Source: Meloidogyne chitwoodi (lineage: Eukaryota; Nematoda; Chromadorea; Rhabditida; Meloidogynidae). From it: a DNA stretch of 64,000 nucleotides. The notes beneath the pieces were generated by a model. It saw nothing but the letters and a program-made list of their open reading frames with translations. It did not search any database and was not told where the DNA came from. Made by a program: the position numbers and the translations under genes. Of the stretch, positions 1 to 64,000 are shown one piece after another. The DNA is taken from positions 1,674,001-1,738,000 of the forward strand of contig JACZZP010000006.1 in assembly GCA_015183035.1 (NCBI GenBank). The letters run 5' to 3'. Every line of letters begins with the position of its first letter. Position 1 is the first letter of the stretch.

Positions 1-904
1 AAATATTAATTTTTGAATTAAATAAATAATTATAATTTTATTTTTATATATAATTTTATTTATTTATTTTAATAAATATTTGCATTACAATCCCTCCAAT
101 GGCAAAACTATCTTTCCTTCTTTTTTATTTTCCAAAAAATTACACAAAACATATCTTTAAAATTAAATTTATTAAATAATTAAATTTCCATATTAATATT
201 TTTATTTCTTTTTTAAACTATACATTAAATATATTTTTTTGTTTGAATGAAGAATAAAATAAAAAATAATTTTAGTTATACATATAAAGTTTTATTATTA
301 ATTTATATAGGTTTTTTTAAATTTAAATAATTTAATTAAAATTAATTATTATAAACATTTTAAATAATCATCAGATAATCCTAATTAATAAATAAATAAA
401 TATATTATAAAAATGGAGAATAACTTATTTTTAAAAATTTAATTCTTTAAAATAATCATGTCCGTATATTAAAAAATAAATAATCCTTTTAAGAAATAAT
501 TAAATTAATAAATCAAATAAAATTTAAAAATAAAATTATTTTAATAATTAATTTTTATTTTATTATTTAAATATTCTCTCCTTTTATTAAAGAAATAATT
601 AATTTTTTAAATTATTAAATATAAATAAATAAATTTAATTTATAACATTTATTTATTAAATAAATAAAATAGGTAGTTAAGTATATTTTATAAATATTTT
701 TATTTGTCAATATGCAGAGAAAAATCGATTAGAGTAAAAAATGTTGAGTAAAAAAATAATAAAAATTTTCTACTCTAAATTATTTTATCAATTTAAAAAA
801 AAATATTTTATTATTAATAAATAAATAAATAACATTATATTTAATTGATATTTATTTGTAAATTAAAATAATTACTTTACTAAATTTTTAAAATTTACAA
901 AAAT
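1..904. other. AT-rich upstream region of the glucosylceramidase gene
   Basis: No open reading frame, RNA gene or repeat family can be supported here. The sequence is almost entirely A and T with short runs such as ATAAATAAATA. It precedes the signal-peptide start codon at 905 and presumably holds that gene's promoter, but no clear TATA or other element stands out against the background. Confidence 0.5.
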
Positions 905-3842
905 ATGAAAAAAATATTTTATTTATTTAATTTGTTTTTTATATTATTATTTTATTCCAATTCATTGGTTGCTGAAATTGTTAGTTTTTATTTTGTAAAT
1001 TTTATAAAAAATAATATTATTTTTGTGACAAAAAATATTTAAATTGGATACAAAAATTAATTAATTAATTATTTTTTAATAAAAAATAAAAAAAATTAAT
1101 TATTTTTAATTAGGTTGATGACACCGAAAAATCAAAAAATGAATGTTTTAAAAAATATTTAGAAAATTCAGAAAGTTTTGTTTGTGTTTGTAATGAAAAA
1201 TATTGTGATGAAATTAAACCTTTAGATTTATTAAATAATGGAGAAATAGCTTTATATTTTAGTGATAAATTAAATAATAGAATGAAAAAACAAATAAAAC
1301 ATTTTTTAATTAATTCAAATATTAATGATGAAAATGGTTATTTATTTTTATTAAAATATATTTTTTAAAATAATAATTATAGATAAATTACCTTTAATAT
1401 CAATAGACTCTTCTTCTCGTTTTCAAACAATAATTGGTTTTGGAGGAGCTTTTACAGATTCTGTAGGAATTAATTTAAATTCTTTAAGTGCTAAAATACG
1501 TGAAATTCTTATAAGTAATTATTTTAATTATGAAAATGGAATTGGTTATTCAATTGGAAGAGTGCCTATTTCTAGTACTGATTTTTCAATTAGAGAATAT
1601 TCTTATGTTGAACAAGAAGGAGATTTTGAACTTAAAACATTTAAATTAGCAAAAGAAGATTTTGAAGCAAAAGTAAAATTTAAATAATATTTTATTGGAA
1701 AAGAATTCTTTATTTTACTAAAACCTGACAATTGTAGGTTAAAATTAAAAAAAAATGTTATTATAAATATATATTAATAAAATTATTAATTTTATTAGAT
1801 TCCTTATATTAAAATGGCACGTCTCAATAGAATGGGACAACCTTTTCGTCTTTTAGCAGCACCTTGGTCATCTCCTGGTTGGATGAAAACAAATGGAAAA
1901 ATGCATGGAGATGGTCAACTTAAAGGTGAATTAAATGGAAAATATTATCAATCATATGCTCATTATATTAAAAAGTTTTTAATTAAATTTAATTTAAAAA
2001 ATTAAAAAAAAAAAGATTTTTTGATGAATATCATTCTAATGAAATTGATTTTTGGGCTTTAACAATTCAAAATCAACCAATGAGTGGTTTAGAAAAAGAT
2101 TTTCCTTTTCAAACAATGTTTATCAGTAATCGAACACAAAGGTATTATTTTTATATTAAATAATTTATTAAAATTATTACATTAAATTTTTGCTTCAATA
2201 AAAAATATATAATTAATTAGATTTAAATCATTTTTGTTTTTATTTTTAATAATTTTTTAAAATATAATAAAATGAAAGAAATGTGGTAAATTAAAAAATT
2301 AATTTTTAAATATATGTAAACAAACGTCTGTCTTTTTTATTCTTTTATTATAAATATTTTTTTATAATTTTTAATTAAAATATAAGTAAAAAAATAAATA
2401 AAATAAATTAAAATAATTCAGAGATTTTGCTAAATATTTATTATCACCACTTTTACAAAAATCAACATATACAGCATCACTTAAATTAATTGCTTTTGAT
2501 GATGTTAGAGAAAATTTACTTTCTTCAGTTTCTGAGGTTAAAAAATAATTAAAATTTAATAATTAAATATTTTTATATTTAAATTTTTTTAATATTTTTT
2601 TTAAAAAAATTATTAAAAAAATGTTTGGATTGTTTTTTTATTTTTAGAAAAATTAAAAATTAAATATAAATAAAAATTTTAATTTTTTTAGATTTTTGAA
2701 AAAGAATCTCAGTTATTATCATCAAAATTTTTATTTGAACAAGGCTGTTCTTTTATTAATTATTTATCTATTTTAATACCCAATTTTATTATTAATAGAG
2801 CAAAAAATGTTAATTAATTTTTTTAATTATTTTAAAAGATTATTTTAAAGGGAATTAATTATTAATAAAATATTTTAAAAATCTATTTTTACCCAAATGT
2901 TAAAAATTAATAAAAATTATTATTATTTTTTAGTTATTAAATTGTTTTTTGTTTGAAAAAGAAAATAAAAATCCAATTGATGGAATAGGTGTTCATTGGT
3001 ATTTATTAGACAATTATGAAGAACAAAGCAAAATTAATGAATTATACAGTGATAAATTTATTATTTCAACAGAAGTATTTTATTTATTTTAAAAATATTC
3101 TCAAATTATTTTTTAAAAATTAATTAGAATATAAACCTTTAAAAAATTTTAATTTATTTAATTTTAAGGCATGTACAGGATTTGATATTTCTGCAGATTG
3201 GGGACCTAGTTTTGGGAATTGGACAAGAGGTTGGATGTATGGACATGATATTATACAAAATTTAAAAAATTGGGCTGTTGGTTGGATAGATTGGAATATT
3301 TGTAAGAATAAATTTAAATATTATTATTAAATTATTATTTTAATTAATTATTATAAAAATAACACAAAACCTTATACCCAAATTATTATTAAATTTAAAA
3401 AATAACAATGAAAACAAAAAATATTTATTTTTAAATTTTTAAGGTTTAAATATGGAAGGAGGTCCAAATTGCGTTAAAAATTATGTAGATGCTCCTATCC
3501 TTGTTAATGGAGAAAAAGATGAATTTTATAAACAGCCAATGTTTTATTTTATAGCTCATTTTAGGTTTATTATAAAATTAATTTTAAATAATTATTTTTA
3601 GTAAATTTATACCACCTGGCTCTGTTCGAATTAATTCTTCTTTAATTAATAATAATAATGAAAATAATTTAATTAATAAAATTGAACATATTGCTTTTAT
3701 TACCCCTAGAGGAGTAAAAGTTGTAGTAATAATAAATCCAAATGATGAAATTATTAAATTAAATATTCAAGATATTATTGAAAATAAAAAAATAAATATT
3801 GAATTAAATCCAAATTCAATTTTAACAACAATTTGGAATTAA
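905..3842 (+). CDS. Glucosylceramidase-like GH30 protein, acid/base Glu replaced by Gln
   Basis: Eleven short exons give a GH30 lysosomal glucosylceramidase-like protein. Exons by splice signals and phase: 905-979 or -994, 1114-1336, 1383-1672, 1799-1974, 2016-2141, 2422-2536, 2692-2808, 2934-3074, 3169-3301, 3444-3564, 3602-3842. The start gives a hydrophobic signal peptide ([20 protein letters not shown]). Family landmarks run in order: [21 protein letters not shown], the strand-4 segment [25 protein letters not shown] with the nucleophile Glu, WDWN-type [19 protein letters not shown] and KFIPPGS. In this family the strand-4 motif is NEP, with Glu as general acid/base; here codon 2074-2076 is CAA (Gln). 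The nucleophile is retained. The segment around 2692-2990 is longer than in vertebrate enzymes, so the exon 7/8 junction is less certain. No premature stop remains after splicing. The protein may be a pseudoenzyme or a very slow hydrolase. Confidence 0.85.
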
Positions 3843-4422
3843 AATTATTTTTATTTTAATCTAATAAATAATCATATAATTATTATTCAATGTATTTAAA
3901 TTTGTAAAAAACTTAATTAAAATATTTTTATCAGAACTTTAGTTTTTTAAAACGAAGAGAGATCTTTCTGAAATTTACTATATTGTAAAGACCAAAAAAA
4001 ATTAAAAATAAGAAAAACAACTTTTATTTTATATTAATTTTATAATGAATAATTTAAACAAAACTGATAGCAAAGAAAAGGTAAATAACCAGTTTATGTC
4101 CTACCTGTCCGCAAAGAGAATTCGCTCTTTTCTTTCATTCTCTTGCATTTTTGGCGTTAGGAGAAGTGCACGCTTATTTTTCCTCTACACTGTATTATGC
4201 CTTTTGGTACTTTGAAAGAAAGTGCCAATTAAATATTATTTTAAAAATTTCTTCTTTTGTTTTAACCTCATTAGAGAGGAATTACTAATCGCATCGAACG
4301 ATGGATCCACATATTTGGCATAAAGATTGTGTGCTCCAAAGGTATTTTTTTGTTGTTCCTGAAATTTAATTATTTAAATAATTTTCAACATTACTTAAAA
4401 ATTCTTTTTTAAAAAAAATAAC
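3843..4422. other. Intergenic region with a possible minus-strand exon remnant
   Basis: Between the GH30 stop and the LTR element. About 4080-4345 is clearly less AT-rich than its surroundings. On the minus strand about 4268-4340 reads as an exon-like stretch (GAHNLYAKYVDPSFDAISNS) ending in a plausible splice donor, and a second piece at 4085-4220 lies between an AG acceptor and a GT donor but contains a stop. I do not recognise the family. It may be an exonic relic of a gene or repeat. Confidence 0.3.
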
Positions 4423-4805
4423 TGTAAGGTGGAATCCTAACCAAGCGCCCAAAAGGACCCTAGGATGAAAGAGCATTTTATATCCATTTCCTTTTCCTTG
4501 CCATTTCATTATCTCTATTATTAATCTCTTACTTTCATGCTCATTTCCCACTATTGCTTAGTCATAGATGTTTATATGTTTCCCCTATTTAATGTATATT
4601 GTTCTCCCCATTAATCAGTTCCCAGTTAGTCATTCTTATAATTGTATAATTTACCCCCACTGAATAAAAGCATACCGGTATGGCTTGTGTGTAAATGAGT
4701 GCCGGCGGAGGGCCTGATCAACCCAACGCTCGGTCTTTAGGGACAAATAAGGAATAGGGCCTAATTCTAATTCAGACAGCACAAACAACACGCATCCCAC
4801 TTACT
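4423..4805 (+). repeat. 5' LTR
   Basis: 383 bp, base for base the same by eye as 33298-33680. Starts TGTAAGGTGG and ends CCCACTTACT, so the ends are near-inverted (TGTAAG/CTTACT). It contains AATAAA at about 4663 followed by a GTGTGTAA stretch, as expected for an R-region polyadenylation signal. If the TAAC duplication is ignored, the end could be placed one base earlier, leaving TGG as a standard primer-binding-site start. Confidence 0.85.
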
Positions 4806-4822
4806 GGTAGCACCGGATGCCG
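4805..4822 (+). promoter_or_regulatory. Candidate tRNA primer binding site
   Basis: TGGTAGCACCGGATGCC follows the 5' LTR directly and starts with TGG, complementary to the CCA end of a tRNA. The identity of the tRNA cannot be decided by eye. The call rests only on position and the TGG. Confidence 0.45.
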
Positions 4823-4959
4823 AAGTGAATGCTTTGGCGATCTATTGGCCTTGGCCTGTTCAAGGAGTTGAAAGTGGATTTGCAAGATGGATCAAAATTG
4901 GAATGTGGCACGAAATGAGCGTAAGAAAATGGGGAAGGTAATTTAATTTAAAAAATTGG

Positions 4960-5690
4960 GGAGACTGGAACTCGCGCGCAGAAAAAGAATAGTTTATGAA
5001 AGCATGCATGCAATAAAGAATAATATTTTAAATTAGCGCCAGATATTAAAGGCATAAGACCCGGGCAGCCCTTTAAAAAAAAATAGAATAGATGCGCAAG
5101 ATAAAAGAAAAAGGCCGAAATAAATAAATAATTAAAAGAAGCAAAAGAAAATAAAAGAAAAGGGCCAATTAAATAATAAATGCGCAAGAAAAGAAAATAA
5201 AAGGCCAAAATAAACTAAATATAAAAATGCGCAGAAATAAGGCCAAAATAATAAATTAAGCGCATAAAGAAAAAGAGGCCTAAAAATTTAAAAATCGCGC
5301 AATTAAAGCCTTCGGGCATATCAGGAAATATAGAATTTATACTCTTCCCTCTTCTTCATCTCTTTCGAAATTATTACCATTCCTCATACCTACTTTCTTT
5401 GGAATTTCCATCCTGGTACTATTTTTAAATATCCCATTCTACTCCTAGTCCCTAGTTCCCTCTTCCTTTGTCTCGCGAGAAAAAATAATAAAAAGAAAGG
5501 CAAAAATGCACTAATAAATTAATAAGAAAAGAAGCAAAAAAATAGAAGAAAGGCCAAATTAAATTAAATAGTTAAAATGCGCAGGAAGAAGAAAATAAAA
5601 GGTCAAAATAAATTAAATATTAAAATGCGCATATAAAAAAAAACAATAGGAAAAGAAGCGTAAAATAAGATGCAAAAAAAATCATAACTT
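4960..5690 (+). repeat. Purine-rich imperfect tandem repeats in the LTR-element leader
   Basis: Repeated blocks of the type AATGCGCA-(purine run)-AAAATAAAAGGCCAAAATAAAT recur every 45-60 bp around 5090-5310 and again at 5505-5660, separated by a pyrimidine-rich stretch (5338-5475) with CTCGCGAG at 5474-5480. The GCGCA and AGGCCAAA cores are the conserved parts. No ORF of interest runs through it; minus-strand reading frames here are by-products of the repeat. Confidence 0.6.
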
Positions 5691-8600
5691 TAGAGTTATC
5701 AAGGAATTTTAATACTAATTTTTTACTTTACTAATTATCTTCTGTTGTACTATTAAATATCTAATAATCTGTTTTGGAATTAGTTGGAATTTTTACCTTT
5801 TGCTTGATTGACAAATCTCTAGTAATTAGTAACTAAAAGTTCGAAGTAAAATAGAATATAATTAGAATAATCAAATTATTAATACTCAATTTAATACTCA
5901 ATTGTCACTTCCGTGTTTTTTAATCTTTTCATTCAAAAAAACTTCAAATCGACCTTTGAGATGACTAACACTTTACAACGGAAAATTCTCAATAAATAAA
6001 AATTTTTTCTCTTTTATGAAAAGCACGTGAACACTTAGCGCTTATTTACACTATCAACTTACAATCTTATATTTATTGAACATTGTCCCTTGTCGCAAAT
6101 ATTTATTACCAATCAAACTCTTTTAATTATTTCAATAATAATAATCTAAAATAATTTTTTTTATTTTTCAGAAATTTTGACTATTTGCCTCGGCTACAAT
6201 AAGGACTTCTAGACTTGCATCTCATTGTCAACAAACAGCAAATCAGCAGCAACATTTTTGCTCTGTGTGTGTTGTGTAATAAGTCATTATCAAAAAAAAA
6301 ATAATAATAAATAACTAACAAAACTTTTTCATTTTTTCTCAAAAGTCCTTTTAAGTATTAAAATATTCTAAAATAATCAAATTTCATTTTAAATATTTTC
6401 AAATATATTTAAAAGCTAAAATTAAAATTTTTCAAAATATTATATCTATTTATTCACTTACTCTAAATAATATATTCATTTTAGAATTCCATAGATAAAT
6501 CTAACAATTAAGATATTTCTAATTAAATTTAATTTTTTTTTAAACTTTTTCAACTCCTTTCAAAGTTTATGTGGGTTCAAAAAAAAAATTTTTTTAAGGC
6601 TTAGGCTAACTTTAGGAAACTACTAAAATAACTCATCTAAAACATATTGTACAATATTTACTGAAAAGTTTTTCTGTCAATTTTCTGAAAAGAAATAGGT
6701 ATTTTTCTCTCGTAACAATACATGTTAAAAATTATTTTATTTATAAAACATTTACTTTCAGAAAAATTGAAAATCTAATTTTGTTTCTAATCACTTTTCT
6801 TTACTTAAAAAAAAAATAATTTTAATACAGGTATCATAAGGCAAAATTTGTCAATTTTTCCTCGGAAATTTTAAGTTCTGTTTTACTTTTTGAGTACCGT
6901 CAAGTTTTGTTATAATTAAATAATTTTTTACGTAAATACTCTAATTTACTATTTTCTGTTAATAGTTTTACTGAAAGAAAATACCTGAAAATTAAACAAA
7001 ACTCATCTTCTCTGAAAATGCTTAGTGCTTAATATGTGTTTAATTAATTTTTATGCTCATCTGTCCAATTTTTTTCACATTCTATCTCTTAATTTGATCT
7101 TACAGATATACAATTATCATTAGCTTTTAAGTACAAATAAGCAATTAAAATATTCATACTATTTTCTCTTAATCAAAAAAAAAATAGATTTATAATTTAA
7201 GTCATTATCATCATTTAGGATAATTCTAAGCTTGAAAACTATTAAAATTTAGTTTGAAACTGTTTTATTAAATAAAACTCGCATAAAATTTTTAATAACT
7301 AATGTTCCAGTAATCAAATTAACATTATAAAAGTATTTTTGCAGGAAATAAAGAAACTTTAGATTATAGGCCTAATTTTTGGTCTCTATTTAATGATTTA
7401 AAATTACCGGCTTCGGCTAGTCTAGAATTTCTACTAAAAGAAATAATAATTGAATCCCAAATTTTTATTTAATTCAAAAATTATAATGTTAATTTCTCAT
7501 TCTCAGAAAACATTTTCTCATAAACTGCTCCACACAATTTTTCAAAAGTTTCATGAAATATTTTTATCTATTTTTGATATTTTAAAATTAACTTTTAATC
7601 TTTATTGAATTATTTGAAAAAAATATATTTTTTATTCCGAAAATATTTTCTTGTTTACTTTTTTTGGAATTTATTAAAAATATGTTTTACGAATTTCAAG
7701 CCTTTACGCTAATCTTACTCAATATAATTATCAAGAGAGACCAAAGAGATTTTTAAAACATTATACATATTATACCTTCTTTCCAATGACTAATATCTCT
7801 TTATCGATTAATTGTCACATTATTAATACGTTCATATACCTATGTTAGCTATTAATATCTCTAAATCAAAATATATTTCTCCTTTTTAATTTTTTTTAAA
7901 TAATTTCACTCTTCTTTTGTTTCAATTTAGCTTAAATTTATTCAAAAATAATTTTTATCTGAAAAATATAAGAATTAAGAACTATTTATTTAATCAAAAT
8001 ATCTTTAGTTCAGTTTAACTAATCATTCTATAACTAAAATTTAATTTTTTTGACCAAAATCATGAATTTGATTACAAAAATGCAGGGATTTTTAAAATAA
8101 AATAATAAAACGGATTAATTAAGGAAAAATTAAATTTTAAAACATATAATGGAAATTTTGGTTCGTCTTTTCAGTTAAAAAAAAAAATATATATACTGAT
8201 TTGAATTCTCTTATTTTAATTAACAACCAATTATCAACAGTTTTACGCTCTCAGTACTTTAATTAATTAAAGCTTAGGCTTACTTCAGAAAACATACAAA
8301 CAATAAAATAACTTATAATATTTTTACTATACCCAATACTTTTAACATAAATTAAATTTAATTCGACATATAGCTCTTTCCTCTCTTTTAATTTTAAAAC
8401 TTAATAGAAAAAAATATTCAATAGAAAACTTTATTGTTTGTCTTCTTTTACATATTACTTTATTATTAATTCTTTCCCTAAATTAATTTTATAATATCAT
8501 TTTAGCTCTTTCAACTAATTGAAGTCTGTGTATTATATCTGTTATACCAATTATTCTCCTTAATAATTTTGTATCAAACTAAATAGAGCTAGAAATTTTC

Positions 8601-9126
8601 TTTGTCTAAAAAATGTATTTAATGTTTTAAATTAAGTACTTAATTTTAATTTTAAAAAGTTTGAAATTTTTCTTCAATTCATTTCACTTTAACTATTCAA
8701 CATAATGAATGTATTTAATCATTGATATTCTAATAATAAATGCATTAACCTAAATTATTATCTATAACAAAGTTATTTCGATCTGGAACAAACAAAATAA
8801 CTAATCTTTACCCAACTACATTAATCTATTTTTAATATTCGATATTCTGAATAAATCAAATCTCATTAATATATTAAATCTTTTAGACTATTAACAACTA
8901 AAATAATATTTTATTTACAAAATTTAGTTCTTATTACTTTGAAACTTATTAAGCTTTGATAAATATTTGTTACATTAACTAAAAGCTATAACTTATAAAA
9001 TCTAAATCAAAAATTAATCCTACTAAGGACGAAAATTTTATAAAGCGCATACTTTAAAGCAAAATTAATTAAGAGGGTCTAATTTTTTGCTACTTAAAAA
9101 AAAAAAAAAATTAAGTTAATTTTAGT
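5691..9126 (+). other. Noncoding 5' internal region of the LTR element
   Basis: About 3.4 kb without an ORF worth reporting. It holds a slightly GC-richer patch at 6170-6290, possibly an untranslated exon after TTTTTCAG, and two copies of a GGCTTAGGCTWAC-like word (about 6598 and 8271) that recurs at 30876 just before gag. It ends in an A-run at 9097-9110 next to the Maverick. Confidence 0.4.
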
Positions 9127-9515
9127 AGTAGTTAGCCCCCAGATTTCCGCACAAAGGGATGCCGCCAACCTATTGAGGGGTTTTGGGGGAGGGGTCCGAA
9201 AAAATCTATGGGTGTAAGGGGTTTTTAGCGGCTTTTCGTTTGATGTTCCAATTAGTCGCAAGGGATTTGACATGAGTTCTTTCATCTTTGCCGCCAGATA
9301 CTAATTGCTCAATTAGTACCTACTAATTGGTTACCTTTCATCTTTGCCGCCAGACTCAAATGTACTAATTGCCCAATTAGTACCTACTAATTGGTTACCT
9401 TTGATTTTTTCCACAATTTGTAAAGGTGTTAATTGAGTCTGATGAAGATTTGTACCAATTAAGTGTTAAGTTTAAAGTAATAATTCTAATTGATCAATTT
9501 GTACCTATTGATATT
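9127..9515 (+). repeat. Left terminal inverted repeat of the Maverick
   Basis: The outer 136 bp match the right TIR almost perfectly; similarity then continues with many differences to about 9515. The left copy carries a tandem duplication of a roughly 65-bp unit (about 9288-9414) containing TTGCCGCCAGA and CTACTAATTGGTTACCTT, present once in the right TIR. The inner part is rich in AATTAGT/ACTAATT words. Confidence 0.85.
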
Positions 9516-9566
9516 TTTTAGGGTGATCTTATGGACTGACTTTATTATCGATAAAAAAAGTATTCA

Positions 9567-9742
9567 TTGAAAAATTTTTAATAAAATAATAATAAATTAT
9601 AAAAACATAATAAAAAATTTTTTTAACAAATAATTTTTGGAATCAAAAAATAAAAAATCTCATTGAAAAATTTTTAATAAATTATAGAAATATAATAAAT
9701 TTTTTAATAAATAATTTTTGGAATTAAAAAATAAAAAATCAC
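9567..9742 (+). repeat. Two-copy tandem repeat of about 85-94 bp
   Basis: A unit beginning CATTGAAAAATTTTTAATAA and ending AAAAATAAAAAATC occurs twice back to back (about 9567-9660 and 9661-9742). AT-rich and noncoding. Confidence 0.6.
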
Positions 9743-10377
9743 ATAGTGAATTTTAAAAATATTCTTTTTTTTTCAGCGCATCATAAGTGCGTGAGTAAAT
9801 ATAAGAAAATGACAAAGCTGAACAATAAAAATTAAGATCAAAAGAATTGTAATTCTTTCTGGAAATTTAAAATATAATTATTGTAAAAATTAAAAATACA
9901 AACCTTTCCATAAAAGATAAAAGTAATTGTTGCTATTATTGTTGTTAAAAATATCCATATTTATATTTTAATTAACTAAATGATAAAAAATAATGTAAAA
10001 TTATATTGAGGAAAAAAAAGGAAGAGAAACAATGTTTAAATATAGGAAAAAGTCAAAGAGAAAAAAGACAAAGAGAAGAAATAAATAAATACAAAATAAA
10101 TATTTTCGAAATATCAATATTTAAAAATAAATATAATTTTTATTTTTTAGTTGATCTTTTGGGTTACGTAATAATGAAATACTTCAGATGTTTAAATAAG
10201 TTTGTAAGCTTTTTAATTTTTCTTATAACTTTAAGAAAATTAACATAATAAAAGGAATAAATTTTTACGTTTAAATGATATGAAGAAGACAAGATAATAA
10301 ACACACAAATAATAATACTCTTATTTTTAGTTAATAAATTTTATTAATAATATTTTAGTTTTTAAATATATTTTATA
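9743..10377 (+). other. Noncoding stretch upstream of the small membrane-protein gene
   Basis: AT-rich and without a supportable gene. A reading frame at 10006-10248 lacks an ATG start and is low in complexity. It presumably contains the promoter of the gene starting at 10378. Confidence 0.4.
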
Positions 10378-11117
10378 ATGAATTGGGTAACTTTTAATAA
10401 CTGTACTTGCGCATCACAAGGGCTTTATTGTGTTCGCCCATATGCTTATATCAAACCTGTGTTGTGCATTCCTAATAAAATTGACCCGTCCAATTTACAT
10501 GCTTATATTGCAGATCCACTTCAATTTTTAACAATTAATGAATTTGGGAAATTTGAAAAACTTAGTATTTATATTATTCTTTTTTGTGTGTGTTTTTTGC
10601 TGGCAATTAAAGTAAAAATTGTCATGTACTTAATACTTATTTTTTATTTTCAGTGTTTTTCAATTTTTTGTGGCAGCTTATACAATCGACGAACACATAA
10701 TAAAACAACAAAACAAACAAATTATATTAAAAATAATCAAGGATATGAAGTAAATTAAACTAATTAAAAAATATTTTAATATTTTATTTAAGCTTCAAAC
10801 AATTCGGCGACAATACTCACCACCTAAAATTGATGCTCAAGAAAAAAATGTAAATTTTTATAAATTAAATATTAAAGTTTATTATTTTAGTTGCGACCGT
10901 TACAATATCAAGCTTTTATCATCGATAGACGTCAACAGAAAAATGTAATTTTTTATTAATAAGAAATATTAAAACAAATATTTATTAAATGAAAATTTTT
11001 AATTATTTTTAATTTAAGAAAGGTCCGCCAATTAATATCTCTGAAACCAAGGCAGAAATAACCTTAAAGAAAATGAGTAAGTTAGTTGAAGAGGAGGCAA
11101 GACGTTCTTCTTTATAA
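10378..11117 (+). CDS. Small single-pass membrane protein of the Maverick, unknown function
   Basis: Five exons, all joined in phase 0: 10378-10611, 10654-10749, 10793-10849, 10891-10944 and 11019-11117. The first intron is 42 bp and could be retained without breaking the frame. The N-terminal 60 or so residues carry five cysteines (CTCASQGLYC...VLC); next comes one strongly hydrophobic segment (LSIYIILFCVCFLLAIK), then a basic, hydrophilic tail ending in a Glu/Arg-rich helix. No signal peptide is obvious. The family is not recognised. Nematode Mavericks are known to carry membrane (fusogen-like) genes; this one is far too short to be a full fusogen, and I cannot show it is related to one. 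Confidence 0.55.
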
Positions 11118-11548
11118 AGAATTTTTAGGATTTAAATTTTTTTAAAGATTTTTAATACATTTAAAAATAAAATTTGTAATTAATTTTAATAATTTTTAAC
11201 ACATTTAAAAAATATTTTGTCTTTCATATTTTTATAGAATAAATATTATTAATAAAATCTAATTTTAATTATTATATTTTTAAATAGGTTGTATTTTTAG
11301 CTTTAAGTTATCCTTAAGAATTGGTAATTTTTTATAATATAATTAATTTTTAAAGAGTGATCTTTAGGGTAGTCCCAACTCCTTTCTAAAAATCAACTAC
11401 AAAAACACTCTTTTTTTTGTATGATTTAAAAAGGGACCGTCTTAAATAATTAAAACAATTTTTTATTAAAAAATAAATTTATTTTTAACCTTTAAATTTT
11501 ACAAATGAATATTTATCAATATAATTAAGTTTAATAATTTTAATTTCT
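11118..11548. other. Convergent intergenic region
   Basis: Separates the 3' ends of the plus-strand membrane-protein gene and the minus-strand Cys-rich gene. AT-rich; nothing further seen apart from a GGGACCGTC word at about 11434 whose complement recurs at about 26501. Confidence 0.4.
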
Positions 11549-11933
11549 TCATTCGGCTTTTCTTTTTGTTCCAGACTTCTTAAAAGTTGTCAAAATATCA
11601 GTTGCAAAGCAATTAGTTTTGATGCATTTATTGCACAAGTTCAACTTGACAGTAACTCCATCAGAATTTTCTACAAATTTATCTTGAGAATTGAACAAAT
11701 TATCTTGACATTCTAAAATTTTAAATATAATAAAAATATAAAAATTTTTTATTACCATAGCATAGTTGAAAAGTTATAAGATATTTTCCTTTGATCAACT
11801 TCCAAAGCTGTCTTTTAAAAACAGGTTCTTTAAGAGTTTGTTCAACCAGTTGTTCTTGAGGAGTTTCTTTAATTTCTTGAAAAAAAATTATTTATTGGTT
11901 AAAAGGATTTTATTACATACCCTTTTGTGACAT
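11549..11933 (-). CDS. Small Cys-containing protein, possible zinc ribbon
   Basis: Three exons on the minus strand: 11933-11921, 11875-11756 and 11712-11549, with phases that join cleanly, giving about 98 residues starting MSQKEIKETPQEQ. Two Cys pairs (CYEC and CNKC, plus a further Cys in IKTNC) suggest a zinc-binding fold. The tail is basic (KKSGTKRKAE) and could be nuclear-localising. It is transcribed away from the paired-box region at 12069-12112. Function not recognised. Confidence 0.55.
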
Positions 11934-12068
11934 TTTTAAAAATATTAAATTAAATGAACAATTTATTGAATGGAAATAATTAAATTATTTAGAATGAATT
12001 GAGAAATAAAATATAATCATAAAGGGGCGTGGTTTATTTAGAAATTTTATTAATTTGTCAAAACAAAT

Positions 12069-12120
12069 TGGCTTGGCTTCCTTTTTATAATTTTAAATAG
12101 TGGCTTGGCTTCATATATAA
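12069..12120. promoter_or_regulatory. Left paired-box divergent promoter (two TGGCTTGGCTTC) with TATA
   Basis: Two copies of TGGCTTGGCTTC at 12069-12080 and 12101-12112, 32 bp apart, lie in the 240-bp gap between the divergent genes starting at 11933 (minus) and 12174 (plus). CATATATAAACCCC (12112-12125) directly follows box 2 and supplies a TATA element about 55 bp before the plus-strand ATG. The same paired arrangement recurs at 26572-26614. Strong by pattern; function inferred. Confidence 0.65.
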
Positions 12121-12173
12121 ACCCCGAAATTTAAAGTAAACAATCAATCTTACTCACAAAATTTTTGAAAAAT

Positions 12174-12800
12174 ATGGCAATTAATATTAATAATAAAGAG
12201 TCTTTGATGACTCAGATATTACCAGAAGCTGAATTCAATTTTACAACAAACGGTATTACACTAACTAGTGAAAGAATTTCTACTCCCCGTTTTATTCCTT
12301 TCGAGAATGGTGGTCGATGCCGGGAATGTAAGAGTACAGAGATAGAGCTTGACTTTATTGTGACAAAAGAAGGAGTAACTATATATTGTACACGATTCTC
12401 AACCCCTCGCTTTGTACCTTTTGATTTTATTTATGATTTGCCAGGACATTGTTTCTTCAAGGTCATTTGTAATAAAATTAAAATAAAATTTAAATTTAAG
12501 ATCAAAAATAAAGGCCGCGTTTTGAATATTCCATATGGGTCGCAAAATGTATGCCCAGTCCAAAATTCGAGCAAGCGAAAATCTGAAAGTCAATTACCTC
12601 CTCCACCACCACCGCCACCACTTGCACCTCTTCAAGAAAAATTGGTAGAACCACCCTTGGTCTCTACACCAATTAATGAAATAATTGATACATCTAATGA
12701 AGACAATACAGTTCTTTTGGATTTTTTTGATTCTATGCAAGCTGTTACAATGGGAATCCCAGAAAGTAAGAACGAAGAAGAATTACAACCACCTCTTTGA
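12174..12800 (+). CDS. Maverick protein of unknown function with repeated STPRF motif
   Basis: 208 residues from the ATG at 12174 (MAININNKES); the nine upstream in-frame bases have no ATG. The N-terminal half holds two related blocks, ERISTPRFIPFE and TRFSTPRFVPFD, about 40 residues apart, with a CREC pair between them. A very basic KIKIKFKFKIKNK stretch, an eight-proline run at about residue 147 and an acidic C-terminus follow. Intronless, like its downstream neighbours, and first in the plus-strand virion cluster. I do not recognise the family; the internal duplication suggests a two-lobed fold. Confidence 0.7.
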   Translation: MAININNKESLMTQILPEAEFNFTTNGITLTSERISTPRFIPFENGGRCRECKSTEIELDFIVTKEGVTIYCTRFSTPRFVPFDFIYDLPGHCFFKVICNKIKIKFKFKIKNKGRVLNIPYGSQNVCPVQNSSKRKSESQLPPPPPPPPLAPLQEKLVEPPLVSTPINEIIDTSNEDNTVLLDFFDSMQAVTMGIPESKNEEELQPPL

Positions 12801-12808
12801 ATTTTCGT

Positions 12809-12816
12809 ATATAAAC
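12809..12816 (+). promoter_or_regulatory. TATA box before the packaging ATPase gene
   Basis: TATATAAA ends 31 bp before the ATPase ATG, in the 47-bp gap after the preceding stop. Other Maverick genes in this element have similar boxes 39-64 bp upstream. Confidence 0.5.
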
Positions 12817-12847
12817 TAAATTAATCCAATAATTATTAATATTCAAA

Positions 12848-13504
12848 ATGGAAGCGTTAACATTTTCAAATAAAGATTTAAAATTTAAATTGCCTTTTGG
12901 TATGATTGTATCGGGTCCTAGTTCTAGTGGAAAGAGTACATTTCTTTTAAAATTTATTTCTGAATCAGCAGAGTTAATTGAACCCAAACCAAAGATTATA
13001 CTTTACTGTTTCGGGGAAATGAGTAATATTGTTCCAATACTTCAAAAATCCGGAGTTAACGTCTTTGTCGGTGTACCTAATGAAGATTTATTAAAAACTC
13101 TCCCAAAACCCTTTCTCCTAATTCTTGATGATTTATTACTTTCAATTGATGAAAAATATTTGTCTGAACTTTTTACTAAAAAATCACATCATCAAAACTT
13201 TGGTGTTATTTTTGTTACACAAAATTTGTTCGATAAAAAAATTAAAGTCGCCCGACAAAATGCCCAATATATTATTTTAATGCGGTCCCCAAATTCTGCT
13301 CTTGCAATAAGAAATATAGGCGTACAACTTTTTCCTGGAAAACTAGATTATTTCCTTGATTCTTACAGACAAGCTACTAACCAACCCTACGGATATCTAT
13401 TAATCGATATGCATGCTTCATCTGAACCTAGTTTACGACTGAGGACGGGGATATTTAAGGAAGATGAAGAAAGGGTAGTCTTTACTCCAAAAAGTGGAAT
13501 TTAA
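12848..13504 (+). CDS. Polinton packaging ATPase (FtsK/HerA, A32-like)
   Basis: 218 residues, intact. Walker A is GPSSSGKST at about residues 22-30, preceded by hydrophobic FGMIVS; Walker B is LLILDDLLL at about 92-100, and the Gln of FVTQN (about residue 126) fits the sensor position. This is the size and layout of the A32-like DNA-packaging ATPases of Polintons and adintoviruses, which drive the genome into the capsid. Neighbours are other virion genes on the same strand. The stop is separated from the next ATG by a single base, so the two may share a transcript. Confidence 0.9.
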   Translation: MEALTFSNKDLKFKLPFGMIVSGPSSSGKSTFLLKFISESAELIEPKPKIILYCFGEMSNIVPILQKSGVNVFVGVPNEDLLKTLPKPFLLILDDLLLSIDEKYLSELFTKKSHHQNFGVIFVTQNLFDKKIKVARQNAQYIILMRSPNSALAIRNIGVQLFPGKLDYFLDSYRQATNQPYGYLLIDMHASSEPSLRLRTGIFKEDEERVVFTPKSGI

Positions 13505-13505
13505 A

Positions 13506-13847
13506 ATGGTCAGTCAATTAGTTAATGAGAATGCTAATTTTTTAAATATTCTATGTCATACAAAATCTTCAAGAAAAATTCGGCGTATTTTACGACTTGC
13601 TAGTCCATCACAGCTTTTAGCACTTGTTGAAATTTGTCTTAATATTGTAAAATCTCGGTTTCAACTAACATCTCGTCAAAAGAAACGTTTAATGCCATAT
13701 GCCTGCTTTGTTCGAAGTGTAAGTAGAGCTAGAAGTGAAAGGGGAGCAAAACACATAATACAGAAAGGAGGTGGTATTGGTGTATTTGCGGCACTTCTTA
13801 CCCCCATTCTTATTGAACTGGCACGGTCTATAAAAAGCGCAAATTAA
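13506..13847 (+). CDS. PX-like small basic virion protein
   Basis: 113 residues from ATG 13506. The layout is the one seen in a widespread small Polinton/adintovirus protein: a helical N-terminus, LTSRQKKRL in the middle, basic RSVSRARSERG, then a Gly-rich and hydrophobic tail (IIQKGGGIGVFAALLTPILI). The tail resembles adenoviral core or membrane-active peptides. The assignment rests on overall pattern and position beside the ATPase. Intact. Confidence 0.65.
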   Translation: MVSQLVNENANFLNILCHTKSSRKIRRILRLASPSQLLALVEICLNIVKSRFQLTSRQKKRLMPYACFVRSVSRARSERGAKHIIQKGGGIGVFAALLTPILIELARSIKSAN

Positions 13848-13874
13848 TTCAAATAATTTACATTTTACAAAAAT

Positions 13875-15104
13875 ATGGCAAACAAATTTATCCTTGTACC
13901 CCAAGAAATTTATCGCGGTCTTACAACTTTTGATACGGGTGAACCAAATCTTGATGATGTTCGAAAAACACTTGATAAAACTCGTAGAGTTAGAGAACAT
14001 CCAAGTGCAAAAAACATTAATTATAACCAAGAATTAAGACGCTATTTACACTTACGCAATGAACAACAAAATCGACCTGTTAGAGTTGAAATGGTCGCAT
14101 CCCCAAAGGGAGGTTTAATGAATAACGACCCTATTAGACCTACTACAAATATAGGTGAAAATGAAGATGATATATGGATGAGTGATGATATTTCATTCTC
14201 TTCTTACCCTAGAGAACCACCTAATAAAGCATATAACATTGTACCTACTCCCTCTGTATACTCTACCCCTTCTACCATACCTACACCAAGTAGACAAATA
14301 TCAGCCCCACGACAGTCTTCTAAACGAAAGATTATTCAACAAAAAGGAAAAGAGTCAAAGAAAATAAAAATAAAAAAGGAAATAAAACAATCTAAGATCC
14401 CAATTTTGAAAAATAAAAAACAAAAGAAAAGAGTCTCGGCAACCTCTGTAATTGAACAAAATCCTATAATTGAGACTCAAAATGTACCTTCACCTCCTAT
14501 ATCACGTCAGACTACTAAGAGACCCCAACAAGCTGAAGAAATTGAAAATAATAATAATAATAGACGTAGAAGACAAAAGGTTTTAAAAAGTGGTAGATCA
14601 CCTTCACCTCCTATATCGCGTCAAAGTACTAAGAGAACTCAACAAGCTGAAGAGATTGATGATCTGAGGAGAAGAAAGTTCTTAGATCCAAATATTGAGC
14701 CCGAAGATGAGTCACAAGAAATAATTCCTAGACAAAAAGATCTTTCACTAATTCAAAAAAAGAAAAAAGATTTATTAAAGAGAAGGAGAGCAAGTCAAAA
14801 ACTTAAAGTCCCTCTTGACTCTTCCGAAATACAAAGAATGCATCGAACTGAAGAGATTGAAAAAAATAAGAATAGACGTAGAAGACAAAAGATTTCAAAA
14901 GATGGTAGATCACCTTCACCTCCTATATCTCGTATCAAAATAAAAAGAAAACGAGAAGGTCCTCCCGAGGGAGAAGAAAAAAGAAAAAGAATACCTATTA
15001 CTAAAAAACAATCGGAAAAAGCCGGAAGAACTTGGATGTTGAGACTTATAAAGGCTAAAAGAAAAGAAGCAAAATCAAAAAATTTTAAACCCTCATTGTG
15101 GTAA
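13875..15104 (+). CDS. Highly basic Maverick protein with SPSPPIS repeats
   Basis: 409 residues, intact. The N-terminus (KFILVPQEIYRGLTTFD, then a region to about residue 80 rich in Arg and Asn) looks like the conserved head of a Polinton protein. The remainder is Lys/Arg-rich and low complexity: three copies of a block with SPPIS at its core (PSPPISRQTTKR, SPSPPISRQSTKR, SPSPPISRIKIKR), each near RRRRQK and AEEIE. It resembles SR-type or protamine-like domains, so DNA condensation in the particle or nuclear targeting is plausible (inference). It lies 27 bp after the PX-like gene and 12 bp before the integrase. Confidence 0.65.
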   Translation: MANKFILVPQEIYRGLTTFDTGEPNLDDVRKTLDKTRRVREHPSAKNINYNQELRRYLHLRNEQQNRPVRVEMVASPKGGLMNNDPIRPTTNIGENEDDIWMSDDISFSSYPREPPNKAYNIVPTPSVYSTPSTIPTPSRQISAPRQSSKRKIIQQKGKESKKIKIKKEIKQSKIPILKNKKQKKRVSATSVIEQNPIIETQNVPSPPISRQTTKRPQQAEEIENNNNNRRRRQKVLKSGRSPSPPISRQSTKRTQQAEEIDDLRRRKFLDPNIEPEDESQEIIPRQKDLSLIQKKKKDLLKRRRASQKLKVPLDSSEIQRMHRTEEIEKNKNRRRRQKISKDGRSPSPPISRIKIKRKREGPPEGEEKRKRIPITKKQSEKAGRTWMLRLIKAKRKEAKSKNFKPSLW

Positions 15105-15116
15105 ATTTTCTCAAAT

Positions 15117-16194
15117 ATGGAAGATTATACAAAACTTTTACAAAATCTCTATAATAATCCAGAGTCGCCTGCAGCATTTTCAGGTGTAGATAGATTATGG
15201 CTTGAGGCACGCAAAACTCAAAACATTTACCTCGTAAATTAGTTCAGGATTTTCTTGAGGGACACCGAACTTACACTCTTATGCGTCCCAAGAGAATACA
15301 TTTTACTAGAAGTAAAACAGTAGCAGCTGGATTTATGACAGATGTCCAAGTAGACTTGGCAGATTTCCAAAGCTTAGCTAGACATAATAAAGGAAATAGA
15401 TATTTATTATTGGGAATTGATGTTTTATCTAAACAAGTTTTTGGAGTACCAGTCAAATCTAAGAAAGGTGAAGATATGCCTGATGCATTCCAAAAATTAC
15501 TTGATCAAATGCCTATGAAACCACATAGAATATTTTCTGATAAAGGATTAGAATTTAAAAACCGTCAATTAAAAGAATTTTTTGGAAAAGAAGAAATTGA
15601 GAAATTTGAGGCCACTCATTCAATTGTCAAGGCTTCACTTGCAGAACGTGCAATTCGAAATATTAAACAAAGATTATATCGATACTTTGCACATTATAAA
15701 AACCTTAATTGGACTGATATTTTACCAAAAATTTTGGAAGGAATAATAAGGCTAAATGTCGTGTTCATGGAATGAGACCTATTGATGTAAATTTTAAAAA
15801 TGCCCAAAAAGTCTGGAAGAAAATATATGGTGAAACAAAAACTAGAAAGTCAAAACCTAAATTCAAAAAGGGTGATTTTGTTAGAATGAGTATAAATAAA
15901 ACTAACTTTGAAAAAGGATATATCCCAAACTGGGGTGATGTAATAGCTGAAGTTGACAAAGTCAAAGACCAATCGCGTCCTATAAGATACAAAATTAAAG
16001 ATTCCAAGGGAGAAAAGTATAAGGGATCGTTTTACAACGAAGAGTTATCTAGAGTTAAAAAAGACGCCGATACAGAATACAGAATTGAGAAGATTTATCA
16101 AAAAAGAAAAAGATCAGATGGTACATTTGAAGTTCTTGTAAAATTTATAGGATATCCCGAAAGGGAATGGATTCATGAGAATCAACTTGTATAA
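15117..16194 (+). pseudogene. Maverick integrase with C-terminal chromodomain, two frameshifts
   Basis: Retroviral-type DDE integrase in three reading frames. The N-terminus (from ATG 15117, SPAAFSGVDRLWLEA) runs into a stop after a shift near 15215-15235. The catalytic core lies in a second frame (to about 15745) with the acidic triad in DVQVDLADF, FSDKGLEF and LAERAIRN. After another shift near 15740-15750 the C-terminal part continues, with a KFKKGDFVRM SH3-like stretch and a chromodomain (YRIEKIYQKRK...VLVKFIGYP...W). All family landmarks are otherwise present. The enzyme normally inserts the element; this copy cannot encode it as one frame unless the shifts are sequencing errors or are bypassed. 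Confidence 0.85.
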
Positions 16195-16245
16195 AAGCTC
16201 AAATATTCATTTTATTGTATCATTTTTATAATTGTCATATAAAAA

Positions 16246-17648
16246 ATGTCAAATAGTTTTTACGTTTGTTTACTAAGTAATACAACTGATTACCCCGATA
16301 ATCAACCTAATAAATTTCGATTTCATCTTCCAAAACCAATTTACTTTTCGGGTGATTGGGTTTGTGGTTTGCACAGTATTTCATATCCTTATTCTTGGCA
16401 CTCGACAATAGGTACTTTAGATGAACAATGGATCGATATTTACTGTACTGATAATAAAATTGAACAAGTTATTCATGTGCCTGTTCCAAGAGGTTCCCAC
16501 AATAAACCCCAAGATTTGGAAAGTTTTTTAATCTCAACGTTGAAACATCAAAGTGGAGCACTAGAAGCAAAATCTCTTGATGAAGGATTTGTACAAAAAC
16601 CTGTCGTAATTTCACCACCAAGGCCTGACCGTTCAAAACGTGAAATAAAATCTTCAGAAGCAAAACTTCCATCTCCTCCAAAAGTTCGAGAACTTGGTTC
16701 TCCTCCACTTTGGTTGATCCTAAGAAAAAAGAAGTACCAAAACAATCCTCTATACCATCACCTCCTACAACAAATCTCCAAAAATCCCCCCATCAAAATA
16801 CTTTAAACACTCAAAAACCTCCAACTCCTCCAACCTCAACACCTAAGCCTCCTCAGCAAAAATCATCAACACCTCAAAAATCTAACCCTACACCACCTCC
16901 TCCACCGCCTCCTCCTGCACCATCTCAAACATTATCACAAAAACCTTCTCCCTCTATTCAAATACCTTCACTTCCAACAATACCTAAACCTTCTGCTCTA
17001 ACTCAAGCCTTACCTTCACTTCCATCCCCTCCAAAGAAGGAAAGAAAGGAAAATAGTACACAAACACCAAGTGTGTTAGACGTTATGGGATTATCTAGAA
17101 GGGAAAAAGGTGAAAAACAAGATGTTTTTGATGTATTATTTGGAAAGAACAAAAATAGTAAAGCTGAATTTAGTCTTGAAGAGTTAAAACATATTATTAA
17201 TTCAATATCTCTATACTTTCATCATGATTTTAAACGTTTCAAACTGGAATTTTCACACGATTATATAAAATATTTGTCTTTCTCTCCTCAACTTGGTTAT
17301 GTACTAGGTTTTGAAAATTCAAAGATGGTAATGAATAATGAGACAGCAAAATACGGAAGTGATTTACGAGGAGGATTCTCAAGTTTTGCTGTTTATTCAA
17401 AAGGATTAACAGAGAACATGATTGTCGGCAATTCTCTAAGTTCTCTATTGAGAGTTGTCTCTGTGTCCGGAACTCCTGGAGAATATCAAGAGAAAATTTA
17501 CGACTCCCCAATCTATATTCGAGTGCTTCCAAAAGAAATTAATGAGATTGAGATAGAGTTAAGAACGATGGATGGAGGAAGACTTGTACCTTTTGCATTC
17601 GGTACAGTCATGATTGTATTAATATTTAAAAAAGTTATAAACTTCTAA
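16246..17648 (+). pseudogene. Penton-like minor capsid protein, one frameshift in Pro-rich linker
   Basis: The N-terminal part (16246 to about 16705) contains NKFRFHLPKPIYFSGDW and GLHSISYPYSW, the recognisable start of Polinton minor capsid proteins. A one-base shift at about 16700-16712 moves the frame to an ORF that continues to 17648, whose C-terminal half has YGSDLRGGFSSFAVYS, LLRVVSVSG and IYIRVLPKEINEIEIELR, the conserved end of the family. Between them is an unusually long Pro/Ser/Thr-rich linker of about 150 residues, including a run of nine prolines. The family forms the pentameric vertex, a single jelly roll. The shift lies in low-complexity sequence. Confidence 0.8.
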
Positions 17649-17668
17649 TTTTCATATGATACCTTGCC

Positions 17669-17677
17669 TATATAAAT
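17669..17677 (+). promoter_or_regulatory. TATA box before the pVI-like gene
   Basis: TATATAAAT in the 74-bp gap after the minor capsid stop, 45 bp before the next ATG. Best TATA match in the cluster. Confidence 0.5.
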
Positions 17678-17722
17678 ACTCTTGTTATTATTTTATTTCA
17701 TTTTATTTTGTGAATAAAAAAA

Positions 17723-18181
17723 ATGGTTCATATAATTTTTGATACTAGAACAGTTGGGTATGAAGAATTTATTCCTATGATGAAAGGAAATGGTATTTCT
17801 GATGAATATTTTAAGGGTTCATCACCTTATCAAAGGGGATATGGCTCCCAAAAAGGTGCAGGAATTGGTGATGTTATGCGTGGCCTATGGCGTTTCTTCC
17901 TACCAATCATCAAGCAAGCTGGTACTACTGTAGCAGGCGAAGCATTAAATACAGGACAAAGAGTATTAGAGAGAGTAAATCAAGGAGAATCAATTAAGAC
18001 TGCACTTAGAGAAGAAGGGAAGAAAGGAATAGATACTGTACTTGACAAAGGAGGATTGCCTAAACAGTTTGGTACTGGTCGTAAAAAGAGTATAAAAAGA
18101 CATGCATTACCTTCATATCAAACACTTATTGGTAAAAAAGTTAAAAAAAGATTAAGATCGGACGCCTTTGGACTTTATTAA
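17723..18181 (+). CDS. pVI-like internal virion protein
   Basis: 152 residues, intact. N-terminal YFKGSSPYQRGYG is followed by GAGIGDVMRGLWRFFLPIIK, a Gly-rich amphipathic or membrane-active segment, and a long helix (AGEALNTGQRVLERVNQGES) with a basic tail (KKSIKRHALPS). The order Gly-Tyr head, amphipathic helix and basic tail is shared by pVI-like proteins of Polintons and adintoviruses, which lie inside the capsid and help membrane penetration. Only five bases separate its stop from the capsid-protein ATG. Confidence 0.65.
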   Translation: MVHIIFDTRTVGYEEFIPMMKGNGISDEYFKGSSPYQRGYGSQKGAGIGDVMRGLWRFFLPIIKQAGTTVAGEALNTGQRVLERVNQGESIKTALREEGKKGIDTVLDKGGLPKQFGTGRKKSIKRHALPSYQTLIGKKVKKRLRSDAFGLY

Positions 18182-18186
18182 TAAAA

Positions 18187-18534
18187 ATGGCTTTTCACAA
18201 AATTGACAGTGAAAGTATAAATTCAATTACAAGTGCTCTTGATTTTTTTCAAATTCCCCCTACTAATGTTACAGTATCTTCATCTAAAGTTTTTGAAATT
18301 CTTCCCAGTAATCCTCTTACTGATACTCCTTACCACTTTAAAATTCATTCAAGTCAAAATTATATTGATTTGACAAAATGTTATCTTTTTACCGAATTTC
18401 GAATTAGAAAAGAGAATGAGAATGGGCATTTAGTAAATATTTCATCAACGGATAATGTAGCACCTATTCAACTTATAGGACAAACTTTTGGGTACACCTC
18501 AACTGAGTCTGCACGACTGAGTCTGCTCAACTGA
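18187..18534 (+). pseudogene. Major capsid protein, N-terminal fragment only
   Basis: 115 codons. About 100 match the start of the Polinton double-jelly-roll capsid protein: SALDFFQIPPTNVTV, YHFKIHSSQNYIDLT, YLFTEFRIRKE, then VAPIQLIGQTF, where the first barrel should continue. After about 18488 the frame enters a short tandem repeat (ACTGAGTC words) and stops. Full-length family members are several hundred residues longer, and no continuation is found on the far side of the MULE insertion at 20.4-20.9 kb. The truncation therefore removes most of both jelly rolls, and this copy cannot make a capsid. Confidence 0.8.
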
Positions 18535-18628
18535 GTCTGCACGACTGAGTCTTGGCACAACTGAGTCTGGCTCAACTGAGTCTGCACAACTGAGTCCCCG
18601 TTGTAAATACCTCAACTGAGTCCCAGAA
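18496..18628 (+). repeat. ACTGAGTC short tandem array
   Basis: Nine copies of ACTGAGTC spaced 13-24 bp, mostly in the form CTCAACTGAGTCTGCACG. It lies exactly at the broken edge of the capsid gene and is probably the subterminal repeat of the inserted MULE. Confidence 0.75.
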
Positions 18629-18822
18629 ATTTAATTTTATTTTTCTTCCGGTGGAAATGTTCAGAAAGCATATGATACTTCTGTAGTACCTCGAGTACCA
18701 AATACCAAAATTAAAACAATTAAGATTTGTAAAACTTTATTATAATTCATAAAAATGGAATAACGAGATCAAAAAAGTAACAAAAAAGATTAAGTAACAA
18801 AAAAGATTGAAAGTATTTTCTA

Positions 18823-20370
18823 TGACTCCATATTATAGTTGTGTGAGATTCCTTTTAAGAAATCAATAATTATTTGAGGATTTGGATGCATCTGATAATA
18901 ATGATCATTGTGTGGATTTGCTGGTTGGTAATCTTGGACTAATGCAAGAATCCTCATATCCGCATCCCTATACTTCTTTCTCTTCAACGGTGGATCCCTT
19001 CCTTGTTGACAAAGTGCAAAGTCGGCATCGATCAACTTTTGCTCCCTTTTTAAAGTTTCAATGAAACGCCATATATCTGCATGCGCACAACTAAATGCTC
19101 TCTGAAGTTTCTTATTGGCCGCTTCACTATAGTTGTTAGTGCGATCGCCTCCATGAAGAACCCTCTGGTGAACACTCCAAATTGTAGGGTCAAATCTCGG
19201 TCTGTTCCTTGCCCCATCTATTCTTAGGCGCCCTGTGTAATTTGTAATAAACCTGGAAAATATTTGACAAATATGAAAGGCGTAATTAAAAGTACCAATC
19301 CAACACAGGTTGTAATTCTGGTGATAGATGGTCCTCCAAGACGATGATTGCCGGGGTGATGTCACAAATTGGCAAAAAGGAAATTGATGTTATCATTTTG
19401 GCTTCCAAAGCCAATAAAGGATCATTTTTGTAACGCTAAATCTTGAAATTGTAGTTTTATATTAAATTGAAACCTGCATTAGACCCTCATTACTGACTGC
19501 CTTCTTAAGATTCCTAACCAAATGAAACAAGCATCCAGCAATTTCTGCATTCGGGAAAATTTCTTGAACCGCACCTATGATAGCAGCCTCATAATCCATT
19601 GAAAAAATGCGAGGATTGAAATGCGGCCAAACATCTTTTAGAAGTTAAAAAAACGAAAATATGTAGCCTTCGTTTTCGTTGTTAAAAGGCCGTATGCCAC
19701 AGGAAATACCCACTTTCTACGTCTAAATAAAAGAAACCAAAATAAAAGTTAAAAAGTTAAACCTGGCTAACACGCAAAAGATCTGGTAAAATAAGGGCGG
19801 TGTAACACTAAAACTGCCGTCAACGTATATTTGCTCCATCTCTGCTGCCCAATCACCCGAAGACATACGCCCAAATATAAGAATTCTTTAATTAAAAATT
19901 TACGTTGTTATAATCGTTGTTTAACCGTTGTTGTCCCGCATTCTCAACATATACACCAGAATCTGCTAACAAGAATTGCTCTTGAAGTTCGCCTGTACGA
20001 TTATATTGACGATAAGCTTCTGGAATTTGAAGTTCGGCAATATTTTGGGGAACTGCAGGATAGGCCGCATTTTCTCTGCGAACGCGTTGAACCAACTGAT
20101 AGGAGAAAAATATGTAAAAAAAAGAATTAAAAAAGAATACCAAATTTGTTGCCTTTTTCGACGGAAGTTGTGACAAAACAGGCGTTGCTACATTCTCCAT
20201 TGCCATTGCTCTGATCTGAGATGGGGCTTCCATCGTCACATTTGCCCTTCGTTTAATTCCTGTCACAATCTTTTGTACTTCTATAGTTGTTGCATTTGTG
20301 TCGCAAATATGAACATTAAACTCCTTCAGGAAGCCATTGTTTATGTCATTGTGAATCCTTCACTCATTGA
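18823..20370 (-). CDS. MULE transposase, N-terminus missing
   Basis: Several minus-strand exons give the core of a FLYWCH-type MULE transposase. About 20200-20345 encodes VHICDTNATT...GIKRRANV and the segment before the catalytic core; 19800-19860 has MEQIYVDGSFSVTPPLFYQI (first Asp of the DDE set); 19680-19720 has RRKWVFPVAYGLL; 19505-19610 has FSMDYEAAIIGAVQEIFPNA and AGCLFHLVRNLKK (second Asp, then CxxH). The region 19400 down to 18823 covers the rest, with TIWSVHQRVLHGGDRTNNYSE, where the third acidic residue lies. The FLYWCH zinc finger and start codon upstream of 20370 are not found. Stop at 18823-18825. Most splice phases join well. Confidence 0.75.
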
Positions 20371-20418
20371 AATAAATTTATTTAGAAAATAGTAATAAAA
20401 ATTTGGCGTCTTTTGATT

Positions 20419-20735
20419 TAAATGTCAGATGACAGATGGCAAAGGATTTGAGGTAAACAAGATAATAAAATAAATTAAAAATTCTAATGACCTTGAAAAG
20501 TGTCGGTAAGTCTTTTGATCTTTAATTAAAATATTAAACATCTGGCGACAGATTGTATAGTAATAAAAATATTTTGAGGAAAACAAGGTAATAATCTAAT
20601 TAAAAATTCTAATGAAATTGAAAAGTGTCGGCAAGCTTTGATCTTTAAAATGGAAATTAAACATCTAGAGACAGATGGTAAAATGTTTTTGAGGAAAAAC
20701 AAAGTAATAAACTAATTAAAAATTCTAAGCGTGCT
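20419..20735 (+). repeat. Three-copy tandem repeat, about 110 bp per unit
   Basis: Three imperfect units, each containing an ACAGATTG/ACAGATGG word, TTTGAGGWAAACAARRTAAT, TAATTAAAAATTCTAA, then GAAAAGTGTCGG and a GATCTTTAA. The third unit loses its end. Noncoding; at the right edge of the MULE segment. Confidence 0.7.
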
Positions 20736-20842
20736 AGGGTAATAAAACAATACTGAATAAAATTCAAATTTTTATTCATTATAAAGTCCCGCGCAAACAA
20801 ATCTTGAAAACCTCTTCGATTTTTCTTATTTACCATTATTAG

Positions 20843-20853
20843 TATATATAATA
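20843..20853 (+). promoter_or_regulatory. TATA box before the polymerase gene
   Basis: TATATATAATA lies 63 bp before the ATG at 20917, in a stretch with little else. Confidence 0.45.
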
Positions 20854-20916
20854 CCGGATTCTGTATAATTTCGTCATTTGCAATTTTTTTAGTAAAATTT
20901 TGTAATTTAAGTTAAT

Positions 20917-23900
20917 ATGGATAATAATCCTCCACCGAGAAAACGTACTCGATTCACTATTGAAAGTCTCCTTGGGCTTCAATCTATTTTTTCCATCACT
21001 AATTTACTTGGTCTTCAAGATGGAGCTGGTTCTTCTTCTTCAAAACAACCTAAGGATTATGTTGATCAACTTGAATCAACAATTGAGGAAAACAAAAAAT
21101 TCAAGTTCTTAAAGTGTCGATCAAAATTTATGATAAAAGATCTACCTGCGGATCCTGAAGAACTTCTAAGCAGTAAGTTAAAAATTTTTTCTAAAAATAA
21201 AATTTATAGGAATTTTCCAATACTTCTTAAACGAAGCTGTAGAGGCTAGTGTTAATCGAGGCTTGAAAGCTGAACATATAGGTTGCATCATTAGTAGCGC
21301 AATCTTGGATCATGATGTATGGATTCCCGTGAGGTTGGTTTTGTTTGTGACAATCTTTACTAAAATTTCGATTTTTCAGAGATAGAAATGAGAATACGGT
21401 TGACGCTATACTCAACCGTTTTCTTTTGGTTGCTCAAAGTTTTCGTCAGAAGGATGTTTCACTTTTTGGACAACCTTTCACAGTGACAGCAACAGTTGTT
21501 GATAAGAATGCTCTACCTAAACAACATAAATTACCTGGTTCAGGGAATCGGAAAATGGCTCCTGTTCGTCACCGAATTAATGAGAGAGCTCTGATTAAGG
21601 CCAGTTTATCAAGTTTTAAAACAAAATGATAAAATTAAGTTTGGGGATTTAAAAGGAAATATCAATAATATAAAAATCTTTAGATTGATAAAAGTAAAAT
21701 GGGCTTTAAAATTTAATAATAGATAGGAATAAATAATAATAAAAGTTCAAAAATAAAATTTTAATTTTAGATTCAAAATAACAACGATACTTACTGTCTC
21801 TTTTACGCTTTGGTAGCAACTCTTATTCACACGGTGTTCAATTGGCATTGGGAAAAGTTTTCGCGCTATATTAAAAGTCAACATGGTATGGCAAATAAAT
21901 TCAAGGAAGATACGCTGGAATTGATGGAAAGTATTGGAGCTCCTAGAAATCTAAACTCTTACAATGCTGAAGAATGGATCCCTCTTGTTGTTAACTATTG
22001 GAACAACAAGTATTCTGGAAAGAATATCTTCAAAGTCTACGTCTTTGGATCTCTTGGTTACTATGAACCGGAATTTAAAAGTGGTCCTGATAATTTCGAC
22101 ACGCCAATTATTCTATACTACAAAAATCAACACTTTGATGGCGTGAAAAAGACAGGTGGATTATTTGGACAACCCTATTGTCTACATTGTGAAAAGGTGT
22201 ACGAAAGAGACGCTCAACATAATTCCTTGTGTAAAGCCAGATGCATTAAATGCTCACGAGTTGGACCAAGCTTCCCTTGCAAAGTTGTTGAAGGCTTCTA
22301 CAAATTATGTGAAATGTGTAATAAAATATTTTACAACAACAACTGCTACCAATACCATCTCAAGTGTAGCTTCTGCAACATCTCAAAGGAATGTGAAAAA
22401 TGTGGAGTTGTGTGGAACATGAAATATGTTTCAAAGAAAGGAAGAAAAGGGCACGTATGCGGAGAAAAACATTGTAGTAGATGTGGGGATTACCATGATC
22501 CTGAGAGAGGATGTTTCATCAAACCTCTAGAGCTTAAAACTGTTAAGAAGTATAGATTTATTGCCTTCGATCTGGAAACAACACAATATCTTCCTTCTGA
22601 TACCGGAAAGAAGCACGAGGCAAATTTCATCTGTGCTAAGGTTACATGCCCAGAATGTATTTTAGAGGTAAATTTAAATTTTATAATTAATAATTAAAAT
22701 TATTTAGGAAAGTGAATGTCAAGTTTGTGGTGAAAATAGAATTTTAACTTTTTCACATCATCCATTTACAACAACAACTGTTGATAAAATGTTTATTAGC
22801 CCAAAACCCTTAGAAGCTTTTGTCGATTGGATAATTAATGGTCTGCCTCAAGAACATGATACTATAGCTTTTTCTCACTTTGGCGGAAGATTTGACATGG
22901 TACTTGTATTCAAAGAATTGTTTCTCAAAGGTAATAATTTTAAAAAAATTTTTATTAATTAAAAATTAAGGTTATACTCCTGAAATGTTAAAAAGAGGCA
23001 ACAAAATGTACGAAATGAAGATAACATCCCGAGGACCTAAGAAAGGAAGTATTATCTTTAGAGACTCCTTCAATCTGATGCCTATGTCCCTTGCATCACT
23101 GGTTCCAGCATTTGGACTTCAAGTTGAGGATAAACCATATTTTCCTCACCTGGCAAACCATCCTCGCAATTATGGGAAAGAAATTCATCCTACAAAGTCC
23201 GACTACCTGGCTGATGGAATGCTTCCAGAAAAAAGAAAACAATTTGATTTGTGGTACGAACAACATCATATGGAACCCTTCAATCTTACTGAAGCTCTTG
23301 CTTCATATTGCACGAATGATGTTGAAATTTTAATGGCCGGACTTATTGCTTTTCGCAAAGAATTTATGGAGGTTAAAATTGTTAAAATTTAATAATTTAA
23401 AAATATTTTAGGTTTCAATGAGAGGAAATGAAGGCATTGACGTCCTACGTGAATCAATGACCATTGCCAGCGCATGCATGCGCCACTTCAGAACCAATCA
23501 TCTGAAGGCAGAACATGTCGGCATCGTTCCAGAACGTGGATATGACAACAAAAATAATCAAAGCTTATTAGCTTTGAAATTTTTGGAATGGTATGCTGAA
23601 GAATATGATGTAATTATTCAACATGCCAACTCACAGGATGGAGAAAAAAGGTAAAAGTTTTATTATTATAATATAATTAATAAAATTTTTAAAAGGGTTG
23701 GGAATTATCGATTAGATGGATGGGTAGAACAACAACAACTTGCAATAGAAGTAAATGGGTGTTGTTGGCATGGATGTATTAAATGCTACCCAAACGACAA
23801 TATTGTTCTTCCTTCTGGAAAAACTGCTGGACGTCAACGACAGTTGGACAAGAAGAGACTTGATTTTATCAAGTCTCAGATTCAGGACATCAAAATATAT

Positions 23901-25698
23901 TGGGAATGTGAGATTAAAGAAATGTTAAAGAAGGATAAAGAAATGAAGAAAAAGTTTGAAGAATATCTCGACAACGGTCCTATCGACATTCGATCAGCAT
24001 TCTATGGAGGCAGAACAGGTCCACTAAAATTATTCCATTCTGCTAAGCCTGGTGAAAGAATAAGTTATTATGATGTCACCAGCCTCTACCCATATATTAA
24101 TGTTACAACAAGTACCCAACTGGCCATCCTATCGTCCATATTCTCAATCAAGATGTACTTTGGTCAAGTTCTAATGATAATAAATTTGAGCTGGCTATTC
24201 TTAAGGTAATAATAAAAATTTTTCAAAAATATTTTAATTTTTAAAGGTTTTTGTGATCCCACCCAAGAGAATTGATGTGCCAGTCTTACCTGTCAAATCA
24301 AATGATAGGCTTTTATTCCCATTATGCATCACTTGCGCGTATGATTAATCATAATTTTTAAAATATTTTAAAAAAATTTTTAGAAGAGAAAATCCTGAAG
24401 GAGGTGTGGAAGAAAATTATAGATGCACACACGAAGATCAACAACGTGGCTGGGTTAGTACTTGCACGTCAATGGAACTGAACGCAGCGCTTGATGAGGG
24501 CTACTATGTAACGAAGCTCTTCAGAGTGCTCGAATATATAACATCAGATGAAAATTTATTCCGGCCCTACATTGCAGAATTTATGGCCCAGAAGATTCAC
24601 TCTTCTGGTTTTGACAACTCGATCAAAGGAAATTTAGAATCTGAAGAACAATTTATCCACGAATGTGCGGATAAATTTGATATAATAATTGATCGAAATA
24701 AAATGGTAAATTAAAAAAAAATTTTTAATAAAATAAATAATTTTGTTTTAGGTGCCGAATAAAGGGAAGCGTACACAAGCACACAAGCTAAACTGTGTTT
24801 GAATAATCTATGTAAGTTTTTTTTTTTACTTAATAATTATTATTAATTTTATAATAAATTTAGGGGGGCGATTCTCGTTGAGAAATTTTGGATTAAGTCA
24901 AACAACAATAACGGACAGACCTGCAACATGGAGGAAAATTATTGATGATTCAAGTAAGGAAGTTTCTTCTGTAGATGAGTTGACTCGTGATATAATCCTC
25001 ATCTCTCACCTGATTAAAAAAGATTGGGTAGAGGAACATGAATGTTCGAATGTTGGTATGTTTTTAATTAATTATAATTAGCATTAATATAAAATTCTTT
25101 AGTTATTTCTTTATGGACGACCTCTATGGCACGACTTCACTTATTGAAGGCAATGCAACAAGTTGTCAGGACTCCTGGATGTACACTTTTGTACACAGGT
25201 AAATTTAAAAAAATTTTTATTTAACTAAAATTAATTTTAGATACTGATTCTCTCATCTTTGCACACCCTTCAGAAAGGTGCCCTCTTGAACTTGGGCCTC
25301 ATCTTGGACAGTTTACGGATGAATATCCGCAGCACTTCATCAAGGAGTACTGCTCTGGTGGCGCAAAACAATATGGTTTGATGCTTAAACGGAAGATGTC
25401 ACCAGAAGCAGATGCGGAATTCATCTTAAAACTGAGAGGAATAACGTTGAACTGGAATGTGGTTGTCAATCAGGAATTGCAGTATGAAAAATTTAAAGAA
25501 AAAGTTTTTTATTTTATTAATAATAATGGATATTGTCCCCCACTTAATCTTAATTATCCCAACTTTCTTCGCCCTTCTGTAAAAAAAGGTTCTGTTGTTA
25601 CCCAACCTTTAAATAAAATGTATCGACCCTTTGTAGGTAAAGGAATTGTTCGTCCAAGTGATTCTATTGTATTAGATTTTGGTTTTAATTATTTATAA
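20917..25698 (+). pseudogene. Protein-primed family-B DNA polymerase of the Maverick, broken frame
   Basis: About 14 short exons. Approximate exons: 20917-21172, 21210-21333, 21380 to about 21610, 21772-22666, 22709-22931, 22972-23370, 23413-23651, 23696-24206, 24247-24340, 24382-24704, 24752-24811, 24865-25055, 25103-25199, 25240-25698. Landmarks: NDTYCLFYAL (N-terminal Polinton-specific region), paired Cys clusters at 22180-22490, FDLETTQ (ExoI), SHFGGRFDM (ExoII), YCTNDVEILM (ExoIII), an inserted endonuclease-like EVNGCCWHGC, YYDVTSLYPY (motif A), a KLCLNNLWGR-like motif B, TDSLIF (motif C) and GGAKQYG. Breaks: a one-base shift after motif A near 24108, and an 8-bp near-tandem insertion (ACACAAGC-like) around 24776-24790 that leads to a stop at the start of motif B. 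The junction near 21600 also does not join in phase. The family replicates the element from protein-primed ends. Confidence 0.85.
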
Positions 25699-25864
25699 TC
25701 TTTTAACTTTATAAATGTTTTTGAATTAAATAAATAAATATTTTTATAAAATTAGTTTTAATAAGTTGGAAAATTTACATAATAACTTTAAAAGAAATAA
25801 ATTTAAAATTAATTTTAAGAAGTTAATATTTTTGGAGAAAAATTTAAAAAAAAATATCATAAGT
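25699..25864. other. Short convergent gap between polymerase and PAZ gene
   Basis: AT-rich, 166 bp, between the polymerase stop (plus) and the PAZ-gene stop (minus); probably shared 3' ends. AATAAATAAATA at about 25728-25740 can serve as polyadenylation signal for the plus gene. Confidence 0.4.
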
Positions 25865-26404
25865 TTACCATCCTTCTATTTCATCAAAATCATCTTCAAA
25901 AATTAGTGGATCATCCATATCCTTATCAGACTCAGAAGTTGTTTTATCACTATTAAGTTTGTCCGAAACTTCAACATATAGTGGTTTATCATCCTTAGAT
26001 ACAGGAAAACTAATGTAATCTTCCACATTTTCATCTACAAACTCCAAAAGTTCCAAAGGGTAAAATCGATCCTCACATCGACGTGGAAATTGTTCAATTA
26101 CACACTGTAAATACGGGTATTGTAGACGAATTCTATGCCGGGAATAAAAATGCGCTGCTACTGAAACATTGAAAGGTCGAGATAAAGCACCATATGCCAT
26201 GATAGAATGAGCTCCCTTATGGGTAAAATCAGAAATGATAAAAGTTTTGCGGAATCCATTCCGATCAGAATACAGAGTACGTACTTTTCTTCCTTTAAGT
26301 TTTGAAATTAGAAGTGAGCGTTTTGAAGGATGATTTAAATGATCACGCAAGGAGTTTGGTCGACATTTGAGAATTTTGGTACACTCGTCGATTAGATATA
26401 ACAT
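25865..26404 (-). CDS. Stand-alone PAZ-domain protein carried by the Maverick
   Basis: A single intact exon of 179 residues. Residues 1-125 follow an Argonaute PAZ domain from end to end: a leading helix (IDECTKIL), LISKLKGRKVRTLYSD (family pattern LkGlkV), KTFIISDFT, then FNVSVAAHFYSRHRI (pattern tVaxYFxxxY), RLQYPYLQC (LkYPxLPC, with Gln for Pro) and RFYPLELLEF (ylPlEl). Aromatics F86, Y87, Y96, Y98 and Y115 are where the 3'-end-binding pocket is built in this family. Residues 126-179 are an acidic tail (EDDFDEIEGW end). No N, MID or PIWI domain is present, so slicing is impossible. It has its own TATA box and a paired-box promoter. Probable role (inference): binds small-RNA 3' ends and blocks host silencing. 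The intact frame among broken neighbours is notable. Confidence 0.8.
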   Translation of the reverse strand: MLYLIDECTKILKCRPNSLRDHLNHPSKRSLLISKLKGRKVRTLYSDRNGFRKTFIISDFTHKGAHSIMAYGALSRPFNVSVAAHFYSRHRIRLQYPYLQCVIEQFPRRCEDRFYPLELLEFVDENVEDYISFPVSKDDKPLYVEVSDKLNSDKTTSESDKDMDDPLIFEDDFDEIEGW

Positions 26405-26442
26405 TTTGAATAATGAATGATAATTTTTAAAAAATTGTTTAC

Positions 26443-26451
26443 CCTTTTATA
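26443..26451 (-). promoter_or_regulatory. TATA box of the PAZ gene
   Basis: Reads TATAAAAGG on the minus strand, 38 bp before the ATG at 26404. It is the most canonical TATA box in the element. Confidence 0.55.
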
Positions 26452-26571
26452 CTCACAGCTCAAATATAGTTATTAATAAAAAATATTAAAATAAAATAAT
26501 ACGGTCCCTTCTTATAATTTTTAAATGGTCCCTCTATTATAATATTATTATAAACACCAAATGTTAAAAAT

Positions 26572-26614
26572 TGGCTTGGCTTCGCTTTTTAATTTAAAAT
26601 AATGGCTTGGCTTC
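26572..26614. promoter_or_regulatory. Right paired-box divergent promoter
   Basis: TGGCTTGGCTTC at 26572-26583 and again at 26603-26614, 31 bp apart, in the 305-bp gap between the PAZ gene (minus, start 26404) and the small basic gene (plus, start 26710). Sequence, spacing and divergent placement repeat those at 12069-12112, including the AT-rich filler (CTTTTT...TTTAAAWWA). The orientation of the boxes is the same on the plus strand in both places. Confidence 0.65.
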
Positions 26615-26709
26615 ATCTTCCGAGTTTCAAATAATTTTCAAGTCATACATTAAAAAAAATTTATATCCTCTTTATTATTTTAGAGTTTAAATTAATAAAA
26701 ATTCCTATA

Positions 26710-27043
26710 ATGAATATATTTGAACGTTTGACAATTACTACGAAATTTAATCGTAAAGAGGTTTGTTAAATTTATAAAACTTTTTAACACTATTTTAGGT
26801 TAAAATTATACGTCAACCTATGTATTATCATGTACCATTAAACATACAAGCTTTAAGAATGCTCAAACAAAAGCAGAACCATACAAGACGTAATAACAGA
26901 AAATTTTATCGAAAGGTTAGAAAATATTTTTATTTAAAACTTCATTTACACTTTAGAAAAATTATATCATTCCAATGAGGATCAGAATTATGAAAATGCT
27001 ACTACTTAATTTTTATTTGAAAAAAATAAACAAACATAAATAA
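26710..27043 (+). CDS. Small highly basic protein, unknown
   Basis: Three exons in phase 0 (26710-26760, 26799-26915, 26957-27043) give 84 residues starting MNIFERLTITTKFNRKE. The middle is Arg/Lys/Gln/Asn-rich (MLKQKQNHTRRNNRKFYRK), and the C-terminus is hydrophobic and basic. Splice sites are good. It faces the PAZ gene across the paired-box promoter. A nucleic-acid-binding role fits the charge but nothing identifies a family. Confidence 0.5.
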
Positions 27044-27049
27044 ATGTTT

Positions 27050-29005
27050 TCTCTTCTCCAAAATTGGTCGGAAAATAAAGAGTTAAATGTCCAACAGAAC
27101 TGAATTTATTTGACATTAATTGATAATCAATCGAAGAATCAGAATCCTGCTTTAACTCCATTTCTTGATCTGCTTTTGAATTTTCACAATCATCAAAAGA
27201 AATCTATAAAAAATTAAATAGAAACACGGAAAGCAAAAAGACAAAAAATTTGGTTGAAATTTAGATTTTCGAAGAAAATTAAATTAAAAAATACCAAAAA
27301 TAAATTTAAAAACTATAAACTTATTTATTAAAAATCCATAAATTTGGTTTAATAATTCGAGGACAGATTTTGAAACATTTTGAACAAGTAAAAATAATAA
27401 AGAGGAGAATTTAGTAAAAACTCTAATTCCATCAATATCGGTGTAAAAACAGGCATCAAAGGTGAATGAAAAACTTAAAAAAATATCAGAACACAATAGA
27501 CCGAATTTGTCAGTTAAATCACTGTCTCACCCCCATTCCCCATAAAAAATAAATTTAAAACAAACTTAGAAAAGCATTTTCCATATGTTCTGACTGATTT
27601 AAATCTAGAGAGCCTTCTAATTAATAAATAGATAAATTATTTGAAGATTTGAAATTTTGTTCAATCGCAAAAGATGATTTTCCACACCTTAATAAGTTAA
27701 AAATTTTTTTAAATAGGATTAGGAACATAGTCGATTTTTAAATTTCTTTTAAAGCTTTTCAAAAGAAAATACTTGTTAAATTATACCAAAAAATTTGTCC
27801 AATATCTACATTAAATTCCAATTTAATTTGTCGAAGACATTGAAAATCATCTACTTCAACATCAATTAATTGAACTAAATTTGAATCATGTAAATTATAA
27901 TTAAATAAAAATAGAAAACCGTTTGACTGAAATTGACAGCCAATGAACTAAAAGAATAAACTGGAGTAGATTTTGTGCGCACCTTAATGAGAAATTTGAT
28001 AAACATTTAAAAAAAATCAAAACCTCGCTTCCAACTACAATTTCAGTTCCACCGGATTCACGAGAACGAATTTTGTCCCAAATCTTTCGACGTTCATTGA
28101 ATGGATAAATTCCTCTGAAGTAAATAGAAAAAATAAAATTAAAAAATATAAACCTCCAAAAATGTTTCCATCTTTTGTTAGGACAGCACTATAAAGCGTC
28201 AGCAGAGTAATTTATCAACAGGTTCAGTAACTTGAATAGACTTTTCAGAAAGTATTCGCCCCAATTTATTCCCACAACTTATATCTACAAAGATCCAACA
28301 CAGCCATTCTTGGTAAGAACAAAAGTACTAAGGCCGCAAGATTCCATGCTAACTATATTATCGACGTCACTTTCGCATTCTGATTTGAATGAAATAACAA
28401 ATCTTTAAATATTAAAAAAACCTGCAACAGGAAAAAGAATTTGATTTGCAAAATGCAAAGAATTGTCAGGGGTAGAATCAATTTCCCAGCTCCGTCCATA
28501 AAGTTTTCCCTTATCCGCAGAGTAATAAGTTCAGAATGCATTGATACAATTTTTCATTGTAATAATTCTGCACCCATTGGATCCTTTTTTTTTTATTAAA
28601 AATGTAAAAAATAAACCTTAAAGTCTTGCATACTTTTTATCCTTGCTATCCAATAATGCCAGCACCTCCAGTGATTCCACCGGCCAATACAGGATCAAAA
28701 TAGAACTAAAAAATTTTCTTATAGAAAAAATTATCAACTAACGGTGGAGGACATCTTCCATCCCATAGAGCATTACAGTTAATTTCACCGGTTTGTGTTT
28801 GTCGTAATATCCTCCTATCAGTTGATGGCACATCATTTATCTGAAAAATAAATCTAAAATATAATATTTTTTTTCCACCATTTTTTAAAGAAAAATTAAA
28901 ATTAAATACATACCAAATGTGTTTCAAGAAGGACACTTCTCCTTGGATGACTAACAATTAAAGAAGTGCTATCACCGCTACTAAATTCATCGATCCAATG
29001 TTGCT
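27050..29005 (-). pseudogene. Degenerate UBR5/Hyd-like (RCC1-type) gene remnant
   Basis: Minus-strand exon pieces separated by short intron-like gaps, with several in-frame stops or shifts. In order: about 28990-28920 (HWIDEFSSGDSTSLIVSHP), 28840-28745 (TGEINCNALWDGRCPPP), 28700-28610, 28570-28425 (KLYGRSWEIDSTPDN), 28400-28150 (CGLSTFVLTKNGCVGS, ISCGNKLGRILSEKS, SAVLTKDGNIFGG), 28120-28025 (GIYPFNERRKIWDKIRSRE...IVVGSEV), 27960-27785 and 27200-27045. The repeated xxLTKxG with ISCG is RCC1-like, and the block PFNERRKIWDKIRS...VVGSEV recalls the segment after the RCC1-like part of UBR5/Hyd ubiquitin ligases. Family call tentative. Introns are retained, so a DNA-level capture of host sequence is likely. 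Confidence 0.45.
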
Positions 29006-29177
29006 GTGGTAGTTGGGGTTGTGCAAGAGGAAAAAGCAAACAGAAAAACTATAAAAATAACTAAATTTTCCTTTAATTCTCTAAACTGCACTATTTCTTT
29101 TTCACCAAAACACTATGCCAAAACTTTTCTAAACAAGGATACAGTGCATTGTGAAAATTTAAAAAAAAAGATAGTCC

Positions 29178-29267
29178 GACTTTTCACCAACAGACCATTC
29201 GTCAAAGGACTTTTCGCCAACAGACTTTTCGTCAATGGACTTTTCGTCAACGGACTTTTCTTCAATT
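29178..29267 (+). repeat. Six-copy 15-bp tandem repeat
   Basis: Six back-to-back units of the type GACTTTTCGTCAACG with few differences. They create an artificial repeated reading frame on the plus strand. Located just inside the right TIR. Confidence 0.8.
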
Positions 29268-29369
29268 AATAAATTTTAAAGAACACTAATTAAAAACGGT
29301 AAAGGTCGTTTCAGAGTCGAGTGTTTCAGAGTAGCCGATTGTTTTTGGCTATAACTTTTTTTATTCTAC

Positions 29370-29731
29370 TTTAAACTTAAGCCCTTAATTGTTACTAATT
29401 GACCAATTAGAATTTTTTAATAATTTGTCACCTAAACCCTTAAGTTTAATTAAGTACAAATCTTCCTCAGACTCAAGTAGCACCTTTCAAATTTCGGCAA
29501 AAATCAAAGGTAACCAATTTGTAGGTAATAATTGGGCAATTAACACCTTTGAGTCCGTCGGCAAGATGAAAGAACTCAAGTCAATACCCTTCGCGACTAA
29601 TTGGAACATCAAACGAAAAGCCGCTAAAAACCCCTTACACCCATAGATTTTTTCGGACCCCTCCCCCAAAACCCCTCAATAGGTTGGCGGCATCCCTTTG
29701 TGCGGAAATCTGGGGGCTAACTACTAATTTT
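29370..29731 (-). repeat. Right terminal inverted repeat of the Maverick
   Basis: Inverted copy of 9127-9515. The outer 136 bp are nearly identical; the inner part has many substitutions and lacks the left copy's 65-bp duplication. Ends CTGGGGGCTAACTACTA at 29731. Confidence 0.85.
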
Positions 29732-30926
29732 TGTATTTATAGTAAAGTTATTCCATCAACGCGCTTTAAAACAATATTCAATTGTTAATAGAATAAAATT
29801 GTAAAGCACTAGTAATCTATTGTGATAACTTATCAATAATTTCAGAATTTCTTCAAAATTCTTATTTCATTCATTTCTCTTAGTAGAGCTGTCTCAAAAA
29901 AAAAAAAAAAAAAATTTTTTAATTATTAAATTGAAAAAGTTTAAATTCATTTTTATTCTCATTTTAGCGCCGCATGCGAAAATTTTTAATGAATATGAAT
30001 AATCCACTTTAGTGCAAAATCCGCCTTTTTAGTGCTGTATTCAAAAAAAAAATTTTTTATGTTGTAACCCTTTTCCCAGAAATACCTTTTTAAGCCGCAG
30101 GAAAAATTTAAGGCTTTTAACTCTTATAAATAATTTCAAAACGAAATTAAAATACATCAAGAAATTAAAATACATTCCAACGGTATTAATGTAGACAAAA
30201 ATGCTAAATAATATTATTTAGGTACTCGCCAAGAAAATTCTTAATTTTTGCAAAATAAATTATCGAAAAAAATCTCTAAAATTAGTTAAAGTTCGAGACA
30301 GCTCTGCTCTTAATTGTAAACAATCGGTTAATTTTCATTCTTAAATTCTTGTCTATTGTTACACTATTGCAAATTATTGCCTGTCAGTAGATACAAATTG
30401 AAAAATAATATAGAATTGCCGCAAAAGCAAAGCATCGCAATTTTAGGAGAGACATTTCGGGTTCAATACATTCTCAGATTTTACTACTTTCTAAATTGAA
30501 ATTTTCAGAAGTATTCTCTTATCAATTTTTGTTAACTGAACGCATGTTTTCTTATTTAATAATTCTTTAATTATTTCGGATTTATTTCTTTAAATTTTGC
30601 TCCTTCGGTTGATGAAATCTTTATGAGGCTCACAAGATCTATCTTTATTATTTTTTCAAATTTGTTTAATTCGAATTAAAAATAAAATTATTGAATCTAC
30701 GCTAATTAAAAATCATTTTAATTTTTTCTCTACATTTTAAGTAATATCTAATCAATTTCAAACTTTCTAACTAAAATAATTTTTGCAAAATAGGTTGAAA
30801 TATTATTTTAAAATAGATAATTAAATATTTAAGGTTCGACTACTGCGTCAATTCACTGTTTGATAGCACTTCAATAGGCTTAGGCTTACTTAAGGAAATA
30901 TAGTCTTTTGTATTTAGTATATAAGG
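29732..30926 (+). other. LTR-element internal sequence before gag
   Basis: Continuation of the LTR-element interior after the Maverick. It has an A-run at 29898-29914, a CTGTCTC word pair (29890, and its complement GAGACAGC at about 30296) and a GGCTTAGGCTTACTT word at about 30878, 50 bp before gag. No ORF is supported. Confidence 0.4.
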
Positions 30927-31832
30927 ATGAAAAATCACAAAGATAGTGGCGTTCAGAGTTCAAATAAGAATCGTACTACACGTCTTGAATTAAATATGCT
31001 GGGTTCTGGTGAATCTAGTTCCTTTGGATCACGTCTTGAAACATTCTCAAGTGAAACAGCGTCGGCATTTGATGATTGGACCATAAGATTTCTTGATTAT
31101 GTTGCTGTTTTTGGTGCAGACTGGTCAGAAGTAAATAAGATAAATCGTCTTAAATTGTATCTAGATACTAGAACACGGCAAATATTTGAAAAACTGTTAC
31201 CAAATGAAAAGGATACTTTAACAACTGCATTGAAAAGCATCAGAACAAAATTAAACAGCCCTCATCTTAGGGAACTGGCTTATAAAAGACTAGCGTGCTG
31301 TTACCAAAGGAAAGAAGAAACCGTTAGTGAATTCATTAAAAGGTTAGTCCCTTTAGTAAATACAACATCATCAGATATCTCAGTAGAAGCAAGAGAAGAA
31401 ATATTGTGTCGATGTTTCGCAGAAAAATTAAGGCCCGAATTTCAAAGGGCACTTCAAGTAGTTGGCCCATTAATAGGTCGAAAGGACTTCAGAAAGCTAA
31501 CAACTTATGTCCAAGAGCTTGAACTTACTGAGGTACGAAACGACAATGAAGGTATACAAGCAATCTCGGATCATTCTAGAAACAAAAGTACATTGTCAAA
31601 TACAAGTCCATATTGCATGGCTTGTCATCAAATAGGTCACACAATGTATAACTGTAGGATCAACAACGAAAATGATTATGTTTGCTTTTCCAACAATGAT
31701 GAAGGGCAATATGATTCAAAGGAGAGAGAAATTCAGGAAATGAAGGAAATGATTGAGAATTTAGCATTACAGGTGCATGAAATGAAAATGAATGCAAATT
31801 ATGCCTCGACTAGCAAAGATAATCCAAACTAG
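30927..31832 (+). CDS. Retrotransposon Gag with CCHC zinc knuckle
   Basis: 301 residues, intact, ATG at 30927. Residues about 45-215 fit a retrotransposon gag capsid-like domain: FDDWTIRFLDYVAVFGADW, INRLKLYLDTRTRQIFEKL, YKRLACCYQRKEETVSEFIKR and LRPEFQRAL. A zinc knuckle follows at about 230-243 (CMACHQIGHTMYNC, spacing CX2CX4HX4C). The end is an acidic coiled-coil-like helix (EREIQEMKEMIENLALQ). Gag packages element RNA. No pol frame overlaps or follows it before the 3' LTR, so reverse transcriptase must come from elsewhere. A Ty3/Gypsy-type origin is likely, not certain. Confidence 0.85.
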   Translation: MKNHKDSGVQSSNKNRTTRLELNMLGSGESSSFGSRLETFSSETASAFDDWTIRFLDYVAVFGADWSEVNKINRLKLYLDTRTRQIFEKLLPNEKDTLTTALKSIRTKLNSPHLRELAYKRLACCYQRKEETVSEFIKRLVPLVNTTSSDISVEAREEILCRCFAEKLRPEFQRALQVVGPLIGRKDFRKLTTYVQELELTEVRNDNEGIQAISDHSRNKSTLSNTSPYCMACHQIGHTMYNCRINNENDYVCFSNNDEGQYDSKEREIQEMKEMIENLALQVHEMKMNANYASTSKDNPN

Positions 31833-33297
31833 TAGTATCAAATAACGTGTTATTTTCTTCAAAAATTATGATAATCTTTGTTATAGTCTTCAACAAACAC
31901 AAACTACTATTCTAAACATGAGCAATCTTCAAAGTTGATAAGAAAATTTAAAATAATCTAGGAAAATTAACAAAATAATTAACAACTTTATTTTAGTATT
32001 ATGTTTCAGAAATTATCCAATGAGTTGCTGATTAAATGCTTGGACAAACTGGATCGGAAGAGGATCTCGCTGTACAACAAAGGCTTTTAAAATCAAAATT
32101 TGATTGCTCTGGGTTTTGGCTCAATGGACAAAAACAATTTCATGCTGGATAAACCATGGACCATGCTAAAGAAATGATGTCAAAGGACAATCAAGGAATC
32201 AAAGGAGCAAAACAGGTTTAACAAGAGTAAAGGACGGTTTGTTTTTATATTTAATTAAAAGTTTTAGCACAAAATAGGAAATATCCTTTAGGGGATCCTA
32301 GGGAAAATTAGCCATAGGGAAACAGTCATTTAAGAATTTTAAGTTTATAAAACCTCAGGGGGATATAAGGAAAAATAGATAAGGGGTCTCAAAAATGACC
32401 AGGGACGGTCATAAATAAGGAAGGGAGGTGATCTAGGAGAAAAATAATTCAATAAATAAATAAGGAAGGGAGGTGGTCTAGGAAAAATAATAATTAATAA
32501 ATTTATTTTTAAATTTTAGCTCCAAATGTGCTATCAACTGAGCTCAGAACAAATGATCAGAAGATGAAACTGATGGAAAATCGATAAAAGACAGTAAAGT
32601 TAAAACATTCTATTTCATTTATAATCTGTTTATTCAGACTCTTAACTCTAACTATATTTTGTTCACTTCCCCTTTTTATTTCTAATAATTATTTAAATCT
32701 ATTTATAATTAGCCCCATAGTGCTTCTTTAATGTTACTAATATAAAATGCTCGGACCGGGTTTGGGCCTAAATTAATGAAGGGGATTAAGAAATCATGTT
32801 AGGATGAATAGGTTAGAATAGACACAAGAAATAAAGCGCGATAGGTTTAACGTAAAAGAAACACTCAAAACATTGGCACAAAGAAATAAAATATTCGAAC
32901 TCTTTCCATGTTAAGATAATTAAGGGATGCTTTACATATTACCTGGGAGATTCGGGTAACCCAGTTAAACGGCCTAGGCTGGACCAAGGACTTAAAATAA
33001 ACCAAAAAATAGTAAAACCTCAGGGAGATAATAGAAAATAAGCCAAAAATAGAAGAAAAATGAAAAAGATCATTTTAGTTTAAATCAGAAAGATAACACT
33101 AAAGTGAAATAAAACTTTTAGGCCTTGTATAAATTGTAAATGGAAAGAGTTCGAATATAAAAGTTAGAAAAAGCTAATGTTTTGAGTTAATGAAAAATAG
33201 TGATAAGTTCAAAATTAGGTTAAAGCACTTATGATAAGCTAAATTAGGCAGGGGAACTAATTAAAGACCAGGGACGGTCTTTCAGGGATAAGGGAGG
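31833..33297 (+). other. Noncoding 3' interior of the LTR element
   Basis: About 1.5 kb after gag with no pol-like frame. It includes two near-identical words AATAAGGAAGGGAGGTG (about 32415 and 32459) and a GACCAGGGACGGTC word at about 32397 that recurs at 33266. The segments look like derived copies of the polypurine region next to the 3' LTR. Confidence 0.5.
33281..33297 (+). promoter_or_regulatory. Polypurine tract
   Basis: GGGATAAGGGAGG directly precedes the 3' LTR, the expected place for plus-strand DNA priming. Confidence 0.6.
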
Positions 33298-33680
33298 TGT
33301 AAGGTGGAATCCTAACCAAGCGCCCAAAAGGACCCTAGGATGAAAGAGCATTTTATATCCATTTCCTTTTCCTTGCCATTTCATTATCTCTATTATTAAT
33401 CTCTTACTTTCATGCTCATTTCCCACTATTGCTTAGTCATAGATGTTTATATGTTTCCCCTATTTAATGTATATTGTTCTCCCCATTAATCAGTTCCCAG
33501 TTAGTCATTCTTATAATTGTATAATTTACCCCCACTGAATAAAAGCATACCGGTATGGCTTGTGTGTAAATGAGTGCCGGCGGAGGGCCTGATCAACCCA
33601 ACGCTCGGTCTTTAGGGACAAATAAGGAATAGGGCCTAATTCTAATTCAGACAGCACAAACAACACGCATCCCACTTACT
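33298..33680 (+). repeat. 3' LTR
   Basis: 383 bp, same sequence as 4423-4805 by eye. Followed by TAAC, the target duplication. Confidence 0.85.
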
Positions 33681-34105
33681 TAACTAAAATATTTATTTTT
33701 GCTCAAATAGGGACACAAATTTTTTTTAATTTTTTCAAAAATACTTTTAATAAAATATTTATAACAATTTATATTTAAGAATATTGAATATGTAGATATT
33801 TTAAAATTTAATTTTTATTTCGCTTTTTTAAATATATTTTTAAAATTTTATTTTAATTTATTTAATTTTCATAAAAAAATAATTAAATTTTATTCTTTTC
33901 AAAATAAATTTTTGTTTACTCAGCTTCTTTACCTTTAACAGAAAACTTCACATTTTTTACTAAGAATTTTCAATAAAAATATTTCAAAATAAAATTTCAT
34001 AATTTTTTAAACTAAAAAATGTTTATAAATTTCTGAAAATATAAGAATTATTTTTATGAATTTAAATAAATTTATTAATTATTTGTTATTTATTATTTTA
34101 TTCAG

Positions 34106-34955
34106 AATAATTTGGAAAACAGAATTCTCTGAATCACTTAATTGGTGTAAAGCTTTTGGTGGAGACATTGTTGGAAGTTTATATTTTTTATTTTTTTTAA
34201 ATATTTACTAGAAATAAAATTTAAAAACAAGAATAATTTTTTAGTTAAATATTTATAATTTAATTTAAAAATTTGTTATTAGAATGTTCAACTTTTGGAT
34301 TCGGAGAATGTCCTGAAAGTTCCTCTTGTTTTCTTGGAAAATGTTGTAGAAAGAAGGGAAATGATAAAATTACCACAACTTTAATAATATCAACAGAAAT
34401 TCCAACCACTACTATTATTATAACTACAACAACCCCAACTACTACAAGTACTACCACAACTACTTCTACTACTACAACCACCACCACCACTATTCCAACA
34501 ACAACCCCAACTACTACAAGTACTACCACAACTACAACAACGACCCCTACAACAACTACCACAACCACTACCCCTACCCCTACAACAACAACAATAACTA
34601 CCACTACAACTACAACAATATTACCTACTACAACAACAACCATCACAACACCAACAACACCTCCAATGCTCTATGTTAATGGTATTTCTGTAAAACGTAA
34701 AAATTTAAAATAAATATAAATATTTTTCTTATTTTTAATTTCATTTTATAGCATGTATTGACGATGTTGAGAAATTTAAAGGAATTTGTGCAATTGCAGC
34801 AAATTTAGGTCATTGCATGGTAATTAATTAATTAAAAAAATATATTATTTATTTAGTCTAAAGATTTAAGAATAAAAAGAAAAATGGCATTTAGTTGTTG
34901 TGGAACTTGCCTTAAATTTAATCCTTATTTTTTACCTAAACAAATAACAAAATAA
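34106..34955 (+). CDS. Secreted Thr-rich protein with ShK-like C-terminus, 5' end missing
   Basis: Exons about 34106-34176, 34283-34712 (donor side uncertain), 34752-34819 and 34857-34955. The first exon (WKTEFSESLNWCKAFGGDIVG) has a C-type-lectin flavour; exon 2 starts with a Cys-rich patch (CPESSSCFLGKCC) followed by about 90 residues of Thr/Pro, a likely O-glycosylated stalk. The last two exons form a six-cysteine domain (CIDDVEKFKGIC...CCGTC) with ShK-type spacing. Such domains are common in nematode secreted and cuticle proteins and do not by themselves mean toxicity. No signal-peptide exon is found between 33681 and 34106, where the LTR element now ends, so the 5' exon may lie beyond the insertion or be lost. 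Confidence 0.6.
34395..34665 (+). repeat. ACN/ACC trinucleotide-rich coding repeat
   Basis: Nearly uninterrupted Thr codons (ACT, ACA, ACC) encoding the stalk of the ShK-like protein; includes two copies of CCAACTACTACAAGTACTAC about 75 bp apart. Confidence 0.8.
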
Positions 34956-35247
34956 AAATATTTATTTATTTATTGTAATTAAAAAAAATAAATATATTTT
35001 TAAAATTTATTATGAAATTAATTTTAGTTTTTATTATTTATTTATTTTTAAAATCAATTAATATTTTATGTAAATATTTAAATTTTGAATAAATTATTCA
35101 TTTTATATTATCATTTTAAAACTTTTTTATTTCAGAATATTTTATGAACAATTTAAAAATATTTAAAATTAATAATTAATTAAAAAAAATATAAATTTAT
35201 TAAAATAATATTTTAAAAATAATTTAAAATATATTTATTTATTTATT

Positions 35248-35764
35248 TTAATTAGAAGATATCATAACTAATGTATTAATATCAAATTCAATTCCTTTTT
35301 CATACATTCTCTGAAATGGTTTCATTAATGCATTTAAATTTAAACGAACACCAGAACGAATAATAAAAGGAGCAATTAATAACATTTGTACCTTAATTAT
35401 TAATATTTATTTTTATTAAATAACTTTTATTTTTTTTTAATATTTTATCTTTCCCTCAAAATAACTAATTTTTATTCTACATTAAATAGTTTTTAATTTT
35501 TTTTCAAATTTTGATAGAAAAATTAAAGAGTTTTTCCTCTTTTTAACAAAAAATATCTTTTTAACATTTTATAATTTAAAATTAATTAATTTATTATTAT
35601 TAATAACTAACAACATAAATTGTTAATACTGGTTTTGCTGCATATTTTCTTTTATTTATAATTCTAGTAAATATTTGAAATAATGAAAAAAATGTATGCG
35701 ACCTTCGTTGGCGAGTAGAAGATGTTGAAGAACATAAAGAAGATGAAATAATCATTTTTGGCAT
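35248..35764 (-). CDS. Small conserved-looking protein, unknown
   Basis: Two exons on the minus strand: ATG at 35764 (or an in-frame one further up at 35809 region) through about 35612, then about 35392 down to the stop at 35248. The product begins MPKMIISSSLCSSTSS, is basic and Ser-rich at first, then has KYAAKPVLTIYV and, in exon 2, MLLIAPFIIRSGVRLNLNAL and MKPFQRMYEKGIEFDINTL. Exon 2 looks conserved in style. The joining intron is about 220 bp, long for this window. Family not recognised. Confidence 0.5.
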
Positions 35765-35809
35765 TTTTTTTAAATAATGAATTATTCTTTTTAAATAATA
35801 TGGAAACAA

Positions 35810-37651
35810 TAAACTAATTCTTTTTTTTAAATTTATATTTTAAATAAATTAAAAATAAAAAATAAATAAATGGGAAAACAACTACATATTATTTTATTTA
35901 TTTAAAAAATAAAAAAAATTCTTTAAATGGTCAAAAATCTAAAATATTTCCTTTAAAGTTTTTATTTTAATTAAATCTCTTTTTAAATTATTTAAAGAAT
36001 ATAAGCTTTTTTCTTAAAAATAATACAACTAAAATAATTTTTAAAAAAAGCTTCGTTTTCTTCACACTTATAAAAAATACTTAAAAAAGCAAAACAAAAC
36101 TCTTTTAAATAAATTGAAATGCCAGTAATTTTGCCATTTTTTTCTTCTTCCATTTTATATAGAAGAGTTGGGGAACAGTTAGTAGAGTGAAACGGCATAT
36201 ACTACATACATATGTAGAGAGAAAAATTTAAAAAAGAAAAAAATGGTTTTTATTTTATTTCTCACGTGTTAGTTAAGTAAAATAAAAAAAATGCCAATTA
36301 TTTAATTTCTTTGTCTTTATTTGTTAAATTTGGCAATTAAAAAACAAAAATGTCTACTTAAAGGAATTTAATCATTATTTATTTTTTCTTTTATTTTAAA
36401 ACAAACAATGAAGGCACAAGACTTTTTTTTAAATATTTAAGTAAATAATAAAATATATAAAATGAAATAAATATGAGGTAAAAGGATAAAGGAAAATTTT
36501 TTTTTGTACATTAAAACCTAACAATTAAAAAAAAAGAATTTTAAACAAAAAAGTTTTTTCTTAGAAAAAAATTTTAAAATTAAATTAAAAATAAAGAAGA
36601 AAAATTAAAAAAAATATGAAATCGAAATATAATAAAATATTTAATTTTATTCAAAAACTCAATTAGGTAATAAATTTAATTAAAAGTTAATGTTTAAAAC
36701 ATGAAAATGAGATCAGAGTTGTTTTTTTATTTTTATTTTAAGCAAAATTTAAATTTTTTAGTACAGGATTATCTGACTTTTCTAAATACCGAAAGTTTAA
36801 TTTTCCTATCATTTATTAAAATCCTCAAATTCTTATTACAATTTTAGGTTGGAATTATGATCCTATCTCGTTTAAAATTTATTATTATTATTCTCTTTTT
36901 TTTTTTTAATTTTAAAAAATGTAAGTATTACAAAAATAACATTTAAATATTTTAAACAATTATAGCTATTTTATTATTTTCAATCTTTACTCTAAAAAAA
37001 TAAATTCAAAAAACACTCAAAACTAGTTTAAAAAAATAATATAATAATTAAAAAGATAAATATCTCTCCTAATAAGTAAATATCCTTGTCACAATAAATT
37101 TATTTTTTTAATTTATTTATTCGCTTTTGTTTTTATCTTTTTTTTCTATTTTTGGATGGCGTAGTTCTTTTATTTTTAGCTAACAAGCTTCTTTGATTAT
37201 TTATTTTTTAAATATATAATAAATTAGAGTAATAAAGTAAATAAAATAATTGTGCGGAAATAAAATATTTATTTCTTTATTTATCCAATTTATTTATTTC
37301 CCCAATGCTCGGGGCAATTTCAGGTTTTTTTCTAATTTATTTTGGAAGCCAGTTCCGGCTTTATAATATCCTTTTAAAAGAGAAGAATTATTTTGAAAAT
37401 TATCAGTCGTCGTCTGTTTTTCGGCCGGTCACAAACCCTTAGCCCGAATAGGTTGGTTAATTATTTAATATATTTATTTAAATTTAATAATTATTAAAAT
37501 ATATTAAAGAATTGAACTTTTAAAATAAAATATATATTTTAAAAATATTTAATATTTATTTATTTTTTTTTAATTTTAGTTGCTGACTGAAAAAATTTTG
37601 TCAGTCAGTGCCAAAGTCATTGAGTCAATTAACAAGTCACATTGTCCAGAA
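35810..37651. other. Intergenic region upstream of the collagen gene
   Basis: AT-rich. GC-richer patches at 37300-37460 may belong to the collagen promoter or 5' UTR, and TTTTAG at 37574-37579 looks like a splice acceptor (cis or spliced leader) 72 bp before the collagen ATG. The short minus-strand frame at 35992-36198 has no support. Confidence 0.4.
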
Positions 37652-38883
37652 ATGGACTCCCAACAACAAAAGCAGCCGATCGTTTTTGATGACGTCGGCG
37701 GCGAAACTGAGGAGCATCGCCAGTTACGTCGAGTCGCTTTTTTCTCAATTGTAATTTCCACAGCGGCAGTTATAGCTTCAATTGTTACTCTACCAATGTT
37801 ATACAGCTATGTCGCTTCTTTCCAAAGCCATTTGGTGCAGGAGACAGATTTTTGTAAAATACGTGCCCGCGATATGTGGACTGAAATGACATTCTTAAAT
37901 CAACCTTCTCCACCACCAGCAAACCGCGGAAAACGCCAAGCTGGTGGCTATGGTGTTGTTAATTCAGAACCAGCGACCTGTTGCCCATGTCAACAGGGAC
38001 CACCTGGACCTTCTGGTCCACCAGGAGATAATGGAGAAGCAGGATCTGATGGGTAACTAAATTATAAAGTTAAACAATAAAATATATTTTATTTAGAAAG
38101 GATGGTCAAGATGCCCAAGATGGCCGTGATGGACAAGTTCTTAGAAGTGCAATACCTCGTGAACCTTGTATCATCTGCCCAGCAGGACCTCCTGGATCAC
38201 AAGGCGCTTCAGGACAGAAAGGACCACGAGGACCTAAGGGTCAAGCAGGAGAGCAAGGAAAGAATGGTGATAAAGGAACACCAGGTTTTCAAGGACCGCT
38301 TGGATTGCAGGGACCGGGTAAGATTTTATATATTAATGAATTTCTATCAATTATTTTTATTTAGTTGGCCCACCCGGAGCACCGGGACCGATTGGTACGC
38401 CAGGCCGTGTAATTCAAGTTAATGGACCTGCGGGCCAGCAAGGTACTTTTTATATAATAACAATAAAATACAATTAATTAAAATCAAAAAAACAGAACTT
38501 AAAATAAAATAACAAAAAGTAAATCACAAAATAATCTACAAGTGGGGTTTTTAAAAGTTGACATTTTGAAATTTAAACATAAATAAAATTACAAAATGTC
38601 TACAAGTTAAAATACTATACATATAATTTGACGATTTCTATTTGTTATTATATTTTTAATTTATTTAGGGCCAGCTGGACCACCTGGACCTGCAGGCAAA
38701 AAAGGAATCCCTGGAAAGGATGGCACTAATGAAGCTGGAGGCCCTGGACCAAAGGGAGATGATGGTCCTCAAGGACCAGCAGGAGCACCAGGTCCACTAG
38801 GTCCGCCTGGACCAGGCGGACCTCCCGGAGAGCCTGGTACATGTGATCATTGTCCACAGCCACGAACACCTCCAGGCTATTGA
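37652..38883 (+). CDS. Cuticle collagen
   Basis: Four exons: 37652-38052, 38097-38317, 38365-38442, 38669-38883. Starts [16 protein letters not shown]. The nematode cuticle collagen N-domain is at about residues 27-80, with a hydrophobic anchor ([21 protein letters not shown]) and [13 protein letters not shown]. The subtilisin-type cleavage site NRGKRQ follows, then a Cys cluster (TCCPCQQ), Gly-X-Y blocks interrupted by a CIICP segment and by [13 protein letters not shown], and a C-terminal CDHCPQP. The Cys-Gly arrangement is that of a secreted cuticle structural collagen that forms disulphide-linked trimers. GT donors fall within the collagen blocks in consistent phase. Intact. Confidence 0.92.
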
Positions 38884-39537
38884 AGAAATATATATATGTA
38901 GAAGAAGAAAAAATTGGCTGCTTCTTGGGATTTGTGACAAAACAACAAAAAGTGCCACAAACATCTTGGCACGGCTACGATAAATTTAAGCATATAAGTA
39001 TCATAATATCGATGCGAACCCAGCAAAGGACCAGGACCACAAAACACGCGATTTGTCCAAACATCGGACATATTTAAAAGATAATGACTGACAACATAAG
39101 GGCAAGGAAAAAAGATTGAATTAAATAAAATACTTGACATAAATATTTTTTTTATTTGTTTGAAGGCAAAAAATAAAGGACGACTGATCGAATATTTTTT
39201 TTTATTAAAAGAATTAATAGTAAATTATTTTTACACATTCTTAGACAAAATATAAATTTTTTTAGTACTTAATGCTTAAAAGAGCAACTAACCATTAAAA
39301 AATAAGTATTTTAGAAAATAATTAAATAAATTCTCAATTATATAAATATATTTTTTTAATTTATAATAAAACAAAAATACAAACAAATTATTATTATAAA
39401 ATTAATAAATAAGGCAGTTATTAATTAAATATATTAATATTAAAAATTAATTTAAAAAAATTCGTAAAACGAATTAACGAGATCAAAATCCATCACTTGA
39501 AAGATGTTTTAACAAAAAAATAAAAACATTATTTTTT
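38884..39537. other. 3' flank between collagen and GPCR genes
   Basis: Convergent 3' ends. About 38884-39170 has moderate GC and no coding signal, probably the collagen 3' UTR with AATAAA-like words near 39126 and 39171; the remainder is AT-rich. Confidence 0.4.
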
Positions 39538-42500
39538 TTAGCCACTACTTTTAAAACTTGAATTTTTGTCACGTCTCAAAAGACGACAAAAAGTATCACG
39601 AAAGTCTCTACTAAAAGCTGCAAAAAGAATTGGATTTAATGCAGAATTAGTATAACCAAGCCAAAATGCCAAAGTAAATAACCATTCTGGAATACATATT
39701 CCAATTGGACAAAATTGAAAAGCCTTGAAAAAAAAATAATAATTTTTTTAAATTTAATTTTGTTAAAATTATTATTTTAGTCAACTTATGTGGAGATATT
39801 TTTTCAAAAATATAATTTAAATTTAATTTTTAACAAAAAATTCTATTTTAATCCAAAATTCTTTTTCATCATATTTTTTAAAATTTATCGATTTAAATTA
39901 TTTTATTTTATTAATTAAAAAAAGAGATTATTAAATATTTTTTATAAAAAAAAGGATAAAAACCTGTACAACGTAAATAATTGTAAAAGGAAGCCAACAA
40001 CAAGTAAAACATCCAACAACAACTAAAAAATAATATTAATTAAATTCTTTTTATTTTTTAAATATAAATGACCCCACAATAATTAATTAATAATATATTT
40101 TTTAATTAAAATTGTAATTTTAAAAAAGGATTTTTGGTATAATAATATTAGACAAAAGGGATTATGACTAATAATAATTTTTTTATTTTTTTAAATTTTA
40201 TGGTTTTTAATTTTCTAAATAGTTAAAAACGGAAATGACATTTTTAAACGACAAAATGTAAATAATAATAATCTTTTGTTTTACATTAATAACTGTATTA
40301 TCTTGAATAACCTAAGTCTGTAATACAGTAGGACTGATTAAAAATAATTACAAAATATTTTAATTTAAACATATTAAATAACTAACCAGCAATAGTTCTT
40401 GCCACTCTAAATTCTGTACGAAGTGAAGTCTTTGCAAATTGCAGTGTTGGGTAAAGCAATAATTTTTCACTTTGTCGACGACAAATTGTTGCACTTCGTT
40501 TTGAATTACCAGCAAAAAGAGAAGTTACAACAGCTGGAAACCAGACAGAACGATCTGCTGTTCTTTCAACTCTTAAAAATTAAAAAATATATTAATTAAA
40601 AATATTTATTTAATTTACATTGAAGGTTGTCTAACAGCAGGTATTAAACGTACTAAACGTTCTTGTTCAAGTAATCTTCTCATATTTAATGCCATTTGTG
40701 CATTAATAGAAGAGGTTAAATCAAATGTTGGTGAAGAGAAAATTGATTGATAGCTACGTTTTTGTTCTCGAATATTTTCTTTTTTTTAAAAAAATATAAA
40801 ATTATATTTAAAAAGAGATTTCTTTAATTAAAATAAAATTGAAGAGAAGAAGGAAATAAATTTTTAAAAGAGAACTGAGAAATTTATGATAAATAAATTT
40901 AATTTAAAAATATATATTCTCACTTAATCGTCGTATTCGATTAATCCAAATTTGATGAGAACTAATCTTATTTGGTTGAATTGTCCAAGTTAAACATTCA
41001 TCACGAAAATAAAGAGGAGGAGATTCTGTTCCTCCTCTATTAGCTAACCATTCAGCATCTAGACTTTTACTTCCAATAATATTATTATTATTATTATTTT
41101 GTTGAAAATAATTAATATTTGATGAATTAGTTGTTAATTTATTAAAACTTTCTTTTGTTGGTTTTTGACTATTAATTGAAGATAATGATGAATTTTTATC
41201 ATATTGATGATTTATTATTGCTTTTTTAATATTTAAAGATAAAGGTTGATAAAATTCATAATTTTGAGATGGCAAAGTCTTCTTTTTTAACAAATTTAAT
41301 GAACGACGAAACTTTTTTGTTTTAACAGTATTTTGAGGGTTTTGCTGAAAATTAAATATTTTTAGAAATTAAATATTTTTTAAATTAATGAAAAGATTTT
41401 TGTTTAGCAAAACATTTCAAATTTCTAACGTAAAAAGATGCATATTAAAATATTATATTATAAAAATTCTCAACTTATAAACAAACTATCAGTGAGAAGC
41501 GAAAAACCATAGGGGGGACCAAGCTATTTTTTTAGAAAAATTTAAATATAAAAATAATAACTAATTCTAAAAATCTCTTCAAAAGCTTGCTATGAATTAA
41601 TGATTTTTTATATCTATCCGAAAATCTAATCATCATAATATAAAAATATTTTTAAAATATGAAATCATTTTTTTTATTTCACTCAATAAAATTTTATTTT
41701 CCCATAAAAATAAAATAAATCGTTAAAATCCCTCTTTTTTAATTTTAAAAGCTATTTATTTATTTTTACCATTTCAGATAAATAACAGTTAGAAGCAGAT
41801 GTTGACGTATTTCTATGATGTGGAGAAGAATTAGTTGATTTACTATTAGTTATTCCAACAATACTATTTGTGTTACTTTTCCCTCTATGAATTCTTATAA
41901 ATTTATCCATTTCCTCATATGATACAATAGAATGTTGAGATGGTTGTTTTTGATAATTTTTAGATGAAGAAGAAGATAATAAAATTGAAGTACTTCTTCC
42001 AGGAAAAGTTGAAGAAGTTGCTTGGGATAATTTTCTTCTAGAATCTCTGACTGTATAAAAAATACTAGCATTTAAACCAATCTATAAAGAAAAAACAAAA
42101 ATAAGAAAATATATAAAATTAAAATTAACCATTAAAATCATAGGTAAAATAAAAGAAATTGTTGCTGAAAAAAGAATATAAAAATCAGAATTAGTTACTG
42201 GAGTACATGTTCCTTCAAATTTTAAAAATTCTTCAGAATAATTAGCCTCTAATAAAAGAGCATTACTATTCATTTGTTCATTATTTGTAGTAACCATAAA
42301 AAGATCTGATAAAAAAGGAGGAACTGCTAAACTTGCACTTATTAACCAAACAGCACTAATATTTAATTTTGTTAATCTAAATAAATAAATAAATATTTTA
42401 AAATAAATAAATAAAATAAATAAATAAATATTTAAATAAATAAATATTTAAATAAATAAATAAATAAATAAATATTAGTAATTTACCTGCTAGATGAAAT

Positions 42501-42893
42501 TAACCTTCCATATTTCATTGGATGTTTAATAGCCATATAACGATCAAAACTAATTGCTAAAAGATTGTAAATTGATGCTGTACTTAATAAAATATCCAAT
42601 GAAAGCCAAGATTTACACCAAAGAGTTCCAAAGTCCCAAGAATTTGAAAATTCCTAAAAAAAGGTTTTTTAATTTTAAAATTAAAAAAGAAAAACCTGTG
42701 TAATAGAAAATGGCAAAATTAAACATCCAAGTAAAAAATCAGAAAGTGTAAGAGAAAAAACAATGGTATTTGTACTTGTATGAAGAGCTTTTTGTGAGAC
42801 AATGACATATAAAACTGCCAAATTTCCACAAACTACAAGAAGATTAATTATTCCTAAAAATAGAGACAATCCAAAAGAAGCGGAGAACATAAT
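39538..42893 (-). CDS. Biogenic-amine-type class A GPCR
   Basis: About nine exons on the minus strand. Start ATG at 42893 (MFSASFGLSLFLGIINLLVV) gives TM1; TM2 has LSDFLLGCLILPFS. The exon at about 42655-42490 has WCKSWLSLDILLSTASIYNLLAISFDRYMAI: a TM3 Asp in SLDILLSTAS and a DRY motif, as in dopamine, serotonin and octopamine receptors. TM4-5 are at about 42380-42080. A very long third loop follows (42070-40560), rich in Ser, Asn and Gln. TM6 carries CFTCCWLPFTIIYVV (40020-39960) and TM7 has WLGYTNSALNPILFAAF: NPxxF rather than NPxxY. It ends RRDKNSSFKSSG. Couples extracellular amines to G proteins; which amine cannot be told. Confidence 0.85.
42380..42475 (+). repeat. AAAT microsatellite in a GPCR intron
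   Basis: Nearly pure (AAAT)n with short ATATTTAAAT interruptions. Confidence 0.85.
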
Positions 42894-45800
42894 AATATAA
42901 TTCAACAAAGAAAGAAAATAATTAATTTTGCCAATTAAATAATTTTTAGTAGTTATTATATTTAAATATAAATAAATTATATTTATTTAAATAAATAAAT
43001 ATACATATAACTGAAAAAATAAATAAAGTTGAAAGGCTTCATTAAAAATAAAAATAATTAAAAAGTATATAAAATAAATTTAAAAAAAAAAAGAAAAGAA
43101 AAGTAAACGTTTAAATTAAAAGAATTTTTAAATGTTAAGGATTTTATTAATTTTTTTATTTAAATTTAGTTTGGTAAAAAAAAGCTTTGAATAATAATTT
43201 TATTTGAACAAATGTATTATACATTAGGTATATTAAATAAAATAAAATTTGAATTAAAAAAAAAGATTTAATTATTTAAATATAATTTAATATTTAAATT
43301 TAGGTAAATTATTAAAAATTAATTTTTAAAAGATTTTCTTGTTCAATAAATTCATTTTTAAAATATAAATGAGAGGTAAAAAAGGTAGTTACTATTTTTG
43401 GTTAATTTTAATATTTTTACACTTTTTTTAATTTTTATATTAGTTTTTTTGCATTTTAAAAAAATATATTTATTTTTTTATCTATTTTCGTCATTAATTA
43501 TTTAGTTATTTAAATTGGTAAGAAAATTAAAATTTAATTAAAAAAATCACGCTATTCTCTTTAAATTATTATTTTTAAATAATTTGTAAAAATAAAAAAA
43601 AAATAAAGAAAGTATAAAGTAAAGCTTATTATTATATTATAAAATTAAAAAATATATTAAAAATATGGAAGTCGAAAATTAAAGAAAAGTAAAAATAAAT
43701 AAGCTATTTATACATATTAATATTATTTATTTTGTAGAAAAATGGCCAAAGTACAACATTTTAAATTTTTTAAATTTTTAAGTGCGTCAGCTATTTTATT
43801 TTTATTATTAATTTAGTCACTTAAGAGATTTTAAATAATATATTTAAATAATATTATAGAGTAAATTCTTTTAGATTTTTTATTTAATTTGTCTATTAAT
43901 CAATAAAGAAAATAAAAATATTTATTTATTTGATATTAAAACATTCTTATTTAATATTTGTATTTTTTACAAAAATAAAAAAATAAAAGTAATGAATTTT
44001 TTAATTTAAAATTTATGAAAAAGGAACATTAATTAATTTAAAATTTATAATTTTAAATAAAAATTTTAAAAATTAAATAAAGAGGAGTAAGCACTATCTT
44101 AAAAACAAAAGAATATTTAAAGAAGCTGATTTTTTTTTAATATTTTTAAGTGATTTATTTTTTTATTTTAATCTAAATTTTCATAAAAAGTTTTATTATA
44201 ATGAATTAAAAATAATTTTAAAAATTAAAATTAATTATTATTCAAGAATATAGCTAATTGTTTTTAACTTAAATAAATTAAATTATTTAATTTAAATAAA
44301 TTAAATAATTTATAATTTTTAATAAAATCTAAAATATAAATAAAAATAAATAAATAATATTTATTTACTGTATTTTGATTTAATGAAAAATTCAGGATTA
44401 GCTTTGTTTATAATTCTAAAGATTTAATTTTTTTAGGAAAAAAAATATTTTTTTAATTATTTTAATAATTTAAAAAAATATTTATATATTTTTTATTTAT
44501 TTTTATTTTTTGTTATTTATTATTTTACTTAACTAAAAATATTTTCTTTAATATATGAGCTTTTTAATATTTTTAAAACATTTTTTGTCAGCTTAGAAGA
44601 GAATGTTTTTATTAAAATCGGGTTTGTTTTTTTGGGGGGATTTGTTTAGAAAAATAAATAATTATTTAAAATAATACAAACAACTCTTTGAATATTTAAT
44701 CTTTTTTTAAATAATAATAAAAACTCAAAATTATAATCTTTTCTTGACTTAAAAATCGAAATAAACACAGAAAAAAATATTTAAAAATTTAAATAGTCAA
44801 CAAAAGAAGCACGTGAGAGAGTGATAAAAATAAATAATTTGGAAAAATTTATGAAGATTAAAAATTTATTTTTCATTAAAAAACAATTTTAGACATATTT
44901 TTAGAATTATATATTTGTTTTACCTAACTACGTATTTCCTTTAATTTTTTTTTAATTATTATAATAATGAGATATTTAGTAGAAAGACATTTTTTATTTT
45001 TTTTTTTAATTTATTTGTATTTAAATAACAATAATAAAAAAAAAGAATATTCGAAAGAGAAAAACAATTTTCATTAATTTAAAAATATTTAAGTGAAGAA
45101 TGGCAAAAATTAAATAAGAAAAAAATATTTTTTAAAAATGTAGTGTAGAAAAAAAGGTTTTAATGGTTGGAGGCTTTACCCATTTTTTTGGTAATAAAAT
45201 AAATCTGAAAAAAAACAAATAAATAAACTAAATGATGTGTTTTTAAAAAATATAAAATTAATTAATTATTTTAATTTTAGGAGTCAAACAAAAAATAAAT
45301 AAAAATTATCGAAATAAATAAATTAAAAATAATAAATATGTAAATAAAATTTAATTTTTTTTATTTATTTAAAAAGAGAAATTATTTAAAAAAATTAAAT
45401 ATACTTAATGTCTTAAATTATTTATTTTTTATAATCCAATTGACTTTTTTTAAAAAAACTTTTATCCTATTTAATTAGCAAAATTTGTTCTCCAAGGAAT
45501 TGTTTGAATAAAAAAAGAAAGAATATTTGTTAATAAGAAAAATTTTAAAATTTTTTTTATTAATTTTTTAAGTTTAAAAATAATTAAAGAGAAATAAACT
45601 TAAATTTATTTTTATTATTACAGGGTGACCAGAAAGTAATGAGAAACTTTTTAATTCACCATAACTTTTTTTATATTTTTTATTTTTTAATAATTTTAAA
45701 CTCATTTTATAGCCCGTTCAATTCTCTATTATAATACAAAATTTGTCATTATTTGAAAGGTTATCACAAAAGTTATAGCCTTTTCCGTAAGGTATACCAA

Positions 45801-48800
45801 ATTTTCCTCCCAAAAAATCACTTCCTGTATCTCAATACTGAGAAGTCAGATTTATGAGATCTCAAAAGAAATCAATCGAGCATACCTGCGAGCCGAATGA
45901 ATTTTTAATATGAAAACTGTACCTATGGAATGGAAGGCTGTGAGTAGATGTAAGTCGAGGGGTAATGAAATTATTCATTTTGTGTGATGCGCGAAAATTT
46001 ATATCTCTCCAAATCCTAAGCTAAAAAATTTTTTATTATATTATTTGTGAAGTCCAGAGATCCCTCTAGTTTCTAAAAAAATTTTAAGTCAATCCCACAA
46101 TCCTTTCTCATTTTATAATTTTTTAAACACAAAAAGAGGTGCGAGTTTTGTCAAAAATTTTTCATTCGTGCATTCGACACTGTATCGAAGCAGGTAGTAG
46201 GAATCTTTTAAACTTGATATTTCTTAATCCCTATTTAGTTCTCTATCTTTTCATCTTTATTTTATCTCGATAGCATAATTTTGAATTAAGTTATTCTAAA
46301 AATATTACTTTCTGGTCACCCTGTAAATAATTTAATATTAAAAAAAATATTCAATAATATTTAGAACTTAAATACAAAAAATAATAATAATTGGACAAAT
46401 TAAAAAAAAATAATATTTCAAATCGGATTAGAAATTTTGATTAAAATTTAATATGTAAATATATCCTCTCTACAGTATAATATTTTATTTTATTTATTTT
46501 TATTTTTTGCATACTTTTAGAGATAAAATATTTTAAAGGATTAACAAGGAATAGAATTTTTAATTTTATCAAAGTTTATTTTAAAATTAAATTATTAATT
46601 TTATAAATTAATAAAAAAGAACAAATAATCTGCCCTCTCAATGATTATATCTTAAAATTAAATAAAAATATTTAAATAATTCTTTTAATTTATAATTAAG
46701 ATAATATTTTTTAAAAAATAAAAAAAGAAAAATAAAATATTTAATTTTAATTTAATTGATAAATATTAAATAAATTATAAAATATATATTAAATTAAACT
46801 ACTAATATCTTTAAGGAAAGAAAAATTTAAAAGAATTATTAATAAAGTATTTACGTATAATTTCCGGCTTTAAAATTTAAAAATAAGAGATTTATTTTAT
46901 TTTTATTTAAATTTTAATGTTTTAAAAAATAAAGAATAATAAAAACTTTGAAATTTCTTAAATAAAATTTTCAAAATATATTTTAATTAAATTGTATTAT
47001 TAAAAAATAAAAATATTTAATAATTTTGATTATTATTTATTTAAAAATATAAAATTTATATTTAATTTAATTCCTAAAATTATTTCTATTTATTTTAAAA
47101 ATATATTAAAAGTTAGTTTAAAATAAATAAAATTAAATATTTGGATATCCACTGATTTTTATTATTTTAAAATTAAAAAAACAAAAAAGACATAAATATT
47201 AACAAAATATATTAAATTAAAATTATTAAAATAAATAATGATTTAACAATAAAAAGAACAAAAAGTAGTGTAGACAAATAAATAAATTTTAAATTTTTTT
47301 GTAGGTATAATTTTTCCAAATAATAATAATAAATAAATAAATATTTATTTATTTATTTATTTATTTGACATTGTTATAATGCTCTATTAAGCATAAAATA
47401 ATAATAATATATGTCCTTTAGTAAATATTGCTGGATATTTTATTATATAAAAAATAAAAAGAAAATTGAGGGGGATTATTAAAAGCTTTACCAAATATAT
47501 TTTATTTATATTTCAAATTTGATAAAATTATTATCCCCCTCCTTCCGACTTTTTTTTTTATTCTGAGATGAACAATTTAAGTAAATATTTAAATCTTTTT
47601 ATTTTTTTAAATTAAAAAGAATAAAAGAAGAAATTGAAAAATGAATATTGAGAATAGGTAGGTACTTTTTTAATAAATAAAAAAAAACATTTTAAATATT
47701 TACGTAAAATAATTAAAAATTAAATTAATATAAATTTAGTAATTTAAAAAAAAATAAATAAACATTAACCTTTTACTAATATAATAATTATTTAAATAAA
47801 CTTTTAAATTTTAATAAATAAATTAACAAAAATATAATTTTTAAAATAAAAAAATAATTTTCTGTTTTTATTTAAATAAATGTATTAAATAAAAAATATT
47901 AAAAAAAAAGTATTTTTTTCTATTTTTATTACCCTTTTTGGAGGATTTAAATGAAAAAAGAAAATTAAAAAAATAATGAGGAAAATTTGTTGAGAATTAT
48001 TTTTGAAAAAGGGGATATTTTAATGTAAAATAGATATTCTCTTTTTTATATAAGTAATTTTTGTAAATAAAAAAATATTTTATTAGTTATAATTAAAATA
48101 TATTATTAAAAGAATCCCAAAAAAATTATAAGAAATTTAAAAAAGATAAAAAAAAATAAAAAAATAAAATAAAAATCCTTAAATTAATTTAAATTAGTCA
48201 AGATATTTAAATATTAAATATTTTAATTAAAAATTTAATTTTAAAAATTAGTAAAAAATATTATTAAAAAAAGATAAAAGAATATAAAAATAATTTAAAT
48301 AAATTAAAATATTATTAAATTAATAAATATCATCATTTAAACCCTTTTTACTACTAAAAATCTGCTCGTTCTTTCTCTCTTTTTTAATAAAAAATTTAAA
48401 TAAATTTAATAAATTATAAGAGTTCCGGATATATTTTTTTCCTTTTTAAATTTGTGAAAAAAAATTAATTAAATATTTTAATTTTTGATTTTTTAAAGAT
48501 AATTTTCTCACTAAATAAATATATTAATTTTTTGCAAATAATAAAATAAGCTATAAATAAATAAAAAATATTATTTATTTTTAATAAAAATATTTTTAAT
48601 AATTTATGGGAATATTATTATATAAATGTTTTTATTTATTTAAATATTTTTTAAAGTTATTTTTGTCTAAATGACGTAATTATAAACATTTTTAAATAAA
48701 TAAATTATTCCAAAAAAAGAAAATATAAATAACTGTTTTTTTTATCATTTCTTACTTTTACTAAAAATATTTGAGCAAAAGGTAAAGAGTCAAGCATTTT

Positions 48801-50204
48801 TATAAAAATTAAAAAAAAATATATTATTTAAAATAAAATCATAATATATTTATTTATATTAAAAATTAAAAAAAATTAATAGTTTCATATAAAACAAATA
48901 TTTTTTAATTTAATAAAAAATTCCTATTTTTGTTTTATTTAAAAATTTTAAATTAATCTTTTTTATAAATAAAATCTTTGCATTGTTTGTGTGTTTGCAA
49001 TAAAAATATATTGTTTTGTTTCAAAAAAAAAAAAAGAAAAGAATATATAAATATTGAATTTCACATTGGAGAATATGTACAAAAATAAATAAATTTATTT
49101 TTTTTAACTTTTGTTCTTTAAAATTAATCTTTAGTCATCAACAACAATTTAAATAAATATTTAATTAATAAAAAAAATAAATTTGTTATAGTATAATTTT
49201 TGTATTAATTAAATAAAATATTTTTTTATGAGAGATAAGTTACTAATATTTAACTTTAAATAAATAATATATCAAAAAATAATTTTTAAATATTTTCTAA
49301 TTTTTTAAATAAAATTTAGAAACATTCTTTTAGTTAAATTAAAAGTTTTAAAATTATTTTTAAAAAATATGCATTTTAAAATTTGTGATGTAATAAAAAT
49401 ATAACATCAGACAGGTATTTAATTTTAAAATATTTTTAATCTTTTTATTTCCTTAAATTTATTATTTAATTTTTATTTTGGATTTTAAAAATATTTTTAA
49501 ATAAATTAAATATTTACATATATTTTACAAAATAATATTAAAATATTTAATTAATAATATTAATGTTATTAATAATAAAAAGTCTTCCAATCCTTTTAAA
49601 AAAATATTAAAAAAAAATCTTAAATCGGGTTAAAAGAAATTATAAAAAACGAAAATTAAATTAAAAATAATTTTAAAATTTTTTTATTTTTATAAAAATA
49701 TTAGAAATTAATTTATTTTAAAAATAAAAATAATTGTAAATAAATTAGGTACTTTTAATTAATAAATTAATTAAATATATAAAATAACTGAAATTACTTT
49801 TATATCAAAATGTGAAATATTATTATTTTATTAATAAAATTATTTAATTAAAAATTCTAAATAAAGCAGATGTAAAAATAATTAATAATATAATAATTGA
49901 CTAATTTATTAATTATGTCATTTTATTATGTTTTTATAAAATTATTTAAAAAAAAAACAAATTAAATCTCTTATTTATTTAAAATTTTAGTAATTTTTTA
50001 ATTTTTAATAAAGGCATAGTTTAATTAAAAAAATTATTATTATTTTTTATTAAAATTCTAATAGAGTAATTGCTAAAATTAAATCTCATTTTGATTAAAT
50101 AAAATAAATAAATATACACAAAAAAACAAAATTATAAAAATTTATATATAAAAATTCTAAATTTTGAATAAAATATTTTTATATAAAATTTATTTATTTT
50201 TTTA
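42894..50204. other. Seven-kilobase AT-rich intergenic region
   Basis: No coding frame, RNA gene or conserved motif apart from the inverted-repeat element at 45621-46323 and a short ATTT/AAAT palindrome at about 47325-47370. Mostly poly-A/T-interrupted sequence. Confidence 0.6.
45621..46323. mobile_element. Non-autonomous Tc1/mariner-like element (703 bp)
   Basis: 20-bp perfect inverted ends CAGGGTGACCAGAAAGTAAT (45621-45640) and its complement (46304-46323), flanked by TA on both sides (45619-45620 and 46324-46325), the mariner-type target duplication. The interior is GC-richer than its surroundings and without a transposase frame. Confidence 0.85.
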
Positions 50205-51250
50205 TTATTCAAATCCTTCTTCAAAAGGATGTTTTAAATCATGATCTTCAAATTCTGATAAACCAACAGTTGTAAAATGTCCAATAACTGTTGGTTTAAT
50301 ATGAATAACACGTAAAGGACCCATTTTTGTATTTTTATTATTATTTTCATATTCTTCTTGATTTTTTGTTATTGGAAATTCTGGTGGTTGAATTGGAGGT
50401 TCGGGAGGTTGAATTGGATTTATTGGTCTTTGCATTAATTGAAATACTTTTTGAAATTTTTGTTCTAATTGTTGTTCTGTTAATTGAGACTGTCCAGATT
50501 GTTGATAAGAATTTAAACTAATTAATATTAATTTATATTTATTTGGGAATAAATTAATTATTATTCAAAAATATAAAATAATAGGTATCTACTATAAATT
50601 TAGTAATTTTCCTAAAAAAGAATTAATTCTTTTAATATAAAACGAATTATATATAAAATAAGAAAATATGTATATTTTAATTCTTTCCAATCTCCAAAGA
50701 AGTTTTTATATTTTTTTTACCTTCCAGTAATTGGCCAAACAGCTCTACTTTCTCTTAAATTATTTTTTCCTTTTTTCCGAGAAGATTTAGACTTTGGTCG
50801 ACTTTTCCTTAAATTATTATCTAATTGTTCTTCTTCTTCAGATTCTGGAGGATTATTTCTTTTTTCTCCATAATTATTATTAATTTTTGAAATTATATCT
50901 TGGGCAATAATATCAGCCACCTTTTTTATTTAATTTAAATAATTTTATTTATTTTATTTAAGAAAACCATTCTAGGAATCATTTGATCATTTGAAGTATT
51001 ATTTGTATTTCCACTACTATTATTATTATTATTATTATTTGTTGTGCTTGTTCCTCCTTTAGTATTATTATTATTATTTGTATTATTATTTAACATCATT
51101 ATTTTAATTATTCCACAGTCACAATCACTACAACAACCACCACAACAATCACCACATCCACAATCACAACAACAACCACATTGGGCTTTTATTTGATAAA
51201 TAATTATTAAAAATAAGAAAAAATAGAAAATGAAGATTTTGGAAAAATTC
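50205..51250 (-). CDS. Cys/Gly-rich secreted protein A, first exon unresolved
   Basis: Three exons recognised on the minus strand: 51250-50968, 50920-50721 and 50517-50205. The first encodes a hydrophobic stretch (IFYFFLFLIIIYQIKA, signal-like), then QCGCCCDCGCGDCCGGCCSD and an Asn/Thr tract. The second is charged (PPESEEEEQL, RPKSKSSRKKGKNN). The third is Gln-rich and Pro-rich (PINPIQPPEPPIQPP), then GPLRVIHIKPTVIGHFTTVG and an acidic end. No ATG precedes the signal-like stretch in that exon, so a short upstream exon (perhaps near 51400) is needed. It lies head to head with a similar gene at 52065. Function unknown; a structural or cuticle protein is possible. Confidence 0.55.
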
Positions 51251-52064
51251 CTTAAAAATATTTAAAAAAATTTTAAATTAAAAAAATAAAATATTAATTT
51301 TAAATACTTTTATTTATTTTTAATTGTTAAAATAAAAGAAATATTTCTTTTATAATATTTATATATAAAGAAATATATTATTCTATATTTTAAAAATAAT
51401 ATTAAATACTTACATTATTTCCAAATTTTAATTAAAATAATTATTCAACTTTAGCTTAATAAAAAATTTAAATAAAAAATTAAAAATTATTTATTAAAAA
51501 AATAAATAAATTTAATTTTTTTACTTTAACCTTTTTATTTATTAAAAAACTTTAATTAAAAAAAAATAATAAAAATATTAATTACCCATATTTACATCTA
51601 GAACTTGAATAATATTATATAATTAATTAAATATAATTAATTAATTAGTTTTAGGGTAATTTATTAAAGTCTTTATTTGTATTAAATATATTCTTTTATT
51701 ATTTTATTAAACAATTAAGGGCAATATTTATTTATTTTAATTACCTGTTATTTAAATAATATGTGTCAATTATAAAGTAAATAAGTCCAGTATTTTCTAA
51801 ACAAACAATAAGGGAGAGTTTTTTTATTTTTTGATCATCTCCTAAATTTATTATTTATTTATTAAGGTTGAGAGAATAAACAATTATTTATTTAAATAAG
51901 GAAAGGTGAGAACAATAGAAAAACAATAAAAAAATAATAATAAAAAGAATTACTTTTATTTATTATTTTTTTAATTTACCTAATTGTTTTGTTCTCCCCT
52001 TAAAATAAAAAATATGAAGAAAAGAAGACAGTCTAGTCAGTGATGGTCATTTATTTATGTACAA
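51251..52064. other. Divergent promoter region of the Cys/Gly-rich gene pair
   Basis: About 0.8 kb of AT-rich DNA between two divergently transcribed related genes. No distinct element recognised. Confidence 0.4.
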
Positions 52065-53469
52065 ATGAAATTTCAAAAAATTAATCTTTTTAAATTTCTA
52101 ATTGGTTTATTTCTTCTTTTTGGCTTTTTTACTAAATTTTCAATATCATCATGTTGTTGTGATTGTTGTTGTGGTTGTTGCTGTTGCTGTGGTTGTGGAT
52201 GTTGTTGTGGTTGTTGTGGTGGAGGTAGTGGAGGAGGTTGTTGTGGAAATAATAAATTATCTATTGGAAATACTGACCTATCTATTGGAGGACAAGCACA
52301 ACCACAACCTAATATTATTCAAGAATCACCATCTTCTGTCTTAGGTCCAGATTTATTGCCTGATGGATCTACTGGAAGAGTAAATCAACAACAACACGAG
52401 TAAGGGGGGAATGATAAATTAATAAATAAAAATAAAGATATATATTTCTGTCAGATTAATATTATACATTTAATTTAAAAATATCTCCAGTGTTTTTTAT
52501 AATAATTTAGGTAAAAGTTTTTTTAATTATAAAGGAAATAAATTAAATAATTTATTTAAAAATTATAAATTTTAATTTCTAAAATTTATAATTAAGAAAA
52601 TAATTTTTAAATTTTAGGATAGAAAATCTTTTTGGCAATAATAATTCATTTAAAAGAAGAAAAAGAGGAAGAAGAATTGTTGAAAAATTAGAAAATAATA
52701 AATATTTATTTTTAAATAATTATTTAAAAAAAAGAAAAAAACGTCAAATGCCTTATGGAACAATAAAACAAAAATATTTGCCTTCAGATTGGTCTCCAGA
52801 TAATATAAAAATAAATAAAGGATTAACATCTATTGGTCCAGGACTTCTTCCTGATGGTTCAATAATTAATAATAATAATAATAATCAACAAAATTTAATG
52901 GAAAATAATTTTTTTGGTTTTGATGAAAATAATAATAATCAACAAAATAATAATAATTATTGGCAAAGAAGAAAAAAAAGACAACAAATTAATTTATTAG
53001 ATGGACAACAAAAAACTTGGTTTGGTAAGTATTTTATATAATTTTTTAAATTTTAAATTATTTATTTGACCAAAAATATGGACTTCAAATAATAATAATA
53101 ATTCTCAATGATTAATTAAATAAATATATTTTAAATAATATGGGACTAAATGTTAAAATATTAAAATATTTTAAATATTTATTTTTTTATAGAATAACAT
53201 TCTCTATTTTAATTTATTTATTTTTAGGATGTTGGCCACCAGGAACATTATTTACCTGTCAATTACTTTTAGCAAGAAAAAAAAGAAATGAAAATAAAAA
53301 TAATATATTTAAATTGGGTTTAATACCATTAAATAATATTAAACAACAAAATAATAATAATAATTCTACTACTAGTACTACTACATTTCTTAATTTTTTA
53401 TTTGGATTTTTGCCAGAAGAAAATTTTAAAAATAATAAAAGAAAAATAAAAAGAGAGAAATTCTTTTAA
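52065..53469 (+). CDS. Cys/Gly-rich secreted protein B with dibasic cleavage sites
   Basis: Exons about 52065-52399, 52619-53022 and 53227-53469. ATG 52065 gives a signal peptide (FLIGLFLLFGFFTKFSIS) followed at once by about 35 residues of nearly only Cys and Gly (CCCDCCCGCCCCC...CCGGGSGGGCCG). A motif is repeated in exons 1 and 2: LGPDLLPDGSTG and IGPGLLPDGSII. Several strongly basic sites (RRKRGRR, KKRKKRQ, RRKKRQQ) suggest furin-type processing. Exon 3 adds GCWPPGTLFTCQ and Asn/Thr tracts. The poly-Cys segment is remarkable: dense disulphides or metal binding are possible. Family not recognised. Paralogous in style to the gene at 50205-51250. Confidence 0.6.
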
Positions 53470-54725
53470 TTAATTAATTAAAAATAAAAAATAATAATAA
53501 TAATGAAGATAATTTAATTGAAAACTGTGATATTATAAGTAAATATGATTATTTTAATTAATTAATTAATTAATTTTTATAATATAAAATTTTCTGTTTT
53601 AATTAAAATTAGAATGATAAAAGAAATTAAGAAATTTAAGAATAATTTTATAAATTAATTTTAATATAAACATTATAATTTTAATTATTTATATTTAGTA
53701 ATCAAAAAAATTTTAATTAATAAAAATTCGAATTTAAAAAATTTAAATATTCTTTAATATTTTCTTTTTAAATTTTTTGTAAATATTTAATAATTTATTT
53801 ATTACCTTTTTTTAATATTTTTATTTTATTTTATTAATTTTTAATAATTATTTCTATTTTAGTAGTTATTAAAGAACAAAAGTACATTACTAATTTTTAA
53901 ATATATTTTTATATTTGATTTTTAATTAGATAATTATTTTAAATTTTTGAACATTTTTCACATTATTTTAAAATATTTGTGTGTGTGAATATATTTAATT
54001 TTAAATGTTAAATAATTTTTGAGAAAAATTTTTTTATATTTAGTAGTATTTTGTGTGAATTTTTTATATTTAAATATAAAATATTATACCTACATATTTT
54101 TTATTTTATAATTTTTTTATTTAACATGAAATCAAACACTTCCGTTAAAATTTATTAAATAAATGTATTTAAAAAATAAAATAGAACAAAAAATATTTAG
54201 AATATATTTATTTATTAAATTATTATTTTTAAAATTCAATTAAAATTTAATTTATAATTAAATTAAAAGTGTATTTTTAATAGAAGAACAATTAATTTAA
54301 AAATAATAAATATAACCAATGTCTTTATTTAATTTTAATATTAAATAATATATATAAGGTACATATTATCTTAATCATTTTATTTAATTCTAATTTAATT
54401 TAAAAATATTAAAAGTTTATTTAAATATAATTTTATGTTTAAATTTACGTATTTAAAGAAAATTCTTAAAATAATTTATTTAATTTGTATTTTTAATAAT
54501 TTCACGCATTTTCTTTTTTATTTAAGGCAACAATTTCTTTGTGAATTTATTTAAATATCAGAATTTAAAAAAAATTTAAGACTTTATTTTATAGTTAATT
54601 AATTAAAAATATTTTGTCTTGTAGTTTAAAATTTCTTTTATTTATTTTAATAAATATAAATTTAAGTATTTATAAATATATTTATTTATTTTATTAAAAT
54701 TAAATTAAATATATATTTTAATAAT
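53470..54725. other. AT-rich intergenic region
   Basis: No gene or repeat supported. Confidence 0.5.
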
Positions 54726-56744
54726 ATGTCCTCTACTAAATTATTTACTTCTACTCAAGCACCTAAGGTAAATTAACTAAAAATAATTTATTTATTTAAT
54801 TAACACCTCTTCCATACTTTTCCAAAAATTAATTTTTTAATTAATTTATTTTTTGCTTTTAGGCGGATTTTCAACAATCCAACGAAGTTAATTTTTAATT
54901 ATTTTTTATTATTTTTTAAATTAAATTTAAGTAATATTAACCCAAATTAAATTATTTAAATAAAATAAATATTTATTATTAATTAATTAATTATTTAAAT
55001 AAATAAATTAATTTTTTTTTTAATTTTTAAAGAGTGAAATTAATATAATGTTAAAAGGAACTGGTCCATCTGCTTGGTTAATTTCTCTTTTTGGTGTTAG
55101 AGTTCTAATTGCAATTATTGGTTCTTTATTTAATGGATCATTGGCTTATATTATTTTAAGAAATAAGTAAAATTTATTAAATAAATATTTTAATTAAAAA
55201 TTAATTTAAATTTAAAATATTTAAATACCCAATCAAATAAAAAATTTCAAAATTCTTTTATCATAACCAGATTTGATTATATTTTACTTTATAAAATATT
55301 TATTAAAAATGTTTAAATTTTTTTGGAGAATTTTGAAAAATAATAAAAACAATTATATATATTTTAAAATAAATTCATTTGTTTGTCTAATTAATATAAT
55401 AAATAATAATTATTTTTAATTAAAAAAAATTAAAATAAAATTATTTTTTTATTGAATATTTAAAATTAAATTATATTTTAATTTATTTTTTTTTAAATTT
55501 AGATCAATGAATTCTCTTTGTAATAAATTAATTGCTTGTTATTCAATTTGTTCAATTCTTCAACAACTTAATTTTTTTATAACATTTGGAATTTTAGTTA
55601 CTGGACAAAATTTTATTCGTTATTATATTTGTGTTTTAGTCCAATTAATTCCAATATTTTTTTCATTTTTTTCTTTTCCATTAACTTTTTTTATTGCAAT
55701 TGAACGTTTTTTGGCTATTTTTTTTCCAATTTGGTATAAAAAACGTAATGGAAATAATATTTTAATTATTATTTTATTTATTTGTTTTCTTCTTGGATTT
55801 TATGTTACTTTTAAAGATTTAATGACAGCATTTGATACACCTGATGTGTAAGTAAATATTTAAATAAATTAATGTTTTTTAGTAAAATAGAAAAGATTTT
55901 TGTAATATTTTAATTTAAATAAATTGAATATAATATTTATTTTTATATATATAAATTGTTAATATATTATATATAAATTATATTTTCAAGTATTTTAATA
56001 TTTTAAATGGTAAAGACAAATACTATTAACCTTATTTTATATTTTATTTTCCTCTTAAATAAACTAAAATTTTAAATTTAATTAAAAAATATCAGAAGCT
56101 CTTATCCTTCATATAAAGAATTCTCTAAAAATTAAAAAAATAAATTAATTAATTAAATTATAGTCTTGTTGTTTGTGCAATTGGCCCAAAAACTGATGCT
56201 TCTTTAGTCAATTTTCTTATTCTTGGAATGAATTTTGGTTCAATTTGTGCTTATTTGTCTATTTGGATTCGAATAAAATTTATTAAAAATTATAATGAAT
56301 ATCAAAGTTTTTTTTTTATTTTATAAATATAAATTAATTAATTTAGCTCATCTTCTTAAATGTCTTTTCTTTCTTTTACTTCTTGAACTTTTTGGTTGGA
56401 CTTTTAATGTTGGATTACGTGTATTAGTTGGACCTGTTTTTGGAATTGTTTCTGGAACTTTTTTAAATTTTTTAATAATTAATTTGGCAACAAATATTAC
56501 TTATATTGCTATTGCCCTTAATTTCCCTGTTTTATATATTTTTAGGTAAATTAATTAATTAATTAAATATTTTTTATTTTAAGTAAAGAACATAGAAAAG
56601 CTATAAATAATCATTGGAATAAAATTAAAATATTTTTTGGAATATCTAAAGTTAATCTTCAACAACCAAAAACACTTTTTATCGTTGTAAATAATAATGT
56701 TCATTCACGTTTAAGAACTTCTTCACAACCTAATATTAATTAAA
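54726..56744 (+). CDS. Srsx-like 7TM chemoreceptor
   Basis: About seven exons: 54726-54767, about 54864-54886, 55032-55167, 55501-55847, 56162-56296, about 56346-56546, 56584-56744. Seven hydrophobic segments: LFGVRVLIAIIGSLFNGSLAY (TM1), NKLIACYSICSILQQLNFF, IPIFFSFFSFPLTFFIAIER (TM3, with IER in place of DRY), ILIIILFICFLLGFYV, FLILGMNFGSICAYLSIWIR, CLFFLLLLELFGWTF and FLIINLATNITYIAIALNFP. The short C-tail ends VHSRLRTSSQPNIN. TM3 IERFLAIFFP and overall size fit nematode serpentine receptors of the Srsx type, sensory GPCRs. Start chosen at ATG 54726; it gives a short Ser/Thr-rich N-terminus without signal peptide. Exons 2 and 3 starts are the least certain. Confidence 0.75.
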
Positions 56745-58797
56745 TAATTTATTTTTATTTTCTAAAAAAACCATTAAAGACTTCAGAATTAATTTAAAAA
56801 AAAAATAATATTTTTTTATTAATTTTTAAACCAAAAATAAATTTTCACATTTTTATTTTTTATATTTTTAGCATTTTTATAGTTTATTATTTACTATAAT
56901 AAATATTTTATAAATATTTTTAAAAAGCTAATTAAACTGAAAACAGGTGAAAATAAAAAAAATATATTTTTTAATTAATATTATTTAAGGAAAAAATTAG
57001 TTCCTGTCTTTTAATTTAAAAATAAATAAATTAATTAATTAATTAATTATAGACAGAAAAATTATTAAAATTTTAAGTTTAATTTTAAAAATATTTAATT
57101 TTTCTTATAATTTTTTAAATTAAATAAATAAATTATTTAAACAAAAAATACATTTTTAAAGACCGGAAAGCTTTAAAATGAAACAAATTAAAATATATTT
57201 TTTCAAATAAAATATATTTATTTTTAAATATTTAATTTATATTTTTTATTTATTAAAAAAAAAATATCTTGAAATATAAATTAATTAATTTATTATTTTT
57301 TTTAACAGATTATTTTATTATTATTATTTTAAAAAAAAGCTTTGACATTTTATTATTACTAAGATATTTAATAAATAAATAAATAATATTTATTTATTTA
57401 TATAAATCTATTTTTGGGTAAAAGAAAGTACTTTAAATTGCGACATTTGTTTTTTTATTTAAAAACCAGGAAGTTTTGAATGAAAATTTAAAGAAAAAAA
57501 TATTTTTTTTTTCAAAATATGATATGTATTTTAAATAATATTTTAACATTTTTAATTAAATAAACCTTTTATTTTATTATTTTTATAATATTTTCAAAAA
57601 TTGTTTTAAATATTTTCGAATTTAATAAAATTGCTTAATTTTTTATTAAAAATTAATAAAAAAATATTTTTTTATTAATTGTCAAACATTAAAACACAAA
57701 AATAATAATTTTTTAAATTTATATTTTATAAAAATAAATTTTTATAAAATATAAATTTATTTTAGTAAATTGAAAATTTTCATTAATTGACAAAAATTAA
57801 TTAATTAATTTTTGTTTTGTTTTTATTTTCCAAAAAATAATAATTTTTTAATAATTAAATTCTAAAAATATTATTTTTTCTTTAAATATTTTTTTTTTTT
57901 GACATTTTTTAATGTTAAAAATTAAAAATTATTTATTTTTTCCATTTTTGTTTAATTTATTAAAAATAAATAATTAATTAAATGAATTAATATAACTTGA
58001 CAGCAAAAGTTTTTTTTAATGGAGTATTTTTTAATAATTAATATTTTAATATATAATAATATCATTCTAAATTTTTAATATTTTTTATAAATCACTTTGT
58101 GAAGATATATTTAATTATTAAAAATTAAATATTTTTATTTCCACTTTTTAAATAAATATTTTCTCCATTTATCTTTTTTTTAATAGTTGGCACTTTTTTT
58201 TATTAATAATTTCTTCTTTTTTTTTTACATTAATTTCCCACCATTTTATTTATTTTATAAAAATATCTAAAATATTAAGATATTCTATTTTTGTTATTTT
58301 TTGTTAATAAATAAATTAAAAATAAAAACATTAAAAGCTTAAAATAATTTTTAAAAAATAAATAAATTATTTTCCTTTACTAATTAAATTTAAAAAAAAA
58401 TTTTCGTTTAAAAGAATGAGTGACCATAACCTGGTCAAAATGATTTTTAATAATAAATAATTTATTATTTCTGAATTTTAATTTATTTTTATTATTTTAA
58501 TATTTAAAGGAGTTTAATTAATTAACCAATAAAGGAATGATCAATGCCTTATATTTACCTATATTTAATAAAATAATTAAACAACACCTTTTTGCACTTT
58601 TTTTATATATTTTTTTAAAAATTAATATATAATTGTTTAAATTTATTTTATTTCACAAAAGAATTTATTTATTATTATTTTTAATATTTAAAATAATTAA
58701 AAATTACCTCACATATTTTTTATAATTTTTTAAAATGTTTAGGTATTAAAAAATAATTTACTTTAATAATAATAAAATTATTAAAATATATCAGAGA
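56745..58797. other. AT-rich intergenic region
   Basis: Two kilobases without a coding signal or recognisable repeat. Confidence 0.5.
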
Positions 58798-59566
58798 ATG
58801 CAATCGTCATTTTTAATCTTTTTATTATTTACACTTTTTTGTATTATTTTTAATAAAATTGAAGGAAATAATCAAAATAAATTATTTAATGATAAAAAAG
58901 AAATAATTTCAAAATTTAATAGAGATAATTTAATTATGTAAGTTTTTTTTTAATTTTTAAAAAAAAAAATATTTTAAAAAATATACTAAATTAATTTTAT
59001 TTTAAAATTCTGTGTCTCTTTTTTCATTAATTTAATAAAAAATTAAAATAAAATTTTATTTTAATTTTTAAAAGTGTTTAGTAATGATTAAATTATTTAT
59101 TTTAAAATTTAAAATTATTATTATTTTTTAATTAAGTGAAATGTACAAAAATCAATTTTTTGCAAATTCTCAACGTCAAAAAAGATTAAATTTATATCCA
59201 ATAATGAATTTAGATGATTCTGTTTCATCAATTAATATAAATAAATATCCAAAAAATTTAAAAAGAAAACAACCTTTTTTATTTTCTTCTTTTTTAAAAA
59301 CAACAAATTCAAATAATTTAAATAATGAAAATAATTTAATTAAAAATAATTTTTCAAATAAAAATTTAAAAATTGGACAAAATGAATCTATTCAGATTTG
59401 TCTTTTTTTAAGAAAAGGATGTGAAAAATTACAACGTAAATATTCTAATAGATTGGCAGATTTTGTACAAAATTTAGATGTTCAGGAAAAAGTATCTAAT
59501 GGATTTATATTACAAAGAAATAAAATAAATAATATTAAAAAAAATAATATTTTTTATAAATTTTAA
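58798..59566 (+). CDS. Small secreted precursor, possible peptide hormone
   Basis: Two exons, 58798-58937 and 59137-59566, joined in phase. N-terminal signal peptide (MQSSFLIFLLFTLFCIIFNK). Possible basic cleavage sites lie at QRQKR and LKRKQ. An Asn-rich middle is followed by a C-terminal block ICLFLRKGCEKLQRKYSNR with LADFVQNLDVQEKV behind it: two Cys six residues apart and an amphipathic helix, which could be a mature peptide. I do not recognise the family; a neuropeptide-like role is inference only. Confidence 0.55.
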
Positions 59567-60194
59567 ATAATATTTTTTTAATTAAATATTAATTAATATA
59601 ATTATTATAAATTAAAATTAATGTTTAATTAATTCTTTATGAGTTTTTATTTTATTTCATCCATTAAAAAATAAATAAATAATTGTAATAAAATTTTATT
59701 AAATTTAAATTTTTCTCCGATTAATTATTTTAATATTTCTTTTGTTTATTTTTTGTAAAAATACTTTTCCAAAAATAAATAATTATTCTAATCTTCAATA
59801 AATAACAAAATAAATTTTTTAGTACAATTAAAAAGAGTTTTTTTTTAATTTTTTAAATTACCAAAATATTTATAAATTATTATATTTCTAATTAATCCCT
59901 AATTTTTATAAGAAAATTTTATTTAATTAATTGCACAAAAAGTACTTTTGTACATTTAAAGCAAATATTCTAGTATTTTTATTAAAATATTAGAATTGAT
60001 TTTTAATTTTTGATTAAAAAATTATATTTTATTTTTTCTTAACTTTTTATGTGATGACAAATCTAAATAAATAAATTAAATGTTTATTTAAATAAACATT
60101 TTTAAATATTTAAGTATTAGTAATAAATAATTCTCTCCCTTCATTTTTATATTCCTAAATTGACAAATATTTTTAAAAAAGGAATAAAAATTAA
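59567..60194. other. AT-rich intergenic region
   Basis: Nothing recognised; presumably the 3' end of the preceding gene and the promoter of the following one. Confidence 0.5.
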
Positions 60195-62351
60195 ATGATT
60201 TTAATAATATTTTTATTTACTATTTTAACAATATTAACAGATGTTTCAGGTAATTTTATTAAGGATATGAATATATTTAAATGAAATAAAACACTTGGAA
60301 ACTATCCCTTTTTTCTCATTTTTTTACGAATATTAAAATAAATTTTTATAAAAAAAAAGAAATAATTTAATTTCAAAAATAAAATTAAAATATTTGGTAA
60401 TTATGAAGTTTATATTCCCCCTTTTTTTATTTTCTTTCTTTTTCCCTGGAGCAATCAGCAAACACCTTTTTTATCTTTTTGCATTTATAAAATGAGAATG
60501 AGTGATAGGTAGAGTCATTTTTTTATTATTCAAAAAATATGGAACAACTTAAAAATTTCAAAAATATTGATCTTTATGAAAAACTGAAATTGAGCGACAA
60601 TGATTTCGATGCTTGGCTAGAGCAAATAGGCTTACTTCATGGAAAACGGACCTGTTCAGAATGTGGTGGTAAGACATCAATTCAGCCAGTAAAAGGCTCA
60701 CGTTATGGGAATTGGCGTTGTACATCTAAGAATTGCCTTGTGTTGAACCTTTTTTCAGTGGACACATTTGGAACTAAAAAAAATCTTCCAACTTTCTTAT
60801 TTTTGGGCGCAGCGCTATGGCAAGCATGAGCAACTAGAGTTTGAAACTGGGATTTCACAACACACGATTTGCGATTGGATTAATTTTTTTCGAGATGTTT
60901 GTTCCATGCATTTTATTCGAAATCCAATCCTTATAGGAGGAGAAGGTACTCTACCTATCACTCATTCTCATTTTATAAATGCAAAAAGATAAAAAAGGTG
61001 TTTGCTGATTGCTCCAGGGAAAAAGAAAGAAAATAAAAAAAGGGGGAATATAAACTTCATAATTACCAAATATTTAACTTTTTCATGTGGGCAAAATACC
61101 AAACCAATTTGTTTGGATGATAATTATAGTACAACTACAAGAAATGACGTAGATGTTGATGCATTATTTAATGTAAAATAAATAAATAATTAATTAAATA
61201 ATTTTAATTATAAATTAATTTAAAGGTAATAGATATGCCTCGTTGTATTTGGCAATGTATAACTAATCTTCGCTTAGAGATGACACAATTATTATTATTT
61301 AACAATACTTATGATAATTTCCAACGTCTATGCGAGTAATCTAATTGTTTTTAATAATTTACTCTAATAATTTAAAATTTGGATATTTTTTGTTAGTTCT
61401 TTCTTAAAATAAGATTTTCAATATTATTTATAAAAAAAGATCTTTTTATTCTAAAAGTGGGTATTTATTTAATATTTTAATAGTTCTTTAATCGTAATAA
61501 TTTAAATAGAAAATTGACTCTCCACAATTTTTTATTCATTCTCTCCAGTCTAATTAAGTTGTTTAATTATTTATTTATTTGAAAATTCTAATATAAAATA
61601 TATCCTTTTAAAATAACAAAACAAAAAATATTTATCAAATAATTTTAAATTAAAATTTATTTTTTTAGTGAATCAGAAAAAACTAAAAAATGTGTTCATC
61701 AAGGTTTCTGTCTGAGTTCAAAAATTTTTGATTCAGTAACAAGTGGAATTACAAGTTTATGTGATGGACCAAAGCAACAATTTATTAGAAAAAATGAAAA
61801 ATGTTTACGTAAAAATTTAGATAATGTAAATCATAAATGTGAAAAAAAATGTAAATTACTTAATTCTATTGCTGAATTTTCACACAAAAAAGATTTAAAA
61901 GTACATAATATTGCTGAAGTTTTTCAACTTCTTTCAACTATGGGAGGGCTTTGCAGGTTAGTTTTTAGTAGAAAAATAAAAGTTGAAATTTTGGACTCTA
62001 AAAATATTTAAGTAATAATAAATTAATTTTTTAGTTCTTCCGACTGTTTTCTTCAATGTTTTCGTGAGGAACTAAATAACGACTGTCCAAGAGCTGGTGG
62101 AGTTATTACGGTAATTGTACCAATACATATTAATTTCTTAAAATAAGAATTTTACTTTTCCTTTTATTTAATATATAAAAATATTTTAATTTAAGGATGG
62201 TCTTCTCCGACCTTTTTATCAATTAGCCAACTTTTTCAGAAAAGTAGGAAAAGGACTACGAAAAATTGTTAAAGAGAAATTGCCAACTGAATGTTTATTC
62301 TTAACTGAGAAATCATCTCTTGATAAAATTGTTAATCCAAATAAACAATAA
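60195..62351 (+). CDS. Secreted Cys-containing protein; first intron holds a Merlin element
   Basis: Exon 1 60195-60249 is a clean signal peptide (MILIIFLFTILTILTDVSG). Later exons: about 61089-61175 (GQNTKPICLDDNYSTTTRND), 61226-61338 (VIDMPRCIWQCITNLRLEM), 61669-61957 (CVHQGFCLSS...CDGPKQQF...CEKKCKLL), 62038-62111 (CFLQCFREELNNDCPRAGG) and 62197-62351. About twelve cysteines suggest a disulphide-rich secreted protein, similar in style to nematode Cys-patterned extracellular families (CPG4-like is possible but unproven). The exon 2 acceptor reads TTTTTCAT instead of TTTTTCAG, eight bases after the transposon's target duplication; the phase fits only that point. The gene may be mis-spliced, or a base may be wrong. 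Confidence 0.6.
60396..61067 (+). mobile_element. Merlin-like DNA transposon, internally deleted (672 bp)
   Basis: Near-perfect inverted ends of about 119 bp starting GGTAATTATGAAG (60396-60514 against 60949-61067), flanked by an 8-bp duplication AAATATTT (60388-60395 and 61068-61075). TIRs starting GG with 8-bp duplications are typical of Merlin. The interior encodes the N-terminal part of a Merlin/IS1595-type transposase. Confidence 0.85.
60539..60945 (+). pseudogene. Merlin transposase N-terminal fragment with frameshift
   Basis: The first frame from ATG 60539 includes a zinc ribbon (CSECGGKTSIQPVKGSRYG, then WRCTSKNC) and stops at 60829. A shift at about 60760-60800 leads into a second frame with LSYFWAQRYGKHEQLEF and ISQHTICDWINFFRDVC, the helix-turn-helix segment before the DDE core. 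The match to IS1595/Merlin N-termini is clear; the catalytic domain is absent, replaced directly by the right TIR. Confidence 0.8.
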
Positions 62352-62439
62352 AATACATTTTAATATTTTTATAAATTTAAAATTGTAAAATAAAATTGAT
62401 TTATTTTGATTTTATTAAATCTAATGATTTAAAGTTTTT

Positions 62440-63007
62440 GGCTCTATATGAAAGGAAGGGTCCCATCCAATTTTTTCTATATTTCTTAAAAAATGGGTAA
62501 TTTTTTTATATTTTTTCTCTCTATTTTTGATTTTTGTCTTGAGGCTATAGACGCGAAATGATTAATTTTTTATATATTTTTTCCATTTAATTTCTCTGTG
62601 ATCGTTTGATACAGACCACTGAAAATTGTAAAAGTGTAGGGGGAGTAAGCTCATTTGAGGTAATTACCGCGGCTGCTCCTAAATTATTTTCACTGAATTA
62701 ACTATTTTGTTGTAATTTGCGCCGTAGAATAACGCATGTAACAAAGCCAACGAGAGATGGGCTTCCAAATGAAGAAGTCATAAAACACTCCCAATAGGTC
62801 CAAGTTTGGCGTTAATTTTTTAATTTTTTTTTTAATGAGTAAACGATCACAGAGAAATTAAATGGAAAAAATATATAAAAAATTAATCATTTCGCATCTA
62901 TAGCCTCAAGACAAAAATCAAAAATAGAGAGAAAAAATATAAAATAATTAAACATTTTTTAAGAATATAGAAAAAATTGGATGGGACCCTTCCTTTCATA
63001 TAGAGCC
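62440..63007. mobile_element. Fold-back MITE with about 180-bp inverted arms (568 bp)
   Basis: Arms beginning GGCTCTATATGAAAGGAAGG run about 62440-62615 and, inverted, 62832-63007, very similar. Flanked by an 8-bp duplication AAGTTTTT (62432-62439 and 63008-63015). The central 215 bp is GC-richer with GTAATTACCGCGGCTGC. Ends starting GG plus the 8-bp duplication are Merlin-like. It lies inside the last exon of the minus-strand gene ending here. Confidence 0.85.
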
Positions 63008-63648
63008 AAGTTTTTTGTCAAAAGTTTAAACACAACTGGATCAGTGTAGAAATCTTCTTCCAATAAAAGTAATATTGGATATGAACGAACAGAACAAGTA
63101 GCGAATTGAAGAGAAAATTTGTTTTGCTCTACTTCAGTAGCTGCATCAATCTTATTAAATAATATATTACTTTTAAAATATTTCCAAAAAATATTTTCTA
63201 TGGCAAAAAAATTTAGAAAACTTATTTAATTTTGTTAAAATTTTTATTAAAAATATTTACCACTTCATCAGCTGTAAATCTCAGAGCTCTCTTTCAGGTC
63301 TATCTGCCATTGTTTCCACAAATGATGAACTGATTATTGGAATTAAACAAAGGCCTAAAAATAAATGATAAATAAAAAAATTTACATTTTTTGGAATACC
63401 TAATGCAGAACTTGAAAGTGAAGCGACCTAAAATTTGAGTGAATTAATTAACTTATTTATTTGCAGCACTTGTAAGATCTTTAATTTTAAAAATGTTTAT
63501 CTTTGCAAATACAACCGTTCTTTTTAATTGTTTTGTTGCACTTTTCTTTAAAAATGGAAATCCCAATTCGCTGTTAGGGATTGAATTAAAAGATATTTGT
63601 TTGTCGTGAAAAGTTGGAACCGAAGTTGTTACTTTGGCCACACACATT
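62959..63648 (-). CDS. Partial unknown gene whose 3' end is supplied by a MITE
   Basis: Minus-strand exons: about 63648-63470 (MCVAKVTTSVPTFHDKQIS... KKSATKQLKRTVVF), a short one at 63430-63405, 63350-63260 and 63165-62959. The last reads IDAATEVEQNKFSLQFATCS, LLLLEEDFYTDPVVFKLL, then enters the MITE (NLALYERKGPIQFF) and stops at 62959-62961. Before the insertion the frame would have run on beyond 62439 (FKSLDLIKSK-like tail). The exon at 63350-63260 has a two-base frame problem at GAAAGAGAGCTC. Function not recognised. Confidence 0.4.
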
Positions 63649-63784
63649 TTACGAAATATAAAAATAAAATTTTTATTAAATCTCTGACAAAATATTGAAT
63701 GCATCTAAAATTAAGAAATAATCTTTGATAATAAATTATGATATTCTAAAATTAAGTCTCACAAATTTAACGAAATGTTAATTT

Positions 63785-64000
63785 TTATCCTTTTAAGTAA
63801 ATTTATGGACTAGACTATAAGTCATCCGAATTTAAAGGATTTTCATAGATGCTTTTTATCCTTTTAAGGTAATTTATGGACTAGACTATAAGTCATCCGA
63901 ATTTAAAGGATTTTCATAGATGCTTTTTATCCTTTTAAGGTGAATTTATTGACTAGACTATAAGTCATCCGAATTTAAAGGATTTTCATAGATGCTTTTT
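63785..64000 (+). repeat. Satellite of 71-72-bp units, continuing past the window
   Basis: Three copies of a unit containing TTTTTATCCTTTTAAGG, GACTAGACTATAAGTCATCC and GAATTTAAAGGATTTTCATA. Period measured between GCTTTTT words at 63851, 63922 and 63994. Copies differ at a few bases. ACTAGACTATAAGTC is a near-palindrome within each unit. Confidence 0.9.

Follow-up and report, generated by a model that had tools for sequence, protein, structure and literature searches.

A Maverick element with a PAZ gene next to its polymerase

The window, that is the whole 64,000-nucleotide stretch of Meloidogyne chitwoodi DNA analysed here (contig JACZZP010000006.1, positions 1,674,001 to 1,738,000), contains a Maverick/Polinton element of 20.6 kb at positions 9124-29725. 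The element is bounded by terminal inverted repeats, a left arm of 139 nt on the plus strand (9126-9264) and a right arm on the minus strand (29588-29726), which are complementary at 99%, and AATTTT flanks it on both sides (9118-9123 and 29726-29731), which was taken to be a 6-bp target duplication. Family B DNA polymerase (polB), integrase and packaging ATPase were all recognised in the element by Pfam, each below its curated cut-off (DNA_pol_B_2, E=1.1e-5; rve, E=2.5e-5; Pox_A32, E=3.2e-4). The ATPase gene (12833-13504, plus strand) is Pox_A32/Adeno_IVa2-like. The integrase gene (15206-16194, plus strand) is split over two frames and contains the rve core and a chromodomain match (E=0.057), while the polB gene (20917-25698, plus strand) is interrupted by nine short GT..AG introns and by at least one further frame change outside them. 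For the part of polB from 20917 to 21770 the assignment was visual, based on its resemblance to the beginning of the frame in a related Maverick, L078.

When the ORFs in 16243-18534 were searched for a double jelly-roll capsid, none matched a Pfam or PHROG profile at E<=0.1. In the 18480-20917 region, a putative capsid frame, which stops early, ends in a short CTGAGTCTGCACGA-type repeat. The minus-strand ORFs that follow it possibly belong to an inserted element; one of them (18820-19389) gave no Pfam match at E<=0.01. Just beyond the Maverick, at 30918-31829, a 304-residue ORF matched PNMA (gag-like) under cut-off. A nematode host would agree with the collagen-like frames that the window also contains and with ten SL1 RNA-like matches, every one under the Rfam gathering score.

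The last recognised gene ahead of the right repeat lies on the minus strand and converges on polB. Its frame (25865-26404) is uninterrupted from ATG to stop over 179 codons and has no intron. The original prediction of an intact, intronless gene of 179 residues inside a Polinton was thus borne out by the open frame, the repeats and the flanks. The same prediction had pointed to a canonical TATA box, and a TATAAAAGG box was indeed found at 26443-26451 on the minus strand, 47 nt 5' of the ATG, as the sole copy in the element when both strands are counted. A TATA-like TAT[AT][AT]AA was present in 19 of 22 distinct upstream stretches of related PAZ genes, compared with 25% per sequence in shuffles, an enrichment which is weak because these stretches are AT-rich and related to each other (genes with damaged starts, L036, L037, L048, L049 and L060, were left out of the count).

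Identity of the encoded domain

PAZ is known as one module of larger machines, the Argonautes and Dicers. Residues 32-125 of the window protein matched the Pfam PAZ profile (PF02170) with E=2.6e-6 and 27.9 bits, which for the protein taken alone is 0.9 bit short of the curated cut-off of 28.8 bits. As a single sequence the protein matched an AGO2 PAZ chain in the PDB with E=0.004. Support from its relatives, which fall into three groups (A, B and C), was broader: a PAZ match at E<=0.1 was obtained for all 11 members of the family alignment (groups A and B; best 5.1e-9) and for both group C members tested. At E<=1, a profile built from the 11 members found 27 different PDB sequences; every one was an Argonaute, and the best was AGO2 PAZ (E=2.3e-6). 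In a profile-profile comparison with five Argonaute PAZ sequences (hhalign) the family reached 98.3% probability. The PDB match of the family profile begins at residue 4, indicating that the N-terminal helix (about residues 4-31) corresponds to the last part of the L1 linker of Argonautes. Dicer, considered as donor of the PAZ segment, is unsupported, all 27 PDB matches being Argonautes.

The gene limits are about those of solved PAZ constructs. Human AGO1 and AGO2 PAZ chains (8thq, 1r4k, 1si2) have the same L1 end helix and PAZ domain within near-equal construct limits; unlike an Argonaute PAZ, the Maverick gene stands alone, without MID or PIWI, carries an additional tail and has several pocket residues changed. 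The tail of the window protein comprises 56 residues, has a net charge of -15 and ends in Glu-Gly-Trp. The earlier description of the gene as only a PAZ domain and an acidic tail therefore stood for these two parts, and has to be amended for the L1 end helix from about residue 4. The predicted lack of MID and PIWI was confirmed, as the frame stops after the tail and the nearest PIWI match to any of 33 group A/B places in the genome was 37.8 kb away (measured from 20 of 38 PIWI matches, at least one per cluster). Single-sequence AlphaFold2 models of the window sequence (pLDDT 35 and 41) were too poor for a fold search.

Introns and damage in the polymerase gene

The core neighbours of the PAZ gene had been described as broken, in contrast to the PAZ gene itself. 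For polB this view was not upheld: the gene is largely interrupted by introns rather than simply broken. Its nine GT..AG introns are 40-52 nt long with 7% GC, and a sister copy on contig C28 (L079) has GT..AG at all nine places. Gaps aside, the two copies are 95.3% identical at exon sites and 92.2% at intron sites, and 10 of the 12 internal indels between them fall within introns. A relative on contig C30 has polB open across 1333 codons in the 4-kb stretch read. Genuine damage is also present in the window element, namely the frame change outside the polB introns, about 65 residues of the relative that have no counterpart at the first intron, the integrase in two frames and the early-stopping putative capsid frame. 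The nine AT-rich introns (22668-25240) are found in the window element and L079 and are absent from L078; they represent either a gain in a mobile-element gene or a loss elsewhere.

Copies in the genome and linkage to polB

The genome to which the window belongs (47.5 Mb) was searched for the PAZ family and gave 36 matches. The three weakest, two of them group C places and the third a host Argonaute exon, were set aside, leaving 33 places. A counted polB place lay within 5 kb of 32 of the 33. In 28 of these 32 the PAZ gene and the nearest polB were convergent, and in four they were on the same strand. Conversely, PAZ was found within 5 kb at 32 of 36 counted polB places (at least 42% identity), that is at 27 of 28 places with at least 57% identity and at five of eight with 42-46%, where chance would account for at most 0.7% of the genome. 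This count used 36 of 53 polB matches; dropped were seven second pieces of the same places, nine matches with an identity of 31-41%, and a match of 29 residues at 72% identity (C26:558236, with no PAZ within 40 kb).

Related ATPase places (at least 61% identity) had PAZ within 20 kb in 23 of 39 cases and lacked it in 16. Fourteen of these 16 were also without a counted polB within 20 kb, one of them with the short uncounted polB match nearby; the two others (C11:1015799 and C9:1570927) had polB and no PAZ. ATPase places lacking PAZ mostly lack polB, and PAZ thus travels with polB. Within the 20 kb examined, 14 of the 39 ATPase places look like element halves without the polB-PAZ end. These observations show that a Maverick lineage carries a free-standing, intronless Argonaute-type L1-PAZ gene beside polB, usually in convergent orientation. 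They also fit a replication role, in which the PAZ fold would have been re-used as a single-strand or 3'-end binder in the protein-primed DNA replication of the element; the linkage to polB, and its joint absence with PAZ at ATPase places, count in favour of such a role and to that extent against a decoy in small-RNA silencing.

Without two secondary truncated frames on C6, we counted 26 distinct proteins, 17 in group A, five in group B and four in group C. Some places are near-identical and some are on small contigs, so that they may be haplotypes or recent copies; L038 and L042, for instance, are 99.9% identical over 2.5 kb, and the L038-L042 proteins are identical. Pairs of truncated, overlapping genes occur at two C6 loci. 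The group C genes (L057-L060, on contigs C2, C28, C1 and C25) encode 103-168 residues, with a longer, L1-like N-terminus. They lie 6.7-8.6 kb from the ATPase of more distant Mavericks, on the same strand in three cases and on the opposite strand in C2; these ATPases are 45-46% identical, and the C2 match is broken (79 residues). No ends of these distant elements were located. One family gene, L050 (G000:C25:897376-897837), has no polB match within 40 kb and represents either a deleted element or a copy kept by the host. At L048/L049 (G000:C6) the polB-PAZ end is duplicated; the two ends face each other and enclose two overlapping PAZ genes, both truncated. A different type of short PAZ-like frame, with a MYFPPEICE motif, was seen at L062, L063 and L064 (C25:530607, C11:462069 and C11:624827); no Maverick polB or ATPase match lies within 40 kb of them and no PIWI match was found on those contigs.

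Outside this genome, no relative was confirmed in IMG/VR with the PAZ alignment, the ATPase or a polB piece, the ATPase and polB queries being single sequences, which find close relatives only. The phage records searched gave no match.

The PAZ family is under purifying selection

Out of 21 pairs compared, six close and mutually independent ones were chosen for a pooled test, and each gave an omega between 0.07 and 0.25. Together they showed 41.5 nonsynonymous and 65.5 synonymous differences, where the substitution spectrum of the flanks predicts a nonsynonymous share of 76%; the omega-like ratio is 0.20 (P=3e-16). The pairs not used comprise distant (saturated) ones, L052/L054, which overlaps a pair of the pooled set, and L031/L037, L045/L048 and L058/L059, with omega values of 1.26 (12 changes), 0.44 and 0.55 (6 changes), respectively; the N-termini of L037 and L048 are disrupted. 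Leaving out the close C28 copy, group A frames have stayed open, with proteins 42-56% identical to that of the window. The PAZ protein changes more quickly than the products of the neighbouring genes: in group A, polB matches are about 57-70% and ATPase matches about 74-81% identical to the window. Purifying selection has thus maintained the family over a divergence of the elements that has brought polB identity down to about 45%, and neutral decay of the orthologues, raised beforehand as a possible outcome, was not what we found within this genome.

Damaged copies exist (L048/L049; L060; L036, which lacks an in-frame ATG; L037), and Mavericks are known to take up host genes (PMC10680173). These observations would be expected of a passenger, a host Argonaute exon acquired by chance and left to drift; for single copies, a ratio near 1, such as that of L031/L037, would speak for it. 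For the family as a whole this reading is refuted by copy number, selection and conserved position (33 places, 26 distinct proteins), and we consider a passenger very improbable. The 33 places, the linkage to polB and the omega-like ratio all indicate a long-kept gene and not a stray fragment.

Relation to host Argonautes

The best host Argonaute match to the window protein, on contig C28, was only 32% identical, which argues against the gene being a copy of a neighbouring Argonaute. The C28 Argonaute has in common with group A a His in place of Tyr311 (AGO2 numbering) and a similar FYPLEL motif. In a phylogenetic tree the Maverick PAZ rows were split from the Argonaute PAZ rows with support of 92/99, which is under the star level of the tool. 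The tree was built without short or damaged rows (H_C4, H_C8, H_C12, H_C25x, H_C11x and MAV_L048), and the remaining host rows were short, with 43% (H_C28), 46% (H_C5) and 49% (H_C27) of columns filled and a very long branch for H_C27. The phylogeny that had been proposed as a way to the donor thus separated Maverick from Argonaute sequences, and it pointed to no donor Argonaute.

Groups A and B clearly form one family. Group C matched A/B and Argonaute PAZ alike (96.4% each), so that a single capture for all groups is unproven; one old capture is the simplest reading, and a separate capture of group C is possible.

The low identity to host genes also bears on another kind of weapon, in which a captured piece yields small RNAs against the gene of its donor Argonaute. 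A precedent is the mechanism proposed for TART-A, which captured part of nxf2 (PMC7785250). At 32% identity in protein a useful nucleotide match would be unlikely, and selection acts at the protein level; we regard this mechanism as extremely improbable.

Pocket residues, charge and tails

We compared the positions of the 3'-end binding pocket in 14 Maverick rows (nine of group A and five of groups B/C), using AGO2 numbering. His316 was retained in all 14 rows and Arg315 in 11, the others having one Lys and two His. Position 311 was His in all nine group A rows and Tyr in all five group B/C rows; position 338 was Phe, Tyr or His; Tyr279 was altered in every row (Phe, Leu, Ile or Val); and His271 was replaced by Tyr in eight of nine group A rows. 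Phe294 aligned, with uncertainty, to Ala or Ser, and a conserved aromatic residue stands one position away in groups A and B (AYG/SYG/AFG). The terminal nucleotide is held in AGO2 by contacts with F294 and Y311, and ZSWIM8, another protein, can occupy the vacated PAZ pocket (PMC13083262). The Arg315/His316 pair of AGO2 is reported to give lower 3'-end affinity than the Lys/Tyr of its paralogues (PMC10643408), and in Dicer-like 3 proteins a PAZ swap alone alters end preference (PMC9071481). These altered positions suggest that 3'-end binding may be weak or changed; judged from the aligned residues, binding by the Maverick PAZ is plausible and not assured.

The changed pocket, and the differences between the tails of the groups (those of group B have two to three Trp), would also suit a PAZ scaffold that has lost RNA-end binding and instead binds proteins during virion assembly, transcription or recruitment of host factors. 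However, of the 16 columns that are invariant in the 11-row alignment, 13 fall within the PAZ part (residues 43-119), including the His316 equivalent, and we consider such a role rather improbable.

The core of the group A proteins has a net charge of +7 to +12 and that of the group B proteins one of +4 to +8, compared with +5 for human AGO2 and +6 for a canonical host Argonaute. In group A the core has a pI of about 9-10 and the tail a pI of 4.1-5.1, with a net tail charge of -3 to -15. Trp is exactly the last residue in all 17 distinct group A proteins, although the preceding tail is variable, and several subgroups end in Gly-Trp. In group B the tails range from roughly neutral to basic (-1 to +4) and none of their Trp residues is exactly terminal; the C-termini of L050-L055 have in common a GI(L/V)W(L/M)...WxK motif. 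Group C has almost no tail.

Bacterial and phage single-strand binding proteins have an acidic tail with a C-terminal aromatic residue that binds the polymerase. E. coli SSB and T7 gp2.5 resemble the group A proteins in their basic nucleic-acid core, their acidic, aromatic-ended tail and the DNA polymerase nearby. By analogy, in a replication role the basic core would sit on displaced strands or 3' ends, and the acidic tail with its terminal aromatic would be a putative contact to the polymerase. Against this, the Maverick protein is homologous to PAZ, no single-strand binding protein was among the PDB matches at E<=1, the acidic terminal-aromatic tail is missing from groups B and C, and the PAZ domains known to us act at RNA ends.

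A possible role against silencing

The putative function that we favour, to which we would give a little less than an even chance, is that of a decoy for small RNAs or Argonautes. The L1-PAZ segment would have been taken from an Argonaute gene by an ancestor of the element. The resulting basic, soluble PAZ, free of MID and PIWI, would bind small RNAs at their 3' ends, or else 2-nt overhangs of the Dicer type; alternatively, the acidic tail with its terminal Trp (Gly-Trp in several subgroups) would dock on Argonaute partners. Either way, small RNAs directed at the element would be loaded or used less. There are two precedents: a plant viral suppressor, SPMMV P1, binds Argonaute through WG/GW motifs (PMC2904775), and TART-A has captured a piece of nxf2 (PMC7785250). 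The Maverick proteins resemble SPMMV P1 in their Trp-bearing tail with a Gly-Trp end in several subgroups, which makes Argonaute docking possible; they differ from it in having one terminal Trp joined to a PAZ domain, and docking is putative. A single Trp is a minimal Argonaute hook.

Other points count against a decoy: the pocket is changed in group A, and the terminal Trp is fixed only in that group. An Argonaute hook would explain the Gly-Trp end, and an acidic tip like that of single-strand binding proteins would explain why Trp is always last. A replication role accounts for the tail and for the position next to polB roughly as well as a decoy does; taken as a whole we judge it unlikely, though the most serious alternative. 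The protein may help the element either to escape RNA silencing or to copy its DNA.

In its wider form, the favoured reading is that a virus-like transposon lineage has made an Argonaute PAZ into an independent anti-silencing protein. Its gene would be the first to encode a PAZ by itself and would have stayed next to polB across deep Maverick divergence; this we put forward tentatively, as somewhat less than probable. Among the matches listed in CC-licensed PMC full texts, there was no PAZ gene in a Maverick and no PAZ-only protein, and the main text of PMC11071308 mentions neither PAZ nor Argonaute. Other nematode Mavericks with cargo (wosp proteases, krma kinases and a putative fusogen; PMC10680173) have likewise acquired host genes. 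In contrast to those cargoes, the gene described here is an Argonaute fragment that stands beside polB at 32 of 36 counted places.

The PAZ gene provides a marker for this Maverick lineage. If the favoured reading is true, it would show mobile virus-like elements turning a part of the silencing machinery against silencing; if the replication role is, it would show an RNA-end binder becoming a DNA replication factor. Both readings can be addressed with one small protein.
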